Shown: positions 1 to 64,000 of the stretch, in pieces | Layout: each line of letters begins with the position of its first letter | How positions within the stretch are numbered: the stretch's first letter is position 1 | Assembly (NCBI GenBank): GCA_000153385.1 | Contig: CH672375.1 | Location: 478,352 to 542,351 of the forward strand | Direction: 5' to 3' | Source of the DNA: Flavobacteria bacterium BBFL7 | GTDB taxonomy: Bacteria; Bacteroidota; Bacteroidia; Flavobacteriales; Flavobacteriaceae | DNA: 64,000 nt | Position numbers and translations under genes: made by a program | Notes under the pieces: generated by a model | What the model was told of the DNA's origin: nothing | The model's input: only the letters and a program-made list of their open reading frames with translations | Database searches by the model: none

Positions 1-1
1 A

Positions 2-454
2 ATTGCTAGAGCATTTAATACAGCAATTAAAAAGGGTGAGATAGGACCTGTTGTACTAGGTCGTGATCATCATGATGTATCTGGTACGGACTCGCCATAT
101 AGAGAAACATCAAACATTTACGATGGTTCCCGATTCACGGCAGATATGGCTATACAGAATGTTATAGGAGATAGTTTTAGAGGTGCTACTTGGGTTTCCA
201 TTCACAATGGTGGCGGCGTAGGTTGGGGCGAGGTTATAAACGGAGGTTTTGGTATGCTTATTGATGGTTCTATAGAAGCAGAAAAGCGATTAGAGTCAAT
301 GCTTTTCTGGGATGTTAATAACGGTATAGCTAGACGTAATTGGGCTAGAAATGAAAATGCTGTTTTTGCCATAAAAAGAGCTATGGAATCAAATCCACAG
401 TTACAAGTTACTTTACCTCATAGTGTAAGTGACGATTTATTAAATAATGTTTAA
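2..454 (+). CDS. hutU: Urocanate hydratase, C-terminal part (5' end outside window)
   Basis: Only the last 150 residues are present; the frame is open to the left edge and ends at TAA. Urocanase converts urocanate to imidazolonepropionate in histidine breakdown, using tightly bound NAD. The visible part carries the family's conserved C-terminal blocks: GRDHHDVSGTDSPYRET near the edge, then TADMAIQNVIGDS, and the Gly-rich HNGGGVGWGEVINGGFGM. The first in-frame ATG lies at 146, but the conserved residues before it show that the gene starts upstream of the window. No other hut gene is visible here. The identification rests on strong family-level motif similarity. Confidence 0.93.
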   Translation: MARAFNTAIKKGEIGPVVLGRDHHDVSGTDSPYRETSNIYDGSRFTADMAIQNVIGDSFRGATWVSIHNGGGVGWGEVINGGFGMLIDGSIEAEKRLESMLFWDVNNGIARRNWARNENAVFAIKRAMESNPQLQVTLPHSVSDDLLNNV

Positions 455-483
455 TCGTTTTTAAGAAAGTTAATCAATAATCA

Positions 484-499
484 CGCTTTCGCAAAAGCG
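484..499. repeat. 16-bp palindrome, imperfect copy (intergenic)
   Basis: CGCTTTCGCAAAAGCG, one mismatch to the window-wide palindrome CGCTTTCGCGAAAGCG. It lies between the hutU end and the DUF4136 lipoprotein start, 14 bp before the ATG at 514. Confidence 0.75.
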
Positions 500-513
500 G
501 AATCTTTAAAGCC

Positions 514-1056
514 ATGATAAAAAAAGCTACTTTATTAATCGCAGCAATTGTATTGCTAGTAGGATGTCAAACCGTGAGAGTTTCTCAAGACTATGCAGTA
601 GGAACTGATTTTAATCAATTTAAGACCTACGGATATTTTAAACAAGGTATAGATGAAGCTGATATTAATGACCTCGATAAGAAGCGTATATTAAAAGCTA
701 TTGATGATCAAATGTTAGCTAGTGGATGGACTAAGTCACAAAGCCCAGATATTATGATTAATATCTTCACTAAAACTCAACAACGTGTTGATGTATACAA
801 CAATTGGGGCTGGAATGCAGGCTTTGGTTGGGGCTGGGGCGGATTAGGTTGGAATAACGGTTTTGGTGGTAATAACGTGAACACTGTGAACGAAGGTGTC
901 CTACATATTGACTTTATAGATGCCCAGAAAAAAGAATTGATATGGCAAGGTGTAGGAACTGCTCCAATACGCAGTAATGATCCAGTTAAAAAAACAGAAC
1001 GAATTAATAAAATTGTACAAGAAATTTTAATGCAGTATCCGCCTGCGCAGGATTAA
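514..1056 (+). CDS. DUF4136 family lipoprotein
   Basis: A 180-residue predicted lipoprotein. The N-terminus is a type II signal peptide with lipobox LLVGC (Cys18), so the mature protein should be membrane anchored. The rest resembles DUF4136: an early DFNQFKTYGYF block, a middle aromatic/glycine-rich stretch (NNWGWNAGFGWGWGG near residue 95) and a final segment where DFIDAQKKELIWQGVGTA is typical of the family. Function is unknown. It stands alone between hutU and the convergent OsmC gene. The start is the ATG that gives the complete signal peptide. Confidence 0.85.
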   Translation: MIKKATLLIAAIVLLVGCQTVRVSQDYAVGTDFNQFKTYGYFKQGIDEADINDLDKKRILKAIDDQMLASGWTKSQSPDIMINIFTKTQQRVDVYNNWGWNAGFGWGWGGLGWNNGFGGNNVNTVNEGVLHIDFIDAQKKELIWQGVGTAPIRSNDPVKKTERINKIVQEILMQYPPAQD

Positions 1057-1073
1057 CTCTTAATTTATATTGA

Positions 1074-1481
1074 TTAATTCACTTTAACATTAAAAGTAAT
1101 GTCCACACACTTATTAAAACTCTTTGATACAGAGCAATATTTCTCAAAACTTAAATCAGCTGCCTTTTGAGCTTTATCGGGATTAATATCGCCTTCTAAT
1201 AATACAGTCACATGCATGGATTTAAAAGGTTTAGAATCATCTAATTCATAACGTTCTCCAGTGACTTCTACTTTATAACTCGTAATGTCTTGACGTTGCT
1301 TTTTAAGAATAGCGATAATATCTATGGCACTACAAGAACCTACACCCATAAGAAGTAACTCCATAGGACTTACTCCTTGTACCGTTTCCATACCGCTATG
1401 GTCTATCATAACCGTATTTCCAGAAACACCTGTTGCTTCTAGTAGATATTCTGTATTCTTTCGTTCTAGGGTTACTTTCAT
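1074..1481 (-). CDS. OsmC family protein
   Basis: A 135-residue OsmC/Ohr-type protein. This fold reduces organic hydroperoxides with two cysteines; Cys50 (in the helix GVGSCSAIDI) and Cys116 (EKYCSVSK) are both present at the expected spacing. The length and the SPMELLLMGVGSCS block match YhfA-like OsmC proteins more than classic Ohr. It is the last gene of a minus-strand run E2-E1-hypothetical-OsmC, with 9 bp to the gene before it, so it may be cotranscribed with the dehydrogenase. The physiological substrate cannot be told. Confidence 0.87.
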   Translation of the reverse strand: MKVTLERKNTEYLLEATGVSGNTVMIDHSGMETVQGVSPMELLLMGVGSCSAIDIIAILKKQRQDITSYKVEVTGERYELDDSKPFKSMHVTVLLEGDINPDKAQKAADLSFEKYCSVSKSFNKCVDITFNVKVN

Positions 1482-1490
1482 TTTAATAAT

Positions 1491-1910
1491 TTAGGGTTTG
1501 CCGCCACAGGCTATTTTAATGATATCACTATAGTTTCGAGTGAAATCTATACTCTTACATATTTCTATAAAATCTTCATCATTTGGTTTAAAACCATAAG
1601 ACTTCATTATTTTCACTTTAATAGATTCTTTAAATTCTACGAAGTTTAAATTGTCAACGTCTCTTATCAAAATCAATTCTCCTTTATAAATGCAAAGAGT
1701 ATTTTTAAATATTTTTTTCCAACTAGACTCGTTGAAGTAATGATCAATTATTTCATAAACATGACCATTACCATCTACATATTTTTGATTAATGAGCTGC
1801 TCTCTTTTTGAATAGCAAACTTCTAGATCAGACAAAAAAACCGTATCGTATTCAGCAAAACCTTCTGTCCAGCTTTCAAAAGAGATGTTCATCAATGGAA
1901 ACTTAATCAT
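1491..1910 (-). CDS. Hypothetical protein
   Basis: A 139-residue acidic/aromatic protein that I do not recognise. It has no signal peptide, no membrane segment and no evident catalytic motif; it ends CGGKP. It starts only 5 bp after the E1 gene stop and is followed 9 bp later by the OsmC gene, so it almost certainly shares their transcript. An internal ATG at residue 7 (MNISFESW) is an alternative start. Codon use looks AT-richer than the E1 gene beside it, which would fit a later insertion into the operon, but this is only an impression. Confidence 0.6.
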   Translation of the reverse strand: MIKFPLMNISFESWTEGFAEYDTVFLSDLEVCYSKREQLINQKYVDGNGHVYEIIDHYFNESSWKKIFKNTLCIYKGELILIRDVDNLNFVEFKESIKVKIMKSYGFKPNDEDFIEICKSIDFTRNYSDIIKIACGGKP

Positions 1911-1915
1911 CTCGA

Positions 1916-3994
1916 CTAATAATTAAGAATCTCCTCAATCTTCACCTTCACTTTCTCAGTACTAGGAATCATCGTTTCTTCAAGAACAGAATTCAATGGT
2001 ATCGCTGGCATGTTTTCAGAACCTATCACCATTACTGGTGCATCTATGTATTTAAAACACTCTTCTTGAATGCGACCTTGTAAAGCACGTGAGAAACTAT
2101 TTTCACTAGGTTCTTCAGTAACTACTAGGCATTTACCACATTTTTTTACACTTGCAAAAACGGTCTCATAATCCAGCGGATGCAGCGTTCTTAAATCCAC
2201 TACTTCTACTCTATCCTGTAAACCTAATTCTTCTGTAGCATTCATTACCCAATGCACGCCCATTCCATAAGTGATGATACTCAAGGTCTCTTCTTCTTCC
2301 TTTTTCCAGATTTCTTGTAATACCCATGCTTTTCCAAACGGCAATACATAGTCCTCACTAGGTTCTACACTCGTAGCTCCTTTAGTTCCTTTTACCTTAG
2401 ACCAGTACAATCCTTTGTGTTCAAAAATTACCACTGGATTAGGATCATAATAAGCAGCTTTCATCAGTCCTTTTAAATCGGCGCCATTTGAAGGATAAGC
2501 AATTTTAAGACCTCTTATATTAGAAACCACACTTTCCATAGAACTAGAGTGATAAGGACCACCAGAACCGTAAGCTCCTATCGGTACTCTTAAGACCATA
2601 GAAACTGGCCATTTTCCATTACTTAAGTAACAAGATCTAGAAACCTCTGTAAATAGCTGATTCAATCCTGGCCAAATGTAATCTGCAAATTGCACCTCAA
2701 CGATTGGTTTCAAACCTGCCGCACTCATTCCTACGGTACTACCTACGATGAATGCTTCTTGTATAGGCGTATTGAAAACTCTATTATCGCCAAATTTTTG
2801 TGCCAGCGTCGCTGCTTCTCTAAAAACACCACCTAATCTTCCTCCTACATCTTGCCCATATAACAAGCATTCTGGATGTTTTTTCATCAATTCTTCAATG
2901 GCAAATAGTGCACAATCTACCATTACCACTTTATCAGCACCTTCTGGAGATCGCTCGCCGCTTTCTTCCGTTATCGGTGTTGGTGCAAAATCGTGTGTGA
3001 ATAAATCTGCTGGCTCAGGATCGGGCATTGTCATTGCTTGCTCTAGAGCATTTTTAGATTCCGCTTTCGCGAAAGCGTCATAACCATCCACATCTTGCTC
3101 ACTAAATCCATTATCGAGCAATAACTGTCTCATACGCGGATACGGATCACGGCTTCTCGCCTCTTCTAAATCATCGCGATAAAACTCCATTCTTACACCA
3201 CTAGTATGGTGATTCAATAACGGAACCTTTGCATGAACTAAAAATGGTCTACGCTCTGTTCTTATCTTTTCTATCACCTCTTTTAAGGTTTTGTAACTTT
3301 CTTCAAAATCGGTTCCATCTATGGAAATCGCTTCTATACCGTGAAAACCGGCAGCATATTCGGCAGCGTTTTGGGCACGAGTTTCTGCCTCGTTTGCACT
3401 GATATCCCAGCCGTTATCTTGTACTAAATAAAGAATAGGCAATTGCTTTAAAGCAGCCATTTGAAAAGCCTCGGCAATTTCTCCTTCTGTGACAGATGCG
3501 TCACCTAGAGAACAAACAACAACAGAATCTGAGGTCACACTAGAGTCCGAACTTGCGTCTACAGCTGCACGCTGCTCATCAGTTAAACTCTCGCGATAAT
3601 GAATACCTAGAGCAACACCAGTGGCAGGAATCGCCTGCATTCCTGTAGCGCTGGATTGATGAGGGATTTTAGGCTTATCAATATCATTCAAGGATGGATG
3701 TGAATAATAAGTACGTCCACCAGAAAATGGATCGTCCTTTTTTGCAAGTAACTGCAACATTAAATCATAAGGTTTCATCCCTACAGAAAGTAACATCGCA
3801 TCATCACGGTAATATGGAAAAACAAAATCCTGTGGCAACAGCTGCATTCCTAGCGCCGTCTGAATCACCTCGTGACCACGACTTGTGGCGTGCACGTACT
3901 TAGAAACTGTTTTAAAGTTCTCTTCGTAGAGTTCTGCCATGGCTTTGGCAGTTGTAAGGTTTTTATATCCGAATTCTAAAATTGACTTTTCCAA
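1916..3994 (-). CDS. Fused 2-oxoacid dehydrogenase E1, alpha and beta subunits
   Basis: A 692-residue thiamine-diphosphate E1 in which the alpha half (about 1-300) and the transketolase-like beta half (about 355-692) are one chain, as is common in Bacteroidota. The ThDP motif is visible as GDASVTEGEIAEAF followed by LVQDNGWDIS. The beta half carries YGQDVGGRLGGVFR, EVQFADYIWPG and VVDLRTLHPLD. It decarboxylates a 2-oxoacid and passes the acyl group to the E2 lipoyl arm; branched-chain 2-oxoacids are the usual guess. E2 lies just upstream with 104 bp between them. The inter-domain linker contains an exact copy of the 16-bp palindrome, read as AFAKA. The operator upstream of E2 links this complex to the paa genes. 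Confidence 0.88.
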   Translation of the reverse strand: MEKSILEFGYKNLTTAKAMAELYEENFKTVSKYVHATSRGHEVIQTALGMQLLPQDFVFPYYRDDAMLLSVGMKPYDLMLQLLAKKDDPFSGGRTYYSHPSLNDIDKPKIPHQSSATGMQAIPATGVALGIHYRESLTDEQRAAVDASSDSSVTSDSVVVCSLGDASVTEGEIAEAFQMAALKQLPILYLVQDNGWDISANEAETRAQNAAEYAAGFHGIEAISIDGTDFEESYKTLKEVIEKIRTERRPFLVHAKVPLLNHHTSGVRMEFYRDDLEEARSRDPYPRMRQLLLDNGFSEQDVDGYDAFAKAESKNALEQAMTMPDPEPADLFTHDFAPTPITEESGERSPEGADKVVMVDCALFAIEELMKKHPECLLYGQDVGGRLGGVFREAATLAQKFGDNRVFNTPIQEAFIVGSTVGMSAAGLKPIVEVQFADYIWPGLNQLFTEVSRSCYLSNGKWPVSMVLRVPIGAYGSGGPYHSSSMESVVSNIRGLKIAYPSNGADLKGLMKAAYYDPNPVVIFEHKGLYWSKVKGTKGATSVEPSEDYVLPFGKAWVLQEIWKKEEEETLSIITYGMGVHWVMNATEELGLQDRVEVVDLRTLHPLDYETVFASVKKCGKCLVVTEEPSENSFSRALQGRIQEECFKYIDAPVMVIGSENMPAIPLNSVLEETMIPSTEKVKVKIEEILNY
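3062..3077. repeat. 16-bp palindrome, exact copy inside E1 gene
   Basis: Exact CGCTTTCGCGAAAGCG within the E1 coding region, at the linker between the alpha and beta domains. It is translated on the minus strand as DAFAKAES. Confidence 0.9.
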
Positions 3995-4008
3995 TTTGTT
4001 TGTTTTTA

Positions 4009-4033
4009 TGTCAAGCCGTTATAGAACGGCTAC
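4009..4033 (+). repeat. Hairpin repeat, tgtcaagccg family, copy 1
   Basis: A stem-loop of about 25 bp beginning TGTCAAGCCGTT and closing AACGGCT. It is a diverged copy of the repeats at 8372 and 8821, here in the E2-E1 spacer just upstream of the E1 start and with no GIY-YIG gene beside it. Confidence 0.7.
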
Positions 4034-4066
4034 GCTTAATATTAACTCAAGAGAATCATAAATCGT

Positions 4067-4087
4067 CTTCGACAAGCTCAGACTGAC
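4067..4087 (+). repeat. CTTCGACAAGCTCAGACTGA-type repeat
   Basis: A single intergenic copy, in the E2-E1 spacer, of a sequence I remember as recurrent in Bacteroidota intergenic DNA. No second copy was seen in this window, so its repeat status rests on recall rather than on the window itself. Confidence 0.4.
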
Positions 4088-4098
4088 ACCTGAGTTTT

Positions 4099-5412
4099 TT
4101 AATAATTCTTAGTTGGTGCTTGGGACAAATTATCTGCCACTTGCTTTAAAAAACTACCTCCTAAAAATCCATCTACTACTCTATGATCAAATGATAATGA
4201 TAACATCATCATACTACGTATTTCTATGGAATCTACGCCATCTTTAGTCATCACCTCAGCGCGTTTTTTAATAATTCCTGTAGCAAGAATAGCCACCTCT
4301 GGCTGATTGATAATAGGTGTTCCCATTAATGAGCCAAAGGTTCCCACATTTGATATTGTAAATGTTCCTCCTTTTATGTCGTCACCACCTAACTTGTTTT
4401 CTCTTGCTAGATTTGCCATGCGATTCACATCGGCAGCAATGTCCTGTAAAGATTTTTGGTCGGCATATTTAACTACCGGTACAATTAAGTTTCCTGAAGG
4501 TAATGCAGTCGCCATACCTACATTGATATTTTCTTTAACGATGATATTTTTACCGTCTACGCTAGCATTGATATTAGGATATTCTTTTATTGCTCTAGCT
4601 ACTGCATCTACAAATAAAGGAGTAAAAGTTAATCGCTCACCATATTTCTCTTGAAAAGGTGCTTTATTATTATTACGCCAGTTCACTAAATCTGTCAGAT
4701 CTGCCTCTACATAAGCTGTAACATGCGGACTGGTATGTTTAGAATACACCATATGATCTGCAATCATAGAGCGCATGCGATCCATTTCTATAATGGTTCC
4801 TGTTCCTTTATCTAGTTTTAGTTGTGGTATACGATATGCCGTAGGATCTGGTTCATTGGAGACTGCTTGTGCAAATTGAAAAGGCCTACCTTCATTAAGG
4901 TAATTTACCACGTCACTCTTGCGCAATCTACCTTCATGACCAGTTGCTGGTATGCGAGCTAACTCTTCATAAGACATATGGTGTTTGCGCGCCATACTAT
5001 CTATGAGCGGACTCACAAAAAGATCTTGATTAACATAAGAATTAGAAACAGAAGTGGTTTTTGAAGTTGTCTTTACTGGTTTAGGCTGCTTATTTACAAT
5101 CGAATCTTTTTTAGGTATCTCAATAGAGTTAGCAGATTTTGGAGCAGCCACAGTTTTTACAGAACCATCAGACTCTTCAAATTGTGCAATCACGCTACCT
5201 ATCTCGACAACATCACCATCGGTGAAAAAATGCTTAGACATAACACCTGCCACAGGTGCCGGCACCTCATTATCTACTTTATCAGTTCCTACTTCAACAA
5301 GAATATCACCTTCTTCAAAAGCTTCTCCTTCTTGAACGAGCCAGTTAAGTATCGTTCCTTCTGTTATCGATTCTCCCATTTTTGGGAGTATAAAATCCAT
5401 AGTCTTTGCCAT
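4099..5412 (-). CDS. 2-oxoacid dehydrogenase E2 (dihydrolipoyl acyltransferase)
   Basis: A 437-residue E2 with the standard three parts. There is one N-terminal lipoyl domain with lipoyl-lysine Lys45 in EVGTDKVDNEV, then a Lys/Thr/Ser-rich linker at about 80-125. A peripheral-subunit (E3/E1) binding domain starts at about 131 (FVSPLIDSMARKH), and the catalytic domain carries the HxxxDG motif as His410-Asp414. It transfers acyl groups from E1 to CoA. The E1 gene follows directly; the E3 (lpd) is at 30.4 kb. The start ATG is 17 bp from the 16-bp operator, and a -7-like box (TATTTTTA) lies between them, so expression is probably repressible by the paa regulator. Confidence 0.92.
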   Translation of the reverse strand: MAKTMDFILPKMGESITEGTILNWLVQEGEAFEEGDILVEVGTDKVDNEVPAPVAGVMSKHFFTDGDVVEIGSVIAQFEESDGSVKTVAAPKSANSIEIPKKDSIVNKQPKPVKTTSKTTSVSNSYVNQDLFVSPLIDSMARKHHMSYEELARIPATGHEGRLRKSDVVNYLNEGRPFQFAQAVSNEPDPTAYRIPQLKLDKGTGTIIEMDRMRSMIADHMVYSKHTSPHVTAYVEADLTDLVNWRNNNKAPFQEKYGERLTFTPLFVDAVARAIKEYPNINASVDGKNIIVKENINVGMATALPSGNLIVPVVKYADQKSLQDIAADVNRMANLARENKLGGDDIKGGTFTISNVGTFGSLMGTPIINQPEVAILATGIIKKRAEVMTKDGVDSIEIRSMMMLSLSFDHRVVDGFLGGSFLKQVADNLSQAPTKNY

Positions 5413-5429
5413 GGCATAAAAATAAGAAA

Positions 5430-5445
5430 ACTAACGCTTGTTAGT
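5430..5445. promoter_or_regulatory. Candidate paa-regulon operator 1 (upstream of E2)
   Basis: ACTAAC-GCTT-GTTAGT, a perfect 6-bp inverted repeat with 4-bp spacer. It matches the sites at 11490 and 25281 in both half-sites. It ends 17 bp before the E2 start and overlaps a -7-like register, as expected of a repressor site. The binding protein is inferred to be TetR-like; none is encoded here. Confidence 0.75.
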
Positions 5446-5467
5446 ATGTAAAATTCTGTTGTAATTC

Positions 5468-5483
5468 CGCTTTCGCGAAAGTG
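5468..5483. repeat. 16-bp palindrome, one mismatch (intergenic)
   Basis: CGCTTTCGCGAAAGTG. The dyad symmetry extends outward to about 24 bp (5464-5487, ATTC...GAAT). It lies in the divergent spacer between E2 and the small membrane protein. Confidence 0.85.
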
Positions 5484-5538
5484 GAATTCTCAAAATCAAA
5501 AAATCATTACTTATTTTCACGTTGGTAAAGAGGAAAGA

Positions 5539-5907
5539 ATGCAAATTCACTATAAAGAAAAAGCGCTACTGGCAAATAAATATAAAATTGAACGAGCAGA
5601 GCGCAACAAGAACTGGATAGGACGTAATTGGGTTAATATATTATTTTTTGGTGTTTTCATCAGTTTTGTGGGACCTGCTTATACAAGTGAAGCTGATGGT
5701 GTTTATAGAAAAGAGAGTGTTTCAGCTTTAGAGCTTAGCGATTTTGGCTATTTCGGAACTGTATTATGTATCGCAATTTGGTATGCTGCGTGCATAACCA
5801 TTGCATATTTTATATGGAAATATCAAGACAATCGAAAAATTAAAAATCTTAAAAAACAACGAACTGAATTATTAAGAGAACTAGAGCTTTTGAAAAAACA
5901 AGTCTGA
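5539..5907 (+). CDS. Hypothetical small membrane protein
   Basis: A 122-residue protein of unknown function. Two hydrophobic stretches (about 32-46 and 76-93) suggest two membrane helices. The basic N-terminus (HYKEKALLANKYKIERAER) and the Lys/Glu/Leu-rich C-terminus (about 98-122) are predicted helical, the latter possibly a coiled coil. It is the only plus-strand gene between the E2 and PaaY genes; its stop lies 1 bp from the PaaY stop, so the two genes are convergent. No family recognised. Confidence 0.6.
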   Translation: MQIHYKEKALLANKYKIERAERNKNWIGRNWVNILFFGVFISFVGPAYTSEADGVYRKESVSALELSDFGYFGTVLCIAIWYAACITIAYFIWKYQDNRKIKNLKKQRTELLRELELLKKQV

Positions 5908-5908
5908 A

Positions 5909-6508
5909 CTATTCCCCTTTTATTTCCTGAAGTGTCTTATAAAAATCCTCTTGGACAGGTCTATTTTCAGGAATTTCTCTAAGTGGCGCTACCTCTTCCA
6001 AAGTCTCGTGACAGTCTGCAGGAAGTTGTTGATATAGTTTGGTTCCAGCAGTTTTCCACTCGATCATTTGATCAGAGACCTCTTTTATTTTTTTTGCTGG
6101 ATTACCTACTATAAGGCTGCGAGGCTCAAAAACAGCTTCGGCTTTTACAAATGCCATGGCACCTACTATGCATTCATCACCTATGGTTGCATCATCCATA
6201 ATGACACTATTCATTCCTATCATACAATTGCGACCTAGGTTGGCTCCATGAATAATTGCTCCATGACCTACGTGCGCACTTTCTTTAAGCGTGATGCTTT
6301 TCCCAGGAAACATATGTATCGTACAATTTTCTTGGACATTAACGCCATCTTCTAAAATTATCTCGCCCCAATCGCCACGTATTACAGCCGATGGTCCTAC
6401 GTAACAATTCTTACCAATAATTACATTACCGATAACGGTCGCCTGTGGATGGACGAAACTGGACTCGTGAATTACTGGAATGTGGGATTTGAAAATATAA
6501 ATTGCCAT
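5909..6508 (-). CDS. paaY: PaaY-like hexapeptide-repeat thioesterase/gamma-carbonic-anhydrase family protein
   Basis: A left-handed beta-helix protein of 199 residues. It follows E. coli PaaY over nearly its whole length: FVHPQATVIGNVIIG, VGPSAVIRGDWGEI, NVQENCTIH, HVGHGAIIHG, GMNSVIMDDATIGD, VGNPAKKI and EVAPLREI. The His residues that bind metal in gamma-carbonic anhydrases and PaaY (IHMF, HVGHGAIIHG) are present. PaaY hydrolyses CoA thioesters that accumulate as dead ends in phenylacetate breakdown. I chose the ATG at 6508 (MAIYIFKS) over one 9 bp upstream because it matches the family N-terminus. It lies within the paa supercluster but has its own convergent setting. Confidence 0.82.
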   Translation of the reverse strand: MAIYIFKSHIPVIHESSFVHPQATVIGNVIIGKNCYVGPSAVIRGDWGEIILEDGVNVQENCTIHMFPGKSITLKESAHVGHGAIIHGANLGRNCMIGMNSVIMDDATIGDECIVGAMAFVKAEAVFEPRSLIVGNPAKKIKEVSDQMIEWKTAGTKLYQQLPADCHETLEEVAPLREIPENRPVQEDFYKTLQEIKGE

Positions 6509-6564
6509 TATATACATTTTAAGGTTAAGAAGCCAAGTCTTATAGAGAATATAACTGTAACCTT

Positions 6565-7545
6565 TTAATCATTGAAAGCAACTGTTAATTGTAAGACACC
6601 TTTTTGATATTTAGGATTATCTGACGCCATAAAAAAGTCATAACTTACATAAACATAACCATCATTTGCCCAAGAGTCACCCCAAGAATTAAGAACTCTA
6701 AAGGCATTTAAATCATCGTTATAACCCACTATAGTCATTGCATGACAACCTCTTACAGTGGCCTCATTAATCTCCGAAACGGTAAATACATCCTCATTTC
6801 TGTGTCTTCCAAAAGCCTCATCAGTAAGCATGGAAACAATGACAGGACGATTATCAAACAAAGCTGACTTTACCTCATTAAGGCTAGAAGCTATTAAAGA
6901 TTCTTGAGTTGTAGGCTCCAAAAAAGTATAAGGACCTATATTTTCATATGATGAGATTAAATTATTTCTGGTATTAGCTAATTGAATCATATCAGGTTGT
7001 GGAGCACAGGTAGTATCATTGTATGAAAATTCAGATAAAGGAAGTGCACCAGTATTAATTAGTAAATCTAAATTTTGCGCAATAGTTGATCCGAAACAAT
7101 TATTAGACCCATCACTAGCTTTAATCTGATTGAAAGCAAATGAAGGACTCATAATTTCTTGAATACTAGAAATTATACTATCATTTCTAATATTATCCAT
7201 GTAGGTTGCTAAATAATAATGAGTTGCCCAAGAGACACAGCTACCTTGTGCACCTTGCGACCTAGGCGCTGGCATTAAAAAACCTAGATCATATACAGCT
7301 GGTAAATTTAAATTAAGAGGATAATCTATAGACTTACCTGATACAGCCGTATTCCAATCACAATTTCCGATTCCTAAAGCTAACGGATCATTAGTAGGAT
7401 TAATTTCTTCAGGAGTAAAGGGAACGTCTATAACAGGCGAATTAATATTATCACCACCACCACAACAATCGTCAAGATCTGAGTTGCAAGAATAGAATAT
7501 TAATGAAAAGATTATTACTGTAGGAAAAGCAATTTTAAATTTCAT
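6565..7545 (-). CDS. Papain-like (C1A) cysteine peptidase, lipoprotein
   Basis: A 326-residue predicted lipoprotein: signal peptide with Cys20 (IFYSCNSD), then a Cys/Gly-rich spacer (DDCCGGGDN). The papain fold is shown by the oxyanion Gln and catalytic Cys103 in QGAQGSCVSWATHYYLATYM. His268 is in GCHAMTIVGYND and Asn286 in RVLNSWGDSWANDGYVYVSYD. All three catalytic residues are therefore in place. It should act at the cell surface or periplasm on proteins, possibly in protein uptake; the substrate is unknown. It stands between paaY and a crotonase gene with about 60 bp on each side and is probably not a pathway enzyme. Confidence 0.85.
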   Translation of the reverse strand: MKFKIAFPTVIIFSLIFYSCNSDLDDCCGGGDNINSPVIDVPFTPEEINPTNDPLALGIGNCDWNTAVSGKSIDYPLNLNLPAVYDLGFLMPAPRSQGAQGSCVSWATHYYLATYMDNIRNDSIISSIQEIMSPSFAFNQIKASDGSNNCFGSTIAQNLDLLINTGALPLSEFSYNDTTCAPQPDMIQLANTRNNLISSYENIGPYTFLEPTTQESLIASSLNEVKSALFDNRPVIVSMLTDEAFGRHRNEDVFTVSEINEATVRGCHAMTIVGYNDDLNAFRVLNSWGDSWANDGYVYVSYDFFMASDNPKYQKGVLQLTVAFND

Positions 7546-7604
7546 ATACTTTAGTATTTAAGGTCAAAACTTACAACTTTCTTTTAGACAGCACAAGAAT
7601 ATTC

Positions 7605-8357
7605 TTACTTAAATCTTTTAAGCGTTTCTTTAGTGAACTCACTTAAAACCAATCTTCCTGAAATCTTTGCTCTCTCAAATAATAATTGATCCCAGTTTTC
7701 ACAACCAGACCAGAACATCTTTTTCATCTCGGCCATAGCATCTGGGTTGTAAGTACAAAGATTTTCGGCAAATGCTTTAATTCCTGCGTCCATCTCTTCT
7801 GTGGATTCATATACCTCTGCAAAAAGACCATTATCTTTTGCCCATTGTGGTGAATAGAATTCATTTGCGTTTATGGCGATCTGGCTCATTCCTGTTAAAC
7901 CTAATTTGCGTTCCACCGCTGGACCTACCACAAATGGACCTATTCCTATGTTTAGTTCGCTCAGTTTTATGCTTGCAAACTTAGTAGCAAAGCAATAGTC
8001 CGTTGCACTAGCAACTCCTACTCCACCACCTACTGTTTTTCCTTGCACACGACCTAAGATAAACTTAGGACATTTGCGCATGGCATTAATCACATTTGCA
8101 AAACCTGAGAAGAATACTTCGCCTGTTTTCTCATCATCTATAGCAATCAATTCTTTAAAGCTAGCTCCTGCACAAAAAGTACGTTCTCCACCAGACTTTA
8201 AGATGATCACCTTAGTAGATTCATCATTACCAGCATCAGTAATAGCTTGTGCTAGTTGCGCTAGAATATCACCTGGCAACGAGTTGTGTGCTGGGTGGAA
8301 GAATTCTATGGTTTGTATTTGATTTTCTGTTGTTGTTTTTACGTATTCTTTAGTCAA
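7605..8357 (-). CDS. Enoyl-CoA hydratase/isomerase family protein (paaF-position crotonase)
   Basis: A 250-residue crotonase-fold protein with the oxyanion-hole segment ERTFCAGASFKEL and the second block GKTVGGGVGVASATDYC. Of the two glutamates used by true hydratases, the one in GGG-C-E-L is replaced by Gly here, while the one in the xPE position is kept (LSELNIGIG). The exact reaction is therefore uncertain: it could be the PaaF hydratase for dehydroadipyl-CoA, or another isomerase or hydratase. It sits upstream of the cysteine peptidase and downstream of the GIY-YIG gene and paaZ, all minus strand. Its leader holds a hairpin repeat at 8372-8397. Confidence 0.8.
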   Translation of the reverse strand: MTKEYVKTTTENQIQTIEFFHPAHNSLPGDILAQLAQAITDAGNDESTKVIILKSGGERTFCAGASFKELIAIDDEKTGEVFFSGFANVINAMRKCPKFILGRVQGKTVGGGVGVASATDYCFATKFASIKLSELNIGIGPFVVGPAVERKLGLTGMSQIAINANEFYSPQWAKDNGLFAEVYESTEEMDAGIKAFAENLCTYNPDAMAEMKKMFWSGCENWDQLLFERAKISGRLVLSEFTKETLKRFK

Positions 8358-8371
8358 AATGTATGTCTTAA

Positions 8372-8397
8372 TGTCAAGCCGCTGTAGAGCGGCTTCG
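8372..8397 (+). repeat. Hairpin repeat, tgtcaagccg family, copy 2 (left flank of GIY-YIG gene)
   Basis: TGTCAAGCCGCTGTAGAGCG followed by GCTTCG; the AGCCGCT/AGCGGCT arms form a stem. It matches the reverse complement of 8821-8846 at all but one position, so the pair brackets the GIY-YIG gene as inverted repeats. Confidence 0.85.
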
Positions 8398-8497
8398 GTT
8401 ATAATTTATCTCTAGAGCTTTTAAATTTCAAGCCCTATTTAATTTATCTTAATTTTTATTCAAATCTCTTTTTACTGGTAATGTATCCAGTGAAATC

Positions 8498-8779
8498 CTA
8501 ATCTTCAGCTAGGTCATTCCAATCTGGATTTATACACTCTATCAAATTAATCTTATATTCTCGTTTCCATTTTTTAATAAGCTTCTCACGCTTAATAGCT
8601 TCTGTTGGGTTGTCATGTTTTTCAAACCAAACTAACTGCTTGATATTAAATTTACCAACATGAGTTTCAAAAGTAGCATTCTTATGATCAAAGACTCGTT
8701 GTTTAATACTGTTTGTCACACCTACATAGAATAGCTTATTTTTAACATGAGCCATGATGTAGGTGTACATTGTTTTCAT
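8498..8779 (-). CDS. GIY-YIG domain endonuclease-like protein
   Basis: A stand-alone 93-residue GIY-YIG domain of the YhbQ/UPF0213 type. The hallmark tyrosines are in YTYIMA and FYVGVTN, followed by the catalytic Arg in SIKQRVFDH and a Glu-containing helix (NPTEAIKREKLIKKWKREYK). Such solitary domains are abundant in Bacteroidota; their role is unclear, and DNA repair, recombination or selfish spread have all been considered. It is bracketed by inverted hairpin repeats (8372-8397 and 8821-8846) and interrupts the spacing between paaZ and the crotonase gene, which suggests insertion into the cluster. Confidence 0.88.
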   Translation of the reverse strand: MKTMYTYIMAHVKNKLFYVGVTNSIKQRVFDHKNATFETHVGKFNIKQLVWFEKHDNPTEAIKREKLIKKWKREYKINLIECINPDWNDLAED

Positions 8780-8820
8780 TATAGATTGTAGAATTTAATT
8801 GCCATCTCGTTAGAATTTAG

Positions 8821-8846
8821 CGAAGCCGCTCTGCAGCGGCTTGACA
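8821..8846 (-). repeat. Hairpin repeat, tgtcaagccg family, copy 3 (right flank of GIY-YIG gene)
   Basis: Reads on the minus strand TGTCAAGCCGCTGCAGAGCG then GCTTCG, one difference from 8372-8397. It forms the inverted partner that encloses the GIY-YIG gene and ends 18 bp before the paaZ stop. Confidence 0.85.
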
Positions 8847-8856
8847 TACTAAAAGA

Positions 8857-8874
8857 TTTCCGCCTACGCGGAAA
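8857..8874. repeat. Short inverted repeat at the paaZ 3' end
   Basis: TTTCCGC-CTAC-GCGGAAA, 7-bp arms with a 4-bp loop, overlapping the paaZ stop codon. It may be a degenerate relative of the 16-bp palindrome (compare the variant at 20468). Confidence 0.5.
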
Positions 8875-11404
8875 TTGAGAACTGCTCAAAATGATGACTC
8901 AAATGCTTTCTCTCTAACAATGTCCATTCATACTTGCTCAGCGGTCCAAAAACAGCATTCTTAGTAGTTGCTTTTGGATTCTTTTTATAGAAGTCTAAAT
9001 ATTCATTTCTAGCTTCTAGCATTTTAGTTTTTGCCGTTTCTAAGTCTTCATGTATCAAATCCTCCAGCGTACCATCTTGCTTCATAAGTGGCATTTTGTG
9101 ATTCTGTGGCATTTTATCGTAATTCCACAAAGTCGCTGCTACTTTTTCTAGATATTCATTTGATGTAGCGACTTCAAAATCTTGGATCTCTCCGCTAGCA
9201 ATTCTATAGCTCATCTCGAGATGCTCTACCATGTGCTGAGGTGTCATTGTTCCCCAATTAGGTTTTGCATTCGCTTCTAATTTCGCGAAAGTAGACTTAA
9301 TATAACTCTCTGTAATTTCTGGAAATACCGTTTGCTTTTTCTCTACCATCGTAAGAATGGTAGCCACAGCTACCAGTGCTGTTGCTTCTTCATCAGTCTT
9401 TCCATTTTCATAATCAACTGGCTCTGCATCAAAAACCTCTACATACCATTTTACAATTCCAGATGGATGCTCACGACCAGCGACATCTCTTTCTCGTTTT
9501 TCTTTACAAGTCAATCGTACATAAATCGTATCATTATGATATAACGGTCTTAAGAAACGGATGTCTTCTAGACCATAATTGGCACTTACTGGTCCTTTAT
9601 TAGGATACACAAATAATCCTGCTGCGGCACTGATTATAAAGTAACCGTGCGCGGTACGTTTCTTAAAAATACTACCATCTAAACTGGTAATATCTGTATG
9701 TGCATAGAAATGATCCCAAGTTAAGTTTGCAAAATTCTGGATATCATTATCGGTCAGTGTTCTTTTATGAGTTTCAAGACTCATTCCTGGCTTGATATCT
9801 TCATAATGGTAAGCAAACGGATGCTTTTCGGCTTTTTTGTAAGCTCCATTAGGCTGATAAATCCCAGTGATTTCGGTTAACGAAGTAGGACTTCCTTGAA
9901 CGGCACAACGCTGCATATAATGTTTTATACCACGCAATCCACCCATTTCCTCGCCGCCACCAGCGCGTCCTGGTCCTCCATGTACTAACAATGGTAAGGG
10001 CGATCCGTGGCCTGTGGATTGTGGTGCGCTATCTCTATTTAAAGTCAATATTCTACCATGTGACGATGCTGCGTTTATGGTGTACGCTTTCGCGAAAGCG
10101 TCATCACCAGTGACTACACTGCTTACTAACGAGCCTTTACCCATATGAGCCAATTCAATTGCCTCATCTAGATTTTTATAAGGCATCAACGTACTCACAG
10201 GACCAAAACATTCTACTTCATGAGCAGCGGTATTTTTAAACGGCTGATCTTCACGCATTAAAATAGGTGACATAAATGCCCCTTTTTGAGCGCGATCTCC
10301 TAAAATTTCTACCTCATCTAGGTTTCCATAAACTATTTGTGCGGTTTGAGCAATTTTTGAGATTTGAGATTTAGTAGTTTCTCTTTGATCGTTATTAATG
10401 AGAGCACCCATGCGAGTTTCTCTTAATAATGGATCACCTATCACAGTTTTAGAAAGTTGTTTCCCTAATGCGATTTGCACGTCTTCCATTAAGTTTTCTG
10501 GGACAAGAATTCTTCTAATCGCGGTACATTTTTGTCCAGCTTTAGAGGTCATCTCTTTACGAACTTCTTTTACAAATATGTCAAATTCTGGAGTTCCAGG
10601 AACAGCGTCTGGTCCTAAAACAGAAGAGTTTAATGAATCTGCCTCCATCGTGAATGGAACTGATTCTTCTAATAATCGTGGATGTGCTTTTAATTTTCTA
10701 CCTGTGTGCGCACTACCTGTAAAGGTCACCACGTCTTGTGAGTTTACCGTATCTAGAATACTTGTGGTAAGACCACTTAAGAGTTGTAAAGAACCCTCTG
10801 GAAGGATACCTGAATTGATAATCTCTCGCACTACTGCTTCTGTTAAAAAGGCTGTTTGTGGTGCTGGCAAAACCACTGCTGGCATACCAGCCATCCAGTT
10901 TACAGCACATTTTTCTAACATTCCCCAAACTGGAAAATTAAATGCGTTGATATGAACCGCGACACCTTTGCGAGGTACTAGAATGTGATGTGCCATAAAA
11001 CGACCACCACGCGATAAATCAATAGGATCACCTTCTACGGCATAACTCTGATCAGGAAAGAGTTTTCTAAGACTAGCATTTGCAAATAAGTTTCCAAAAC
11101 CACCTTCTATATCTACCCAACTATCTGCACGTGTGGCACCAGTTTTGTAACTAATGTCGTAAAACGCCTTTTTTCTTTTATTGAGATAAAGCGCTAATTT
11201 CTTAATCATATTACCACGTTGTTGAAACGTCATATCTCTCAACACCTTACCATGATCGCGACCATATTGTAACGCACTAGCAATATCTAAACCTTCAGTA
11301 CTTGTAAGACCTATGATGTCACCAGTAATGGCGTCATACATATTACGTGTAGATTTCTCTTCTCCAGCTTGCCACTGGCCATTGATGTAACTTTCTAAGA
11401 TCAT
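8864..11404 (-). CDS. paaZ: PaaZ: oxepin-CoA hydrolase / semialdehyde dehydrogenase, with extra C-terminal DinB-like domain
   Basis: An 846-residue bifunctional enzyme; E. coli PaaZ is about 680. Residues 1-515 are the aldehyde dehydrogenase part, with Glu254 (TMEADSLN) and nucleophile Cys293 (GQKCTAIRR). Residues about 530-690 are the MaoC-like hydratase that opens oxepin-CoA, with the Asp564-x4-His569 pair in WDHFYAHTD. Residues about 691-846 are extra: WGTMTPQHMVEHLEMSYR and LLERKHLSHHFEQF resemble the DinB/DUF1569 metal-binding four-helix domain, with His724, His728 and a His cluster at 834-838 as candidate ligands. The 16-bp palindrome occurs within it at 10085 and partly at 9281. The operator lies 86-101 bp upstream. 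Confidence 0.93.
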   Translation of the reverse strand: MILESYINGQWQAGEEKSTRNMYDAITGDIIGLTSTEGLDIASALQYGRDHGKVLRDMTFQQRGNMIKKLALYLNKRKKAFYDISYKTGATRADSWVDIEGGFGNLFANASLRKLFPDQSYAVEGDPIDLSRGGRFMAHHILVPRKGVAVHINAFNFPVWGMLEKCAVNWMAGMPAVVLPAPQTAFLTEAVVREIINSGILPEGSLQLLSGLTTSILDTVNSQDVVTFTGSAHTGRKLKAHPRLLEESVPFTMEADSLNSSVLGPDAVPGTPEFDIFVKEVRKEMTSKAGQKCTAIRRILVPENLMEDVQIALGKQLSKTVIGDPLLRETRMGALINNDQRETTKSQISKIAQTAQIVYGNLDEVEILGDRAQKGAFMSPILMREDQPFKNTAAHEVECFGPVSTLMPYKNLDEAIELAHMGKGSLVSSVVTGDDAFAKAYTINAASSHGRILTLNRDSAPQSTGHGSPLPLLVHGGPGRAGGGEEMGGLRGIKHYMQRCAVQGSPTSLTEITGIYQPNGAYKKAEKHPFAYHYEDIKPGMSLETHKRTLTDNDIQNFANLTWDHFYAHTDITSLDGSIFKKRTAHGYFIISAAAGLFVYPNKGPVSANYGLEDIRFLRPLYHNDTIYVRLTCKEKRERDVAGREHPSGIVKWYVEVFDAEPVDYENGKTDEEATALVAVATILTMVEKKQTVFPEITESYIKSTFAKLEANAKPNWGTMTPQHMVEHLEMSYRIASGEIQDFEVATSNEYLEKVAATLWNYDKMPQNHKMPLMKQDGTLEDLIHEDLETAKTKMLEARNEYLDFYKKNPKATTKNAVFGPLSKYEWTLLERKHLSHHFEQFSISA
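9281..9291. repeat. 16-bp palindrome, partial copy in paaZ
   Basis: TTTCGCGAAAG, the central 11 bp of the palindrome, in the added C-terminal domain of PaaZ and translated as part of STFAKLEA. The flanks have diverged. Confidence 0.55.
10085..10100. repeat. 16-bp palindrome, exact copy in paaZ
   Basis: Exact CGCTTTCGCGAAAGCG inside the dehydrogenase part of paaZ, read as DDAFAKAYT. Confidence 0.9.
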
Positions 11405-11431
11405 ATTCTTTTTAATAGATGGTTGTGATCT

Positions 11432-11447
11432 CGCTTTCGCGAAAGCA
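11432..11447. repeat. 16-bp palindrome, 15/16 copy (paaZ leader)
   Basis: CGCTTTCGCGAAAGCA, 28 bp upstream of the paaZ start and downstream of the operator, so it would lie in the paaZ mRNA leader. Confidence 0.85.
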
Positions 11448-11489
11448 TAAATTTAACCTTCAACGAAAATACAAAAAGTGAACGGAAAG

Positions 11490-11505
11490 ACTAACAGTTG
11501 TTAGT
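11490..11505. promoter_or_regulatory. Candidate paa-regulon operator 2 (upstream of paaZ)
   Basis: ACTAAC-AGTT-GTTAGT, both half-sites identical to the operators at 5430 and 25281. It is 86-101 bp from the paaZ start; on the minus strand its second half begins TAGTCTTT, in the same register as the -7 boxes at the other two sites. Confidence 0.78.
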
Positions 11506-11675
11506 TAAAGTGAAATAGTATTATTTTTTTTGCTCCCAATAAAAAGTCTCTAAATCAATAAAAATATAGAATTACCTCCTTAAAAAAAATGCCTTAAAGC
11601 AATCATAATTGATATTAAAACAGGAAGAACAGCTGGTAATATTTTTATTTTGTAGCAAATAACCTATAAAGGGTA

Positions 11676-11683
11676 TATTTTTG
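11676..11683 (+). promoter_or_regulatory. -7 promoter box for the 11722 lipoprotein
   Basis: TATTTTTG fits the Bacteroidota TAnnTTTG consensus and lies 38 bp before the ATG. A TTG at 11650 is 23 bp upstream, slightly too far for an ideal -33 element. Confidence 0.4.
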
Positions 11684-11721
11684 GGTAGTAGAATTATTTA
11701 TCTTGATCAAAATTAAAAATC

Positions 11722-13488
11722 ATGAAAAAAGTACTTGTCGGTATATTTGTTTTTTGCTTATTAGCCTTAAGTTGCAGTGAAGAGGATGATATAGTAAATA
11801 ACGAAGTTTCCTTAGGTGTATTGAAAACTATGGAAATTGCTAGGGTAGCGCAGGAATCTGTAGTTGTCAATGAATTTACTGTAAACATAGGTGATGAAAA
11901 TGTAATAGTTAAAAAAGTATCTCCTACAGAGCTAACTTTTCTTGTACCAGAAGATTTAGAAGAAGGGAATTATTCTTTTAAGATACCATCGCAAAATAAT
12001 CTAAAAGTCTCATTTACCGTAGATCATACTGTTTTAACCAGGTCTCCAGATCAAATAATAAGTGAGTATCGACAAGCCCTAACTTCACTAGCTACATCGG
12101 AACAAGGAGTCACTGGAATTAATTCCCTAGATAGCTATAATATCGCATTTGAAAATTATTACAATGGCTTAACAGACAACGAAAAAATCCAAGCGGCAAC
12201 ATTCTACGAGGCGAACAAATCTCTTATAAATGATATTATTAATTTAGAAGAGTTCGTTCTCAAAACAAGACCTGACTATAGTAGTCTAACAAACAGTACT
12301 ATACAAAAGAGATTTGGTTTATTTACTGTTGCCTCAGGTTTGCTCGTAGTTGCTGCAGTAGACTCTTTTGCAATAAATCCAGTTGTATCTGCAGTTGCCT
12401 TAGGAGTATCTATTGCTGGTTTTGTAAAAGCACATGATTACTTACAAGAACTATCTAATCGTAGTTTAGTAACTATAGATCTTGCTTTCGGGCAAATAGA
12501 ATCCACGTTTGAAAAAGGAGCACTTATGGATCGTCTTAATTTAGCAGATGATGTCACGACTACTTTACCCTTTCAAATAGGAACCAGACCCTTTATCTCT
12601 AGTGATCAATCTGATGCTGGTTTATCAGAGACCTTTGGTTTTATAGAATCCATTCAAGAGATGATTTCAAATTTAAATACCGTAATCGATGGAGTAAATA
12701 ATGTTCTATTTTTCTCTAACATTCCTAATGTAGATAATTATAATGTACGCACGAATGCCTCGGAAACAAGAAATGATATTACTCAAGAAAAGTTCAATAA
12801 TTTTACTTTTGAATTAGACACTGATGTCGCCTCTATAGTACAATTATCCTTTCAAAGCGGACAAGTAGCAATAAAGGTAAAACTTAATGATCCCAATGGT
12901 ATTTCTGGAGACTTCTTAGAAACGAGTCTGACCTATACCTATACTGATAGTTTTAACGAAGCTACTGGTTCAATACCTATTAAAATCTATAAGACTGGAA
13001 CAACAAACCCTTTATTGCAAGTCGGTATCGAAGGTCAGTGGCGTATTGATATTATATCACAAACTTGTTCTAATCAAGATTTGACAGATGATTTTGACGG
13101 CATGGTATTAACCTTGTCTAGTAATCAAACAGATTCTACATTTGGAAATGCAGTATTCCCAAGTAGTTTTCTTGTTGGATCTGAGATGATTGAAGAACAA
13201 ATTAATACACCAGGTTATAATACCGGCAACTCTTTTGATTCTGATTTTCAGGTGAACATCACATCTAGCACAGATACATCACAACAAACATCTCCGCCCA
13301 TATATATTAGGCAAATTATTTTATCTACAGGATCAATAAATAACTCAACTAATACATTTACTACAGCAGATTTTGATTTTAATACAAATAGTATTGAGCT
13401 GAATGCTCTTTTTTATAGATCAAAGATTGAGCAGTTCAATACTCTTAATAGAGATTGTGAGGCATTAATTAAACTAACCAAACTTTAA
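11722..13488 (+). CDS. Hypothetical surface lipoprotein
   Basis: A 588-residue predicted lipoprotein of unknown function: signal peptide with lipobox ALSC (Cys18) followed by an acidic SEEDD, the usual mark of surface export in this phylum. Residues about 25-100 look beta-rich (FTVNIGDENVIVKK, ELTFLVPEDLEEGNYSFKIP) and recall an IPT/TIG-like domain. The middle (about 105-300) is helical and contains a hydrophobic stretch near 205-235 (GLLVVAAVDSF, ALGVSIAGFV). The C-terminus is again beta-rich. It is transcribed alone, opposite to the paa genes, and ends at a strong bidirectional terminator. No role in phenylacetate use can be shown. Confidence 0.72.
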   Translation: MKKVLVGIFVFCLLALSCSEEDDIVNNEVSLGVLKTMEIARVAQESVVVNEFTVNIGDENVIVKKVSPTELTFLVPEDLEEGNYSFKIPSQNNLKVSFTVDHTVLTRSPDQIISEYRQALTSLATSEQGVTGINSLDSYNIAFENYYNGLTDNEKIQAATFYEANKSLINDIINLEEFVLKTRPDYSSLTNSTIQKRFGLFTVASGLLVVAAVDSFAINPVVSAVALGVSIAGFVKAHDYLQELSNRSLVTIDLAFGQIESTFEKGALMDRLNLADDVTTTLPFQIGTRPFISSDQSDAGLSETFGFIESIQEMISNLNTVIDGVNNVLFFSNIPNVDNYNVRTNASETRNDITQEKFNNFTFELDTDVASIVQLSFQSGQVAIKVKLNDPNGISGDFLETSLTYTYTDSFNEATGSIPIKIYKTGTTNPLLQVGIEGQWRIDIISQTCSNQDLTDDFDGMVLTLSSNQTDSTFGNAVFPSSFLVGSEMIEEQINTPGYNTGNSFDSDFQVNITSSTDTSQQTSPPIYIRQIILSTGSINNSTNTFTTADFDFNTNSIELNALFYRSKIEQFNTLNRDCEALIKLTKL

Positions 13489-13518
13489 ATTATTAAAACA
13501 AAAGTTTAGCTTGATCAT

Positions 13519-13557
13519 AAAAAGCCCCTAGAACATAAAGTTCTAGGGGCTTTTTTT
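13519..13557. terminator. Bidirectional rho-independent terminator
   Basis: Arms AAAAAGCCCCTAGAAC and GTTCTAGGGGCTTTTTTT around a 5-nt loop. With A-runs on one side and T-runs on the other it can end both the lipoprotein (plus) and paaJ (minus) transcripts. Confidence 0.93.
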
Positions 13558-13581
13558 ATAAAGAAAGGTTAGAAATTCATC

Positions 13582-14793
13582 TTAACTCACATTTTCAATC
13601 ACCATTGCATAGCCTTGCCCTACTCCTACACACATAGTTATTAAGGCATATTTCTTATTAGTTAATTGAAGTTCTAAAGCAGCACTATAAGCAAGTCGAG
13701 TTCCAGTTACACCTAGTGGATGACCTATCGCGATAGATCCACCATTCGGATTAAGTCTTGGATCATCATCTGCAAGTCCCCAAGCTCTGGTGCAAGCTAG
13801 TGCTTGTGATGCAAATGCTTCATTCAATTCTATTACATCCATATCAGCTAGCGTTAAACCTGCCTTTTCTAGTGCTTTATTACTCGCTGTAACTGGACCT
13901 ATTCCCATAATGCGTGGCTCTACTCCAACTACCGCACTACTTACTACTCTTGCTATCGGTTTAAGGTCATACTTTTTTACAGCATCTTCACTAGCAATAA
14001 TCGTTGCTGCAGCACCATCATTCAAACCACTAGAATTCCCTGCAGTTACAGATCCACCTTCTTTTTTAAAGGCTGGACGCAGTTTTGCTAGAACTTCTTT
14101 TGTAGTAGTTGGTTTGATGAACTCATCATCTTTAAAGATAATTGGATCTTTTTTACGTTGTGGTATTTCTACAGCTACTATTTCCTTAGCAAGTCTTCCT
14201 GATTGTTGAGCTGCTGTGGCTTTTTGTTGGGACCACGCTGCAAAGGCATCTTGATCTTCTCGAGAGATCGTAAATTTCTCGACAAGATTCTCTGCCGTGT
14301 TTCCCATTCCGTCTACACCGTACATTTCGGCCATTTTGTGGTTGACAAAACGCCATCCAAAGCTAGAATCGTACATCTTTGAGTCGGTACCAAAGGCACT
14401 GCTAGGCTTTGCAATAACTAGCGGTCCACGAGTCATGTTCTCTACTCCACCAGAAATAAAAACTTCTCCATCACCAGTTTGTATGGCTCTATGAGCATGT
14501 ACAATGGCACTCAATCCAGAACTACACAATCTGTTCACCGTTTCTCCAGGAACAGTCACTGGCAAGCCAGCCAATAATCCTGCCATGCGAGCGACATTAC
14601 GATTATCTTCTCCAGCCTGGTTGGCACAGCCCATGATCACGTCTGCATAAGCATCTGTTGGAATATTAGGATTTCTATCTACTACGGTTTTTATTACATG
14701 AGCTGCAAGATCATCCGGTCTTATGGTAGATAATGTTCCTTTGTAATTTCCTATCGGTGTACGAACACCGTCTATTATATATGTGTTTTTCAT
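13582..14793 (-). CDS. paaJ: 3-oxoadipyl-CoA / 3-oxo-5,6-dehydrosuberyl-CoA thiolase
   Basis: A 403-residue thiolase with all three catalytic residues: nucleophile Cys90 (NRLCSSGLSAIVHAH), His358 (IAIGHPLGVTG) and Cys388 (ITMCVGVGQG). The length and the DPRLNPNGGSIAIGHP block match PcaF/PaaJ thiolases, which cleave 3-oxoadipyl-CoA to acetyl-CoA and succinyl-CoA and also act on the earlier dehydrosuberyl intermediate. Its place as the last gene of the PaaG-H-I run supports the pathway role. A four-helix-bundle gene with its repeat tract lies directly upstream, so the paaJ leader contains the heptamer tract at 14801-14828. Confidence 0.92.
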   Translation of the reverse strand: MKNTYIIDGVRTPIGNYKGTLSTIRPDDLAAHVIKTVVDRNPNIPTDAYADVIMGCANQAGEDNRNVARMAGLLAGLPVTVPGETVNRLCSSGLSAIVHAHRAIQTGDGEVFISGGVENMTRGPLVIAKPSSAFGTDSKMYDSSFGWRFVNHKMAEMYGVDGMGNTAENLVEKFTISREDQDAFAAWSQQKATAAQQSGRLAKEIVAVEIPQRKKDPIIFKDDEFIKPTTTKEVLAKLRPAFKKEGGSVTAGNSSGLNDGAAATIIASEDAVKKYDLKPIARVVSSAVVGVEPRIMGIGPVTASNKALEKAGLTLADMDVIELNEAFASQALACTRAWGLADDDPRLNPNGGSIAIGHPLGVTGTRLAYSAALELQLTNKKYALITMCVGVGQGYAMVIENVS

Positions 14794-14800
14794 GCAAAAA

Positions 14801-14828
14801 GGTATGAGGTATTAGGAATGCGGGATTA
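14801..14828 (+). repeat. Degenerate heptamer tract A (left flank of four-helix gene 1)
   Basis: Four consecutive 7-bp units: GGTATGA, GGTATTA, GGAATGC, GGGATTA. It faces the four-helix-bundle gene and is the inverted partner of the tract at 15243-15270. Confidence 0.8.
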
Positions 14829-14844
14829 GTTTAAAAAACTAAAC

Positions 14845-15216
14845 CTACATTCTTGATTTTATTTTATTTCTTAAACTGGAAAGCATTTTAGTGATCTCCG
14901 TTAATTGATTCCTTATTTGTTCATTAGTTTCAAAGGTGATATAATCTCTACGATAAGCTTTGGTCCCAGCTGCAACACATTCGTTAGCAGAATAAATCGC
15001 ATGATTAATATGTTTTATAAATTGAGCATCGCTACCTGGGTAGCCTTCGGCTATGTTTAAACCTATGGAATCCGAAGCTCTTCTAAATTGAGAGCTTAAA
15101 GCATAAAGTTCTCTTGCTGGAAAATCTTTAGTAATCATATCTACAACCTCGGCAAAATCCATTGCTTTTTGATAAACTAATAAGTCCTCAAATTTAAAAT
15201 GATAGTTACTTTTCAT
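14845..15216 (-). CDS. Four-helix-bundle protein (S23/TIGR02436 type), copy 1
   Basis: A 123-residue all-helical protein of the family first found in 23S rRNA intervening sequences and related to the Avd protein of diversity-generating retroelements. Typical blocks are FEDLLVYQKAMDFAEVV, FPARELYALSSQFRRASDSI, LNIAEGYPGS and HINHAIYSANECVAAGTKA. It is here a stand-alone gene, with no rRNA or reverse transcriptase nearby, placed between paaI and paaJ in the same orientation. Inverted heptamer tracts enclose it (14801-14828 and 15243-15270). It is clearly diverged from copies 2 and 3. Its function is unknown; a basic groove for nucleic acid is known in relatives. Confidence 0.9.
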   Translation of the reverse strand: MKSNYHFKFEDLLVYQKAMDFAEVVDMITKDFPARELYALSSQFRRASDSIGLNIAEGYPGSDAQFIKHINHAIYSANECVAAGTKAYRRDYITFETNEQIRNQLTEITKMLSSLRNKIKSRM

Positions 15217-15242
15217 TAGTCAAAGATAACATAGCAAGAATC

Positions 15243-15270
15243 TAATACCTAATGCCACATACCACATGCC
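15243..15270 (-). repeat. Degenerate heptamer tract B (right flank of four-helix gene 1)
   Basis: Reads on the minus strand GGCATGT, GGTATGT, GGCATTA, GGTATTA: four 7-bp units matching tract A in inverted orientation. It touches the paaI stop codon at 15270. Confidence 0.8.
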
Positions 15271-15677
15271 TAATTCTCCCAGTCCTTATTAGTCCTATAC
15301 ACCACTCCTTTAAAAAGTGCCACAAGCTCATCGCCTTTTTTCACCTCAACAATGTTGAAACCTACTTTAGTTTTGGTTTTATCTAGAGTGCATTCAGCTG
15401 TGATGTAGTCGCCTTCTACCAGTGCCTCTATGTGGTTAATACTGGTTTCTATAGAAACGGCAAATTTACCGTGCGTGTTTGATGAAAAACCAAAAGCAGT
15501 ATCTGCCAGCGAGTATGTGATGCCACCATGAGCTTTTCCCATACTGTTGAGCATAACTGGTCTTATGGTCATTCCCAACTTTACAGAACCTATTTCAACC
15601 GACAGGATTTCTATACCTAACCAAGTTGAATATGGATCAAGTGAGAGCATTTTTGCTGGAATCTTTTTTCCGTCCAT
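15270..15677 (-). CDS. paaI: PaaI hot-dog fold thioesterase
   Basis: A 135-residue single hot-dog domain. The family signature is in GKAHGGITYSLADTAFGFSSNTHG, where HGG and the Asp/Ser-rich helix form the active site. PaaI hydrolyses ring-hydroxylated or otherwise blocked phenylacetyl-CoA products and returns free CoA. The gene follows the DUF1697 gene by 2 bp and sits in the run paaG-H-DUF1697-I-J, so the pathway assignment is firm. Its stop codon lies at the edge of a heptamer tract, and the last residues (YRTNKDWEN) may have been altered when the neighbouring unit arrived. Confidence 0.92.
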   Translation of the reverse strand: MDGKKIPAKMLSLDPYSTWLGIEILSVEIGSVKLGMTIRPVMLNSMGKAHGGITYSLADTAFGFSSNTHGKFAVSIETSINHIEALVEGDYITAECTLDKTKTKVGFNIVEVKKGDELVALFKGVVYRTNKDWEN

Positions 15678-15679
15678 AG

Positions 15680-16210
15680 TTATAATTCTGTCAATTTAAG
15701 TGTCGTATTATAGTTTCTCATGGTAGATCTCACACCAAGCTTCTTTTCAAACCAAGCATTAGTCAATTTAGTCTTGCCAAAACCGACACCACAGTAGAAA
15801 TACATCACATCATCTACTATTTTAAAAGTTTCCATTTCTGTGGAGAATGACATCACTTCATCAATCTTTTCTGTCACTGGAATCTTATCGAAAAAGCCAA
15901 AACTCATGAATTTAGAACTCTCAATAGTTCTCGTTTCAAAAGGGTTTACTTTTAGTATATCCTTAATCGCAGCTTGTTCACGCACAATTACAGGAACATT
16001 TAAATCAAATTCTGCTTTCAATAAATCTGCAATCATCTGCTCACAAGTAGCTATTTCTAAGTCGGCATTAAAAACAATATTACCAGACTGTATATAAGTG
16101 GTCACGTCATATAATGGAGTTGCTTCTATAGCTTCTCTTAAAAGCGCCATAGGCAACTTGTTCTTACCACTTACATTAACGCCGCGCAATAGCGCTACAT
16201 ATCTAGCCAT
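15680..16210 (-). CDS. DUF1697 family protein
   Basis: A 176-residue DUF1697 protein. The start MARYVALLRGVNVSGKNKLPMALL and the segment YIQSGNIVFN are diagnostic of the family; the end (KKLGVRSTMRNYNTTLKL) also fits. The function of the family is unknown. Its ATG overlaps the paaH stop as TAATG, and its own stop is 2 bp before paaI, so it is translated within the paa operon. That tight coupling is unusual for this family, which is normally found as single genes, and may mean it was captured by the operon. Confidence 0.88.
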   Translation of the reverse strand: MARYVALLRGVNVSGKNKLPMALLREAIEATPLYDVTTYIQSGNIVFNADLEIATCEQMIADLLKAEFDLNVPVIVREQAAIKDILKVNPFETRTIESSKFMSFGFFDKIPVTEKIDEVMSFSTEMETFKIVDDVMYFYCGVGFGKTKLTNAWFEKKLGVRSTMRNYNTTLKLTEL

Positions 16211-17388
16211 TATAATGAAAATTGAGTTCCAGCGGCTTTCATCTTACGCAATATCGGCGAGCATCTGTAGCGATCTTCTCTATATAAATCATACATCGCG
16301 TCCAGTTCATTTACACACCAATCGATTCCTTTTTCATTTGCCCAAGCGAGTAATCCTTTTGGATAGTTCACACCTTTGGTCATCGCGCTGTCTATTCCTT
16401 GCGCGGTTGCGATGTTTAAAAATAAAGCATCCGCTGCTTCATTAATTAGCATTACGAGTACACGATCTTGAATTTCTTTTATGAGATCCAGAGACTTTAC
16501 TGGTTCCGCTTTCGCGAAAGCGTGCTCACTATCCACATTTGCATAATCATAAAAACCACGTCCAGATTTACGACCTAGCCAGCCAGCTTCCATCAATCGC
16601 TTTTGAGTCAAGGATGGCTTGTAACGTGGATCAAAGTAGAAGGCAGCAAAAACTGTTTCTGTCACCACATAATTCACATCGTGACCTATATAATCCATCA
16701 ATTCAAAAGGTCCCATTTTAAAACCTAGTCCTTTTAAAGCGTAATCTATAGTGGCAAAACTCGCCATTCCTTCTTCATAAATACGCAGCGATTCACTGTA
16801 AAAAGGTCGTGCAACACGATTGACAATAAAACCTGGAGTATCCTTTGCTACGGCAACTACTTTTTTCCAATTCTCGATAGTAGCTACACAAGTATCTGTA
16901 ACATTTTGAGCAGTTTGAACGGCAGGAATAACCTCAACGAGTTTCATTAACGGCGCAGGATTAAAAAAGTGAATTCCTATACAGCGCTCTGGTTTATCTA
17001 GTGATGCTGCAATACTGGCAATGCTTAGACTAGAAGTGTTAGAAGCAATAATACAGTCGTCAGACACGTGAGATTCCAGTTCTTGAAATACTTTTTTCTT
17101 AATATCTAGATTCTCAATAATCGCCTCGATAGTAAGATCAGAATCCGCTAGATCCTTAACCGTATTTACATAAGAGATATTAGATTGAATCCGAGTTTTC
17201 TCAGCAGCGTCTATTCTACCTTTCTCGATAAGTCGGTTCATTATCTTTTCAAGAGCAGCTTGCGCTTTTTCTAACTGTGCTTGATTAACATCAAACAGTT
17301 TTACTTGACAGCCAGCAGTGGCAGCTACTTGAGCAATTCCACTACCCATTGTTCCTGCTCCTATGACGCCTACTTTATTGATTTCCAT
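16210..17388 (-). CDS. paaH: 3-hydroxyadipyl-CoA dehydrogenase (3-hydroxyacyl-CoA dehydrogenase)
   Basis: A 392-residue NAD-dependent dehydrogenase. The Rossmann motif is at the N-terminus (GVIGAGTMGSGIAQVAA), the catalytic His in CIGIHFFNPAPLMKLVEVIP, and two C-terminal helical 3HCDH domains follow (PGFIVNRVARPFYSES; GRKSGRGFYDY; then LVMLINEAADALFLN). It oxidises 3-hydroxyadipyl-CoA to 3-oxoadipyl-CoA. It is shorter than E. coli PaaH (about 475). The linker between the two C-terminal domains contains an exact copy of the 16-bp palindrome (EHAFAKAEP). The stop overlaps the DUF1697 start by 1 bp; paaG is upstream across a heptamer-repeat spacer. Confidence 0.92.
   Translation of the reverse strand: MEINKVGVIGAGTMGSGIAQVAATAGCQVKLFDVNQAQLEKAQAALEKIMNRLIEKGRIDAAEKTRIQSNISYVNTVKDLADSDLTIEAIIENLDIKKKVFQELESHVSDDCIIASNTSSLSIASIAASLDKPERCIGIHFFNPAPLMKLVEVIPAVQTAQNVTDTCVATIENWKKVVAVAKDTPGFIVNRVARPFYSESLRIYEEGMASFATIDYALKGLGFKMGPFELMDYIGHDVNYVVTETVFAAFYFDPRYKPSLTQKRLMEAGWLGRKSGRGFYDYANVDSEHAFAKAEPVKSLDLIKEIQDRVLVMLINEAADALFLNIATAQGIDSAMTKGVNYPKGLLAWANEKGIDWCVNELDAMYDLYREDRYRCSPILRKMKAAGTQFSL
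16507..16522. repeat. 16-bp palindrome, exact copy in paaH
   Basis: Exact CGCTTTCGCGAAAGCG, read as EHAFAKAEP in the inter-domain linker of PaaH. Confidence 0.9.
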
Positions 17389-17392
17389 ATTT

Positions 17393-17434
17393 CGTTATTC
17401 AGTATTCTTTAATCGTTATTCACTATTCTATTTA
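17393..17434 (+). repeat. Degenerate heptamer tract H (paaH-paaG spacer, no four-helix gene)
   Basis: Six 7-bp units: CGTTATT, CAGTATT, CTTTAAT, CGTTATT, CACTATT, CTATTTA. It fills the 39-bp spacer and runs into the paaG stop codon. No four-helix-bundle gene is attached. Confidence 0.7.
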
Positions 17435-18207
17435 CCCTTGAAATTAGGCTTACGTTTCTCCATAAAACTAGCAACACCTTCGGCATAGTCTTCTGTAGAA
17501 GCACTTTCAATTTGTAGTTTAGACTCAAGCGTTAGTTGCTCTTCTACCGTATTGTAAAACGATTGATTCAGTGCTTTTTTAGTATTGGCTAACGCTACTG
17601 TAGGTAATGCGGCTAACTTATGCGCTGTTTTCTGGGCAGTAACTAGAAATTCTGCATCAGGAACAGCTTTATAGATCATTCCCATTTGGTCAGCTTCTTG
17701 TGCTGTAATTTTATCGGCAAGCATCATGGCTGCACTTGCTTTACCAAAACCAATCAATCTAGGCAAAAAGAACGTTCCAGCACTATCTGGAATCAAACCG
17801 ATTTTAGAAAAAGCTTGGATAAAAGCAGCACTTTCTGTGGCGATTACTATATCACAACATAAGGCGATATTTGCTCCTGCACCAGCGGCAACACCATTTA
17901 CAGCAGCTACAACCGGTTTTTCAAGATTTCTGATTTTGAGAACTATCGGATTATAATGATCGTCTAGAATAGCTTTAAAACCTGGATTCAATTCTGGATC
18001 GGTAATTTCTTGAATGTCCTGACCAGCACAAAATGCTTTTCCTTCTCCTACAATCAGTACGGCTCTCACTTCATCATTTGAAGCACATTGATCGAGTGCG
18101 TCCTGCATGGCAAATGCCATCTCGCGGTTAAAGGAATTGAATACTTGTGGTCTATTTAAAGTTATGGTTGCAACGCCGTTGTCGACTTGTAAGAGTATCG
18201 TTGACAT
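17428..18207 (-). CDS. paaG: PaaG: 1,2-epoxyphenylacetyl-CoA isomerase
   Basis: A 259-residue crotonase-fold protein. The blocks GKAFCAGQDIQEI, NGVAAGAGANIALCCDIVIA, QAFSKIGLIPDSAGTFFLPR and the end REKRxPNFKGK-like MEKRKPNFKGK follow E. coli PaaG closely. Both hydratase glutamates are absent (Asn and Ala at those positions), while the Asp of LIPD, the general base of PaaG, is present; this is the pattern of the isomerase that turns ring epoxide into oxepin-CoA. The likely promoter is a TACCTTTA box at 18226-18233 on the minus strand. It is the first gene of the run G-H-DUF1697-I-(four-helix)-J. Confidence 0.92.
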   Translation of the reverse strand: MSTILLQVDNGVATITLNRPQVFNSFNREMAFAMQDALDQCASNDEVRAVLIVGEGKAFCAGQDIQEITDPELNPGFKAILDDHYNPIVLKIRNLEKPVVAAVNGVAAGAGANIALCCDIVIATESAAFIQAFSKIGLIPDSAGTFFLPRLIGFGKASAAMMLADKITAQEADQMGMIYKAVPDAEFLVTAQKTAHKLAALPTVALANTKKALNQSFYNTVEEQLTLESKLQIESASTEDYAEGVASFMEKRKPNFKGK

Positions 18208-18243
18208 ATAAAAATCTGTTTTTTGTAAAGGTATTGGGTTTTC

Positions 18244-18259
18244 CGCTTTCGCGAAAGCG
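18244..18259. repeat. 16-bp palindrome, exact copy (intergenic)
   Basis: Exact CGCTTTCGCGAAAGCG in the divergent spacer between paaG and the type IX cargo gene, about 37 bp from the paaG start. Confidence 0.9.
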
Positions 18260-18329
18260 TAAAGAACACATCTCTGAAGATTCTAAAAAAATATATTAAA
18301 TTTCTTACTTTTATAAAAATTGAGTTATC

Positions 18330-20453
18330 ATGAAATATATCTTGGGACTACTAGTGTTTTTTATATCACTACTAATGAATGCGCAGGCGGATTTAGATTT
18401 TGTCATGGATGTAACCAACGGTCCTATAGGTGGTTATGCAGATGTGACCTATACTATTACAAATCTTTCACCTACTGACACCTATTCAAATGTCTCAATA
18501 AATCATCCCGATGCTTTAATCCCAAATATAATTTTAAACCCTTCTACTATAGGACCTGGTATACAAGTAACCGCTACGGGACAAATACCTCTTTCTGGAG
18601 ATTCTTACTCGGTAGGACTTTTAATCACACAAGCAACAGCTACAGGAATATTGAATGGTTCTATGATCACAGAACTTTCAGACGGAATAGATTCTATGGG
18701 AAATCGAATCGATGATGGTCAATCTGTATATTTCCGTTATGAATCTTCAAGCTATGGAGTTATTTATTTAGATACTAATGGAAACTCGATTTATGATGAT
18801 GGTATAGACACAACAATTCCTGGAGCAGTTATCAATCTCTATGATGACCAAGGAAATACAGATAGTTTAGTGACTAATGAAACAGGTTGGTGGTATTTTG
18901 ACAATAGTTTTATAAATACAACTTTACCCGATTATTATGCTGCTATTATAGACGTTAACTCTTTTCCTAGTCCTACAAATTCGTACCATCTAGTAGATGG
19001 CCCAGCATCTCCTTTTACACCTAATGGATGGTTTGCATCCAATATTAGAATGAGTCATGGCTATGTGGATGATAATTTTGGAACTATTGAGGCGAGTAGT
19101 TTTTTAGATAGTAATGGCAATGGTTCTCGAGATAATGGTGAGGCTAATATGCCTTATACCAGTTTTGAATTTATAAAAGACAATGATCCTGCGACTAGCG
19201 AGGTCATTTTTAACGGTTTTGGCAATACGATAAGAAGAACGGACTTTAATCCTGGAGTTCAATTAAATGATATAAATGCAGCTCTCACTGCTCAGCAAGC
19301 TTTCTACAACATTACCACGGCTAATTATGACGATATTCTAACCGTTGCCAACCAGATAACCTCAACAGCTTTTGCGGTGACCGAAGTTTCCAGTAGCAAT
19401 AGAGATACCTCACTATCGTTAACGCCTATGATATGGCCTAATCCTGGATTTGACAGTACTCTTGAAGTTACCATTAATAATCTACATGCTGGAAATAGTA
19501 CCGGTACTTTACAATTCAATCACGACCCTATTGCTTCTATAATTGCAGTCTATGACCGCAATGGAATAGATATTCTGGCAAACGGAACGGCGACCGTAAC
19601 CTCAAACGGCTTTAGCACACCATATAATATTATGGCGTTTGGTCAGTACGATTTAGAGGTTGTAATGGCAACTCCTGTCACAGGCGTTCAATTAGGCGAT
19701 GTGTTTACTCATAGTGCGAGTATCAATCCTACTTCCACAGATAGTAACACTTCAAATAATAATACCACTGTAAATGTAACTGTTGTGGCATCTTACGACC
19801 CAAACGATGTAACCGAAGCTCGAGGACCTAGTATTCCTATAGATACTTTTTCTACTAACGATTATTTAGAATATACTATTAGGTTTCAAAACCTAGGAAC
19901 GGCAAGTGCTCAGTTTGTAAGAGTCTTATCTAGCTTGCACCCAAGTCTAGATGAAAGTACTTTTGAAGTCATTGCGACAAGTCATGGGTATTCTTATACT
20001 AAAAATGGTCGCCAGCTCGACTTCTTCTTTGACAGTATACAACTGCCACCAGAAGTCGTGGACGAACCAGGAAGTAATGGATTTATTAAATACAGAATCA
20101 AACCACTTCCTGGCTTTGCTGTAGGAGATGAAATTAGTGCTCGAGCTGAAATCTTTTTTGACTATAATCCAGCTGTGATAACTGAAACTTGGATCACGAC
20201 TTTTGATACGTCTGCTTCAATTGATGATATTATTGAAATAGCTGCCTATCCTATCCCACTTGAAACTAACACACTTTTTTTGAAAAATATTGATACTGGT
20301 AACGCACAACTTTATACATTAGATGGTAAAGAAGTTTGGAATGGAAATGTATTGAATGGTACTATAGAATTTAATTCAATTAAATCTGGTTTTTATATTT
20401 TAAAAATCATGTCAGACCAAAAGGTGACCACTATCAAGTTATCTAAGAATTAA
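18330..20453 (+). CDS. Secreted protein with DUF7619-like repeat domain and type IX sorting tail
   Basis: A 707-residue exported protein. Signal peptide MKYILGLLVFFISLLMNAQA, then a beta-rich conserved-repeat (DUF11-like) start, and an SdrD-B/dockerin-like segment (YLDTNGNSIYDDGIDTTIPGAVINLYDDQGN near 145). A second such segment is FLDSNGNGSRDNGEANMPY near 260. Residues about 480-625 (SYDPNDVTEARGPSIP, DYLEYTIRFQNLGTASAQFVRV) are the DUF7619 type. The last 70 residues form a type IX sorting domain (YPIPLETNTLFLKN ... GFYILKIMSDQKVTTIKLSK). It should be secreted to the surface. It interrupts the minus-strand paa cluster on the plus strand and has no evident part in it. Confidence 0.85.
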   Translation: MKYILGLLVFFISLLMNAQADLDFVMDVTNGPIGGYADVTYTITNLSPTDTYSNVSINHPDALIPNIILNPSTIGPGIQVTATGQIPLSGDSYSVGLLITQATATGILNGSMITELSDGIDSMGNRIDDGQSVYFRYESSSYGVIYLDTNGNSIYDDGIDTTIPGAVINLYDDQGNTDSLVTNETGWWYFDNSFINTTLPDYYAAIIDVNSFPSPTNSYHLVDGPASPFTPNGWFASNIRMSHGYVDDNFGTIEASSFLDSNGNGSRDNGEANMPYTSFEFIKDNDPATSEVIFNGFGNTIRRTDFNPGVQLNDINAALTAQQAFYNITTANYDDILTVANQITSTAFAVTEVSSSNRDTSLSLTPMIWPNPGFDSTLEVTINNLHAGNSTGTLQFNHDPIASIIAVYDRNGIDILANGTATVTSNGFSTPYNIMAFGQYDLEVVMATPVTGVQLGDVFTHSASINPTSTDSNTSNNNTTVNVTVVASYDPNDVTEARGPSIPIDTFSTNDYLEYTIRFQNLGTASAQFVRVLSSLHPSLDESTFEVIATSHGYSYTKNGRQLDFFFDSIQLPPEVVDEPGSNGFIKYRIKPLPGFAVGDEISARAEIFFDYNPAVITETWITTFDTSASIDDIIEIAAYPIPLETNTLFLKNIDTGNAQLYTLDGKEVWNGNVLNGTIEFNSIKSGFYILKIMSDQKVTTIKLSKN

Positions 20454-20467
20454 TATATTAAGATTTC

Positions 20468-20483
20468 CGCTTACGCGAAAGCG
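20468..20483. repeat. 16-bp palindrome, one mismatch (intergenic)
   Basis: CGCTTACGCGAAAGCG, 3 bp after the paaD stop on its downstream side and 14 bp from the convergent cargo gene stop. Confidence 0.8.
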
Positions 20484-20486
20484 TGC

Positions 20487-20990
20487 TTACTTCAAACACT
20501 TAAAGTAATCAAATGGCTCTAAGCAATCCTCACACTGAAACATCGCTTTACACGCTGTAGAACCAAACTGGCTGACCAGCTTTGTGTTTTGTGAACCGCA
20601 GTTGGTGCATTTTACTAATTTCTTATCATTGAGAAGCACATCCTTATCAGCGGTTTCTTCTAGTGGAGCGGCGATACCATATTCTTCTAGTGCCTTGCGA
20701 CCACGCTCGGTAATCCAATCAGTCGTCCATGGCGGACTCATTATCAATTGCACGTTTGTAGTATATCCATGTGCTGCAAATGCCCTTTCTAGGTCATCGC
20801 CTATAACATCCATCGCTGGACAGCCACTATAGGTAGGTGTCAATTTTATAGTAATCTCTTTTCCTTCAACTATAACTTCTCGGATTACTCCAAGATCTAC
20901 CACGTTTAGTACAGGTATCTCAGGATCTGCAACCTCTTCAAGAATAGCAAGAATCGATTCCGGTAACGAACCGAATATTTTCTCTGCCAT
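20487..20990 (-). CDS. paaD: PaaD: phenylacetyl-CoA epoxidase assembly protein
   Basis: 167 residues from the ATG at 20990 (MAEKIFGSLPESIL). The N-terminal part is a MIP18/SufT-like domain (EVADPEIPVLNVVDLGVI; LTPTYSGCPAMDVIGDDLERA). The C-terminus is a Cys4 zinc-ribbon-like part (CTNCGSQNTK ... CKAMFQCEDC). PaaD is needed for the epoxidase to mature or keep its metal centre. An upstream in-frame ATG at 21041 overlaps the end of the preceding four-helix gene by 11 bp and would add 17 residues (Ser/Asn-rich, NSGSNSSSDSSSS) encoded by the hexamer tract; the family start and length (about 165) favour 20990. Confidence 0.9.
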   Translation of the reverse strand: MAEKIFGSLPESILAILEEVADPEIPVLNVVDLGVIREVIVEGKEITIKLTPTYSGCPAMDVIGDDLERAFAAHGYTTNVQLIMSPPWTTDWITERGRKALEEYGIAAPLEETADKDVLLNDKKLVKCTNCGSQNTKLVSQFGSTACKAMFQCEDCLEPFDYFKCLK

Positions 20991-20998
20991 TCTTGAAG

Positions 20999-21034
20999 AA
21001 CTTGAATCTGAACTTGAATTTGAACCTGAATTAT
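20999..21034 (+). repeat. Degenerate hexamer tract C (left flank of four-helix gene 2)
   Basis: Six 6-bp units: AACTTG, AATCTG, AACTTG, AATTTG, AACCTG, AATTAT. In phase YTGAAY they face the gene and mirror the tract at 21392. They lie between two possible paaD starts. Confidence 0.78.
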
Positions 21035-21381
21035 TCACCATCTGAGTTCTTAATTAATGTGACTACGATTCTAATTAACTCATCATTTTCTTTTACAAGA
21101 CGTTCGCAATCACTCATGTTTATTAAATCTGCTTTTTTCTGAATGTTTAAATTTCTTAAACTCTCTCGCAATTCTTTTAATGAAATGCGCAATTTATTGA
21201 TGCGGTCTTTTTTAGTACCTGCACCTAATGCTTCTCCATAATTTAAAGCAGATGAACAAGCTGAACGTATTAGTTGCTGAGCAAGATATTGACCAGCATA
21301 AGACTTAGGCATAACAGCGTAAAGTTTAATAATTTCCGCAGCAAAATCTTCTAATCGCTCCGCAAGATCTTGATAAGCCAT
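21031..21381 (-). CDS. Four-helix-bundle protein (S23/TIGR02436 type), copy 2
   Basis: A 116-residue all-helical protein of the S23/Avd-like family. Key blocks: AERLEDFAAEIIKLYAVMP, AGQYLAQQLIRSACSSALNY, GEALGAGTKKDRINKLRISL, KELRESLRNLNI. It is a close paralogue of copy 3 (shared QQLIRS/EQLIRS, GAGT-KD-INKLRI and KE-E/I patterns) and more distant from copy 1. It is inserted between paaC and paaD inside the epoxidase operon in the same orientation. Hexamer tracts C and D enclose it in inverted orientation. Its stop overlaps the upstream paaD ATG, so it may be translationally coupled to paaD. Confidence 0.9.
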   Translation of the reverse strand: MAYQDLAERLEDFAAEIIKLYAVMPKSYAGQYLAQQLIRSACSSALNYGEALGAGTKKDRINKLRISLKELRESLRNLNIQKKADLINMSDCERLVKENDELIRIVVTLIKNSDGE

Positions 21382-21391
21382 ATTCTTTTAT

Positions 21392-21427
21392 TTCAAATTC
21401 GAGTTTAAATTCGATTTCAAGTTCAAA
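21392..21427 (-). repeat. Degenerate hexamer tract D (right flank of four-helix gene 2)
   Basis: Six 6-bp units, on the plus strand TTCAAA, TTCGAG, TTTAAA, TTCGAT, TTCAAG, TTCAAA. On the minus strand they read YTGAAY-like toward the gene, matching tract C inverted. The tract ends 4 bp before the paaC stop. Confidence 0.8.
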
Positions 21428-21430
21428 TAG

Positions 21431-22276
21431 TTACCACTTACTATCCGGATACGTTCTCTGCATATACTGCATATCGGCTAGAATATATCCCATGTGCTCG
21501 CTGTGCATTCCTTCTTTACCACCTTTTTGGAAATATTCTACTTCCGGAATTTCTAGTGCTGCTGTAGAAAATAATTCACCTACTTTATCATAGTAGTATT
21601 CTTTTAATTGCAACATATCTGGTGCTACACCAGCAGCAATCATAGCATCATCTGCTTCTGTAGTGTGAAACAACTCATCTGTATAAATCCACAGATCGTT
21701 TACAGCTTGTTGCACACGTGTTTTACTTTCTTCAGTTCCATCACCTAGACGTTTTAACCAGTCACCAGAAAAACGCTCGTGATAACTTGCTTCTTTGATT
21801 CCTTTAAAAGCCAATGCTCTTAACGTCTGATCTGCACTTTGTTGTAATGCTCCCAAAAACATTCTGTTATATACATCAAAGAAAAACTGACGTACAATTA
21901 CATAACCAAAATCAGTATTAGGCTGTTCTACCAATAACACATTCTTATACTCACGTTCTTTTCTTAAAAATGCGATGTCATCTTCAGTAGTTTTATCACC
22001 TTTCAATTGAGCGATGTATTGATAAAAACTACGCACCTGACCAAACATATCTAGTGAGATATTAGTCAATGCGATATCTGGCTCAAGATTAGGTCCGTGA
22101 CCACACAGTTCGCCTAGACGCTGTCCTAAGATTAAATAATTATCTGCTACTCCAAGTAGGTAATCTATTAGGTGTTTCTTATTTTCTGTTGATTCAAGGA
22201 ATTGTGGGTTTAATTCCTTAATCGGCACTGCAGAATTTGAAATCGCTTTTGCGCTTAAATTTGAATTGGTTTCCAT
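21431..22276 (-). CDS. paaC: PaaC: phenylacetyl-CoA epoxidase structural subunit
   Basis: A 281-residue ferritin-like protein that pairs with PaaA in the epoxidase core. Family blocks: LLGVADNYLILGQRLGELCGHGP, DIALTNISLDMFGQVRSFYQYIAQLKG, FLRKEREYKNVLLVEQPN, EASYHERFSGDWLKRLGDG and the end GGKEGMHSEHMGYILADMQYMQRTYPD. PaaC keeps the fold but not the working di-iron centre. The first 30 or so residues (METNSNLSAKAISNSAV) are an addition relative to E. coli PaaC, and their DNA contains hexamer-like units continuous with tract E, so the extension may come from the tract. The gene lies between two four-helix units. Confidence 0.93.
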   Translation of the reverse strand: METNSNLSAKAISNSAVPIKELNPQFLESTENKKHLIDYLLGVADNYLILGQRLGELCGHGPNLEPDIALTNISLDMFGQVRSFYQYIAQLKGDKTTEDDIAFLRKEREYKNVLLVEQPNTDFGYVIVRQFFFDVYNRMFLGALQQSADQTLRALAFKGIKEASYHERFSGDWLKRLGDGTEESKTRVQQAVNDLWIYTDELFHTTEADDAMIAAGVAPDMLQLKEYYYDKVGELFSTAALEIPEVEYFQKGGKEGMHSEHMGYILADMQYMQRTYPDSKW

Positions 22277-22292
22277 AATGGATATTGTGGTA

Positions 22293-22328
22293 TTAAATTT
22301 AAATCTAAACTGAAACTTAAATTTAAAA
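22293..22328 (+). repeat. Degenerate hexamer tract E (left flank of four-helix gene 3)
   Basis: Six 6-bp units: TTAAAT, TTAAAT, CTAAAC, TGAAAC, TTAAAT, TTAAAA, i.e. YTAAAY facing the gene. Its inverted partner is at 22687-22716. Confidence 0.78.
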
Positions 22329-22332
22329 GGGT

Positions 22333-22677
22333 TTATCGTTTATTTATAATAGCTACTAGAATTCTAACAATCTGCTCAGCTTCATCTTGTAGACTAGTTA
22401 AAGACTCTGCATTTCCTAAATTCGCTTTTAGTTGAATTCTCAAATTATTATTACACTCTTTGATTTCTTTTAGAGCAATTCTTAATTTATTGATTTTATC
22501 CTTTTCAGTACCAGCTCCAGCAAACTCACTAAAATTTAGAGATACAGAACCTGAAGATCTTATCAATTGTTCAGCATAATATTTAGAAGCATATGTTTTT
22601 GCTGGTTTATCAAAAACTAAAACCACATCAGCAGCAAAACTGATTAATCTTTCTTCTAAATCATAAGCCTTACTCAT
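22333..22677 (-). CDS. Four-helix-bundle protein (S23/TIGR02436 type), copy 3
   Basis: A 114-residue all-helical protein of the same family as the genes at 14845 and 21031. Blocks: LEERLISFAADVVLVFDKP, YAEQLIRSSGSVSLNF, SEFAGAGTEKDKINKLRI, ALKEIKECNNNLRIQLKANL. It is the sister of copy 2. The gene lies between paaB and paaC in operon orientation, enclosed by hexamer tracts E and F. On its upstream side there is also a 23-bp hairpin that duplicates the paaB 3' end in inverted form, which looks like an insertion scar. Confidence 0.9.
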   Translation of the reverse strand: MSKAYDLEERLISFAADVVLVFDKPAKTYASKYYAEQLIRSSGSVSLNFSEFAGAGTEKDKINKLRIALKEIKECNNNLRIQLKANLGNAESLTSLQDEAEQIVRILVAIINKR

Positions 22678-22686
22678 AGTCTATAA

Positions 22687-22716
22687 ATTAAAATTTCAAC
22701 TTAAGTTTAGATTTAA
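22687..22716 (-). repeat. Degenerate hexamer tract F (right flank of four-helix gene 3)
   Basis: On the minus strand TTAAAT, CTAAAC, TTAAGT, TGAAAT, TTTAAT: five 6-bp units of the YTAAAY type reading toward the gene, the inverted partner of tract E. Confidence 0.78.
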
Positions 22717-22765
22717 GAATTAAAACATATGTAAAAAGCACAGCTTTTTACATATGTTTTAATTC
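22717..22765. repeat. Perfect 23-bp hairpin: inverted duplication of the paaB 3' end
   Basis: Arms 22717-22739 and 22743-22765 are perfectly complementary with a 3-nt loop. The right arm is the last codons and stop of paaB (EELKHM); the left arm is its inverted copy in the spacer. In mRNA it would form a very stable stem directly after paaB. Confidence 0.88.
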
Positions 22766-23032
22766 TTCTGGCAACTCATAAAAAGTAGGATGTCTATACA
22801 CTTTATCTGTAGCTGGTTCAAATAACTCACCACTTGCTTCTGGACTACTGGCAGTTATGTTTTTAGATTCTACAACCCATATGCTTACACCTTCATTTCT
22901 TCTCGTGTAAACGTCACGAGCGTTATTCATTGCCATTTCAGCATCTTCGGCATGTAAACTACCGCAGTGTCTGTGTTCTAATCCGTTTTTAGATCTTATA
23001 AAAACTTCCCAAAGTGGAATTTCTTGACTCAT
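22748..23032 (-). CDS. paaB: PaaB: phenylacetyl-CoA epoxidase subunit
   Basis: A 94-residue PaaB. The family blocks are all there: IPLWEVFIRSKNGLEHRHCGSLHAEDAEMAMNNARDVYTRR cut by blocks as IPLWEVF, GLEHRHCGSLHA, NARDVYTRRNEGVSIWVV, then ITASSP and YRHPTFYELPEELKHM. PaaB bridges PaaAC heterodimers in the epoxidase complex. It follows paaA by 59 bp, a spacer filled by hexamer tract G. Its terminal codons form one arm of a perfect hairpin, so the C-terminus may differ slightly from the ancestral one. Confidence 0.93.
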   Translation of the reverse strand: MSQEIPLWEVFIRSKNGLEHRHCGSLHAEDAEMAMNNARDVYTRRNEGVSIWVVESKNITASSPEASGELFEPATDKVYRHPTFYELPEELKHM

Positions 23033-23038
23033 ATAATT

Positions 23039-23074
23039 TTAAATTAAAGTTTAAACTTATGTTTAAGTTTAAAA
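23039..23074 (+). repeat. Degenerate hexamer tract G (paaB-paaA spacer, no four-helix gene)
   Basis: Six 6-bp units: TTAAAT, TAAAGT, TTAAAC, TTATGT, TTAAGT, TTAAAA. It has the same motif as tract E, but no four-helix gene or inverted partner lies next to it. Confidence 0.72.
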
Positions 23075-23091
23075 AATTGCTCGTATGCTGA

Positions 23092-24045
23092 TTAAATAGC
23101 CTGAGCGGTTTGTGCTTTTTGTTTTGCTGCATAAGCAGTAGCCGCTTCACGTACCCAAGCGCCGTTTTCCCATGCATTGCGACGGTCATCTAGACGTTTC
23201 TTGTTCATCGGGCCGTGGCCTTTTACTACTTGCCAGAATTCGTCCCAATCGATTTCGCCAAAATCATAGCTTCCTTTTTCATCATTCCATTTTAAATCTG
23301 GATCTGGGATAGTAAGTCCTAAAAGTTCTGCTTGTGGAACTGTTTGATCTATAAATTGCTGGCGTAATTCATCATTTGTCTTACGTTTCAGCTTCCATTT
23401 CATGGATTGCTCTGTATGCGTACTAGCCGCATCTGTAGGTCCTAACATCATTAAAGATGGCCACCACCAGCGATTCAACGCATCTTGTGCCATTTCTTTT
23501 TGCTCTTCACTACCGTTACAAAGCGATAACATAATCTCATATCCTTGGCGCTGGTGAAAACTTTCTTCCTTACAAACACGCACCATGGCACGAGCATATG
23601 GACCAAAAGAAGTACTACACAATGGTACCTGATTGATAATCGCAGCACCATCCACTAGCCAGCCTATCGCTCCCATGTCTGCCCAAGTCATCGTAGGGTA
23701 ATTAAATATCGAAGAATACTTTGCTTTACCAGAATGTAAATCTTCATAAAGTTGCTCGCGTGTGATACCTAAAGTTTCACAAGCGCTGTATAAATAGAGT
23801 CCATGTCCAGCCTCATCCTGCACCTTTGCTAGTAATGCTACCTTACGTCGCAGTGATGGCGCACGAGTAATCCAATTACCTTCTGGCAACATTCCTACAA
23901 TTTCAGAATGGGCATGCTGGGATATTTGTCTGATGTGCGTCTTGCGATACTTCTCAGGCATCCAATCTTTAGGCTCAATCTTTTCATCTCTCGCAATTTT
24001 TGCATCAAATTGCGCTTCTAAATTTTTGATTTCTGCTTCGCTCAT
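23092..24045 (-). CDS. paaA: PaaA: phenylacetyl-CoA epoxidase catalytic subunit
   Basis: A 317-residue bacterial multicomponent mono-oxygenase-like protein that hydroxylates or epoxidises the ring of phenylacetyl-CoA at a di-iron site. Conserved blocks: [40 protein letters not shown] (Glu and His ligands), [15 protein letters not shown] (second Glu-x2-His) and [17 protein letters not shown]. Length is close to E. coli PaaA (309). It is the second gene of the epoxidase operon, 130 bp after paaE; that spacer holds a palindrome copy and several short dyads at 24061-24083. The terminal [17 protein letters not shown] is a flexible extension. Confidence 0.95.
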
Positions 24046-24060
24046 GGTATTATGTTTTTA

Positions 24061-24083
24061 ACGCATCACATGCGTCTGTGATG
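24061..24083. repeat. Overlapping short dyads in the paaA leader
   Basis: ACGCAT-CAC-ATGCGT (24061-24075) overlaps CATCACA-N6-TGTGATG (24064-24083). Both could fold in the mRNA just before the paaA start. This may be structure or a worn repeat tract. Confidence 0.4.
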
Positions 24084-24133
24084 TTCGCATACGATGCAAA
24101 CTTACTTTTCTTTCTATATAAATGTTGCGGTTC

Positions 24134-24149
24134 CGCTTTCGCGAAAGCG
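24134..24149. repeat. 16-bp palindrome, exact copy (paaE-paaA spacer)
   Basis: Exact CGCTTTCGCGAAAGCG, preceded by TTC, in the paaE-paaA intergenic spacer about 27 bp after the paaE stop. Confidence 0.9.
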
Positions 24150-24175
24150 ATATAACAACATACTTTTTTTATACT

Positions 24176-25252
24176 CTAGACGTCATAGTCTACAACAAGT
24201 TTCTTACTCGTTGGTACACTTACACAACTGAGTACAAATCCTTTCTCGACCTCTTCATCTGTCAGTGCATAGTTCACTTTCATCGCAACACTACCTTCTA
24301 CGACCTTACATTTACAGGTACTACACACTCCACCTTTACAAGCGTATGGTAAATCTGCTCCTGCGCCTATCGCGCCGTCTAACACATTATCAAAATCATC
24401 TCCTAAAACAAAATGAAACTCTTTACTACCATCAATAATGGTCACATCTACACCATCAACTTTTTGCTCTAGTGCTGCCGCTGCTCTAGCTTTATCTTCT
24501 TCACTTAATCCACTAACAAAAAGTTCAAAATGAACGTTTTCCTTTTTCATTCCTGCCGCCACGAGTTCATCTCTTATTAAGAAAATCATCTCTTCTGGAC
24601 CACAAATAAAGGCATGATCTGTATGTGGTGCATTAATTAACGTCTGTGTCAGCGTTTGTAATTTTTCTTGATCAAAACGTCCATTAAACAATGGAATATC
24701 TCTATGCTCACGACTTAAGAAATAAAAGACCTCAAAACGACTTAAATATTTGTTTTTCAGCGCTTCTATCTCTTCTTTAAATATAATTGATTTTACGGTT
24801 CTATTCAGATAGAATAACTTGAATTTAGCATTAGGCTCTTGAGCTAGATGTGTCTTTATAATACTCAGCATAGGAGTAATTCCACTTCCTGCGGCAAATG
24901 CGATATAGTTTTTGGCCTTATTTTCTCCGTATGATTCAATACCAAAATCGCCGCTAGGCGCTGCAACTTGCAACACATCTCCAGACTTTAATTCACGATT
25001 TACATAAGTTGAAAATTTACCTTCAAAAATTTCTTTGACCGCAACTTTCCACTCGTTATCTAGCGGACTACTGCATAAAGAATAACTGCGGCGCAGGTCT
25101 TCACCATTTATTATAGCGCGTAAGGTCAAAAACTGACCTGGACGATACTTAAATTCTTCTTTAAGTTCTTGTGGAACGTCAAAGGCAATTACCGTGGTAT
25201 CATCTGTCTCTTTATAGACATGAGATAAAGTTATGTTATGAAAGTTGCTCAC
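24176..25252 (-). CDS. paaE: PaaE: phenylacetyl-CoA epoxidase reductase subunit
   Basis: A 358-residue electron-transfer protein. The N-terminal FAD domain has RPGQFLTLR and RRSYSLCSS; the NAD(P)H domain has FAAGSGITPMLSI and AFICGPEEMI. The C-terminal plant-type ferredoxin domain has CKGGVCSTCKCKVVEG plus a later LSC for its 2Fe-2S cluster. It passes electrons from NADPH to PaaA. I chose the GTG at 25252 (SNFHNITLSHVYKETDD) rather than an ATG at 25288, because the latter lies inside the operator and promoter and the shorter form matches the family length (356 in E. coli). It is the first gene of paaE-A-B-C-D. Confidence 0.92.
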   Translation of the reverse strand: MSNFHNITLSHVYKETDDTTVIAFDVPQELKEEFKYRPGQFLTLRAIINGEDLRRSYSLCSSPLDNEWKVAVKEIFEGKFSTYVNRELKSGDVLQVAAPSGDFGIESYGENKAKNYIAFAAGSGITPMLSIIKTHLAQEPNAKFKLFYLNRTVKSIIFKEEIEALKNKYLSRFEVFYFLSREHRDIPLFNGRFDQEKLQTLTQTLINAPHTDHAFICGPEEMIFLIRDELVAAGMKKENVHFELFVSGLSEEDKARAAAALEQKVDGVDVTIIDGSKEFHFVLGDDFDNVLDGAIGAGADLPYACKGGVCSTCKCKVVEGSVAMKVNYALTDEEVEKGFVLSCVSVPTSKKLVVDYDV

Positions 25253-25276
25253 AGATATTAAGTCGTTAAGTTTACA

Positions 25277-25307
25277 CAAAACTAACACTTGTTAGTTTGG
25301 AAAACAA
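25277..25307 (-). promoter_or_regulatory. paaE promoter (TTG-N20-TAGTTTTG)
   Basis: On the minus strand the -33 TTG is at 25307-25305 and the -7 TAGTTTTG at 25284-25277, spaced 20 bp, a good Bacteroidota promoter. The operator at 25281-25296 fills the spacer and overlaps the -7 box. Confidence 0.68.
25281..25296. promoter_or_regulatory. Candidate paa-regulon operator 3 (upstream of paaE)
   Basis: ACTAAC-ACTT-GTTAGT, half-sites identical to those at 5430 and 11490. It lies between the -33 and -7 elements of the paaE promoter, 29 bp before the chosen GTG start: the classic position for a repressor. Confidence 0.8.
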
Positions 25308-25400
25308 GTGTCTCGTTCAATCTAACAAATCAGTTCTTATCATTCACCTTTAACTTCATTTTCACGACCATAATATATCTTCTCTCGTATATTGCTATAT

Positions 25401-25991
25401 ATGCATTATCCTAATATTACAGCACCAGATTCAATTCTTAAAGAAGCCGAAAAAGCGATGTCTTTTTATCCTGCTTTACAGAATACTGAAATCGAATTTA
25501 AGTTCAATGATATGGTGCGCAAAAATTTTATGCAAGCGCAACCAACTTATAAAAGTATTTTCAAATCACGCCATAATCGCAGTTACATCATTCTCATCAG
25601 CAAAGAGTTCAAAGTAGAAAATGAAATTTTTACTATTAAAGAAATCCCAAGCGATGTACTTACCGGCTGGCTAGGTCATGAGTTAGGTCATGTGATGGAT
25701 TACAGATCACGCTCTACTATAGATATGATTTTCTTTGGGTTAAAGTATTTATACTCTCATGCTCACATTCAGGAAGTAGAACGTGCTGCAGATGATTATG
25801 CGGTGCGACATGGTATGGGCGAATATATTCTTAAAACTAAAAACTTTATCCTCAATCATACCAGTCTCTCTGAGAAATACAAACAGCACATGCGTAAATT
25901 CTATCTTTCTCCAGAGGAGATTCTAGAACTAATTAATCGCTATGGGGAAACTGGAGAAAAGCCTAGTAAGGAAGAACTGGCTCCTAATTAG
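25401..25991 (+). CDS. M48-like zinc metallopeptidase domain protein
   Basis: A 196-residue soluble protein with the zinc motif HELGH (GWLGHELGHVMDYRSRS) and a downstream Glu/Asp helix EVERAADDYAVRHG that fits the third ligand of M48-type peptidases. There is no signal peptide or clear membrane segment; one mildly hydrophobic stretch (IDMIFFGLKYLYSHA) lies between the motifs. The substrate is unknown. The ATG at 25401 is preferred over a TTG 9 bp upstream. It is transcribed divergently from paaE and ends opposite the GH3 gene across an octamer repeat tract. Confidence 0.8.
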   Translation: MHYPNITAPDSILKEAEKAMSFYPALQNTEIEFKFNDMVRKNFMQAQPTYKSIFKSRHNRSYIILISKEFKVENEIFTIKEIPSDVLTGWLGHELGHVMDYRSRSTIDMIFFGLKYLYSHAHIQEVERAADDYAVRHGMGEYILKTKNFILNHTSLSEKYKQHMRKFYLSPEEILELINRYGETGEKPSKEELAPN

Positions 25992-26045
25992 TTCGTAAGT
26001 TGTTGAGTTTTTCTATGATAAAGAATTAATTGAATCGCATGTATA

Positions 26046-26087
26046 ATGTCTCACTATGACTCAATGACTAAGCGACTCACAGACTAT
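26046..26087 (+). repeat. Degenerate octamer tract (M48 / GH3 convergent spacer)
   Basis: 8-bp units ATGTCTCA, then (after CT) ATGACTCA, ATGACTAA, GCGACTCA, CAGACTAT, running into the GH3 3' end. It is the same style as the hexamer and heptamer tracts in the paa operons, with no four-helix gene nearby. Confidence 0.6.
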
Positions 26088-27597
26088 TTACAAACTCTTC
26101 CCAAGCTTTAAACTTCTCTTCGTCCATTACCTTTTCCATTTTTACCTGACCACCTTTTTTCTTATTATGGTCATTCCATTGTGCAAATGTTTCAGGTTGC
26201 ACTTTATGAACTTGCACACCTTTTAGTGCCTTAGTTCTGGCTACTTTATAGTTTTTATTAGCTTCTTGAAGAGATAGATCTAATGCCTCAGCAAGTTCTT
26301 TTTCTGAGCTTTCAGTTTCAGTTCCTAGATACCATACATGCTGAAATTCTCCATCAATTTTCTTGGCAGAAACGGTAAACTCCTTAATACTGGTATTAAA
26401 TTTTTCTTGCAGTTCTGTAATTGCAGTTTCCATTTTTAAAACTGATAACTGACTACCTACTACATTTAAGAAAAACTTAGTTCTACCAGTTATTTTAATT
26501 TCTGCTTTTTCTACATCTGTAAATTTTATTGTATCACCTATTAAGTAACGCCATGCACCTGATACAGTAGATATAATCAATGCGTAATCTACCTCTCGTT
26601 CTACCTCAGCCATGGTAAGAATTGGCGCATTATCAGAAATACTTCCATCGTGTTCTACATAGTCTGGTTCAAAAGGAACAAATTCAAAATAAATACCGCC
26701 ATCGGTAATCAACTGCATGGAACTAGTTTCTGGACGTTGCTGGCAAGCAATAAAACCTTCACTAGCTAGATATGTGTCTACAATTTGAACTGGCTTTGTA
26801 AATAGCTTTTCAAAGCTAGAGCGATAAGGTTCAAATGCGACACCACCAGAAGTATATACCGATAAGTTGGGCCATATTTCATGAATGGAATCAATATTAT
26901 GATGATCCATTACTTTTCTGAGCATCATTTCTAACCAAGATGGGATACCACTCAACATTCCTATATCCCAGTTTTTAGCCTCTTCGGCTATTCTTTGAAC
27001 ACGTTCATCCCAATCGTCTATGGATGAAATTTCTTTTCCAGGTCTGTAAAATGAATCTAAAAATTCTGGAATATTACTTGCAGATATCCCACTAATTTCT
27101 CCGATGGTAAACCCATTTTCTTCACTTAAATCTGTAGAACTTCCTAGAGCCAGCACTTCGCTCTCAAAAACATCTGTAGGTAAGTTAAAATTAGTCAATG
27201 CACTAACCTGTCTCGTTCCAGCAGATTTTATGGCTGCAATCATTTCATCTGTAACAGGAATAGTTTTAGATTTTTTTCCTGTTGTACCACTAGATCTGGC
27301 TAAAAAATTTGGAGTTCCTGGCCAGGTAATATTGGGCTTTCCTTCCTTCATTTGTGACCACCATTGCTGGTCCATTTTATGATAGTCGTAAAATGGTACC
27401 GCTTTCGCGAAAGCGTGCTCAAGATCATCTTTTTCTAGAATACTATTAAAGTCGTAATACAAGCCAAAAGAGGTATCCTTTGCCGTATTCAATAAATTAT
27501 CTAAGACTTTGCGCTGTGCAACAACATGATCTGACGTTGCGGTTATTGTCTCGTGTAAATTCAGTGCTGTCTTAATAATAGGACCTAGAAGTGCCAT
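26077..27597 (-). CDS. GH3 family acyl-adenylate amidosynthetase-like protein
   Basis: A 506-residue adenylating enzyme of the GH3 family, known from plant auxin and jasmonate conjugation and widespread in Bacteroidota with unknown substrates. Motif 1 of the family is in FLARSSGTTGKKSKTIPVT; further blocks are YTSGGVAFEPYRSSFEKLF, YLASEGFIACQQ, YALIISTVSGAWRYLIGDTIKF and ITGRTKFFLNVVG. It activates a carboxylate with ATP and joins it to an amine or amino acid. An exact palindrome copy lies near the N-terminus (EHAFAKAVPFYD). A -7 box (27615-27622) precedes it. It could act on an aromatic acid, but nothing ties it to the paa operator. Confidence 0.88.
   Translation of the reverse strand: MALLGPIIKTALNLHETITATSDHVVAQRKVLDNLLNTAKDTSFGLYYDFNSILEKDDLEHAFAKAVPFYDYHKMDQQWWSQMKEGKPNITWPGTPNFLARSSGTTGKKSKTIPVTDEMIAAIKSAGTRQVSALTNFNLPTDVFESEVLALGSSTDLSEENGFTIGEISGISASNIPEFLDSFYRPGKEISSIDDWDERVQRIAEEAKNWDIGMLSGIPSWLEMMLRKVMDHHNIDSIHEIWPNLSVYTSGGVAFEPYRSSFEKLFTKPVQIVDTYLASEGFIACQQRPETSSMQLITDGGIYFEFVPFEPDYVEHDGSISDNAPILTMAEVEREVDYALIISTVSGAWRYLIGDTIKFTDVEKAEIKITGRTKFFLNVVGSQLSVLKMETAITELQEKFNTSIKEFTVSAKKIDGEFQHVWYLGTETESSEKELAEALDLSLQEANKNYKVARTKALKGVQVHKVQPETFAQWNDHNKKKGGQVKMEKVMDEEKFKAWEEFVNSL
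27400..27415. repeat. 16-bp palindrome, exact copy in GH3 gene
   Basis: Exact CGCTTTCGCGAAAGCG, translated EHAFAKAVP, close to the GH3 N-terminus. Confidence 0.9.
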
Positions 27598-27614
27598 GTC
27601 GTGGTGGTTTAATC

Positions 27615-27622
27615 CAAAAATA
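27615..27622 (-). promoter_or_regulatory. -7 promoter box for the GH3 gene
   Basis: TATTTTTG on the minus strand, 17 bp before the GH3 ATG. No convincing -33 TTG at the usual distance. Confidence 0.45.
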
Positions 27623-27746
27623 GCTCTTTACAGACCTATGCTAGGTTAAGATTCTGATAAGATTTTAAGTATGAGTAGCAAACAAATAAAAGTGAATATC
27701 TTAATAAGATTAAGCCAATCTTTACCTATTCTACAATATTATAGTC

Positions 27747-28610
27747 TTAATGATACTTTGTAAAAATCTTTGTAGCCTCATTATAGCTGCTTTCAAAAGA
27801 CATAGCATTTACATTAGTATCTGCTTTTACAGTATTAAAATAACTTACCATTTTTTCTGTAGGCATGTTACCGGTTAGATCATCTTTTGCCATAGGACAA
27901 CCACCAAAACCTTGAATAGCACCATCAAACCTTCTACAACCAGCTTTATAAGCTGCATCTACTTTCTCATGCCATGTGGTAGGTGTAGTATGTAAATGAG
28001 CACCAAATTCTATCTCAGGATATTTAGGAATCAGGTTAGAAAATAGATAGGTAATCGTTTCAGGATCAGAACTACCTATGGTATCAGAAAGGGATAATAT
28101 TCTAACGCCCATGTTATATAATTTCTCTGTCCACTCACCTACTATTTCTACATTCCATGGATCTCCATATGGATTACCAAAGCCCATCGAGATATAAACG
28201 ACTAGTTCTTTATCATGCTTTTGTGCAAGATCAATTACTTCTTGCAACAACTCCACACTTTGTGCAATAGTTTTATGGGTATTACGCATCTGGAAATTCT
28301 CTGAAATAGAAAACGGATATCCTAGATATTGAATTTCTGGATGCTCACATGCGGCTTTTGCACCACGTAAATTTGCAATAATAGCAAGCAGTTTAGATTC
28401 TGTTTTAGAAAGATCAAGTTTTGAAAGCACCTCAGCCGTATCCACAAGTTGTGGAATAGCTTTAGGAGAGACAAAACTACCAAAGTCTATGGTATCAAAG
28501 CCACAGCGCAATAAGGATTGAAGATATTGCACCTTCAAATCTGTTGGAATCATTTCTTTAATTCCTTGCATTGCGTCACGTGGACATTCTATGATCTTTA
28601 CCTTTTCCAT
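27747..28610 (-). CDS. mvaB: Hydroxymethylglutaryl-CoA lyase
   Basis: A 287-residue TIM-barrel lyase that splits HMG-CoA into acetyl-CoA and acetoacetate in leucine breakdown. Signature parts: VKIIECPRDAMQGIKEMIPT at the start, IDFGSFVSPKAIPQ, metal ligands in GAHLHTTPTTWHEK, and the catalytic Cys loop GFGGCPMAKDDLTGN. A -7 box TATCTTTG at 28618-28625 lies 7 bp before the ATG, so the transcript may be nearly leaderless. The GH3 gene follows after 149 bp that hold only its promoter box. Confidence 0.92.
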   Translation of the reverse strand: MEKVKIIECPRDAMQGIKEMIPTDLKVQYLQSLLRCGFDTIDFGSFVSPKAIPQLVDTAEVLSKLDLSKTESKLLAIIANLRGAKAACEHPEIQYLGYPFSISENFQMRNTHKTIAQSVELLQEVIDLAQKHDKELVVYISMGFGNPYGDPWNVEIVGEWTEKLYNMGVRILSLSDTIGSSDPETITYLFSNLIPKYPEIEFGAHLHTTPTTWHEKVDAAYKAGCRRFDGAIQGFGGCPMAKDDLTGNMPTEKMVSYFNTVKADTNVNAMSFESSYNEATKIFTKYH

Positions 28611-28617
28611 TGAGACG

Positions 28618-28625
28618 CAAAGATA
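28618..28625 (-). promoter_or_regulatory. -7 promoter box for mvaB
   Basis: TATCTTTG on the minus strand, 7 bp before the ATG at 28610; implies a very short or absent leader. Confidence 0.5.
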
Positions 28626-28665
28626 GTATTACGAAAAGGTTTGCGGAAATGATTTACACACTAGT

Positions 28666-29283
28666 TTAAGGTATCAAAATCGCAACGGCTATACCTATAA
28701 AAACAATAATCTGCGTCCACTTCATAGCTGAAGCAAACCATCGAGAAGATTTTATGAAGCTTGCAGCTTTTCCTCCTAACAGCGCTATTGTATAAAATGT
28801 AAGTAAAGAAACAAGCATAAAAACGCCACCTAGCATATAGATTTGAATCCAGTCTGGATAAGAGTTTTGAATGACAAATTGCGGTAGCAATGCTAGGAAA
28901 AATAAAGTCACTTTAGGATTCAACAAATTCATGGTGATTCCTATTTTGTATAGTTTCCAGAGACTTTGTGAAGAAGTGTTGGAGTCACCAAATTCTATAG
29001 AAGCGTCTGACTTAAAAATTTTATAGGCTAAATAAAGTAAATAAATTGCTCCAGCTATTTTTATGGAATAGAGCAACCATTCATTATCTCTAATAATAAC
29101 TGCAAAACCTAAAGCAACAATGGAAGTGTGAACAATGCAACCTGTAATCAAACCACTTGCAATCGCAATTCCATATTTTGAACCTCTTGCTACCGATTGT
29201 GTGAGTACAAAGATGTTATCTGGTCCAGGACTCAGTGCAAGCACTAATGTTGAAAATGCAAAAGAGACCAGTGATTCTATCAT
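28666..29283 (-). CDS. LysE family amino-acid exporter
   Basis: A 205-residue inner-membrane exporter of the LysE/RhtB family with about six hydrophobic segments. The N-terminal signature is [20 protein letters not shown], followed by [19 protein letters not shown] and [20 protein letters not shown], both typical of the family. It probably exports an amino acid or related metabolite. Its ATG overlaps the pyrD stop as ATGA, so the two are cotranscribed and translationally coupled. Confidence 0.9.
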
Positions 29284-30326
29284 AATCCTTGAGCTACAAT
29301 CGCTTTATTAATATCCCTAATCAAAGCAGGTCCTTCATATACAAAACCTGTATACAATTGAACTAGACTTGCACCAGCATTCATTTTATCAATCGCGTCT
29401 TGAGCCGTCATAATGCCGCCTACTCCTATGATCGGGAAAGCTCCGTTACTTTTTTGATGTAAAAAGGAAATGACTTCGGTAGCGCGATTTGTTAGTGGTG
29501 CACCGCTTAATCCGCCGGCTTGATTTATGAGAGATTCCTTAGACTGCAATCCTTCTCTAGAAATGGTAGTGTTAGAAGAAATAATTCCATCTATCTTGGT
29601 ATCTTCTACTATTCCTATAATATCCATCAACTGATCATCGGTAAGATCTGGAGCGATTTTAAGTAGTATTGGTTTTCTTTGGGCCTTTTTATTATTTAAG
29701 TCTTGAAGTGTTTGAAGTATATGCGTTAAAGGTTTACGGTCTTGAAGTTCGCGCAATCCTGGTGTGTTGGGTGAACTCACATTTACTGTAAAATAATCTA
29801 CATGTTCAAACAGCTTCTCAAAACAGATGATATAATCGTTTACAGCATCTTCATTAGGCGTGACTTTGTTTTTTCCAATGTTCCCGCCTATTAATACGTG
29901 ATTAGGTTGGCCTAATTTAGGATTCTTTTTCAATCGTTCTACAGCAGCATCTACTCCGCCGTTATTGAATCCCATTCTGTTTACTATCGCTTGGTCTTTC
30001 TTCAATCTGAACAAACGTTGCTTAGGATTTCCATCTTGTGGTTTTGGTGTAAGCGTTCCTATTTCTATAAATCCAAATCCTAGATTAGAAAATTCTTTAA
30101 AAGCTTTGGCGTCTTTATCAAATCCAGCAGCCATCCCAACTGGGTTTTCAAATTGTAAACCGAAGAGTTTTCTTTTAAGAGCAGGATGATTTTGTTTGTA
30201 ACGCTTTCGCGAAAGCGCACTAAATCCAGGCACTTTGCTTAATAGTTTAATAGTTTTAAATGAAAAATGGTGAACTGCCTCTGGATCAAAGGAAAAAAGT
30301 AACGGACGTACTATAGATTTATACAT
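29280..30326 (-). CDS. pyrD: Dihydroorotate dehydrogenase (quinone)
   Basis: A 348-residue class 2 PyrD, a membrane-associated flavoprotein of pyrimidine synthesis. Visible motifs: [35 protein letters not shown] and [19 protein letters not shown]. The class 2 catalytic Ser is in [30 protein letters not shown] and [14 protein letters not shown] follow. I chose the ATG at 30326 ([16 protein letters not shown]), which matches the family start; an ATG at 30344 lies within a -7 promoter box. An exact palindrome copy falls in the N-terminal part, here read in another frame as ALSRKR. lysE follows with a 4-bp overlap. Confidence 0.93.
30202..30217. repeat. 16-bp palindrome, exact copy in pyrD
   Basis: Exact CGCTTTCGCGAAAGCG, translated in the alternative frame as ALSRKRYK rather than AFAKA. 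Confidence 0.9.
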
Positions 30327-30341
30327 AAGAATAAGGTTGCG

Positions 30342-30349
30342 CAAATTTA
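30342..30349 (-). promoter_or_regulatory. -7 promoter box for pyrD
   Basis: TAAATTTG on the minus strand, 15 bp before the ATG at 30326. It decides against the upstream ATG at 30344, which it overlaps. Confidence 0.5.
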
Positions 30350-30371
30350 CAATCCATTAGACTTTATTCCA

Positions 30372-30379
30372 TATTTTTG
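30372..30379 (+). promoter_or_regulatory. -7 promoter box for lpd
   Basis: TATTTTTG, 22 bp before the lpd ATG at 30402, divergent from the pyrD box. No clear -33 TTG. Confidence 0.48.
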
Positions 30380-30401
30380 TGACTCTTAAAAATTGACAGA
30401 T

Positions 30402-31793
30402 ATGAGTAAATATGATGTAATCGTTTTAGGTAGTGGACCTGGTGGATATGTAACTGCAATACGCGCGTCTCAATTAGGTTTGAAAACTGCTATTGTAGAG
30501 AAGGAATCTCTAGGTGGAGTATGTTTGAATTGGGGTTGTATCCCTACAAAAGCATTGATCAAAAGTGCTGATGTCTTCAATTACCTCAACCATGCCGAAG
30601 ATTATGGTCTTAAAGTTACTGGTGTAGATAAAGATTTTAATGCCGTAGTAAAGCGCTCTCGTAATGTCGCTGACGGAATGAGTAAAGGTGTACAGTTCTT
30701 ATTAAAAAAGAATAAGGTCGATGTCATCATGGGTTATGGTACGGTTAAAAAAGGAAAGAAAATTGAAGTAAAAGCTGAAGATGGTTCTACTTCAACTGTT
30801 GAAGGAAAACATATCATTATCGCTACTGGTGCAAAGTCTCGTGTACTTCCTAACTTACCACAAGATGGTAAAAAAGTAATAGGTTATCGTGAAGCAATGA
30901 CACTAGAAAAGCAGCCTAAGAAGATGATCGTAGTAGGATCTGGTGCCATAGGTGTTGAGTTTGCTTATTTCTATAACTCTATGGGTACTGAGGTTACAAT
31001 TGTAGAGTATGTAGATCGTATTGTACCTGTTGAAGATATTGACGTTTCTAAGCAAATGGAACGCAGCTTCAAAAAAGCAGGTATTAAAATCATGACGTCT
31101 AGCGAAGTTACTGGTGTAGATACATCTGGTAATGGAGTTAAAGCAACGGTAAAAACTAAAAAAGGAGAAGAAGTTCTTGAAGCTGATATCGTTTTAAGTG
31201 CGGTAGGAATTGAGACTAACTTATCTAACATAGGTCTAGAAGAAATAGGAATTTCTACAGATCGTGGTAAGGTACTAGTTAACGACTGGTATCAAACTAA
31301 CATACCTGGATATTATGCCATAGGTGACATTACAGCTGGTCCAGCACTAGCTCACGTTGCAAGTGCGGAAGGTATTTTATGTGTTGAGAAAATTGCAGAC
31401 ATGCATGTAGAGCCACTTGATTATGGAAACATACCAGGTTGTACGTATTCTACTCCAGAAATTGCAAGTGTAGGAATGACAGAAGCTCAGGCTAAAGAAG
31501 CTGGATACGAGTTGAAAGTTGGTAAATTCCCATTCAGCGCAAGTGGTAAAGCAAGTGCATCTGGAGCAAAAGATGGTTTTGTTAAGGTGATTTTTGATGC
31601 TAAGTATGGTGAATGGTTAGGATGTCACATGATAGGTGCTGGTGTTACTGACATGATTGCCGAGGCAGTTCTAGGTCGTAAACTAGAAACTACTGGTCAC
31701 GAAGTGTTAAAAGCGGTGCATCCACACCCGACAATGAGTGAAGCGGTTATGGAAGCTGTAGCAGACGCATATGGTGAAGTAATTCACTTATAA
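30402..31793 (+). CDS. lpd: Dihydrolipoamide dehydrogenase (E3)
   Basis: A 463-residue flavoprotein disulfide reductase that reoxidises lipoyl groups of 2-oxoacid dehydrogenases and the glycine cleavage system. FAD motif VLGSGPGGYVTAIRASQLG; redox-active disulfide GGVCLNWGCIPTKAL; NAD motif VVGSGAIGVEFAYFY; FAD-binding YAIGDITAGPALAHVASAEG; C-terminal HPHPTMSEAVMEA with the His-Glu pair. The ATG at 30402 is preferred to a TTG 9 bp before it. It stands as a single transcription unit between a -7 box and a strong terminator. It can serve the E1/E2 pair at 1.9-5.4 kb. Confidence 0.96.
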   Translation: MSKYDVIVLGSGPGGYVTAIRASQLGLKTAIVEKESLGGVCLNWGCIPTKALIKSADVFNYLNHAEDYGLKVTGVDKDFNAVVKRSRNVADGMSKGVQFLLKKNKVDVIMGYGTVKKGKKIEVKAEDGSTSTVEGKHIIIATGAKSRVLPNLPQDGKKVIGYREAMTLEKQPKKMIVVGSGAIGVEFAYFYNSMGTEVTIVEYVDRIVPVEDIDVSKQMERSFKKAGIKIMTSSEVTGVDTSGNGVKATVKTKKGEEVLEADIVLSAVGIETNLSNIGLEEIGISTDRGKVLVNDWYQTNIPGYYAIGDITAGPALAHVASAEGILCVEKIADMHVEPLDYGNIPGCTYSTPEIASVGMTEAQAKEAGYELKVGKFPFSASGKASASGAKDGFVKVIFDAKYGEWLGCHMIGAGVTDMIAEAVLGRKLETTGHEVLKAVHPHPTMSEAVMEAVADAYGEVIHL

Positions 31794-31813
31794 AATAAGA
31801 TTAATAATAAATC

Positions 31814-31852
31814 AAAAGCCTCAATTTCTAATTGAAATTGAGGCTTTTTTTT
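31814..31852 (+). terminator. Rho-independent terminator after lpd
   Basis: Arms AAAAGCCTCAATTTC and GAAATTGAGGCTTTTTTTT around a 5-nt loop, 20 bp after the lpd stop. It may also serve the minus-strand pseudogene. Confidence 0.92.
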
Positions 31853-31916
31853 ATGAACTATTATTTAAATACTAGAATCAATCAATTCAATATTAAACGA
31901 ACAAAAATTCTTATTA

Positions 31917-32486
31917 CTAATTAAATGTATAACCTATAGATATCTGACCCACGTTATTACTGATTCTTATATCATCAAATTCATCACCTGCAATATTTGC
32001 CAATCCTAGGTTATATCTTAATGAAAGCATTAAACCGTCACTAAATTCATAACTAGCACCAAGTCCTACACCATAATCAAATGATTTGAAAAAATCTTCT
32101 AAATCTTCACTATCACCATCATAAGTTAATTTCTTACTCACAGCAAAACCGAATTGAGGACCTATCTCAGCGCTTAAACCATCGGCAACTAATAATTTAG
32201 CCATAATAGGAACATTTATATAATTAAGTCTAAATTTCAACTCACTATCCTCTTCACTTTGTGCTCCTTGTGAGGAATACAATAGTTCAGGTTGAATCAT
32301 GAAAGTATCAGAAATCTCAAACTGAGCAAATCCACCAATATGAAATGCTGTTAATGTCTCAACATCATTATCATCACCACCTAAGTCGGCAAAATTCACG
32401 CCTCCTTTAATTCCAAAATTATCTTGAGCTTGTTACGCTCCCATTCCAAAAACTGCTATTGCAGCACCTAATAGTATTTTCTTCAT
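31917..32486 (-). pseudogene. PorT-like outer-membrane beta-barrel protein with a stop in the signal peptide
   Basis: The frame begins at an ATG at 32486 as MKKILLGAAIAVFGMGA, meets TAA (32435-32433) as codon 18, and continues at once as QAQDNFGIKGGVNFADL. It then runs to the end of a complete barrel (final residues GQISIGYTF). The paralogue at 34487 aligns across this point without a stop (ALGVSSAQEIDFGVKGGVNFAKL), which shows what was lost; CAA to TAA would be a one-base change. A GTG start at 32399 would give 160 residues, but without a signal peptide such a barrel could not reach the outer membrane. The disruption could be real or a sequencing error. Confidence 0.85.
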
Positions 32487-32640
32487 TATTTATAGTTTAT
32501 GAGGCTATAATCTTACAACTATTTAAGTGATTAACAAATTATTCTGAATAAAACTTTTGGCAAGTATTGGATTACTTTGAATTAAGAATACGAATTAATT
32601 TTCTAAGCAAATTGCCTTGTCTATCCTTCCTTTAATAGAA

Positions 32641-33531
32641 TTAATTTTTATCTACTTGAGGCTTTTCTTTATAAAAGACAAGTTTAACCTCTTCACCTAT
32701 CACAAGACTTGATAATAAATCGATGGTCTCTCCTTTTCCATCAGATAATTTAATTTTTGCAGTATTAGGAGCTTCTTGCCCTTCATTTAATGCTGTGACA
32801 GTGATTGTGTTGACTTCTTGTGTAAGTTGTAGTTCTATTTCTTTTTGCTTTTTCACAGTGCTATATGATGATAAAACATCTTTCCCGTTTAAAGTCACTT
32901 TTATAATATCACCATCTACAGTTCCAGGATCCCAAATCATCAATTTTAAATAATCCTGATTCCATATAATATTTACCTTTTCGCCACCACTCAACCTGTT
33001 ATCTTCAAAACGACTCATGAACTTATTCATGTCTATTTTTTGCTTGGTACTATCTGCAATTTTATTAGACTTTGCGACCAATCTCTCAAATCGCTCTGTT
33101 CGCTTTTCAATTTTATCAGCAGCGTTAAGACTTAGTTCACCATTAATGCAACCTGTTAAGTCGTCATAATAGCTTTTAAAAGTTCCTTCTACCGCAGCCT
33201 TACCGTTAAGTTTTCTAGTTTTACCAGTAAAGTACACGTAACAAAAATCAAGTTCCGTAATATCAGACTTGGTATAAATAGTAGAAACTTCTCTGAATTC
33301 TATAGTATTCTTGCGATCATTAAATCGCCCAACAATAGAAGATTTAGTCTCGTGATCTCCATTCATATCTGTATAAGAATATCCTTTAATAAGACCTTCT
33401 TTCTCTTTAAAACTAACCTTATAAGAGATGAAGGTACTATCGGGTAATTTCAAAAAACCTAGATATTCATGCTCCTGCGCGTTTGAAAATATAGAAAAGA
33501 AGATTACTATAAATAAAAGGTGCTTATTCAT
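32641..33531 (-). CDS. Hypothetical secreted protein
   Basis: A 296-residue protein of unknown function with a clear type I signal peptide (MNKHLLFIVIFFSIFSNAQ). The N-terminal half is beta-rich (YLGFLKLPDSTFISYKVSFKE; GYSYTDMNGDHETKSSIVG) and describes a lipocalin- or barrel-like pattern. The C-terminal half has DPGTVDGDIIKVTLNGKDV and NTITVTALNEGQEAPNTAKI, blocks that I recall from secreted Bacteroidota proteins without assigned role. It lies between the barrel pseudogene and the divergent TM2 gene and has no operon partner. Confidence 0.65.
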   Translation of the reverse strand: MNKHLLFIVIFFSIFSNAQEHEYLGFLKLPDSTFISYKVSFKEKEGLIKGYSYTDMNGDHETKSSIVGRFNDRKNTIEFREVSTIYTKSDITELDFCYVYFTGKTRKLNGKAAVEGTFKSYYDDLTGCINGELSLNAADKIEKRTERFERLVAKSNKIADSTKQKIDMNKFMSRFEDNRLSGGEKVNIIWNQDYLKLMIWDPGTVDGDIIKVTLNGKDVLSSYSTVKKQKEIELQLTQEVNTITVTALNEGQEAPNTAKIKLSDGKGETIDLLSSLVIGEEVKLVFYKEKPQVDKN

Positions 33532-33540
33532 TATAAATTA

Positions 33541-33548
33541 TATATTTG
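33541..33548 (+). promoter_or_regulatory. -7 promoter box for the TM2 gene
   Basis: TATATTTG, exact TAnnTTTG match, 28 bp before the ATG at 33577. Confidence 0.5.
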
Positions 33549-33576
33549 GTAAATATAACTAACTAAATTTTCTAAT

Positions 33577-33921
33577 ATGAAAACTAAATTGACTCTAGCT
33601 CTTATGAGCATTTTCATGCTGGTAAGCACATTAAGTTTTGCTTCTTTTCCAGTAGAACGCAACGTTGTTACTACCGTTAACAGTGCTACTACTGTTGAGG
33701 AATCTACTACAACTGTTACACTATCTTCTCCAGCTGCTGCGGCACTAGATGAAGAAATGTGGATTGCAGCTGCTTTATGGTTCTTCTTAGGAGGATTTGC
33801 TGCTCACAGATGGTACCTAGGTAGCCCATGGTACTGGAACGTATTGTTCATTATCACTTTAGGTGGTATAGGAATATGGTGGCTTGTTGATGGTATTCAA
33901 ATACTATCTGACAACTGGTAA
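33577..33921 (+). CDS. TM2 domain-containing membrane protein
   Basis: A 114-residue protein. It has a signal peptide-like N-terminus (MKTKLTLALMSIFMLVSTLSFAS), a Thr/Val/Ser-rich stretch to about residue 60, then a TM2 domain. The latter is two membrane helices joined by a short polar turn: WIAAALWFFLGGFAAHRWYLG and NVLFIITLGGIGIWWLVDGI, with the family's G-HR-YLG and GGIG-WWL-D signature. The role of TM2 proteins in bacteria is not settled. It is a single-gene unit with its own promoter box and terminator. Confidence 0.87.
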   Translation: MKTKLTLALMSIFMLVSTLSFASFPVERNVVTTVNSATTVEESTTTVTLSSPAAAALDEEMWIAAALWFFLGGFAAHRWYLGSPWYWNVLFIITLGGIGIWWLVDGIQILSDNW

Positions 33922-33942
33922 AAATCAGTTTTCATCAATATT

Positions 33943-33974
33943 AAAAAGGCCACTATTTCTAGTGGCCTTTTTTT
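33943..33974. terminator. Bidirectional terminator between TM2 gene and aroQ
   Basis: AAAAAGGCCACTA and TAGTGGCCTTTTTTT arms around a short loop. On the minus side it overlaps the aroQ stop codon. Confidence 0.9.
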
Positions 33975-34392
33975 ATAACTTGAAACTTTTAATAGCTAGT
34001 TCATAGCCTTTAAGACCAAAACCACTAATGATACCAGCGGCATGTTTTGAAATATAAGACAGATGTCTAAATTCTTCTCGATCCATCACATTTGAAATAT
34101 GAACCTCTATTACAGGAACACTTATCCCAGCTACAGCATCACCTATGGCTACAGAAGTATGTGTATAACCACCAGCGTTAAAAATCACACCATCAACTTC
34201 ATTTTCTTGAGCTGTATGCAGTTCATTAATTAATTCTCCTTCCACGTTAGATTGATAATAGGATAGTTCCACATTCTTGAATGAAAATTGTAATTCTCTA
34301 AAGTAATCTTCAAAACTTTTAGAACCATAAGTTTCTGGTTCTCGCTTCCCTAATAAATTCAAATTAGGACCATTAATGATATGTATTTTCAT
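33973..34392 (-). CDS. aroQ: 3-dehydroquinate dehydratase, type II
   Basis: A 139-residue type II dehydroquinase of the shikimate pathway, which converts 3-dehydroquinate to 3-dehydroshikimate. Motifs: INGPNLNLLGKREPETYGS (catalytic Tyr), QSNVEGELINELH, FNAGGYTHTSVAIGDAV and VIEVHISNVMDREEFRH (catalytic His), then SYISKHAAGIISGFGLKGY. All active-site residues are present and the length is typical. It is transcribed alone; the upstream spacer holds a palindrome copy and the terminator of the barrel gene at 34487. Confidence 0.96.
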   Translation of the reverse strand: MKIHIINGPNLNLLGKREPETYGSKSFEDYFRELQFSFKNVELSYYQSNVEGELINELHTAQENEVDGVIFNAGGYTHTSVAIGDAVAGISVPVIEVHISNVMDREEFRHLSYISKHAAGIISGFGLKGYELAIKSFKL

Positions 34393-34414
34393 GGTTTAAA
34401 GATATTGGTTATTA

Positions 34415-34430
34415 CGCTTTCGCGAAAGCA
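34415..34430. repeat. 16-bp palindrome, 15/16 copy (aroQ upstream)
   Basis: CGCTTTCGCGAAAGCA, 23 bp before the aroQ start, between that start and the barrel gene terminator. Confidence 0.85.
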
Positions 34431-34436
34431 TGAAAC

Positions 34437-34464
34437 AAAAAAAGCAGCCCGATGGCTGCTTTTT
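34437..34464 (-). terminator. Terminator of the barrel gene at 34487
   Basis: Stem AAAGCAGCC / GGCTGCTTT with a 4-nt loop; seven A on the plus strand give a U-run on the minus-strand transcript. Confidence 0.88.
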
Positions 34465-34486
34465 AAGATATACTTTTAAAATATCT

Positions 34487-35095
34487 CTAGAATTTATATC
34501 CTAAAGAAACCTGTAAGTTTGAATTAGTAATATCATCGCCAAAGGTATCATTATCCTTATAGACATTACTTAGTCCAATCATGTAACGTGCGCTGATGTT
34601 AAATCCTTCTAGAGAAGTACCTTCTTTGAACTTATAAGCAACTCCACCACCAGCACTTAAGTCTATAGTTTCTGCATTAAGCTCATCATCTACATTTTCT
34701 CCATTAACCTCATACTTATCACTTACTAAGAAACCGATTTGCGGTCCAGCATCAATAGAAAATCCAGAATCTGCTATATAGAATTTAGCTAATACCGGTA
34801 CATTGATGTAATCTAATTTTAATACTTGTTCAACATTCTGTCCTAGAATTTCATCTTCTGTTTGTAATCCTTGAGTAGAGTACACTACTTCACCTTGTAA
34901 TCCAAAAGTGTCATTGAACATGTATTCTCCAGTAAGACCTACGTGAAAACCAGTTCTTCCATCTGCGTCTTCAACATTATCGCCTGTTAGTTTTGCAAAG
35001 TTAACACCACCTTTTACCCCAAAATCAATTTCTTGAGCCGATGATACTCCTAAAGCAAATACTCCTAAAATTAAACTTAATGCAATTTTTTTCAT
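34487..35095 (-). CDS. PorT-like outer-membrane beta-barrel protein
   Basis: A 202-residue outer-membrane barrel of the PorT/OMP_b-brl_2 type: signal peptide MKKIALSLILGVFALGVSSAQ, then FGVKGGVNFAKLTGDN, YINVPVLAKFYIADSGFSIDAGPQIGFLVSDK in parts, and a final aromatic strand LQVSLGYKF. Blocks such as GFHVGLTGEYMF and VVYSTQGLQT are shared with the pseudogene at 31917, its close paralogue. The function is unknown (small porin or adhesin-like). A -7 box TATATTTG at 35124 precedes it and a strong terminator follows. Confidence 0.88.
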   Translation of the reverse strand: MKKIALSLILGVFALGVSSAQEIDFGVKGGVNFAKLTGDNVEDADGRTGFHVGLTGEYMFNDTFGLQGEVVYSTQGLQTEDEILGQNVEQVLKLDYINVPVLAKFYIADSGFSIDAGPQIGFLVSDKYEVNGENVDDELNAETIDLSAGGGVAYKFKEGTSLEGFNISARYMIGLSNVYKDNDTFGDDITNSNLQVSLGYKF

Positions 35096-35123
35096 AATAA
35101 ATTAGTTTTTTATTAGTTTGAAG

Positions 35124-35131
35124 CAAATATA
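35124..35131 (-). promoter_or_regulatory. -7 promoter box for the barrel gene at 34487
   Basis: TATATTTG on the minus strand, 28 bp before the ATG at 35095. Confidence 0.5.
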
Positions 35132-35301
35132 GTTGCAGTTAAACCCAGTGCTTGCTAAAAAAAACATAAGGACTCTTAAAGAATGTTAATTGAAAAATGT
35201 CAATATTTAACTGTCAGCCTTTTAACCCAATGCTTTAATTTTTAATTAACACGACCTTATTCTACTACTTTATAAATAGTAATACTTCTACCTTTACAAT
35301 T

Positions 35302-36198
35302 ATGAGATGGGAACATATTATTAAGGACTTTTTGACTTACTCTAGACTAGAACGCAGTCTAGCAGACAATACCCTAAAGGCATATAGTCGAGACTTACAT
35401 AAGCTTAACAACTGGTTACTAGCCAACGATATTTCAATATCACCTACTGAAATTAATTCTAATATTCTCAGAGATTATATTTATGAGCTCGCAAAAAATG
35501 TTTCCTCACGATCGCAGGCTCGTGCATTAAGTAGTTTGAAAGTTTTTTTTAATTACTTAATTCTTGAAGATTATAGAAAAGACAACCCTTTAGAATTAAT
35601 TGAATCTCCTAAAATAGGCCGTAAACTTCCAGACACTTTAAGTACACAAGAGATAGATGCATTAATTAATTCAATAGACCGTTCTACACCACATGGTGAA
35701 CGCAATCGCGCTATACTTGAAACACTCTATGGTTGCGGTTTGCGTGTTAGTGAACTTACTACTTTAAAAATTAGTGACTTATTTTTTCAAGAAGGCTTTA
35801 TTAAAGTTACTGGTAAAGGTGACAAACAACGCTTTATACCTATAGGTGATTTTACCATTAAGGTTATTAATTTATATATTAATGAAATACGTCCCCATTT
35901 ACCTATAAAACCACAACATACAGACACAGTTTTTCTTAATAGACGTGGTGCAGGACTTACTAGAGCAATGATATTTCATATCATTAAAGAACTTAAAGTT
36001 AAGGCCGGTATTACAAAAAAAATCAGTCCTCACACTTTCAGACACTCGTTTGCCACACATCTTTTAGAAAATGGTGCTGACCTTAGATCTATTCAAATGA
36101 TGTTAGGACATGAAAGTATTACTACAACAGAAATTTATATGCACGTTGATCGAGCGCACCTCACTAAAGTTATGGAAAAACACCATCCTAGAGCTTAG
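35302..36198 (+). CDS. xerD: Tyrosine recombinase XerD
   Basis: A 298-residue tyrosine recombinase of the XerC/XerD type that resolves chromosome dimers at dif. N-terminal SAM-like core-binding domain (LERSLADNTLKAYSRDLHKL); catalytic Arg in ETLYGCGLRVSELTTL; Lys in VTGKGDKQRFIPIG; His-x2-Arg in SPHTFRHSFATHLLENGADL; His in MMLGHESITTTEIYMHV with the nucleophile Tyr. Length and gene position (single, no phage genes) fit the housekeeping enzyme and not an integrase. No dif site was found in the window. Confidence 0.93.
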   Translation: MRWEHIIKDFLTYSRLERSLADNTLKAYSRDLHKLNNWLLANDISISPTEINSNILRDYIYELAKNVSSRSQARALSSLKVFFNYLILEDYRKDNPLELIESPKIGRKLPDTLSTQEIDALINSIDRSTPHGERNRAILETLYGCGLRVSELTTLKISDLFFQEGFIKVTGKGDKQRFIPIGDFTIKVINLYINEIRPHLPIKPQHTDTVFLNRRGAGLTRAMIFHIIKELKVKAGITKKISPHTFRHSFATHLLENGADLRSIQMMLGHESITTTEIYMHVDRAHLTKVMEKHHPRA

Positions 36199-36245
36199 TG
36201 TTTTTCTATTAAAGTTATGTCAAAGTAGCTGATTTACTTTTATCT

Positions 36246-36261
36246 CGCTTTCGCGAAAGCT
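36246..36261. repeat. 16-bp palindrome, 15/16 copy (xerD / AKR spacer)
   Basis: CGCTTTCGCGAAAGCT, immediately upstream of and overlapping by 1 bp the -7 box of the aldo/keto reductase gene. Confidence 0.85.
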
Positions 36262-36268
36262 AACTTTA
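36261..36268 (+). promoter_or_regulatory. -7 promoter box for the aldo/keto reductase gene
   Basis: TAACTTTA (TAnnTTTR), 17 bp before the ATG at 36286. The palindrome lies directly upstream, in what would be the -33/-7 spacer. Confidence 0.42.
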
Positions 36269-36285
36269 TAAAAAAACTAAAGCAC

Positions 36286-37233
36286 ATGAAATCTTTAAAA
36301 TTTAAAAATGGTGATGAATTATTCCCTATAGGATTAGGAACATGGAAATCAAAACCAGGCGAAGTTAAAAATGCTGTTATCAGCGCATTAGAGTCCGGCT
36401 ATACACATATTGATTGTGCTGCTATATATGGGAATGAGAAAGAAATTGGAGAAGCTTTTAACGAGGTTTTTTCAAAAGGAGACATTAAAAGAGAAGATGT
36501 ATGGATTACATCCAAATTATGGAACAACGCCCATTTACCAAAGGATGTAGAACCAGCAATGAAACAAACACTTCAAGATTTACAACTTGATTATCTAGAC
36601 CTATACCTTATCCACTGGCCTGTCGCGTTTAAACCTGATGTACAATCTCCAGAAGGTCCTGAAGATTTTTTAACACCGCAAGAAGCACCTGTGTCAGAGA
36701 CATGGAATGCGATGACACAGTTGAAAGAAAAAGGTCTTGCAAAACATATAGGAGTCTCTAATTTTAGCAAACAAAAATTAGACGAACTCATTTCAAATAC
36801 AGACGAGATTCCAGAAATGAACCAAGTAGAGCTACATCCATTATTACAACAAAATGAATTATTTGAATATTGTAGTAATAAAGGAATTCATTTAACGGGA
36901 TACTCGCCACTAGGTAGTGGAGACAGATCTGAAGGTATGAAGCAAGAGAATGAACCTAATATGTTTGAAAAAACTGCAGTTCAAAAAATTGCTAGCAAAC
37001 ATAACGTATCACCTGCACAGGTTTTAATCAACTGGTCTGCGCAACGTGGAACTGCTGTTATACCTAAATCAACTAATCCAGGCAGAATAAAAGAGAATCT
37101 TGAGGCTGCCCGTATACAATTAGACAAAGAAGACCTTAAAGATTTAGCTCAATTAGATGAGCATTATAGGTATGTGACCGGTAAATTCTTTGAGGTTGAA
37201 GAGAAAGGTTATAAAAACATCTATGATGAATAA
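36286..37233 (+). CDS. Aldo/keto reductase
   Basis: A 315-residue TIM-barrel NADPH-dependent reductase. The catalytic tetrad is visible: Asp and Tyr in HIDCAAIYGNEKEIG, Lys in WITSKLWNNAHLP and His in LYLIHWPVAFKP. Further family blocks are HIGVSNFSKQKLDEL, NQVELHPLLQQ and the cofactor loop TAVIPKSTNPGRIKENL. It resembles the AKR group that reduces simple sugars and aldehydes; the real substrate is unknown. It forms a single-gene unit with a promoter box upstream and a terminator 37 bp after the stop. Confidence 0.92.
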   Translation: MKSLKFKNGDELFPIGLGTWKSKPGEVKNAVISALESGYTHIDCAAIYGNEKEIGEAFNEVFSKGDIKREDVWITSKLWNNAHLPKDVEPAMKQTLQDLQLDYLDLYLIHWPVAFKPDVQSPEGPEDFLTPQEAPVSETWNAMTQLKEKGLAKHIGVSNFSKQKLDELISNTDEIPEMNQVELHPLLQQNELFEYCSNKGIHLTGYSPLGSGDRSEGMKQENEPNMFEKTAVQKIASKHNVSPAQVLINWSAQRGTAVIPKSTNPGRIKENLEAARIQLDKEDLKDLAQLDEHYRYVTGKFFEVEEKGYKNIYDE

Positions 37234-37270
37234 ACAAATGTTTAATGCAATGTTATTAAACATGTTATGT

Positions 37271-37300
37271 AAAAAATACCCTATAAAGGGTATTTTTTTT
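37271..37300 (+). terminator. Terminator of the aldo/keto reductase gene
   Basis: AAAAAATACCC and GGGTATTTTTTTT arms around a short A/T loop, ending in eight T. Confidence 0.9.
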
Positions 37301-37442
37301 GTGTGAGATTTTCTTAACTTTATACCATAGTAATTAAGCAATCCTTTTTAAGTACGCATTAATTAAAAAGCTGTGAGGGATTTAATAAAATCAATCACTA
37401 ATTATTATGACTCTGAAAATCTTTAATGGTTTTCAAAAAAGA

Positions 37443-37475
37443 AAACTCTAGACGTGTAGGGGCGACTAGAGTTTT
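37443..37475 (+). terminator. Terminator-like hairpin
   Basis: AAAACTCTAG and CTAGAGTTTT arms around a 13-nt loop, followed by ACTTTAT. It faces plus-strand transcription although no gene is in front of it. Confidence 0.5.
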
Positions 37476-37482
37476 ACTTTAT

Positions 37483-37516
37483 AAAAAAGAGAGCTGCACA
37501 ACGCAGCCCTCTTTTA
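37483..37516 (-). terminator. Terminator of rny
   Basis: On the minus strand AGAGGGCTGC, a short loop, GCAGCTCTCT and then a run of six U. It is 26 bp after the rny stop. Confidence 0.88.
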
Positions 37517-37541
37517 GTTTATTAAGTATATAGTTACTTTT

Positions 37542-39125
37542 CTACTTTGCAATATTCACTGCTCTAGTCTCTCTTATTACAGTTACTTTAACCTGACCAG
37601 GATAAGTCATGTCTGTTTGAATTTTTTGAGAAATCTCAAAAGATAATTGTGCAGCTTTATCGTCACTTACTTTTTCACTTTCTACAATAACACGCAATTC
37701 GCGACCAGCTTGAATAGCATATGCCTTTTCAACACCGCTAAAACCAAATGCAATATCCTCAAGATCTTTTAATCGTTGTATATATGAATCTAGCACCTGG
37801 CGTCTAGCTCCTGGACGCGCTCCACTAATTGCATCACAAACTTGTACAATTGGAGATAATAATGAAGTCATTTCAATTTCATCGTGGTGAGCACCTATGG
37901 CATTACAAACTTCAGGTTTTTCACCATGTTTTTCAGCTAGGTTCATACCTAGGATTGCGTGAGGAGTTTCATCTTCAGTTTCAGGAACTTTACCTATATC
38001 GTGTAAGAGTCCTGCACGCTTAGCTAACTTAGGATTCAATCCTAGTTCAGCTGCCATTGTACCACACAACTTAGCAACTTCTCTACTATGTTGCAATAAA
38101 TTTTGCCCATAAGAAGAACGATATTTCATTCTACCTACCATTTTAATCAACTCTGGATGTAAGCCATGTATACCTAGATCAATCACTGTTCGCTTTCCAA
38201 CCTCAGCAATTTCTTGATCAATCTGCTTTCTTGTTTTTGCAACAACCTCTTCAATTCTAGCTGGGTGAATACGTCCATCAGTTACTAATTTGTGTAATGA
38301 TAAACGAGCTACCTCTCTACGTACTGAGTCAAAACAAGAAAGAATAATTGCGTCTGGTGTATCATCAACTATAATCTCAACACCAGTAGCAGCTTCAATA
38401 GCTCTAATATTGCGACCTTCACGTCCTATTATACGACCTTTTACGTCGTCTGACTCAAGATTAAATACAGACACACAATTTTCTACAGCTTCTTCAGTAC
38501 CTATACGTTGTATTGTATTAATAATAACCTTACGTGCTTCTTGAGTCGCTGTTAACTTTGCTTCCTCTATTGTATTTTGAACAATACTCATGGCTTCAGT
38601 CTTTGCCTTATCTTTTAAAGATTCTACCAGTTGCTTTTTAGCATCTTCACCAGACATACCACTTATAACCTCAAGCTGTTTTATTTGAGATTCGTGCATT
38701 TTCTCAACTTCGGCTTGTTTTTTAAGAATAGAGTCTCTTTTTGAATCCAAGCTTTCGATTTTATTAGATAGCTTTTGTTCTAGTTGTTTTGTTTTAGCTA
38801 ACTCACTTGAGACTTTTGATTCTTTATCTCTAGTACGTTTTTCGGCATCACTCATCTTCTTTTCGCGATTCATGATTTCCTTTTCATGTTGCGATTTAAG
38901 TTCGATAAACTTTTCTTTTGCTTTAAAAGTTTTTTCGTTTTTAATTTTTTCTCCTTCTACTTGAGCTTCTTTTAATAGAGACTTTGCCTCTTTTTGAGCG
39001 TCGGATATAAGTTGTGAGGCTTTGCCTTTTTCAACTATCGATTTAGCTATAAAATAGCCAATCGCTAGGCCTACTACTAATGCTACAATAGCATATATGA
39101 TTGGTGTCATTAATGATGTTTCCAT
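37542..39125 (-). CDS. rny: Ribonuclease Y
   Basis: A 527-residue membrane-anchored endoribonuclease that starts mRNA decay. Order: one N-terminal membrane helix ([19 protein letters not shown]), a long Lys/Glu coiled coil (about 35-190), and a KH domain ([21 protein letters not shown]). Then comes an HD hydrolase domain with the metal pair in [13 protein letters not shown] and a downstream His/Asp ([18 protein letters not shown]), and a conserved C-terminal part ([16 protein letters not shown]). The length is typical. A 6S RNA candidate lies between it and zapA on the same strand. Confidence 0.96.
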
Positions 39126-39139
39126 TGGTTAATATATAT

Positions 39140-39312
39140 AAAAAAACCTGCACAAGTTTGGGTTTTGAATGAACTCCTTAAATAAAGTTTAAGGTTAACT
39201 GATTGATCAAGGATCCGGCTCCTAGGTCCGGCTTGCTTTTACAACCACGACTCACCTTTTTTAAAGAATTATGTGTTGAGTTCACCAAAAAATGAAACAA
39301 GTGCAGGTAGTA
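39140..39312 (-). ncRNA. ssrS: 6S RNA candidate (6S-Flavo type)
   Basis: About 160 nt on the minus strand, without a reading frame, that folds into one long rod. The closing stem CCTGCAC (39307-39301) pairs with GTGCAGG (39153-39147) and continues after two mismatches. An inner stem pairs TGAACTC with GAGTTCA (39170-39176 with 39278-39284). The apical stem is CAAG-CCGG/CCGG-CTTG (39208-39235), and large internal single-stranded parts lie between. Seven U follow the closing stem as terminator. This is the shape of 6S RNA, which binds RNA polymerase; the 6S-Flavo class is described in this phylum. Its position directly after zapA matches the E. coli zapA-ssrS order. Confidence 0.78.
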
Positions 39313-39334
39313 ACTGTTTATGTTTAAAGAACGT

Positions 39335-39625
39335 CTAAGATAATTGTTGTGACAATAACTGACTCAAGACTTCTAATTGTTCTTGTGCCTGAGCTACATC
39401 TTCACTACTATCTATATTTATTTGTTCAGCTTTTGCTGCAAATTGAAGAGCACACATTGCGAGAACGTCTTGCTTATCTCTTACAGCATAACTGCTTTCA
39501 AGCTGTTTAATCATTGCCTCGATATTTTTTGCTGCTTTACGCAAACCTTCTTCACGAGAAGGATCTATGGTTAGTGGATAAACCCGATCTGCAATTGAAA
39601 TCTTTATTTTTAGTTTATCTGCCAC
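39335..39625 (-). CDS. zapA: Cell division protein ZapA
   Basis: 96 residues from the GTG at 39625 (ADKLKIKISIADRVYPLTIDPSREEG). The protein has the ZapA layout: a small beta-rich head, then a helix (EGLRKAAKNIEAMIKQLES) and a C-terminal coiled coil (VAQAQEQLEVLSQLLSQQL). ZapA crosslinks FtsZ filaments at the division site. The GTG overlaps the stop of the upstream gene as TAGTG, which fits translational coupling; an ATG 24 bp upstream would add MHRSNSFI inside that gene and is less likely. The 6S RNA candidate follows. Confidence 0.88.
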   Translation of the reverse strand: MADKLKIKISIADRVYPLTIDPSREEGLRKAAKNIEAMIKQLESSYAVRDKQDVLAMCALQFAAKAEQINIDSSEDVAQAQEQLEVLSQLLSQQLS

Positions 39626-39915
39626 TATGAAGCTATTTGATCTATGCATTGATCGAGTTCCCGAATCAAAGCGTTTATTTTGAGCTTGGTTTTTGTTTTG
39701 TAATCGTCACTACCCAGCATAGCATTTGCGGTTTTAAGGGCCACAATTCTTTCTTCACTACTTTTTAACGCTTCAATAAGTTGTTTATTATCATCTTCCA
39801 GCAATGACATTGTCGTCAAATGCTGCTCATTTTGCGTTTTCAACCGCTTATTTTCTTCAATTAAAGCTTTGATTTTAAGCTCTATATTCGTTATTTGGGA
39901 AGAAAGTGTAGGCAC
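39625..39915 (-). CDS. Coiled-coil protein upstream of zapA (ZapB-like)
   Basis: A 96-residue, almost wholly helical protein: residues 5-65 form heptads (ITNIELKIKALIEENKRLKT; MSLLEDDNKQLIEALKSSEERI), followed by a basic link (DDYKTKTK) and a last helix ALIRELDQCIDQIA. It starts with GTG at 39915. Its stop overlaps the zapA start, and this gene pair is common in Bacteroidota; a ZapB-like partner role in the division ring is therefore likely but inferred from position and shape only. Confidence 0.78.
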   Translation of the reverse strand: MPTLSSQITNIELKIKALIEENKRLKTQNEQHLTTMSLLEDDNKQLIEALKSSEERIVALKTANAMLGSDDYKTKTKLKINALIRELDQCIDQIAS

Positions 39916-40011
39916 TTGAACAAATTTTATACTGTACTTACAAAATTAGGATTACCGCGAGACTTATCAAACATTATTGGAACAAAGTTTGAAAGACCAG
40001 TAAGAAATCTC

Positions 40012-40042
40012 TTTGCAAGTTGGCGCAAGCCTATTATATTTA
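40012..40042 (+). promoter_or_regulatory. Promoter of the M23 peptidase gene (TTTG-N19-TATATTTA)
   Basis: -33 TTTG at 40012-40015 and -7 TATATTTA at 40035-40042 with a 19-bp spacer, the expected spacing. The ATG follows after 4 bp, so the transcript is probably leaderless. Confidence 0.62.
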
Positions 40043-40046
40043 GCCT

Positions 40047-41756
40047 ATGTTACATAAAAAATTAATTTTCTTTTTCTTCATATTGATAGTATCCTATTTT
40101 GGCGAAAGCCAAAGTCAAAAGAATATTCCCGAAGGTTATTTCAAGAATCCACTGGATATTGAACTAAAACTTTCTGGAACTTTTGGTGAATTGAGGTCTA
40201 ACCATTTTCACAGTGGTCTAGATATTAAAACAAATCAACGCACCGGTCTTAAAGTTTATGCGACTGCTTCTGGTTATGTAAGCCGTATTAAAATAGAACG
40301 CTATGGTTATGGAAAAGCTATTTACATTACCCATCCTAATGGTTACACTAGTGTGTATGCTCATCTAGACAAGTTATCTCCTCGTATTGAAGAATACTTA
40401 AAAAAACAACAATATGACAAAGAGACGTTTGAAATACAATTGTTCCCTAGCGATCTAGAACTAAGAGTTGATCAAGGTGAAGTTATTGCGTATAGTGGTA
40501 ACAGTGGTGGTAGTGGTGGACCGCACTTACATTTTGAAATTAGAGATAGCGCAGCTAGACCTATCAACCCAATGATGATGGGTATACAAGTACCTGATAC
40601 TAAAAAGCCGTTAGTAAAGCAAATAATGGCCTATCCACTAGATGAAAATGCAACGATAAATGGGAAGAATGAGCCTGCTCTTTTAAGACTTATCCCTTTA
40701 AAATCTGGTGGTTTCAAAACAGAAAATCTGAAGGCATATGGGACAATAGGTATAGGTGTTAATACTAGTGATCGTCAAAATGGTGGTAATAACCAAAATG
40801 GTGTTTATCAAATTACCACTAGTTTTAATGGAACGCCAAATTTTGAAATATGTTTCGACACATACGCTTTTAAAGAAACCAGATATTTGAATCAAATGAT
40901 AGACTATGGTTTCTTTAAAAAAAATAAAAGCCGTATTTCAAAGCTTTTTATACCTTCTGGCAGCCCGTTAAGTCTCTATGGTAATTCAATTAATGACGGG
41001 AAATTATCTCTTTACGATCCTGGTTCCCATAGCAATTATCAAATTGAGATTAAAGATTACCAAGGCAATACAAGCAAAATTATCATGGATATCATAAATG
41101 ATGAAGCACCTGCTGAATTGTTAGCTCCTAATAACGATGGGTTAGAATATGTAAGCCATACGTCTACCTTCAATCGTCAGTTGGGAAATTTTAACCTCAC
41201 TATTCCTAAAGGAGCTATATATGAGGATCAACTTCTAGAAATTAAAGAAAACTTGGACACCATCACTGTACATAGAGATGTAGTGCCTCTACATAAAAAC
41301 TTTATCTTAGAATATGACATAAGCTCAAAAGTTGGTGATAATCTAGACCAGTACTATATTGCTCGTATCACCTCATGGGGTGCAGCCTATCACGTTAATA
41401 CAAAACGCAATGGCAACAAACTGACTGCTTACAGTAAAATAATGGGGACATATGCCATTACTAAGGATGATAAAAAACCTAGCATTAAACCTATCAATTT
41501 CAAAAACAAACAATGGATCAGTAAGAATAAAACATTAAGATTATCAATTGCTGATAAAGAAAGTGGCATAGACGGATATCGAGCAACGGTAAATGGCAAG
41601 TTCATCCTCATGGAGTATGATTATAAAACTGGCATCATCAAACACGATTTTTCAGATAATGTCGTTACTGATAGTGAAAACCACCTTAAAGTAATCGTTA
41701 CCGACAATGCAGGAAATAGCACTACATTTGAAGCTACGTTTTTCCGTAAGATTTAA
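40047..41756 (+). CDS. M23 family metallopeptidase (LytM-like), secreted
   Basis: A 569-residue exported protein: signal peptide MLHKKLIFFFFILIVSYFG, then an M23 LytM domain (about 25-180). The zinc ligands are in HFHSGLDIKTNQRTG (His-x3-Asp) and GGPHLHFEIRDSAARPINP (HxH), with the intermediate YAHLDKLS. Such domains cut peptidoglycan crosslinks or regulate amidases. The long C-terminal part (about 200-569) is beta-rich with Ig-like segments such as KDYQGNTSKIIMDI and IADKESGIDGYRATVNG. The following TonB receptor gene starts 9 bp after the stop, so the two are an operon. Confidence 0.92.
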   Translation: MLHKKLIFFFFILIVSYFGESQSQKNIPEGYFKNPLDIELKLSGTFGELRSNHFHSGLDIKTNQRTGLKVYATASGYVSRIKIERYGYGKAIYITHPNGYTSVYAHLDKLSPRIEEYLKKQQYDKETFEIQLFPSDLELRVDQGEVIAYSGNSGGSGGPHLHFEIRDSAARPINPMMMGIQVPDTKKPLVKQIMAYPLDENATINGKNEPALLRLIPLKSGGFKTENLKAYGTIGIGVNTSDRQNGGNNQNGVYQITTSFNGTPNFEICFDTYAFKETRYLNQMIDYGFFKKNKSRISKLFIPSGSPLSLYGNSINDGKLSLYDPGSHSNYQIEIKDYQGNTSKIIMDIINDEAPAELLAPNNDGLEYVSHTSTFNRQLGNFNLTIPKGAIYEDQLLEIKENLDTITVHRDVVPLHKNFILEYDISSKVGDNLDQYYIARITSWGAAYHVNTKRNGNKLTAYSKIMGTYAITKDDKKPSIKPINFKNKQWISKNKTLRLSIADKESGIDGYRATVNGKFILMEYDYKTGIIKHDFSDNVVTDSENHLKVIVTDNAGNSTTFEATFFRKI

Positions 41757-41765
41757 TTAAGACAT

Positions 41766-44252
41766 TTGAAGACCTACCTTTTCCTCACTGCATTTCTTTT
41801 AAGCCTTATCACAATGGCTCAACAAGCCACTATACAAGGTGTTATTCTAGATGAATTTAATGAACCTGTAAAAGATGTAAATGTATCTATTCAAGGTACT
41901 ACAATTGGTACAGCATCTAATGAAAATGGATTCTATCAATTAAAAGTGCCTGCAAATCAAAAAGTGGTCATCACATTTACTGCAATAAGTTATAAAGGTG
42001 GACAAAAGGAATTAACCCTTAAAAATCTTCAGGTTTATGAATTAAATCCTGTGATGGTTTCAAGTATTGAGATCATAGACACAGTAGTTTTAAATACTAC
42101 CACACGCGAGGATTTAGAAGGAATTACAACTATAAGCGCAACGGTGATACGTAAAATCCCTGGAGCACAACCTGGTGTAGAGAATATATTAAAATCATTA
42201 CCTGGTGTAAGCGGCAGCAATGAATTAAGCACACAATATCGAGCTCGTGGTGGAAACTTTGATGAAAATCTCGTTTACATTAATGAAATCGAAGTATACA
42301 GGCCATTCTTAATACGCAGCGGTCAGCAAGAAGGATTGAGTTTTGTAAATTCTGACATGGTGCGTAGTGTAGATTTTAGTGCTGGTGGTTTTCAATCTAA
42401 ATATGGTGATAAGTTAAGCTCTGTGTTAGACATTGATTACCGTCGTCCTACAGCCTTTGGTGCAGGAATAGACGCCAGCTTACTAGGTGTAAATGCGTTT
42501 GTTGAAGGAGACGCTTTCGCGAAAGCGTTTACAGGAATCTTAGGAGTTCGTTACAGAGACAATAGCTTACTAGTAAACTCTAGAGAAACCGAAGCTAATG
42601 CTATACCAAGATTCTTTGACGCACAGACCTATCTAACTTACAAAATCAATCCAAAGTTAGAACTAGGCTTTTTAGGTAACATTGCGATTAACAGTTATGA
42701 ATTTGAGCCACGATTTAGACAAACTAATTTTGGGACACTACAAGATCCACAAGCTATTGTGATACGTTATCAAGGTCGTGAAGATGATCAGTATGAAACC
42801 TATTTTGGAGCCCTTAAAGCTAGTTATGACGCTACCGAAAATTTAAGCCTAAGGTTTATTACTAGTGTTTATCATACTCAAGAACAAGAGCATTATGACA
42901 TTCTTGCTAACTATGGTCTTGGAAGACCAAACACGGATATAGGTGGCGCAGACTTAGGTCAAGTAGATTTTACCACAGCTATAGGTTCAGAGTTAGAGCA
43001 TGGTCGTAATGATCTAGACGCACTTATTGTTACTGCAGAACATAGAGGAACGCTAGAATTCCCAAGTGATAAAAAAGAAAACGATCGCCTCGATTGGGGA
43101 ATTAAATTCTCTAAAGAAGATATAAGAGATCGTGTACGGGAATATAATGTAATAGATAGTGCTGGATTTAATATAAGACCACCATTACCTGATCTAGGTA
43201 ATGATCAACCTTATGAACCATTTACTGGACCACTTGTTCCTTTTGAATCTACGAGTGCAGATAATGATGTACAGGTGACACGCTACCAATTTTTTGGTCA
43301 ATATAGCAGTCGTGGATATATCAAAGACACAGAGGTTTTTTGGAATGCTGGTATACGTTCTCACACGTGGAATGTAAGTGGTGACGGCATTGAAAGCACA
43401 ACACAAACGGTAGTCTCGCCACGTGGTCAACTCGCTATAAAACCAGCCTGGAATAATACTGATATGCTCTTCCGCATTTCTGGTGGACTGTATTACCAGC
43501 CACCATTCTATAGAGAGTTACGTGACCAGCAAGGTGTGGTAAATCCTGCTGTAAAAGCACAAAAATCCATTCATGCTGTAATAGGAAATGACTGGAGTTT
43601 TAACTGGATATCTAGCGATGGTAAAAAACGACCTTTTAAATTAACAACTGAAGTTTATTACAAAGATCTGACAGATGTAAATACTTATACACTAGAAAAC
43701 GTACGCATCAGGTACAGAGCAAATAATGATGCCGTAGCTTATGCTTATGGTGTAGACTTGCGTATTAATGGAGAGTTTGTACCAGGTACTGAAAGCTGGT
43801 TCAGTGCTGGATATTTAAAGACAGAAGAGAATTTAAATGATAGAGGCTACATAGCAAGACCAACAGATCAGCGATTAAAATTTGCTGCATTATTTCAAGA
43901 CTACGTCCCTAACATGCCGCATTTAAAAATGTATTTAAACTTAGTGTATAATACGGGCTTACCAGGTGGATCACCTAATTATGCAGACCCATATGATTTT
44001 CAGTTCCGTTTACAGGATTATCGTAGAGCAGATATAGGTATCAATTTAGTTTTGAAGGACGATAAAAAATCTAGTAAATTATTCAGCAATTTTGCAGAAG
44101 TAACCATAGGTGCAGAGATCTATAACATCTTTGATGAAAGTAACTCGATTACTAATATTTGGGTACGTGATGTTTCTAGTCAGCAGCAATTTGCTATACC
44201 TAATGAGTTAACGCCACGAGTATTTAATGTAAGATTGGTAGCTAGATTGTAA
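41766..44252 (+). CDS. TonB-dependent receptor with carboxypeptidase-regulatory-like domain
   Basis: An 828-residue outer-membrane receptor. TTG start followed by a signal peptide (KTYLFLTAFLLSLITMAQQ). A CarboxypepD_reg-like domain spans about 22-100 (GVILDEFNEPVKDVNVSIQG; NGFYQLKVPANQKV). The plug domain includes PGVENILKSLPGVSGSNELSTQ and YRARGGNFDENLVYINEIEVYRP; the barrel runs to the last strand RVFNVRLVARL. It imports a TonB-dependent substrate; with no SusD partner next to it a metal chelate or similar is more likely than a glycan. The plug contains an exact palindrome copy (GDAFAKAFTG). It is probably cotranscribed with the M23 gene. Confidence 0.9.
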   Translation: MKTYLFLTAFLLSLITMAQQATIQGVILDEFNEPVKDVNVSIQGTTIGTASNENGFYQLKVPANQKVVITFTAISYKGGQKELTLKNLQVYELNPVMVSSIEIIDTVVLNTTTREDLEGITTISATVIRKIPGAQPGVENILKSLPGVSGSNELSTQYRARGGNFDENLVYINEIEVYRPFLIRSGQQEGLSFVNSDMVRSVDFSAGGFQSKYGDKLSSVLDIDYRRPTAFGAGIDASLLGVNAFVEGDAFAKAFTGILGVRYRDNSLLVNSRETEANAIPRFFDAQTYLTYKINPKLELGFLGNIAINSYEFEPRFRQTNFGTLQDPQAIVIRYQGREDDQYETYFGALKASYDATENLSLRFITSVYHTQEQEHYDILANYGLGRPNTDIGGADLGQVDFTTAIGSELEHGRNDLDALIVTAEHRGTLEFPSDKKENDRLDWGIKFSKEDIRDRVREYNVIDSAGFNIRPPLPDLGNDQPYEPFTGPLVPFESTSADNDVQVTRYQFFGQYSSRGYIKDTEVFWNAGIRSHTWNVSGDGIESTTQTVVSPRGQLAIKPAWNNTDMLFRISGGLYYQPPFYRELRDQQGVVNPAVKAQKSIHAVIGNDWSFNWISSDGKKRPFKLTTEVYYKDLTDVNTYTLENVRIRYRANNDAVAYAYGVDLRINGEFVPGTESWFSAGYLKTEENLNDRGYIARPTDQRLKFAALFQDYVPNMPHLKMYLNLVYNTGLPGGSPNYADPYDFQFRLQDYRRADIGINLVLKDDKKSSKLFSNFAEVTIGAEIYNIFDESNSITNIWVRDVSSQQQFAIPNELTPRVFNVRLVARL
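42512..42527. repeat. 16-bp palindrome, exact copy in TonB receptor gene
   Basis: Exact CGCTTTCGCGAAAGCG, translated GDAFAKAFTG on the plus strand. Confidence 0.9.
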
Positions 44253-44271
44253 AAGTTTAGTTTTAAAATGA

Positions 44272-44287
44272 CGCTTTCGCGAAAGCG
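44272..44287. repeat. 16-bp palindrome, exact copy (convergent spacer)
   Basis: Exact CGCTTTCGCGAAAGCG in the 37-bp spacer between the TonB receptor stop and the cysteine desulfurase stop; it is the only hairpin there and might act in 3'-end formation. Confidence 0.9.
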
Positions 44288-44289
44288 TA

Positions 44290-45441
44290 TTATATAGACT
44301 CTAAATACTCTACTAAAACATCCACCACATAATCCAACTCTTCTTTAGTATTAAAAATAGAGAAGCTAAATCTCAAACTAGGTTTATTTAAATCCTCGTC
44401 TGCCAAAACATTAGTTAAAACGTGAGATCCTTTTTGAGAACCACTCTGGCAAGCACTACCTTTAGAACAAGCAATTCCCTTAAGATCCATTGTGAAAAGC
44501 AACATCGCTGCCTTATCTGCAGGACAAGGAAGACAGACATTTAATAAGGTAAACGTACTGTTTTCATGATCACCACAATTACCATTAAATTTTACACCTG
44601 GTATTTTTTCTAAAAGCTGAGCTTTAAAATAATCTTTGAGATCTTTAACATACTCGCGTTCTTTTTCTAGATTTTCATAAGCCATAGATAGAGACTTATC
44701 CATACCTACAATATTATGTACACTTTCTGTACCAGCGCGGTAACCACGCTCTTGTGCACCACCTAAAATAAGAGGTTTTAAACCAGTACCTTTTCTTATA
44801 AACGCAAACCCTACACCTTTAGGGCCATGGAATTTATGAGCACTTACCGCGGTAAAATCAACAGGTAGTTTAGAGAAATCCATTTCATAATGACCGATAG
44901 ATTGCACACAATCACTATGAAAAAGTGTATTATATTTTTTACACATATTCCCTACTCGATCGATATCTAGCTTGTTACCTATCTCATTGTTAATATGCAT
45001 CAGGCTAACTAGTGTTTTTTGAGACTCATCTTTAAGTAATTCTTCTAGATGGTCATAACTAGGCGTTCCACATTCTTGTAAATCTAGATACTCTATTTGG
45101 GTGCCGTATTTTTCTTTACAATAATCAACAATGTAAAGAACGGCATGGTGCTCAATTTTTGTGGTAATAATACGTTGTACTCCAAGATCACGCACACAAC
45201 TGTGAATAGCTAAGTTATCTGCCTCAGTTCCACCAGAGGTGAAAATGATTTCGGCTGCTGTAACACCTAATTGAGCTGCAATATTTTTACGAGCATTTTC
45301 TATTAATGATTTTGCACTGCGACCATAACTGTGCGTGCTGCTAGGGTTACCATAAACCTCCTGCATTACACGAGTCATCTCGTCGATTACTTCAGTTCTC
45401 ATTTGTGTGGTAGCGGCACTATCTAAATATACTTGTCTCAT
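44290..45441 (-). CDS. Cysteine desulfurase (NifS/IscS family)
   Basis: A 383-residue PLP enzyme that takes sulfur from cysteine for Fe-S clusters or thio-modification. Start VYLDSAATTQMRTEVIDEM; PLP Lys in VSAHKFHGPKGVGFAFI; Arg of RAGTESVHNIVGM; catalytic Cys loop GIACSKGSACQSGSQKGSHVL. The length and loop match the NifS/IscS group. A TACTTTTG -7 box (45447-45454) lies 5 bp before the ATG, so the message may be leaderless. The gene is convergent with the TonB receptor gene and divergent from the calcium-repeat lipoprotein. Confidence 0.92.
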   Translation of the reverse strand: MRQVYLDSAATTQMRTEVIDEMTRVMQEVYGNPSSTHSYGRSAKSLIENARKNIAAQLGVTAAEIIFTSGGTEADNLAIHSCVRDLGVQRIITTKIEHHAVLYIVDYCKEKYGTQIEYLDLQECGTPSYDHLEELLKDESQKTLVSLMHINNEIGNKLDIDRVGNMCKKYNTLFHSDCVQSIGHYEMDFSKLPVDFTAVSAHKFHGPKGVGFAFIRKGTGLKPLILGGAQERGYRAGTESVHNIVGMDKSLSMAYENLEKEREYVKDLKDYFKAQLLEKIPGVKFNGNCGDHENSTFTLLNVCLPCPADKAAMLLFTMDLKGIACSKGSACQSGSQKGSHVLTNVLADEDLNKPSLRFSFSIFNTKEELDYVVDVLVEYLESI

Positions 45442-45446
45442 GCCGG

Positions 45447-45454
45447 CAAAAGTA
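45447..45454 (-). promoter_or_regulatory. -7 promoter box for cysteine desulfurase
   Basis: TACTTTTG on the minus strand, 5 bp before the ATG at 45441. Confidence 0.5.
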
Positions 45455-45501
45455 AAATAAATGACCTTAAAAATTAACTTTAAAGCTCGAATAGTAATCC
45501 T

Positions 45502-45509
45502 TATTTTTG
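45502..45509 (+). promoter_or_regulatory. -7 promoter box for the 45515 lipoprotein
   Basis: TATTTTTG, 5 bp before the chosen ATG at 45515; it supports that start over the ATG at 45461, which lies upstream of the promoter. Confidence 0.5.
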
Positions 45510-45514
45510 AAGAT

Positions 45515-46405
45515 ATGAAAAAACTGCTTTACCTTATAATTCCTATAGCTTTAATAGGCTGTGATGATGGCGACTTAATTCTAGATGATTTAGACTTTGA
45601 AGGCACCACTGTTCAAGCATGTGAGATTCCAGAAGATGAGGACACATCAGACTATCTTTTTTATATGATTAATGATACTGAAACCATATCATTACAATTA
45701 TCTACAACAGATGATATATTAAATACAGCAACCACATACGGACCATACTCATTAACCACTAACAGTTTGGAATATAGAAAACTAAGCGACACAGCTGGTA
45801 GTGATTACTATTGTAATGATATTCCACCTTCTAGCCCTACAACATTACAAACATTTGTAGGAGAAGACGGTGATGTTTACATTGTAACTACTATTGATGA
45901 AGAAGATAATGATGGAATCAGTGCTGTAGATGAAGGAATCGCAACGTTACAAGACACTGACATGGATGGCCTACCAGATTACATCGATGAAGATGATGAT
46001 GGTGATAATGTATTAACTATTAATGAAGGTATTAACCTTACCGACCTTACACTAAGTCAAGATACTGATGGTGATGGAACGCCAGATTATCTTGATAATG
46101 ACGACGATGGCGATGGTATCCCTACCATACAAGAAGACCTTAACCGTGACCTAAGCCCAGCTAACGACCGTCTTTTAGTCGGTACAGATTTACAACCCTA
46201 CTACCTTATCAATTCTACAGAAATGGCTAGTCCAGCCATCGACACTTTTAGACCACATGAATACTCAAGTACAGCAAATTTAGATATTAGTATAGAAGAT
46301 TTAACAGCAACTAGTGATAGTCGCGAAATCATCATTGCTTTTTATGAGTTCGGAACGTTTGTAAGAACAGTTACAAGGACTATAACACCTAATTTTGTTC
46401 CTTAG
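45515..46405 (+). CDS. Lipoprotein with thrombospondin type 3-like calcium repeats
   Basis: 296 residues from the ATG at 45515, which gives a proper lipoprotein signal (MKKLLYLIIPIALIGC, Cys16) followed by acidic DDGD, a surface-export mark. The middle has Asp-rich calcium-binding repeats of the TSP3 kind: DTDMDGLPDYIDEDDDGDN and DTDGDGTPDYLDNDDDGDG. The C-terminal 80 residues are beta-rich and not recognised. An upstream ATG at 45461 would place the promoter box inside the gene and hide the signal peptide. The function is unknown; such repeats usually act as spacers or calcium-dependent stalks. Confidence 0.75.
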   Translation: MKKLLYLIIPIALIGCDDGDLILDDLDFEGTTVQACEIPEDEDTSDYLFYMINDTETISLQLSTTDDILNTATTYGPYSLTTNSLEYRKLSDTAGSDYYCNDIPPSSPTTLQTFVGEDGDVYIVTTIDEEDNDGISAVDEGIATLQDTDMDGLPDYIDEDDDGDNVLTINEGINLTDLTLSQDTDGDGTPDYLDNDDDGDGIPTIQEDLNRDLSPANDRLLVGTDLQPYYLINSTEMASPAIDTFRPHEYSSTANLDISIEDLTATSDSREIIIAFYEFGTFVRTVTRTITPNFVP

Positions 46406-46410
46406 AACAT

Positions 46411-46944
46411 TTATTTAGGATTCTGATAGATGTAAACCTCTGTGGCGCCTCTTCCATATTTCTGAAAATCAGCATCATAGTAAGTGATATCATTATAGCG
46501 ATCAAAGAGAAATTCTAATTCTTTTTTAAGGACACCTTCACCTACACCATGAATAAAAACTAGTTTAGGAATACGTTCCCGACGAGCCCATTCTAGTTTA
46601 TATCGAGCCGCGTCCATTTGTGTATTGAGCTTATCATATGCATCCATACCACGTTCACTCTTCACTAATTGATGTATGTGTAAATCCACCTCAACAGCAG
46701 GTATTTCCTTAGCTTTTTTACGAGAAACCTGTCGCTTTTTTCCCTTTTGAATAGGGACTTCTTCCTTAACAACAATACGGTCTACCTTAAATCTTTGATC
46801 TAAAATAAGCTCCGATTCATTATATTCAATTTCAATATCATCATCTGTAATCACGGTTACTTGTTTCGCTTTCGCGGAAGCGACCACACCACCAAACTCA
46901 TCGTCCAAGACCAATACTCGGTCACCTACTTGAAACTTACTCAT
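46411..46944 (-). CDS. Smr domain protein (DUF2027-type N-terminus)
   Basis: 177 residues from the ATG at 46944 (MSKFQVGDRVLVLDDEFGG). The N-terminal 60 residues form a small KOW-like beta domain, then a basic link (KGKKRQVSRKKAKEI). The C-terminal Smr domain, as in MutS2, carries the motifs EVDLHIHQL and LVFIHGVGEGVLKKEL and ends YGRGATEVYI. Smr domains nick DNA or RNA or act on stalled ribosomes. The ATG overlaps the upstream small membrane protein gene by 8 bp. A one-mismatch palindrome copy lies in the N-terminal domain (VVASAKAKQ). It is convergent with the calcium-repeat lipoprotein gene, 5 bp apart. Confidence 0.88.
   Translation of the reverse strand: MSKFQVGDRVLVLDDEFGGVVASAKAKQVTVITDDDIEIEYNESELILDQRFKVDRIVVKEEVPIQKGKKRQVSRKKAKEIPAVEVDLHIHQLVKSERGMDAYDKLNTQMDAARYKLEWARRERIPKLVFIHGVGEGVLKKELEFLFDRYNDITYYDADFQKYGRGATEVYIYQNPK
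46867..46882. repeat. 16-bp palindrome, one mismatch, in Smr gene
   Basis: CGCTTTCGCGGAAGCG, read on the minus strand as VASAKAK. Confidence 0.8.
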
Positions 46945-47125
46945 TTTCTTTAAAATTATCTTCTTCTCGATGGCGACTATATTGATATGCAGCAATCATA
47001 AGTAAAACAATTCCAGTAATTTGAAAGAACAAAACACCATTCTCAAAATACAAAGAACATAGTAAAAATAGAATACCTGCAATAAGGATAATCCCGTTAA
47101 ATTGTTTTATATTTATCATATTCAT
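46937..47125 (-). CDS. Small membrane protein upstream of the Smr gene
   Basis: A 62-residue protein with two predicted membrane helices (GIILIAGILFLLCSLYF and GVLFFQITGIVLLMIAAYQY) and a charged tail (SRHREEDNFKENE). The -7 box TAAATTTG at 47129-47136 rules out the ATG at 47146, which lies upstream of it; I use the ATG at 47125, and one at 47119 is also possible. It overlaps the Smr gene start by 8 bp and is probably cotranslated with it. No function is known. Confidence 0.65.
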   Translation of the reverse strand: MNMINIKQFNGIILIAGILFLLCSLYFENGVLFFQITGIVLLMIAAYQYSRHREEDNFKENE

Positions 47126-47128
47126 CGT

Positions 47129-47136
47129 CAAATTTA
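47129..47136 (-). promoter_or_regulatory. -7 promoter box for the small membrane protein / Smr operon
   Basis: TAAATTTG on the minus strand, 3 bp before the ATG at 47125 and 9 bp before that at 47119. Confidence 0.48.
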
Positions 47137-47241
47137 CACCATACATCTAATTTAAGTGAGCATAATTAATATTTAAAGAAAACTTTTACCCAAAAGGTGG
47201 GAAAAGCTTTTATTTTGTAGTCGCTAGTTAATAGTATTAAT

Positions 47242-49254
47242 ATGAAAAATTTTATTTTAAGCATTTTCGCAGTTCTTTTTATTGGATCAATGTCTGCACA
47301 AGTATATGTAGGTGATGGGTTTATTTATTCAAAAGGAACTAATTTATATGCTAAGGGGAAAATAAATCTTTCTACTAACGGAAAGTTATATTTAAGAAAC
47401 GAAGCTCAATTAATTCAAGGAGATGATGTAGACAATGAAGGAGCTGGTGTTTTATCTGTATTCCAAGAAGGAACCTCAAATGAATATACTTATAATTATT
47501 GGGGCTCACCAGTTGGGGAAGCTACCAGTACAGGTAATCAAGATTTTGATTTGAACACCCAAATCTATTTCCCTACTTTACAGGAAGGATTTACAGAAAC
47601 AGGTTTTAGTTCAACTGCGCCTATCGCAGATTTAAGAACTAACTTGGTTATTAATGCAAGTTTAGCTACCATTTCCAGTACTTCAGATGCAACAGGTACC
47701 ACTGACGTACAGGACGCCAGTCAATTACCTTTAGATCCAGTGATTAATCCTCTGAAAATTTCAGGAAGATGGTTGTACAAATATGATACAAGTGGATCAA
47801 CTGCATCTTATGGAGCATGGAGAAGCGTTCAAGGCTCAACCGACGTAGAGCCTGGAGTAGGCTTCACGATGAAAGGTGTTGTTCAATCAGCTGGACCTAA
47901 TTTAGTTAATGTAGGTTCATACAGTACTTACTTTGGACAACGTTATGATTTTAGAGGCCGTCCTAATAATGGAACTATCAATGTTAATGTTAATGTAGAT
48001 AATGTAGCTGTTGTAGGTAATCCATATCCATCAGCTTTAGATTTAAAGAAGTTTTTAGAAGACAATGTTGCATATGATGGAATGGGCGATTTTGACACCA
48101 GCATGTCACAAATTGACGCTGTAGTTTATTTCTGGGAATCAAAAAGTACTAGTCATCAACTTACTGATTATATAGGTGGATACGGTTCTTATGTACCTAA
48201 TGGATTTGACCCAGGAACGGAAGATGGATATGATAATAATGGTACTTATGTTCAAGCAGCTTATAGTAGATACAACACTGATGGGACACCATCTTCAGGA
48301 AGTACTGCAGGTGGTACTGACGGTTTAACTGGACCTATAGGAACATTAAGCAGAAGATTTGCACCAATAGGCCAAGGATTTGTCGTGACTAGATCTCTTG
48401 TAAGTACCAGTAACCCAGATGGCTTTAATGTACTAGATGGTCTAGGCTCTGTAGAATTTAATAATTCACAACGTGCATTTTATAAAGAATCTGATGGTAG
48501 TCTTTCTTTCTTTGCAGCTGCACCAGGAAGTAACAATAACAATCCTATTAATAGTACGCCTACACATGTATTACCTAAAATAAGATTCAATGTAGCTGTT
48601 AATGATTTATATGTACGTGAATTAGTTCTACAATTTCACCCTTCAACTACTATGGGAAGAGATATAGGTTGGGAAGCTCCTGTTTCGCAAAACAAGCAAG
48701 CTGACGATGTTTACATGCCAGTTGCAAATCAAGGACTGATTATTAACTCTATTCCTTTTTCTACAGATAAAAAAGTGCCATTAAGTTTTGATCTTGCTAG
48801 CAATAGCTCATTTGATTTCAGTATCAAAACACTAGAAAACTTTGACACACCATTTATTTTGTTGCATGACAAACAAACCAATACATTCTATGATTTGAAG
48901 AATGGTACTTCTACCATTTCTTTATCTGCTGGAACTATCGATGATCGTTTCGAAATTATTTTCCAAGACCCGACTACACTTTCTAATGATGAAATTGTTA
49001 ACGCTGAAAAAGAATTTGATATCGTACAAAACAATGGTCGTCAAGAATTAACTATCTTCAATCCTAATGGTATTGAGGTAAGCAACATCTCTTTATTTGA
49101 TCTTTCTGGAAAGGAACTAATCTCTAGTAAAGAAGGATCTTCTAATAATGCTTATACTTTTGAAACTAGCAACTTTAGTACTGGTATCTATATCGTAAGA
49201 GTCGTTACTGCAGACCAAAGAGAAGCAGCTGTAAAAGTAAGCATCAGTAACTAA
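47242..49254 (+). CDS. Secreted protein with type IX sorting domain
   Basis: A 670-residue exported protein: signal peptide MKNFILSIFAVLFIGSMSAQ. Then comes a long beta-rich body with Gly/Asn/Thr/Ser-rich loops (YTYNYWGSPVGEA, GVGFTMKGV, VVGNPYPSALDLKKFLED), a layout common in large Bacteroidota surface proteins. The C-terminal 75 residues are a type IX (Por) sorting domain (LTIFNPNGIEVSNISLFDLSG; STGIYIVRVVTADQREAAVKV). It should be secreted and anchored on the surface. It is followed 1 bp later by the DUF2752 gene, so the run 47242-49549 is probably one operon. Confidence 0.86.
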   Translation: MKNFILSIFAVLFIGSMSAQVYVGDGFIYSKGTNLYAKGKINLSTNGKLYLRNEAQLIQGDDVDNEGAGVLSVFQEGTSNEYTYNYWGSPVGEATSTGNQDFDLNTQIYFPTLQEGFTETGFSSTAPIADLRTNLVINASLATISSTSDATGTTDVQDASQLPLDPVINPLKISGRWLYKYDTSGSTASYGAWRSVQGSTDVEPGVGFTMKGVVQSAGPNLVNVGSYSTYFGQRYDFRGRPNNGTINVNVNVDNVAVVGNPYPSALDLKKFLEDNVAYDGMGDFDTSMSQIDAVVYFWESKSTSHQLTDYIGGYGSYVPNGFDPGTEDGYDNNGTYVQAAYSRYNTDGTPSSGSTAGGTDGLTGPIGTLSRRFAPIGQGFVVTRSLVSTSNPDGFNVLDGLGSVEFNNSQRAFYKESDGSLSFFAAAPGSNNNNPINSTPTHVLPKIRFNVAVNDLYVRELVLQFHPSTTMGRDIGWEAPVSQNKQADDVYMPVANQGLIINSIPFSTDKKVPLSFDLASNSSFDFSIKTLENFDTPFILLHDKQTNTFYDLKNGTSTISLSAGTIDDRFEIIFQDPTTLSNDEIVNAEKEFDIVQNNGRQELTIFNPNGIEVSNISLFDLSGKELISSKEGSSNNAYTFETSNFSTGIYIVRVVTADQREAAVKVSISN

Positions 49255-49255
49255 T

Positions 49256-49549
49256 ATGAATATACTAAGTGCCGATGATAGCTGGATGCTACCATGCATG
49301 AGTAAAAAAATGACTGGAATGGACTGTCCTGGATGTGGTATCCAGCGGTCCATTTCTCATATTATGAAGGGAGAACTAATCGACGCTTTCTTCATGTATC
49401 CCGGAATTTACCCAATGTTTATTCTTTTTGTTTTTCTTACATTTGACTGGTTCTTTAAAATTAACCACGGAGAGAAAATTAAGTTAACACTTGCCGTACT
49501 CACTATAGGAACGATTTTAATTAACTACGTTATTAAATTAATCTTTTAA
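49256..49549 (+). CDS. DUF2752 family membrane protein
   Basis: A 97-residue protein with the DUF2752 signature MDCPGCGIQRSISHIMKGEL, a cysteine motif before the first of two hydrophobic segments (MYPGIYPMFILFVFLTFDWF; LTLAVLTIGTILINYVIKLI). The function is not known. It starts 1 bp after the type IX cargo gene and precedes two CCC-motif genes, an order that is recurrent in flavobacteria. Confidence 0.87.
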   Translation: MNILSADDSWMLPCMSKKMTGMDCPGCGIQRSISHIMKGELIDAFFMYPGIYPMFILFVFLTFDWFFKINHGEKIKLTLAVLTIGTILINYVIKLIF

Positions 49550-49562
49550 CCAATCAATCATT

Positions 49563-49904
49563 ATGCAAAAATTAAACACAACCTTAGTTTACATACTATC
49601 TATAGTAGGTTTTATATGCTGTTGCTTCAGCGGTGTTGGAGTAATACCAGCTGGAATAGGGTATTATCTAGCTAACAAAGGAGTAAAAGAATATGAAGCT
49701 AATCCTGAAGCATATTCTAATGGTCCAGCTATGAAAACAGCAAAAACTGTTTCATTAGTAGTAACTGTTATTGCAGGACTTATGGCTCTTTATAGCATCT
49801 ATAACTTTGCTTCTACCACTCCAGAAGAAAGAGAACAACAACAACGTGAGATGTTAGAACAATTTGGTATGGATCCAGAAATGATGGAAGACGCTGGATA
49901 TTAA
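49563..49904 (+). CDS. CCC-motif membrane protein, copy 1
   Basis: A 113-residue small membrane protein. Family features: MQKLNTTLVYILSIVGFICCCFSGVG with the Cys triplet in the first membrane helix, a second hydrophobic part (IGYYLANKGVKEYEANPEAY), the conserved AMKTAKTVSL and a third segment. The acidic tail ends MMEDAGY. Function unknown. The second copy lies downstream after a terminator, and the two share the N-terminal third and the NG-AMKTAKT block, so they are tandem duplicates. Confidence 0.86.
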   Translation: MQKLNTTLVYILSIVGFICCCFSGVGVIPAGIGYYLANKGVKEYEANPEAYSNGPAMKTAKTVSLVVTVIAGLMALYSIYNFASTTPEEREQQQREMLEQFGMDPEMMEDAGY

Positions 49905-49924
49905 TCAGATCTTTTTATAAACTT

Positions 49925-49956
49925 AAAAAGGGAACGCCATGCGTTCCCTTTTTTAT
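49925..49956 (+). terminator. Terminator after CCC copy 1
   Basis: AAAAAGGGAACGC and GCGTTCCCTTTTTT arms around a 2-nt loop, ending in a T-run. Confidence 0.9.
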
Positions 49957-49986
49957 TATTTTTACCTCAGAAATAAATTACCTATT

Positions 49987-50349
49987 ATGCAAAAACTAAA
50001 TACCACAGCCATTTACATTCTATCTGTAGTGGGCTTTTTATGCTGTTGTTTCTATGGAATTGGAACCATAGCGGCTGTTATAGCTTTAATACTAGCAAAT
50101 AAAGAACTTGCTAAATATAATGCAGATCCTGAGCTTTACAGTAATGGGAAAGCCATGAAAACAGCAAAAACATTAGCTATTGTTTCATTAATCATATCTC
50201 TTATAGGATTAGCGTTTATCATTTGGTTTTATTTCAACCAGTGTGAATTTTATGAATGGTATATAGAATTTGCTTTAAATAATCCAGGAGTTACTGAAGA
50301 GCAACTAGCTCCATTATACGATGCTATGGAAGAAGCAGGATGTAGATAA
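49987..50349 (+). CDS. CCC-motif membrane protein, copy 2
   Basis: 120 residues from the ATG at 49987 (MQKLNTTAIYILSVVGFLCCCFYGIG). An ATG at 49939 would fall within the preceding terminator and is rejected. The layout is the same as copy 1 (Cys triplet in the first helix, LANKELAKYNADPELYSNG, KAMKTAKTLAIVSLIISLIG). The tail is longer (NNPGVTEEQLAPLYDAMEEAGCR), and the third helix LIGLAFIIWFYF is better defined. Function unknown. A bidirectional terminator closes it. Confidence 0.87.
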   Translation: MQKLNTTAIYILSVVGFLCCCFYGIGTIAAVIALILANKELAKYNADPELYSNGKAMKTAKTLAIVSLIISLIGLAFIIWFYFNQCEFYEWYIEFALNNPGVTEEQLAPLYDAMEEAGCR

Positions 50350-50370
50350 CATCACGACATCTTTTAGAAT

Positions 50371-50402
50371 AAAAAAGGCTCGCAAATGCGAGCCTTTTTT
50401 AA
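50371..50402. terminator. Bidirectional terminator between CCC copy 2 and rocD
   Basis: AAAAAAGGCTCGCA and TGCGAGCCTTTTTT arms around a 3-nt loop; strong on both strands. Confidence 0.92.
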
Positions 50403-50417
50403 TTCAACTATTATTAT

Positions 50418-51695
50418 TTATTCAAAACTCTTAAGAGTTTTTATTATGATATCTATACACTCATCAAGTTGTTCTTGAGTCATTACTAGTGGTGGAGCAA
50501 ATCTTATAATGTTACCATGTGTAGGTTTTGCTAGTAAACCATTATCACGCAATTTTAAACAAATATTCCATGCGGTATCGCCTTCTTCAGAGTCATTGAT
50601 AACAATCGCGTTTAACAAACCTCGACCTCTTACTAAGGTAACTGTATCTGTCGTCTCAATATATTCATTGATACGAGCTCTAAAATAATTTCCTAGAGCA
50701 CGTGCATTTTGTGCTAACTTCTCATCTTTTACCACATCTAGTGCAGCCATACCTACAACAGCAGCAACAGGATTACCACCAAAAGTACTACCATGTTGTC
50801 CAGGTTTAATGACATTCATTATATCGTTACTAGCAAGAACAGCACTAACAGGATAAGCACCACCAGAAAGAGCTTTACCTAATATTAAAACATCAGGCTG
50901 TGCATAAGTTGCGGCTTGCTTTTCACAATGTCCTGCACAATCACACTTACCACATACTGCAAGTAACGCACCTGTTCTAGCGATTCCCGTTTGTATTTCA
51001 TCTGCAATAAAAAGAGCATTATACTTTTTACAAAGTTCTTGCGATGCTCTCATATAATTATCATCTGGAGTATAAACACCAGCTTCACCTTGAATAGGCT
51101 CTACAAGAAAACCTGCCACATTATCTTGCTGCAATGCTTCTTCTAGGGCAGCCGTATCATCATAAGGAATCTTAATAAAACCAGGAGTATAAGGACCAAA
51201 GTTTTTACGAGCACCTTCATCATTAGAAAAAGATATAATGGTTGTTGTTCGACCATGAAAATTATTTTCGGCAACTATAATTTTTGCTTCATGCTCTTCA
51301 ACACCTTTTTTCTCATAAGCCCATTTACGTGCGATTTTTATAGCTGTTTCCACAGCTTCGGCACCAGTATTCATAGGTAAGACCTTGTCAAAGCCAAAAT
51401 ACTCTGTCATATACTTCTCATAAACACCTAACTTATCATTATGAAAAGCACGAGATGTTAATGTAAGTGTTTGAGCTTGCTGGCTCATAGCACCAACAAT
51501 TGCAGGATGGCAATGCCCTTGATTCACTGCCGAGTAAGCACTTAAAAAATCATAGTATCGCTTTCCTACTACATCCCATACATAGACGCCATCTCCCTTT
51601 TCAAGCACTACCGGTAGTGGATGGTAATTATGCGCTCCATGAGCATCTTCTAGATCTATATAATGTTGACTTCCGTTTTTAGTCGCTGTACTCAT
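50418..51695 (-). CDS. rocD: Ornithine-oxo-acid aminotransferase
   Basis: A 425-residue class III PLP aminotransferase that converts ornithine to glutamate semialdehyde. Motifs: [84 protein letters not shown] and [17 protein letters not shown] (PLP Lys). An inserted Cys/His stretch [16 protein letters not shown] (about residue 250) is a feature of the Bacteroidota form; it looks like a metal-binding knot. It is divergent from rlmD with no partner gene. Confidence 0.94.
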
Positions 51696-51802
51696 ATTTC
51701 CTTTTTTTATCTAAGTCGCAATTTACAAAAAGCACTGTCTAAGCCATGAAGCTATGACTTAAATTTTATAGAAAATATGAGTTCCACCTCAGTCTATTCT
51801 CT

Positions 51803-51810
51803 TAAATTTG
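51803..51810 (+). promoter_or_regulatory. -7 promoter box for rlmD
   Basis: TAAATTTG, 5 bp before the ATG at 51816; it argues against the ATG at 51777. Confidence 0.5.
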
Positions 51811-51815
51811 GGCTC

Positions 51816-53234
51816 ATGTCAAAAAGAAGAAAAAGAGCAAATAAAACCTTTGAAAATGTACCGGTTGTAGATGCTGGAGCAAAAGGTAAAAGCGTAGCCA
51901 AAACTGAAGATGGCGCTGTGATTTTTTTAAAAAATGCAGTACCAGGAGATGTCGTAGATATTCAAACTTTTAAAAAGAGAAAATCTTACTTTGAGGGAGA
52001 AGCGACTGTTTTTCACACATTATCAGATAGAAGAACGGAACCAGTCTGTAAACACTTTGGTACCTGCGGTGGATGTAAGTGGCAACATATGAGTTATGAG
52101 AGCCAACTATTTTTTAAGCAAAAAGAAGTTGTTGAAAATCTAACTAGAATAGGCCACCTAGAACTACCCGAGGTCACTCCTATTGCCGGATCTGAAGAGC
52201 AATATTATTATCGTAATAAAATGGAGTTTAGCTTCTCTGCCAGTAGATGGCTGACTTTAGAAGAAATCCAAAGTGAAGTACAAATTGAAGATAAAAAAGC
52301 CTTAGGCTTTCACATTCCAGGAATGTGGGATAAAATATTGCACCTAGATGAATGTCATTTGCATCCTGCAATTGGAGAGCAGATAAGGTTGAGTGTTCAC
52401 GCTTTCGCGGAAGCGGAACAAATTGAATACTTTAATCCTAGAGAAAAAACCGGAGTCCTTAGAACCTTAATGCTACGTATGTCATCAACTGGAGAAATCA
52501 TGGTTGTGATACAGTTCTTTAAAGAAGATGAAAAAGCGAGAATCAGTCTATTAGAACACCTTAAAAATTCTTTTCCACAAATTAAATCGTTGCAATACAT
52601 AATAAATGAAAAAGCAAACGACACGATTTATGACCAGGAAGTAATTTGTTATGATGGACGTGATCACATCTTTGAAGAAATGGAAGGTTTGCAATTTAAA
52701 ATAAATGCAAAATCGTTTTATCAGACTAATTCAAAACAAGCATTTGAGCTCTATAAAATCACGCGGGATTTTGCGGGATTAACAGGTGAAGAGTTGGTTT
52801 ATGATTTATACACTGGTACTGGGACGATTGCACAATTTGTAGCCAAAAAAGCAAATCATGTTGTAGGAATTGAATCTGTTCCTGTAGCTATTGAAGATGC
52901 TAAAGCAAATGCTGCTCATAATGGTATAGATAACACTACCTTTTTTGCTGGTGATATGAGAGATGTCTTTACGGCAGATTTTATTGCTGAGCATGGAGCA
53001 CCAGATGTTGTCATTACAGATCCACCACGTGATGGAATGCATAAAGATGTTGTAGCACAATTATTAGCTCTTGCTGCACCACGAATCGTTTATGTAAGTT
53101 GTAACAGTGCAACACAAGCAAGGGATCTTGCGTTACTAAATGAACAATATAAAGTGGTTAAATATCAACCTGTAGACATGTTCCCGCAAACTCACCATGT
53201 TGAAAGTGTTGTACTTCTGGAAATCATTAAATAA
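51816..53234 (+). CDS. rlmD: 23S rRNA (uracil-C5)-methyltransferase RlmD
   Basis: 472 residues from the ATG at 51816 (MSKRRKRANKTFENV). N-terminal TRAM domain (GKSVAKTEDGAVIFLKNAVPG), then the Fe-S cluster motif CKHFGTCGGCKWQHM. The central domain follows, then the SAM-binding motif LVYDLYTGTGTIAQFV, ITDPPRDGMHKD and the catalytic Cys in RIVYVSCNSATQARDL. It methylates uracil in 23S rRNA (U1939-type). The ATG at 51777 is less likely because a -7 box lies between. A one-mismatch palindrome copy is in the central domain (HAFAEAEQ). It heads a run with a thioredoxin lipoprotein, DUF6452 and DUF6048. Confidence 0.94.
   Translation: MSKRRKRANKTFENVPVVDAGAKGKSVAKTEDGAVIFLKNAVPGDVVDIQTFKKRKSYFEGEATVFHTLSDRRTEPVCKHFGTCGGCKWQHMSYESQLFFKQKEVVENLTRIGHLELPEVTPIAGSEEQYYYRNKMEFSFSASRWLTLEEIQSEVQIEDKKALGFHIPGMWDKILHLDECHLHPAIGEQIRLSVHAFAEAEQIEYFNPREKTGVLRTLMLRMSSTGEIMVVIQFFKEDEKARISLLEHLKNSFPQIKSLQYIINEKANDTIYDQEVICYDGRDHIFEEMEGLQFKINAKSFYQTNSKQAFELYKITRDFAGLTGEELVYDLYTGTGTIAQFVAKKANHVVGIESVPVAIEDAKANAAHNGIDNTTFFAGDMRDVFTADFIAEHGAPDVVITDPPRDGMHKDVVAQLLALAAPRIVYVSCNSATQARDLALLNEQYKVVKYQPVDMFPQTHHVESVVLLEIIK
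52400..52415. repeat. 16-bp palindrome, one mismatch, in rlmD
   Basis: CGCTTTCGCGGAAGCG, translated HAFAEAEQ on the plus strand; it has the same mismatch as the copy at 46867. Confidence 0.8.
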
Positions 53235-53238
53235 CCTC

Positions 53239-53760
53239 ATGTTGGAAAAGCTATTTTTATTTGCACTTATGGCTCCATGCCTTATTGCATGTAAGCATGA
53301 AAACAATAGTAATCCAACCTTTAAAGATGCCCAAGTTTTAACTTTTCAATCTAATGATCCTTCTCAATTTATTGAAGAAATTATTACTAATGCTGACGGT
53401 AAAGTAATTTACATTGATAACTGGGCAACATGGTGTGGACCATGCAAGAGTGAATTTAAAAAAGCATCTCCTGCATTACATGATAAATTTAAAGATCAAG
53501 TAGAATTTGTCTATTTGTGCCATCAAAGTAAAGAAACTGATTTCATGCCTTCGGTTTTGAATTATGAAATATCTGGCAAGCATTATTTTTTGCAAGAAGA
53601 ACAATCTAGACCTATATTTAAACAAATACAGTTAGAAGGGTTTCCTACCTATACGATTATTAATAAAAAAGGTGAAATTGTGCTGTCTGATTATATTCAT
53701 AGACCTAGTAACATTAAAACATCAGAGATTCTTACAGAATTAATTAATGAAAATATTTAA
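53239..53760 (+). CDS. Thioredoxin-fold lipoprotein (TlpA/ResA-like)
   Basis: 173 residues from the ATG at 53239, which gives a lipoprotein signal (MLEKLFLFALMAPCLIAC, Cys18). A TlpA-like thioredoxin domain follows with the active site WCGPC in YIDNWATWCGPCKSEFKKASP, and a later cis-Pro region EGFPTYTIINKKGEIV. It probably exchanges disulfides or handles redox stress in the periplasm. The upstream ATG at 53197 lies inside rlmD and would mask the signal. It starts 4 bp after rlmD and its last 14 bp overlap the DUF6452 gene. Confidence 0.85.
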   Translation: MLEKLFLFALMAPCLIACKHENNSNPTFKDAQVLTFQSNDPSQFIEEIITNADGKVIYIDNWATWCGPCKSEFKKASPALHDKFKDQVEFVYLCHQSKETDFMPSVLNYEISGKHYFLQEEQSRPIFKQIQLEGFPTYTIINKKGEIVLSDYIHRPSNIKTSEILTELINENI

Positions 53761-54265
53761 ATACATATTATTACTTAGCTTTATTCTATTGATGACTGGC
53801 ATAGCTAGTTGTGAGAAAGATGACTTATGCGACCCATCTTTAAGTGTGACACCACGTTTAATTATTAAATTCACGGACATAGGTAATCCAGAAGAATCTA
53901 AAGAGGTAGAACAATTACAAATAAGAGAGATCGGTCTTACAGAATTTGCTCCTTTAGATAGTGAAGGTTCAACTTTACTTACCGCCGTAGACTCTATTGC
54001 CATACCATTAAGAACAGATAGCAATAACACTAGCTATGAATTTTTCTTAGATGATGATGACGGCACAAATATAGATAGCATAGACTTTAATTATAATCTT
54101 GATGAAACCTACATTAATAGAGCATGTGGTTATAAAATCATTTATAATGAACTAGGCGCTTTCAGATTACCTGAACCTGCTGGTGATGAATGGATTATAA
54201 ACATTCAAGTAGTTACTCCTGAAGTTACATCAAATAACGATATACACATTGAGATACGTCACTAA
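53747..54265 (+). CDS. DUF6452 family lipoprotein
   Basis: A 172-residue predicted lipoprotein of unknown function: MKIFKYILLLSFILLMTGIASC (Cys22), then the family start KDDLCDPSLSVTPRLIIKFTD. The end RACGYKIIYNELGAF with IINIQV is also typical. It belongs to the conserved flavobacterial neighbourhood rlmD-DUF6452-DUF6048. It overlaps the thioredoxin gene by 14 bp upstream and the DUF6048 gene by 17 bp downstream, so translation of the three is probably coupled. The thioredoxin gene between rlmD and DUF6452 is an addition to the usual set. Confidence 0.86.
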   Translation: MKIFKYILLLSFILLMTGIASCEKDDLCDPSLSVTPRLIIKFTDIGNPEESKEVEQLQIREIGLTEFAPLDSEGSTLLTAVDSIAIPLRTDSNNTSYEFFLDDDDGTNIDSIDFNYNLDETYINRACGYKIIYNELGAFRLPEPAGDEWIINIQVVTPEVTSNNDIHIEIRH

Positions 54266-54941
54266 CATATTAATTTTACTTGTAGGTTTAGTAGCATTTT
54301 CACAAACGCAAGAGAAAACGGCTGTTGACAGCGTTCAATATAAACGCACCTATGGTTTGCGATTAGGAATAGACGCAGCCAGTTTAATACGCACTGGTAT
54401 TGATCCAGAGTATAATGGGTTTCAAATCTTAGGAGATTACAGAATTAAAAACAAGTTATACATCGCTGGTGAATTAGGTAATGAAAATATAGATCGTAAT
54501 TCTGATAGAATCGATTTTAAAACTAGTGGCTCATATTTTAAAGCTGGAATTGATTATAACTTATATCAAAACTGGCTAGATATGGATAATATGATATATT
54601 TTGGTGCAAGACTAGGAGCGTCTAATTTTTCGCAAACATTATTACGATACGACTATGCTCAAGATAATAGTTACTTCCCTGTTTTTACCAATGCTGTAGA
54701 TAGAGAATTTAAAGGACTAACTGCATTGTGGTTAGAAATCCAATTAGGTATTAAAGTTGAAGTGCTACCCAATCTATACATGGTAGCAAATGTTCAATTG
54801 AAAAGAATGATCACAGAAAAAACGCCTGACAATTTTGATAACTTATATGTACCAGGATTTGGTAAAACTTATGATACTAGTGAGATTGGAGTAGGCTACA
54901 CCTATGGTATTATGTATCGCATCCCATTCTTTAAGAAGTAA
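54249..54941 (+). CDS. DUF6048 family outer-membrane-like protein
   Basis: A 230-residue exported protein with a signal peptide (MRYVTNILILLVGLVAFSQ) and a beta-barrel-like pattern of alternating strands: YGLRLGIDAASLIRTG, FQILGDYRIKNKLYIAGELG, SGSYFKAGIDYNLY, MIYFGARLGASNF and the final GVGYTYGIMYRIPFF. It has the DUF6048 blocks and follows DUF6452, as usual. Function unknown; a partner barrel for the DUF6452 lipoprotein is an inference from their constant pairing. A strong terminator follows. Confidence 0.86.
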   Translation: MRYVTNILILLVGLVAFSQTQEKTAVDSVQYKRTYGLRLGIDAASLIRTGIDPEYNGFQILGDYRIKNKLYIAGELGNENIDRNSDRIDFKTSGSYFKAGIDYNLYQNWLDMDNMIYFGARLGASNFSQTLLRYDYAQDNSYFPVFTNAVDREFKGLTALWLEIQLGIKVEVLPNLYMVANVQLKRMITEKTPDNFDNLYVPGFGKTYDTSEIGVGYTYGIMYRIPFFKK

Positions 54942-54963
54942 TAATCATCAATAAGAGATCATT

Positions 54964-54998
54964 AAAAAAGCCTTTCTAATAGAAAGGCTTTTTTTTAT
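54964..54998. terminator. Bidirectional terminator between DUF6048 and DUF5606 genes
   Basis: AAAAAAGCCTTTCTA and TAGAAAGGCTTTTTTTT arms around a 2-nt loop. Confidence 0.92.
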
Positions 54999-55022
54999 AA
55001 TCTTTATATAAATAATCTAAAC

Positions 55023-55424
55023 TTATTCTTCCTCCTGACTAAGAGTTGCAAGCAAATCATTAGATTGAAGTAAGTTATACCACTGCACTACCTTTTTAAT
55101 ATCACTAGCATATACGCGCTCCTCATCATAATTAGGTAATACCTCACTAAAGTAAGACTGTAACTCATTCTTACTCACCTTATGGTTGATGGTAGGACCT
55201 TGATTTTCTTTTTCGGCGATCTTCTGGAAAACCTCTTTCAATGGCACTTCAGTCTCATAAGTATATATTGAAATATCTTTTAGGACACTTACATTATGAT
55301 TGATTCCTATAATTGCCGTTTTCTTATCAATCAAAGACTCAACTACAAAACCATTACGTGTTTTAGTCTTCAATTGATATAATCCTGGCTTACCGGTAAC
55401 TGATAAAATGTTTTCTAAACTCAT
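55023..55424 (-). CDS. DUF5606 family protein
   Basis: A 133-residue soluble protein of the DUF5606 family: SLENILSVTGKPGLYQLKTKTR at the start (small beta barrel), ISIYTYETEVPLKEVFQKI in the middle and a helical end with VYASDIKKVVQWYNLLQ. It is typically found beside the peptide deformylase and RuvX genes in Bacteroidota, as here. The function is unknown; the neighbourhood hints at translation or RNA-related work. A TATATTTG box at 55447-55454 lies 22 bp before the start, so it can be expressed separately from def. Confidence 0.87.
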   Translation of the reverse strand: MSLENILSVTGKPGLYQLKTKTRNGFVVESLIDKKTAIIGINHNVSVLKDISIYTYETEVPLKEVFQKIAEKENQGPTINHKVSKNELQSYFSEVLPNYDEERVYASDIKKVVQWYNLLQSNDLLATLSQEEE

Positions 55425-55446
55425 ATTCTTCTTTTTCTGAGGACGG

Positions 55447-55454
55447 CAAATATA
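55447..55454 (-). promoter_or_regulatory. -7 promoter box for DUF5606 gene
   Basis: TATATTTG on the minus strand, 22 bp before the ATG at 55424, in the def-DUF5606 spacer. Confidence 0.45.
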
Positions 55455-55479
55455 TTAAACCTCAACTTTAAATTAGTGA

Positions 55480-56070
55480 TTATTTTCTTCCTTTCACTTC
55501 TGGAAAACGCATGCGATAATCTATACTCACTTTTCCTTTAGAAATATTAGCAAGTTTCCCTTTTATTAATCGTTTTTTTAAAGAAGATATTTTATCAGTA
55601 AATAAAATACCTTCTATATGATCATACTCGTGTTGGATTACTCTAGCCATTAATCCAGTATAAGTTTCAGTAACTTCTTTAAAGTTCTCATCACAATATC
55701 TAATGGTTACTTCTTCAGGTCTAAAAACATCTTCTCTTACATTAGGTATGCTTAGACATCCTTCATTAAAAGCCCATTCTTCTCCATTCTCTTCTACGAT
55801 ATGTGCATTGATAAAAGCTTTCTTAAAAGAGCCTAACTCCTTTTGCTCTTCTGGTGTTAGTTCTGGATCATCTCCAAATGGAGATGTATCTACTAAAAAG
55901 ATACGGATAGGCATGCCAACTTGTGGTGCCGCTAGTCCTACTCCACTAGCACCATACATGGTTTCCCACATGTTTTCTAAAACCTTATCTAGATTAGGAT
56001 AATCAGGTGTAATATCCTTTGCTACTTTTCTCAATACAGGATCGCCATATGCGACTATAGGATAAATCAT
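55480..56070 (-). CDS. def: Peptide deformylase
   Basis: A 196-residue deformylase that removes the N-formyl group from new proteins. The three metal-site motifs are intact: GVGLAAPQVGMP, NEGCLSIPNVREDV (Cys ligand) and VIQHEYDHIEGILFTDKIS (HExxH-type). The length is typical for this phylum; an inserted acidic stretch (PFGDDPELTPEEQKELGSF, about residues 66-85) is a phylum feature. It follows ruvX by 28 bp and precedes the DUF5606 gene. Confidence 0.96.
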   Translation of the reverse strand: MIYPIVAYGDPVLRKVAKDITPDYPNLDKVLENMWETMYGASGVGLAAPQVGMPIRIFLVDTSPFGDDPELTPEEQKELGSFKKAFINAHIVEENGEEWAFNEGCLSIPNVREDVFRPEEVTIRYCDENFKEVTETYTGLMARVIQHEYDHIEGILFTDKISSLKKRLIKGKLANISKGKVSIDYRMRFPEVKGRK

Positions 56071-56098
56071 ATGTATAAATGATTAATTTAATTTTTAA

Positions 56099-56518
56099 TT
56101 AAAATGGACTTTTCCTGTCCATATATGTTTGTAAAATAATGGTAGCGGCTATTTCGTCCACTAATGCTTTATTTCTTCGTTTTGACTTACTTAGCCCGCT
56201 ATCAATCATGGTTTGAAACGCCATTTTTGAAGTAAACCTTTCATCTACTCTTTCTATAGTAATTGCAGGATATTTTTCTTGTAACGCTTTCGCGAAAGCG
56301 TTAATCACACCACCCAATTCACTATCTGTATAATCCATCTGTTTAGGCTCACCGATAACAATTGTCTCTACATCTTCAGTATTTAAATACTTTTCTAAAA
56401 AAACCGATAACTCATGCGTCGCTACTGTAGTTAGACCAGACGCAATAATTTGCATAGGATCAGTGACTGCGATGCCAGTTCGTTTTTTACCATAATCTAT
56501 TGCTAGTATTCTACTCAT
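56099..56518 (-). CDS. ruvX: Holliday junction resolvase-like protein RuvX (YqgF)
   Basis: A 139-residue RNase H-fold protein: RILAIDYGKKRTGIAVTDPMQ holds the first catalytic Asp, VETIVIGEPKQMDYTDSE the Glu region and LVDEIAATIILQTYM the last Asp. YqgF proteins take part in 16S rRNA 5'-end maturation and in Holliday junction resolution. An exact palindrome copy replaces part of the middle helix (NAFAKALQEKYP). A TATTTTTG box 8 bp before the ATG suggests a very short leader. Together with def it forms a minus-strand unit. Confidence 0.92.
   Translation of the reverse strand: MSRILAIDYGKKRTGIAVTDPMQIIASGLTTVATHELSVFLEKYLNTEDVETIVIGEPKQMDYTDSELGGVINAFAKALQEKYPAITIERVDERFTSKMAFQTMIDSGLSKSKRRNKALVDEIAATIILQTYMDRKSPF
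56285..56300. repeat. 16-bp palindrome, exact copy in ruvX
   Basis: Exact CGCTTTCGCGAAAGCG, translated NAFAKALQ in the RuvX central helix. Confidence 0.9.
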
Positions 56519-56526
56519 ACGGACTG

Positions 56527-56534
56527 CAAAAATA
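56527..56534 (-). promoter_or_regulatory. -7 promoter box for ruvX
   Basis: TATTTTTG on the minus strand, 8 bp before the ATG at 56518. Confidence 0.5.
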
Positions 56535-56598
56535 AGGTTATTTGTGAACTAGTTGCTAAAATCGAGCCAAGGCATAGAAACCTATAAAGGTTTCCATT

Positions 56599-56606
56599 TA
56601 TATTTG
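56599..56606 (+). promoter_or_regulatory. -7 promoter box for dapD
   Basis: TATATTTG, 16 bp before the TTG start at 56623. Confidence 0.48.
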
Positions 56607-56622
56607 TAAAAAATCATAAGCT

Positions 56623-57438
56623 TTGGATCAATTACAAAACGTTATAGAAGCAGCATGGGAAGACCGTTCCCAGCTAGAAAATGCAGTAACTCAAACTGCT
56701 ATTAGAGAAGTTGTAGAAATGCTAGACCGTGGTACGTTGCGTGTAGCACAACCTAGTGAAGATGGATGGATAGTAAATGAATGGGTTAAAAAAGCAGTAG
56801 TACTTTATTTCCCTATACAAAAAATGGAAACTATTGAGTGTGGTCCATTAGAATTTCACGATAAAATTCCGCTTAAAACTGGATACGCAGATAAGGGAAT
56901 ACGTGTTGTACCTCACGCTGTGGCGAGACATGGTGCTTACATCTCTAAAGGTGTGATTATGATGCCTAGTTACATCAATATAGGAGCATATGTTGAGGAA
57001 GGTACTATGGTAGACACATGGGCTACAGTAGGTAGTTGTGCTCAAATAGGTAAAAATGTACACTTAAGTGGTGGTGTAGGAATCGGCGGTGTTCTCGAAC
57101 CATTGCAAGCTGCACCAGTAATTATAGAAGATAATGCTTTTATAGGTTCACGTTGTATCGTAGTTGAAGGTGTACGTGTAGAAACTGAAGCTGTTCTAGG
57201 AGCTAATGTAGTTCTTACCGCTTCCACTAAGATAATAGATGTAACTGGTGATGAACCTGTAGAATATAAGGGATTAGTCCCGGCTAGATCTGTCGTTATA
57301 CCAGGTAGTTATGCAAAAGAGTTCCCTTCTGGAACTTATAACGTTCCTTGTGCTTTAATTATAGGTCAACGTAAAGAAAGTACTAATAAAAAAACATCAT
57401 TAAACGACGCATTGCGCGAGTATAATGTAGCGGTATAG
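56623..57438 (+). CDS. dapD: 2,3,4,5-tetrahydropyridine-2,6-dicarboxylate N-succinyltransferase
   Basis: A 271-residue trimeric left-handed beta-helix enzyme of lysine/diaminopimelate synthesis. N-terminal helices (AAWEDRSQLENAVTQTA), EWVKKAVVLYFPI, then hexapeptide turns: PHAVARHGAYISKGVIMMPS, NIGAYVEEGTMVDTWATVGS, CAQIGKNVHLSGGVGIGGVL, and EDNAFIGSRCIVVEGV, all characteristic of DapD. It starts with TTG at 56623 (LDQLQNVIEAAW); no ATG is available before the conserved part. The next gene starts on the stop codon (TAGTG), so the two are translationally coupled. Confidence 0.95.
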   Translation: MDQLQNVIEAAWEDRSQLENAVTQTAIREVVEMLDRGTLRVAQPSEDGWIVNEWVKKAVVLYFPIQKMETIECGPLEFHDKIPLKTGYADKGIRVVPHAVARHGAYISKGVIMMPSYINIGAYVEEGTMVDTWATVGSCAQIGKNVHLSGGVGIGGVLEPLQAAPVIIEDNAFIGSRCIVVEGVRVETEAVLGANVVLTASTKIIDVTGDEPVEYKGLVPARSVVIPGSYAKEFPSGTYNVPCALIIGQRKESTNKKTSLNDALREYNVAV

Positions 57439-58502
57439 TGAACATTCTGCTCATACAATATAAAATGATAGGTGATGTACTAACCAGTACTATCATTGCA
57501 GAGCAGTTAAAAATCATTTATCCAAATGCTCAAATCCATTATCTAATTTCTACAACAGCTCAGGCTGTTGTAGAAAACCATCCTTGTATAGATCAATTTA
57601 TTTGTGTTGAGAATAAGGATTTTGATAGCTGGCGTGGTATTATCACACTTGCCCAAAAACTCAAAAAAAATAACTATTCTATTTCCATAGATGCATATGG
57701 AAAAAACAACAGTGCTTTACTATCTAAATTAGTAGGCGCTGTTCAAAGAATAGGATATAAAAAGTGGTTTTCCTCATGGACCTATACCACAGCTATAAAA
57801 AATAGTCCTGACCTCTCAATTTACAAAACAGGATTATCACTGGGCAGTCGCATGCTGCTTACAACGCCGTTTACAAATCAAGTCCAGTGGCATCTATTAC
57901 CAAAGATTTATCTCACTGATAATGAAAAAATTGATGGTAAAAACTGGTTATTAGAAAACAATATTAATTTAAGCTTACCCATAACCATGGTGAGCGCTTT
58001 AGGCTCTAGTAAAGATAAGACCTTACCACTGGCTTATATGGCGCAAGTCGTTGATAAGATGGTTAAAATGACTGGTAGTCAGATACTTTTTAATTATTTA
58101 CCTTCACAAATAGACCAAGCTTTTGAGATTTACAATGCCTGTCTACCCGAGACACAAAAACATATTTTTATAGATGCCATAACTCCTAGTCTCAGAGATT
58201 ATTTAAAAGTCTTAACACATTGCACAACAGTAATAGGTAATGAAGGTGGCGCTATCAATATGGGAAAAGCATTAGATATTCCCAGTTTTGCCATTTTCAG
58301 CCCATGGATTAATAAGAGATCATGGAATGCTGGCGAGGATGGGAAAAGACATATTTCCATACATCTCAAAGATGTTCAACCAGAATTATACGGATCAAAA
58401 AAGGCCAGTGCATTTAAAAAACAAGCGCAAGAGCTATATCAATACTTCAAGCCAGATTTAATGACATCAGCATTAAATAACTTTGTGGATGAAAACTATT
58501 AA
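57438..58502 (+). CDS. Glycosyltransferase family 9 (heptosyltransferase-like)
   Basis: A 354-residue GT-B enzyme of family 9, as in lipopolysaccharide core synthesis. N-terminal MNILLIQYKMIGDVLTSTII and SIDAYGKNNSALLSKLVGA; C-terminal sugar-nucleotide part with VSALGSSKDKTLPLAYM and HCTTVIGNEGGAINMGKALD. It starts with GTG overlapping the dapD stop by 1 bp. It begins a cluster of surface-glycan genes. The donor sugar (ADP-heptose or another) cannot be fixed from the sequence. Confidence 0.88.
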   Translation: MNILLIQYKMIGDVLTSTIIAEQLKIIYPNAQIHYLISTTAQAVVENHPCIDQFICVENKDFDSWRGIITLAQKLKKNNYSISIDAYGKNNSALLSKLVGAVQRIGYKKWFSSWTYTTAIKNSPDLSIYKTGLSLGSRMLLTTPFTNQVQWHLLPKIYLTDNEKIDGKNWLLENNINLSLPITMVSALGSSKDKTLPLAYMAQVVDKMVKMTGSQILFNYLPSQIDQAFEIYNACLPETQKHIFIDAITPSLRDYLKVLTHCTTVIGNEGGAINMGKALDIPSFAIFSPWINKRSWNAGEDGKRHISIHLKDVQPELYGSKKASAFKKQAQELYQYFKPDLMTSALNNFVDENY

Positions 58503-58517
58503 AAATTGCAGCCTCTA

Positions 58518-59345
58518 CTAGGACTGCTTCACAATACCAAAAGGTGTGTAATCTTTTTTCTCTGTGCGAGTCGCTTTTCTGATAGCCAGATTCTTATCAA
58601 TAGATTCTTGATTTTTATAACCACGTGCATGATCTAGATGAAGGCATATAGCACTATAACGAATTTGTTTAGACTTGATCCCATAATTAAACAATCGCTC
58701 ACCTAGTTCTCGATCCTGACCACCATATTGCATGCGTTCATCAAAACCATTTACTGCTTTTAAATCTTCTAACCAGCCACTAGAATTATGACCATTCCAA
58801 CTAGCATTAGTAGGTGTTAAACGTTCCATAACACCTGCTTGAACAAATCCTGAAGTTAGCTTTTGATTTTTATAAGAAGATGGTAACCCATTTTCTTTCA
58901 ACCATTTTAGATCAAAACACTTTTGAGTTGCAATATCCTCTTTAGTAATTGATTGAGATAGATCTAGAGGTAATTTATAATAACCACCGGACAAAAAATA
59001 TCCAGGAGAACGGCGCTCATAATGTATCTGTAAAAAATCTTCTCTTGCCACACAGTCTCCATCAGTCATAACTACATAAGGAGATGTACAAGCCATTAAT
59101 GCCTTGTTAAGAATTTCACTTTTTTGAAAACCATTATCCTCATGCCATACATGTATAATAGGCTTAGAAGAAATCGTTTTATAGTGATCAATAAAATCTT
59201 TAGTTTCTGGACCACTTCCATCATCTGCTATAACTATTTCAAACTCTCTAAATATTTGGTGTTCAAAGCTCCATAAAGTCTTTTCTAACCACTCTACTGA
59301 GTTATATGTACTGATGACCACAGATATAGACGGATTTTCTATCAT
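58518..59345 (-). CDS. Glycosyltransferase family 2 (with galactosyltransferase-like C-terminus)
   Basis: 275 residues from the ATG at 59345 (MIENPSISVVISTYN). GT-A fold: ISVVISTYNSVEWLEKTL, EIVIADDGSGPET, the metal motif in VVMTDGDCVAREDF, and the C-terminal acceptor part GWLEDLKAVNGFDERMQYGGQDRELGER, as in chondroitin-polymerase-like and core transferases. The longer start at 59375 adds a hydrophobic MSKFTVLFFF and is less likely. It is convergent with the GT9 gene (15 bp apart) and divergent from the next GT2 gene. Confidence 0.88.
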   Translation of the reverse strand: MIENPSISVVISTYNSVEWLEKTLWSFEHQIFREFEIVIADDGSGPETKDFIDHYKTISSKPIIHVWHEDNGFQKSEILNKALMACTSPYVVMTDGDCVAREDFLQIHYERRSPGYFLSGGYYKLPLDLSQSITKEDIATQKCFDLKWLKENGLPSSYKNQKLTSGFVQAGVMERLTPTNASWNGHNSSGWLEDLKAVNGFDERMQYGGQDRELGERLFNYGIKSKQIRYSAICLHLDHARGYKNQESIDKNLAIRKATRTEKKDYTPFGIVKQS

Positions 59346-59413
59346 AAAAAAGAATAATACTGTAAATTTCGACAAATTTAATGATTCATAAGCGGTTATA
59401 TGAATTACAAGTT

Positions 59414-59421
59414 TATTTTTG
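59414..59421 (+). promoter_or_regulatory. -7 promoter box for the GT2 gene at 59453
   Basis: TATTTTTG, 31 bp before the ATG. Confidence 0.42.
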
Positions 59422-59452
59422 CTCAGATTAATCCCCAGAACCTAACTATCGT

Positions 59453-60217
59453 ATGTCCAAAGTTTCATTATCTGCTATAGTACCTGCATACAATGAGGCA
59501 CACAATATAATTGAAGTTTTAAAAAGTGTTGATTTTTGTGATGAAGTTATTTTAGTAGACAGTAATAGTACTGACAATACTATTGAACTGGCACAACCTT
59601 ACATTACAAAACTTCTGACACGTGAGTACGTTCACAGTGCATCTCAAAAAAATTGGGCCATTCCACAGGCTAAACATGAATGGATACTATTAGTTGATGC
59701 AGATGAAAGAGTTACACCTGCTTTACGAGAAGAAATCTTAAAATTACTTAAAGATATAGATAACCGTGAAGAAGTAGGATACTGGATGAAGCGCCGCAAT
59801 TTCTTTATGGGGAAACAAGTGCGTTATAGTGGATGGAAAAACGACCGTGTCATACGACTCTTCAAAAAATCAAAATGTAAATATGTAGACAAGCATGTAC
59901 ATTCTGAAATTGAGGCTGACGGTAAAGTGGGCTGGTTAGAAAACAAATTACTACACTATAAATATATAAGCATTGATCATCATGTCGATAAATTACAGCG
60001 ATATGCAGGTCTACAGGCTCGTGACTTTGATAAAAAAGTAGGGAAAATAACCGTATTTCATATGGTTATTAAACCTATGTGGGGTTTTATTAAACACTAC
60101 ATTGTACAGCTAGGTTTTTTAGACGGTTTTGTAGGATTCGCCATAGCATACCTAAGAAGCTATGGGATTTTTATGCGTTACGTGAAATTATGGCTTTATC
60201 GTCGCGGTCTGGATTAA
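59453..60217 (+). CDS. Glycosyltransferase family 2, WaaE/KdtX-like
   Basis: A 254-residue GT-A enzyme close to the WaaE/KdtX group of lipopolysaccharide core glucosyltransferases. Blocks: LSAIVPAYNEAHNIIEVLKS, DEVILVDSNSTDNTIELA, LLVDADERVTPALREEI (DxD metal motif), GYWMKRRNFFMGKQVRYSGW and KHVHSEIEADGKVGWLEN. The C-terminal third is amphipathic and may contact the membrane (MWGFIKHYIVQLGFLDGFVG). It ends in a 47-bp tail-to-tail overlap with the next gene. Confidence 0.9.
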   Translation: MSKVSLSAIVPAYNEAHNIIEVLKSVDFCDEVILVDSNSTDNTIELAQPYITKLLTREYVHSASQKNWAIPQAKHEWILLVDADERVTPALREEILKLLKDIDNREEVGYWMKRRNFFMGKQVRYSGWKNDRVIRLFKKSKCKYVDKHVHSEIEADGKVGWLENKLLHYKYISIDHHVDKLQRYAGLQARDFDKKVGKITVFHMVIKPMWGFIKHYIVQLGFLDGFVGFAIAYLRSYGIFMRYVKLWLYRRGLD

Positions 60218-61040
60218 TAATATCCAATAAGGTATTACCGTAATAATTTTCAATTTGCTCCCATTGAACTCGCTTTTGATCTAAATTATTATTGGTCTTC
60301 TTCAATGCTACTTTTTGCGTGCCCCAAATTGGAATAGGCTCTGGAGCAGGAATTACTGACGCTACAGATTTTTTATGATTCAGTATAGTCATGGTTTTAA
60401 ACCATAAATCATCACTGCGAGGTGAGATTTTTGTAAATAAATCAATGTTAGTTGCATCTTTATGTAAAATCCCTGGAGGATACAATACTAGAAACGCACC
60501 GACAGGCATTAATAATAATTCATTCCTCAAAGGTTTTCTAGTAAATGGCCATTGTAGATATGGTAATGCATCACCATTTTCATAAGTAATTTCACGACAA
60601 TTATGGGCAACAACATGACCTTGTTGTTGTAAATGAGATTGATACAAATTACCTAAAGTTTCACTAGGGTAAATTAAATCATCATCTGATGTGACTAAAA
60701 TTTTATCTGGGAAAGCCTCTAGACTATGTATTAACTTGCGATGTGAAAACAGATATGGAGAAAATCTAATTTCAAAAATATCACCTACCAATTTTTCTAA
60801 ATTTTTAGGCACCTTATTTTTATAATCATCATTAAGCCACAAAATAATCTTTTCAGGCTGAGCATCTTGTAAAACTAAACTACGGATAGTAAGATGGAGA
60901 GTCCCTATTCTACTAGGTATAGTAGTTAAGGTTATAATTACTGGTATCTGGTCAGCGGTCCTTTTTCTTAAATCTTTTGAACCCTTTAAACTCATTTTTA
61001 AAGAAGATATTAAAGACTTTGGTATTTCATTTAATTTCAT
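60171..61040 (-). CDS. Putative GT-A glycosyltransferase of unassigned family
   Basis: A 289-residue protein whose middle looks like a GT-A glycosyltransferase: VIITLTTIPSRIGTLHLTIR (start of fold), QPEKIILWLNDDY, ILVTSDDDLIYPSETL (Asp-rich metal motif) and SPRSDDLWFKTMTILN. I do not recognise a characterised family; similar proteins are annotated only as hypothetical or putative glycosyltransferases. It follows the kinase-like gene by 2 bp on the minus strand, so both are one operon, and lies among other surface-glycan genes. It overlaps the GT2 gene by 47 bp tail to tail. Confidence 0.72.
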   Translation of the reverse strand: MKLNEIPKSLISSLKMSLKGSKDLRKRTADQIPVIITLTTIPSRIGTLHLTIRSLVLQDAQPEKIILWLNDDYKNKVPKNLEKLVGDIFEIRFSPYLFSHRKLIHSLEAFPDKILVTSDDDLIYPSETLGNLYQSHLQQQGHVVAHNCREITYENGDALPYLQWPFTRKPLRNELLLMPVGAFLVLYPPGILHKDATNIDLFTKISPRSDDLWFKTMTILNHKKSVASVIPAPEPIPIWGTQKVALKKTNNNLDQKRVQWEQIENYYGNTLLDIINPDRDDKAIISRNA

Positions 61041-61042
61041 AA

Positions 61043-61807
61043 TTATTTATTTCCTTTAAAAATCGATTTAAACTTTTTCTTCATGCGTTTCTTGCGATGA
61101 AAAGCTTTTTGAAAATCTTGAGTATAGCTCCACATCTGTTCGATGGTTTCCTCAGGACGCTTTCGCGAAAGCGTAGCATACTCATGACCCATTACCTCAT
61201 ACATCCATTTATGTGGCGACAGTCTTTCAAAATTCTTGAGACGATCATCCCATGGAATATCATAGAACTTCATGCGATTCAAGTCCACTAAAGCAAATTT
61301 ATAATGATCACCTACTTTAGTGATTAATGTGTTTCCGGGAGAATTATCTAGGAAGTAAACACCAGCTTCATGCATATGATAGATAAATCTAGTAAACTCT
61401 TTTAGAATTTGTTCTTTATCTTTAATACTATCATCATTGATGAGCTCGCGATACGTGAAATCACAAATTAATTGTTTTGAGATGTAGTAACTAGTGCCAA
61501 AGTTAAATATGGATTCTTCTTCTATATATGCTATAGGATCTGGAGTACCTATTCCTTTTTTATTAAGGATAGTGGCATACTCAAAAGAACGTCGTGCCTT
61601 TGATTTTCTAAAAAATTTATAGACAATTTTATTAATAGCATTAGGCTTTCTAAACTTCTTAAAATTGAGCAACTCACCATCTACTTCTATAGCCTTTACC
61701 ACATTGCGACCATCGTGTAATGATTTCCCAATATCATTAAAATGTGCGACAGCATTATCAATAGCTGGCTTTAAATGTTGATATGAATCTTGATAAACAC
61801 TTTTCAT
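61043..61807 (-). CDS. Lipopolysaccharide kinase-like protein (WaaP/KdkA/InaA family)
   Basis: A 254-residue protein-kinase-fold enzyme of the Kdo/WaaP family that phosphorylates core sugars of lipopolysaccharide. Visible: a Gly/Lys N-lobe (GRNVVKAIEVDGELLNFKKFRK), the catalytic loop HMHEAGVYFLDNSPGNTLI (Asp/Asn) and the metal Asp in KFALVDLNRMKFYDI. A basic tail (AFHRKKRMKKKFKSIFKGNK) may bind membrane lipid. It contains an exact palindrome copy, read in the second frame (TLSRKRPEE). The putative glycosyltransferase at 60171 follows 2 bp later. Confidence 0.85.
   Translation of the reverse strand: MKSVYQDSYQHLKPAIDNAVAHFNDIGKSLHDGRNVVKAIEVDGELLNFKKFRKPNAINKIVYKFFRKSKARRSFEYATILNKKGIGTPDPIAYIEEESIFNFGTSYYISKQLICDFTYRELINDDSIKDKEQILKEFTRFIYHMHEAGVYFLDNSPGNTLITKVGDHYKFALVDLNRMKFYDIPWDDRLKNFERLSPHKWMYEVMGHEYATLSRKRPEETIEQMWSYTQDFQKAFHRKKRMKKKFKSIFKGNK
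61158..61173. repeat. 16-bp palindrome, exact copy in LPS kinase-like gene
   Basis: Exact CGCTTTCGCGAAAGCG, translated ATLSRKRPE, the same alternative frame as in pyrD. Confidence 0.9.
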
Positions 61808-61909
61808 GTGTCAAAACTACGAGAAGTTCATAAATACACATCCTTTGTTTTCATTTATCTTTACACTTACCACTAGATAAAGTACTAAAACCCGATTTTT
61901 GCATCATAA

Positions 61910-62806
61910 ATGATTTCAATGATTGAAAAACTAAAATCAAGTTATTATAAAAAAGCTACGTTTAAAAAGATTTTAACTCAGAGTCCAAAAAACGATGGTG
62001 TTATCAATATCCATCGTTATGACGTATCAAATGTTGGTGATTTATACTGTGCACCGCATCAATATTTTGAAGAATTAAAAGGCAAATATTCTGATATTTT
62101 TCTTTACAAACGAACTGATAAAAGTGACAGGAACAAGCTAATAAATGATATGACCAACAACTCTCTAATTATAGGTGGTGGCGGTTTATTAAATAGAGGC
62201 AGTTTTACAAATCAGATGAAGTTTTATGAGAAGCTAGCACAAAACGGTAAAAAAACAGTTTTATGGGGTGTCGGTCATAATGAGAAAAAAGCTAGTTTAT
62301 ACGGTAAAATAAGCTCGTATGATGTAAATATTGAAAATTTTGGCATGGCTGGAACTAGAGATTACAGCATGCCAGGTGAGTGGTTACCATGCGTGAGCTG
62401 CTTACATGACTTATTTGATAAATCTTATAGCTCAACGCAGGAAATAGGTGTTGTTTTCCATAAAAAAACGATTCAACAACCACATATCACTTCAAAATTT
62501 AAAGATTTCCCCAGTACATCTAACACTATCGATCTAGAAGCACTTATTCAGTTTATAGGCAATAGTGAATATATTATCACAGATAGTTATCATGCTATGT
62601 ATTGGTCTATGCTACTAGGTAAAAAAGTTGCAGTCATTCCTAATTCTTCAAAATTTTATGACTTTAAATACAATCCTGTATTTACAGATTTTGATAATGC
62701 CATTAAACAGGTAAAGAAAGCATCGATAAAGGATGGATTGTTAGAGGAATGTCGTGAGCTAAATCGTAATTTTGCAAAAAGAGCTTTTAGTTATTTAGAG
62801 ATCTAA
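61910..62806 (+). CDS. Polysaccharide pyruvyl transferase family protein
   Basis: A 298-residue protein of the CsaB/pyruvyl-transferase family (GT-B like), which adds ketal-linked pyruvate to surface sugars. Evidence: INIHRYDVSNVGDLYCAPHQYF at the start, LIIGGGGLLNRGSFTNQM and KKTVLWGVGHNEKKASLYG. The C-terminal block is YIITDSYHAMYWSMLLGKKVAVIPNSSKF with the family's D-S/R-H-A pattern. An ATG at 61919 is an alternative start. It is on the plus strand beside the glycosyltransferase and kinase genes, and it adds to the view of a surface-glycan locus. Confidence 0.83.
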   Translation: MISMIEKLKSSYYKKATFKKILTQSPKNDGVINIHRYDVSNVGDLYCAPHQYFEELKGKYSDIFLYKRTDKSDRNKLINDMTNNSLIIGGGGLLNRGSFTNQMKFYEKLAQNGKKTVLWGVGHNEKKASLYGKISSYDVNIENFGMAGTRDYSMPGEWLPCVSCLHDLFDKSYSSTQEIGVVFHKKTIQQPHITSKFKDFPSTSNTIDLEALIQFIGNSEYIITDSYHAMYWSMLLGKKVAVIPNSSKFYDFKYNPVFTDFDNAIKQVKKASIKDGLLEECRELNRNFAKRAFSYLEI

Positions 62807-62820
62807 TAATACAGTAGAAT

Positions 62821-63471
62821 ATGCCACGACGCAGTGATCGCGATAAAAATAGAAGAGACCAAGTAAGAGGACGCACTCCTAGCAAGAAGAAGCAAGAAGT
62901 CGTTGATCTACCTATGGAAGATGTAAGAGAAGCTGTAACAGCTTTAAAAAAGGGCAAAGTAATCTTATACCCTACCGATACTATTTATGGTATAGGCTGT
63001 GACGCTACTAACTATGATGCAATAGAAGAATTATACAAGATTAAGAAAAGAGATCGTTCAAAATCACTTATCATCTTAGTAGATAGTTTTGAAATGTTAG
63101 ATCGTTACATTGAAGAAGTGCCAGAGATGGCATGGCAAGTTTTAAAATTAAATAAAAAGCCCCTTACCATTATCTATGATAGGCCCAAGGCAGTAGCCGA
63201 AAATCTTATCGCTGCAGACAACACTCTCGCTATAAGAGTTACAAATGATCCAGTATGCCGTGCCTTAATAAGAGGTTTAAGAAAGCCTATCGTTTCAACT
63301 AGTGCAAATCTAAGTGGAGAAAAAACGCCTGTAGGATTTATAGATATCAGTGAAGAATTGAAAAGTAGAGTTGATCATATCTTAGACTTACCTCTAGCAA
63401 AAACAAATGTTCCACCATCATCTATCATTAAAATTTCAAATGATGGAACGATGAAAATATTGAGAAAGTAA
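62821..63471 (+). CDS. tsaC: L-threonylcarbamoyladenylate synthase (YrdC/Sua5)
   Basis: A 216-residue YrdC-fold enzyme that makes threonylcarbamoyl-AMP for tRNA t6A37. A basic N-terminal extension (PRRSDRDKNRRDQVRGRTPSKKKQ) precedes the domain. Conserved blocks: KGKVILYPTDTIYGIGCDAT, YKIKKRDRSKSLIILV (substrate Lys/Arg), KPLTIIYDRP and the terminal PIVSTSANLSGEKTPVGF. It lacks the Sua5 C-terminal domain. It lies 4 bp before the CCA-adding enzyme gene, a tRNA-maturation pair. Confidence 0.94.
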   Translation: MPRRSDRDKNRRDQVRGRTPSKKKQEVVDLPMEDVREAVTALKKGKVILYPTDTIYGIGCDATNYDAIEELYKIKKRDRSKSLIILVDSFEMLDRYIEEVPEMAWQVLKLNKKPLTIIYDRPKAVAENLIAADNTLAIRVTNDPVCRALIRGLRKPIVSTSANLSGEKTPVGFIDISEELKSRVDHILDLPLAKTNVPPSSIIKISNDGTMKILRK

Positions 63472-63475
63472 TAAC

Positions 63476-64000
63476 ATGGAGCAACTGCAATTTAAAGATG
63501 CAATCTCACATCCAGTATTTAAAACCATTAGTGACGCAGCAGCAGCAATAGGAGTTGAGGCCTATGTAATTGGTGGTTTTGTAAGAGACTATTTTCTTAA
63601 ACGTGGTGCAAAACAAGATATAGATATCGTCGCAGTAGGTAGCGGTATAGAACTTGCCCAAAAAGTAGCAGCATTATTACCACAAAGCACTAAAGTATCT
63701 GTCTTTAAAACCTATGGTACTGCTATGGTTAAAACAGATGATTTTGAATTAGAATTTGTAGGTGCACGCAAAGAAAGTTACACTAGAGATAGCCGTAATC
63801 CTATTGTAGAAGATGGTACATTAGAAGACGATCAAAATCGTAGAGACTTTACTATTAACGCCATGGCTTTCTCGTTAAGCTCTCAAAACTACGGGCAATT
63901 AGTGGATCCATTTAACGGTATGGTAGATCTTGAGAAAAAGATTATTAAAACACCGTTAGAACCTAACGTTACCTATAGTGATGATCCACTGCGCATGATG
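63476..64000 (+). CDS. cca: CCA-adding tRNA nucleotidyltransferase (5' part, truncated by window end)
   Basis: The first 175 residues of a class II nucleotidyltransferase; the frame is open to the right edge. Visible: the head-domain motif EAYVIGGFVRDYFLKRGAKQDIDIVAVG (G-G, R-D and D-x-D metal site). Then come VKTDDFELEFVGARKESY, the RRDFTINAMAFSL signature and a GMVDLEKKIIKTPLEPNVTYSDDPLRMM block. It repairs or adds the 3' CCA of tRNA. It starts 4 bp after tsaC and forms an operon with it. Confidence 0.94.
   Translation, partial: MEQLQFKDAISHPVFKTISDAAAAIGVEAYVIGGFVRDYFLKRGAKQDIDIVAVGSGIELAQKVAALLPQSTKVSVFKTYGTAMVKTDDFELEFVGARKESYTRDSRNPIVEDGTLEDDQNRRDFTINAMAFSLSSQNYGQLVDPFNGMVDLEKKIIKTPLEPNVTYSDDPLRMM

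Follow-up and report, generated by a model that had tools for sequence, protein, structure and literature searches.

What kind of element is a small gene that recurs at several junctions of one operon, each time between two tracts of short repeats reading towards it? The stretch of DNA analysed here, 64 kb long and referred to as the window, contains three such genes, encoding four-helix-bundle (FHB) proteins and lying between genes of the paa operon (Table 1; the names paa, HAD, ECH, DUF1697 and GH3 are those that we presume to fit the respective genes). We know of no role for the "four helix bundle protein" of genome annotation, and of no agreed origin for the heptamer arrays of cyanobacteria and Bacteroidota.

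Three repeat-flanked FHB genes in the paa operon

All three window proteins scored above the curated TIGR02436 and PF05635 cut-offs, and Pfam and NCBIfam profiles matched them to four-helix-bundle and hypothetical families only, with no site-specific endonuclease encoded by the units. Placement of the genes at the paaB-paaC, paaC-paaD and paaI-paaJ junctions, proposed in a preliminary description of this DNA, agreed with tblastn of the window proteins against relatives. The same description had each gene bracketed by inverted degenerate arrays of 6–7 nt repeats, and this was confirmed: inverted left-right match scores were 11.5, 15.0 and 18.0 for units 1, 2 and 3, compared with a control 95% level of 11.0, which all three exceeded, unit 1 barely. 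FHB was the sole gene between the window arrays, and no transposase or recombinase was found there, as had been inferred. No rRNA was detected in the 64-kb window by Rfam at gathering scores, the units sitting between paa genes. A blind scan of the window for arrays of period 6–8 returned six, compared with a mean of 0.4 in ten shuffled windows, and five of the six lay in the paa operon. The sixth was located elsewhere in the window, at 32825–32852.

Table 1. Positions of FHB genes and short-repeat arrays in the window. Repeat p values of the six unit tracts are from 1000 Markov shuffles each.
Feature	Position	Strand	Location and scores
Unit 1 FHB gene	14845..15216	-	paaI>paaJ junction; PF05635 E 4.9e-28; TIGR02436 99.3 bits
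Unit 1 5' heptamer array, inward-reading	15217..15270	-	best array 15242-15270, period 7, p 0.017
Unit 1 3' inverted heptamer array	14800..14826	-	period 7, p 0.047
Gene-less array	17391..17428	-	ECH>HAD junction; FHB gene at that junction in several relatives
Unit 2 3' inverted hexamer array	20998..21030	-	period 6, p 0.008
Unit 2 FHB gene	21031..21381	-	paaC>paaD junction; PF05635 E 3.1e-14; TIGR02436 82.3 bits
Unit 2 5' hexamer array	21392..21426	-	period 6; p 0.196 alone
Unit 3 3' inverted hexamer array	22293..22327	-	period 6, p 0.006
Unit 3 FHB gene	22333..22677	-	paaB>paaC junction; PF05635 E 7.5e-14; TIGR02436 68.9 bits
Unit 3 5' hexamer array	22685..22715	-	period 6; p 0.193 alone
Gene-less array	23034..23072	-	paaA>paaB junction; G005 and G009 have it too
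Decayed gene-less inverted array pair	~25986..26083	-	between two convergent genes; by eye, bounds approximate

Inverted arrays accompany FHB genes across phyla

The comparison set was built from 268 raw FHB reading frames, from which 40 identical, 8 near-edge and 15 long or partial frames were dropped. With an Azospirillum unit also excluded, it comprised 204 FHB genes from Nonlabens, other Bacteroidota, Chloroflexota and cyanobacterial plasmids. The plasmid sample covered 15 of 34 matching records, and a further sample covered 30 loci and 40 more places, among the matches listed. The 312 clean controls, which contained no genes adjoining FHB genes, came from Nonlabens (240), other named flavobacteria (31), further Bacteroidota (26), Chloroflexota (9), cyanobacteria (4) and Azospirillum (2).

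The flank check, which would have told against the preliminary description had most such genes lacked inverted tracts, revealed the arrangement to be general, with 142 of the 204 FHB genes, which are mutually related and so count as non-independent events, exceeding the 95% level of the 312 controls for an inverted match between left and right flanks. Only 17 of 204 did so when partners were swapped, and the AUC was 0.84–0.93 in five groups. Since 240 of the 312 controls are from Nonlabens, the swapped-partner control weighs most for the small groups; it was high in the named flavobacteria (6/20) because most units there are orthologues with one motif. Arrays were present in 271 of 410 FHB flanks, compared with 17 of 410 shuffled flanks and 45 of 624 control flanks, with median copy numbers per array of 4.8 and 5.2. 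The left arm was skewed towards G in 122 of 141 matched arms and towards C in 12, the corresponding control figures being 19 and 11 of 40. In 26 of 204 units, direct, non-inverted matches were likewise above the control level, and strong direct arrays were seen in the cyanobacterial locus L132.

The order of repeats agreed weakly between the two arrays of a unit, reaching p<=0.05 in 11 of 92 cases, and the mean gain was 1.13 (p 0.0018). An earlier figure of 59/124 at p<0.05 was dropped as biased because the arms had been cut by the alignment itself. A role of the arrays as any-frame stop adaptors was considered and rejected as not general: left arrays carried stops in a mean of 1.99 frames (shuffled, 1.70), and 64 of 135 had one in every frame. 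Start codons were set by rule and may fall within an array, as in the Azospirillum locus L145.

Gene and array motif behave as one unit

Among 66 units, motif similarity rose with protein identity both at the same junction (rho 0.74) and between different junctions (rho 0.40), and none of 300 permutations gave as high a correlation in either class. These values omit units with unknown neighbours; counting those as same-junction gave rho 0.29. Pairs at the same junction whose proteins were 45–60% identical had little motif in common (median 0.17), while at 70–80% protein identity motif similarity was 0.71 for the same junction and 0.49 for different junctions. The array motif thus tracks the protein more closely than the junction, although the insertion site may play a part.

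Most protein types keep to one junction, with 15 label changes on a 100-row FHB tree (built from few columns, with 32 forks left open and a long-branch warning) compared with 69.5 when labels were shuffled, and the genes are under purifying selection (median dN/dS 0.075, 42 pairs). Together, these observations make frequent transposition of FHB units unlikely. No family member was found in 2 of 23 Nonlabens genomes, and some FHB frames contain internal stops, for example in G009, G010 and G016.

At the paaB>paaC junction, the window and three relatives {G000, G016, G019, G003} carry one unit type and {G005, G022} another, in conflict with the host tree, while both flanking genes are ordinary. 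In all eight cross-type pairs paaB was 91–98% and paaC 84–89% identical, but the FHB3 protein was only 63–65% identical; in seven within-type pairs FHB3 was 81–99% identical. In the sisters G001 and G008, identity drops exactly at the paaB stop codon. There paaB is 98% but paaC just 81% identical, and in G019/G022 paaC is 84% identical at the same paaB value, so that exchange in these pairs was wider than the cassette. By eye, a newer unit sits behind the left array of an older type in G004, G005 and G016. The exchanges at this junction could be the product of plain homologous recombination, which would look like homing. Among the strains compared, no insertion event was caught, and neither a target duplication nor a recombinase was seen.

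The proposal of a mobile or self-spreading unit thus stood in part: gene and arrays do behave as one unit, as judged from a motif that tracks the protein across junctions, types in conflict with the host tree and genomes without the family, while self-spreading is conjectural. Vertical descent at the same junctions in relatives, which the description had set against mobility, was half borne out, in that most types are junction-bound and under purifying selection.

Operon setting and arrays lacking a gene

The units were said to face in the direction of the operon, and neighbouring genes matching paa proteins were on the same strand as the FHB gene in 155 cases and on the opposite strand in none. 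Both neighbours were co-directional for 112 of 128 units with arrays, compared with 80 of 127 control triples; this count leaves out 40 of 205 units lacking two neighbours within 300 bp and takes its neighbours from greedy ORF calls. Comparison of empty and filled HAD>paaI alleles revealed that the gene ends are rewritten, and by eye no target duplication was noticed there. Outside Bacteroidota, FHB genes with short-repeat arrays were also found in Chloroflexota and in cyanobacterial cas operons, where the arrays are inverted in L134 and L138 and direct in L132.

Arrays without a gene, on which the preliminary description is silent, also occur (Table 1). The decayed pair was not picked up by the blind period 6–8 scan, and clear period-8 versions are present at its site in G003, G004 and G005. 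Three FHB-free paa stretches (48 kb), one of which, L071 from G015, stops ~1.5 kb short of an FHB gene, contained zero arrays, compared with 104 arrays in 18 paa stretches with an FHB gene, of which 87 lay no more than 150 bp from that gene. In 20 chosen 20-kb stretches, array density was 4 per 200 kb in two FHB-free genomes and 6 per 200 kb in two FHB-rich ones (after removal of one run of N), and arrays scoring >=15 numbered 0 and 4, respectively, both sets of numbers being too small to decide.

Discussion

The same design, a single FHB gene flanked by a pair of inverted arrays with about five 6–8 nt repeats apiece and an inward-reading strand that is G-rich and C-poor, recurs in several phyla; the gene is inherited together with its array motif, and operon direction is kept. 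At one junction, related species carry different types between ordinary flanking genes. We give an even chance to the reading that makes of each unit an insertion cassette, akin to the intervening sequences (IVS) of rRNA genes and moved mostly by same-site exchange. Relatives of the FHB protein crystallise as rings of five, and the protein would recognise its own arrays. Exchange of cassettes would take place chiefly at one and the same site, through recombination or homing, and only rarely would a cassette hop to a nearby junction within the operon. Array variability would be maintained by replication slippage, and a stop or start codon carried by the arrays may render landing between two genes harmless. 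The operon cassette would be the counterpart of the 23S rRNA IVS, their likeness in arrays being drawn from a single 23S case. Against the cassette reading stand the want of a caught insertion, target duplication or recombinase, the exchanges that plain recombination could account for, the direct matches of some units, the weak agreement in repeat order, the single 23S case and a Coxiella 23S insert that probably yields no protein in vivo; junction-locked types and strong conservation, moreover, are as for a host gene.

That thought leads to an unlikely alternative, in which resident FHB proteins control the operon via arrays in mRNA or DNA, without mobility. Protein clades locked to junctions, purifying selection, a motif that tracks the protein and units facing in operon direction all fit such a regulator, but the two Nonlabens genomes without the family, the internal stops, the types at one junction that contradict the host tree, and the same architecture in Chloroflexota, cyanobacterial cas operons and an rRNA gene do not. 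Somewhat unlikely, too, is that the arrays are kept for pairing in the transcript, with the FHB gene in a hairpin cut out by RNase III as for a 23S IVS. Predicted left-right RNA duplexes did beat swapped partners in all five groups, one unit does sit in 23S rRNA, and RNase III excision is described for the Coxiella 23S insert in the consulted text of PMC4990558. However, mismatches tolerable as G-U were not favoured (294 of G-U type and 345 of A-C type in 142 units), in Nonlabens the counts ran contrary to the expectation (113 vs 166), repeat order agrees weakly between arms and direct arrays occur in some units; RNA-stem selection is not supported.

The preliminary description had the tracts copied from, or adapted to, the target spacer, which is improbable. 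In several species arrays extend into HAD or DUF1697 at their final codons and into paaI at its initial ones, the motif behind a GH3-like gene resembles that gene's own end, AGTCTT being present even in the G009 allele that has no array, and same-junction pairs share more motif at equal protein identity. But HAD and DUF1697 are different genes with the same array-coded end, and the motif tracks the protein even between different junctions, so that copying is poorly supported. Movement by a reverse transcriptase in trans, as Avd aids diversity-generating retroelements, is very improbable: PF05635 resembles Avd (PMC10053308, in the part consulted), and PF00078 matches were found in 5 of 14 genomes searched (of 23), including the window's own (one match, on another contig) and G010 and G017, the richest in FHB matches (15 and 12), but the other nine gave none, and seven of these do carry FHB genes, G009 as many as 10. 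That the arrays are ordinary slippage-prone spacers, associated with FHB genes by accident, is hardly conceivable. Two of the six window tracts were non-significant when tested singly (Table 1), and one more array lies elsewhere in the window, but this reading is opposed by the excess of inverted flanks over swapped partners and of arrays over shuffled and control flanks, the concentration of arrays around FHB genes in paa stretches, and the rise of motif similarity with protein identity.

Relation to known elements

A broader form of the cassette reading, tentative and rather doubtful, treats FHB cassettes as one class of mobile elements spread over several phyla, whose ends, inverted degenerate short-repeat arrays in place of fixed inverted repeats, would be read by a five-subunit FHB ring. 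The rRNA IVS, the FHB genes of cas operons, array pairs lacking a gene and a part of the heptamer repeats of cyanobacteria would then be its forms or remains. The data connect a common annotated FHB protein, heptamer arrays and rRNA intervening sequences, a link between FHB genes and short-repeat arrays that was not found in the open-licence literature, most subscription journals being outside the scope of the search.

The 23S rRNA IVS (S23p/23S_rRNA_IVP) share with the window units the protein family, an ORF between terminal inverted repeats and a place in a host transcript. The operon units differ in lying between protein genes, in their arrays of 6–8 nt repeats, in occurring several per operon and in a wobble test without sign of RNA-stem selection. 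The IVS of Azospirillum lipoferum (L145, n=1), within the 23S rRNA gene, has heptamer arrays like those of the operon units at both ends. In blastn against loci L001–L208, its 23S flanks matched only L145 and L186, from one record; a second plasmid search for more 23S inserts matched 45 records, and the count of 23S cases rests on L145. The cyanobacterial heptanucleotide repeats, which we take to be those named short tandemly repeated repetitive (STRR) sequences, are likewise heptamer arrays, and cyanobacterial FHB units carry such arrays. According to the portion of PMC4679880 consulted, TAACTGA heptamer repeats form intergenic arrays in Cyanobacteria and Bacteroidota, nearly all as direct sets and, unlike FHB units, not as paired inverted ends; S23 and "four helix" have no mention in that portion. 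The Coxiella insert probably yields no protein in vivo (PMC4990558, same extract). For CPR bacteria, insertion sequences with 23S_rRNA_IVP ORFs are described in the genes for 16S and 23S rRNA (PMC11270868, in extract); they share with FHB units the protein family and several insertion sites, but are confined to rRNA, and the extract mentions no tandem or inverted repeats. Avd resembles PF05635; the FHB units differ from its retroelement setting in that 9 of 14 genomes searched gave no PF00078 match. In cas loci, 23S_rRNA_IVP genes are listed among CRISPR-Cas-associated functions (PMC3936711, as far as consulted), a description that L132, L134 and L138 fit. The flanking arrays suggest that these genes are inserts that landed in the cas operons. 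FHB genes of cas loci and of other operons may be inserts, and are better not taken as parts of those systems.

FHB genes between inverted short-repeat arrays in the window

A profile search identified three genes for four-helix-bundle (FHB) proteins, TIGR02436/PF05635, in the minus-strand operon of the window whose genes we take to be paa genes. FHB1 was matched by two five-chain PDB entries, 2rld and 2gsc, and FHB2 by 2rld. The three FHB genes between inverted short-repeat tracts noticed in the preliminary description were borne out: each gene has an array on both sides, the two mutually inverted. Tested singly, four of the six arrays gave p < 0.05, and a scan of the window for arrays of period 6–8 found six, compared with a mean of 0.4 in shuffled windows, five of them inside the paa operon. 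The palindrome GCTTTCGCGAAAGCG and its near variants, found also at many junctions in relatives, recur inside and between genes and beside FHB units; they make up a dispersed repeat of their own in this genus.

Features of the window (X>Y, junction between genes X and Y)
Feature	Position	Strand	Remark
FHB1 (unit 1)	14845-15216	-	paaI>paaJ
FHB2 (unit 2)	21031-21381	-	paaC>paaD
FHB3 (unit 3)	22333-22677	-	paaB>paaC
Palindrome GCTTTCGCGAAAGCG or near variant	18241-18260		
Palindrome GCTTTCGCGAAAGCG or near variant	20465-20484		
Weak period-6 array	32825-32852		score 12; only scanned array outside paa operon
6S-Flavo RNA	39171-39281	-	RF01685; 94.6 bits, exceeding the family gathering score

Generality of the architecture

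Of the 23 Nonlabens genomes, 21 had TIGR02436 matches, as did 45 of 61 Bacteroidota genomes, the window's own genome being counted in both sets; the profile search found no FHB gene in the other two Nonlabens genomes. Further loci were sampled from cyanobacterial plasmids (14), Azospirillum (one) and Chloroflexota, and 205 units (an FHB gene with its flanks) were kept after removal of duplicates, edge cases and partial frames. Left flanks were compared with reverse-complemented right flanks, using as threshold the 95% level of 312 control gene flanks, each at least 150 bp from any FHB gene. This level was exceeded by 63 of 84 Nonlabens units (5 with a swapped partner from the same group), 11 of 20 from other named flavobacteria (swapped, 6), 43 of 66 from further Bacteroidota (4), 9 of 14 cyanobacterial units (1) and 16 of 20 from Chloroflexota (1). 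In total, 142 of 204 units passed, as did 17 with swapped partners. Direct left-right matches showed no general excess over controls (AUC 0.31–0.55); the direct 95% level was passed by 26 of 204 units (Nonlabens 10, named flavobacteria 2, further Bacteroidota 11, cyanobacterial 1, Chloroflexota 2), so direct arrays occur in a minority. Strong, long direct heptamer arrays lie on either side of the FHB gene in the cyanobacterial plasmid locus L132, and locus L133 is without arrays and oriented opposite to both neighbours.

Arrays, called at a lag score of at least 10, were present in 271 of 410 unit flanks, compared with 17 of 410 shuffled and 45 of 624 control flanks. Their periods were 7 (175), 8 (51) and 6 (45), median copy numbers were 4.8 (left) and 5.2 (right), and the inward-reading strand was C-poor on both sides in all groups. 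FHB units also occur in cas operons of cyanobacterial plasmids, as cas6-FHB-cas4 (L132, L138) and cas10-FHB-cmr3 (L134).

The architecture extends to one rRNA gene. On Azospirillum lipoferum plasmid AZO_p2, an FHB frame lies within a 23S rRNA gene (RF02541 spans the locus), in an insert with facing heptamer arrays at its start and end (predicted duplex energy -56.0); from its flanks, we take the insertion site to be helix 45. The FHB family and its place in rRNA inserts are already published: 23S_rRNA_IVP genes are described at several insertion sites of CPR 16S and 23S genes (PMC11270868), and for the Coxiella 23S insert, excision by RNase III is reported, the encoded protein probably not being made in vivo (PMC4990558). 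Likeness to Avd (PMC10053308) and presence in cas loci (PMC3936711) are also in print; searches of an open-licence library turned up no publication tying the family to inverted short-repeat arrays within protein operons.

Co-inheritance of gene and array motif

Gene and array motif are inherited together. For 66 units whose neighbours on either side were known, similarity of motif correlated with protein identity across different junctions (rho 0.40, 1719 pairs) and within the same junction (rho 0.74, 426 pairs), values reached by none of 300 permutations. For the 172 same-junction pairs of 45–60% protein identity, the median similarity of motif was 0.17. At 70–80% identity, similarity was 0.49 across junctions (42 pairs) and 0.71 within a junction (57 pairs), and place may therefore contribute to the motif. 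The proposal that tracts are copied from or adapted to the target is poorly supported: the motif tracks the protein across junctions, which speaks against it, whereas the closer same-junction pairs favour it. Repeat period also follows the protein, paaC>paaD having one clade with hexamers and another with heptamers. On the FHB protein tree (100 rows), the junction label changes 15 times, compared with 69.5 when shuffled. One clade of 44 rows is confined to paaB>paaC, paaC>paaD, ECH>HAD or adjoining HAD, and another of 31 contains related groups at HAD>paaI (other genera) and paaI>paaJ (Nonlabens). Protein types therefore keep to one junction and hop seldom, and these placements suggest that the rare hops lead mostly to a nearby junction within the same operon.

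Type exchange and empty sites

FHB types are exchanged at a single site. At paaB>paaC, one FHB3 type occurs in the window's genome and the Nonlabens genomes G016, G019 and G003, and another in G005 and G022. The eight cross-type pairs share 91–98% identity in paaB and 84–89% in paaC, yet 63–65% in FHB3; in the seven within-type pairs FHB3 is 81–99% identical, with paaB and paaC similar to cross-type values. In the host tree, G022, G016 and G019 cluster together, as do G001 and G008. Between G001 and G008, paaB is 98% and FHB3 59% identical; the drop in identity coincides exactly with the stop codon of paaB, a stretch of ~49 nt starting at about codon 4–5 of paaC is alike again, and identity beyond it is 73–80%. 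Whole-paaC identity is 81% for this pair and 84% for the comparable pair G019/G022, so the exchange there extended beyond the cassette. By eye, a unit in each of G004, G005 and G016 is placed after the left array of a different type. Second copies of the paaB-FHB-paaC stretch, partly broken, lie on a small contig of G003 (L056-L058).

No array was present in three paa stretches that lack FHB genes (G015, G018, G021; 48 kb in total); in G015 an FHB gene lies ~1.5 kb beyond. The 18 stretches with FHB genes held 104 arrays, of which 87 lay no more than 150 bp from such a gene. A separate array count in 20-kb stretches left out a run of N in G017 (L228 7501-12500). By eye, gene-less array pairs lie behind a presumed GH3-like gene in G003, G004 and G005, their motifs resembling those of the complete unit that precedes paaI in each of these genomes, and the window has a decayed form. 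The G004 array there (L062 843-1030) comprises ~23 octamer copies (AACTCACG), with short versions in G003 and G005. At paaE>paaA (L072), repeats around CGCATGCGATGCGTC are present in many copies in G016 and few in relatives.

Possible mechanism and fit to the operon

Our preferred reading, which we hold to be about as likely as not, is that the units are insertion cassettes whose own protein recognises the arrays. Each FHB protein would bind the arrays of its own cassette, cassettes would spread by homing, mainly through same-site exchange, and slippage would act on the arrays. That the arrays are kept to form an RNA stem appears doubtful: in each of the five groups, predicted left-right duplexes were stronger than those of swapped partners, but G-U mismatches were not in excess over A-C (294 vs 345), and repeat order agrees weakly between arms. 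Movement by a reverse-transcriptase route is unlikely, a PF00078 match being absent from 9 of 14 genomes searched, although present in the window's genome and the two FHB-richest genomes. The FHB protein is possibly a resident regulator.

Landing of a cassette would be harmless to the operon. At the empty HAD>paaI site, the two genes share a four-base overlap (G001, G006, G008, G014). Array sequence forms the last HAD codons in G004, G005 and G009 (FHB broken in G009), partly in G010 and not in G017, and the last codons of DUF1697 in G003; paaI has array-like first codons in G003, G004, G005, G009 and G010. The HAD, DUF1697 and paaI reading frames are intact despite these ends. All 155 neighbours matching paa proteins lie on the unit's strand (0 opposite), and both neighbours were co-directional in 112 of 128 units with arrays (all groups), compared with 80 of 127 control triples. 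FHB proteins are under strong purifying selection, with a median dN/dS of 0.075 (range 0.03–0.34, 42 pairs).
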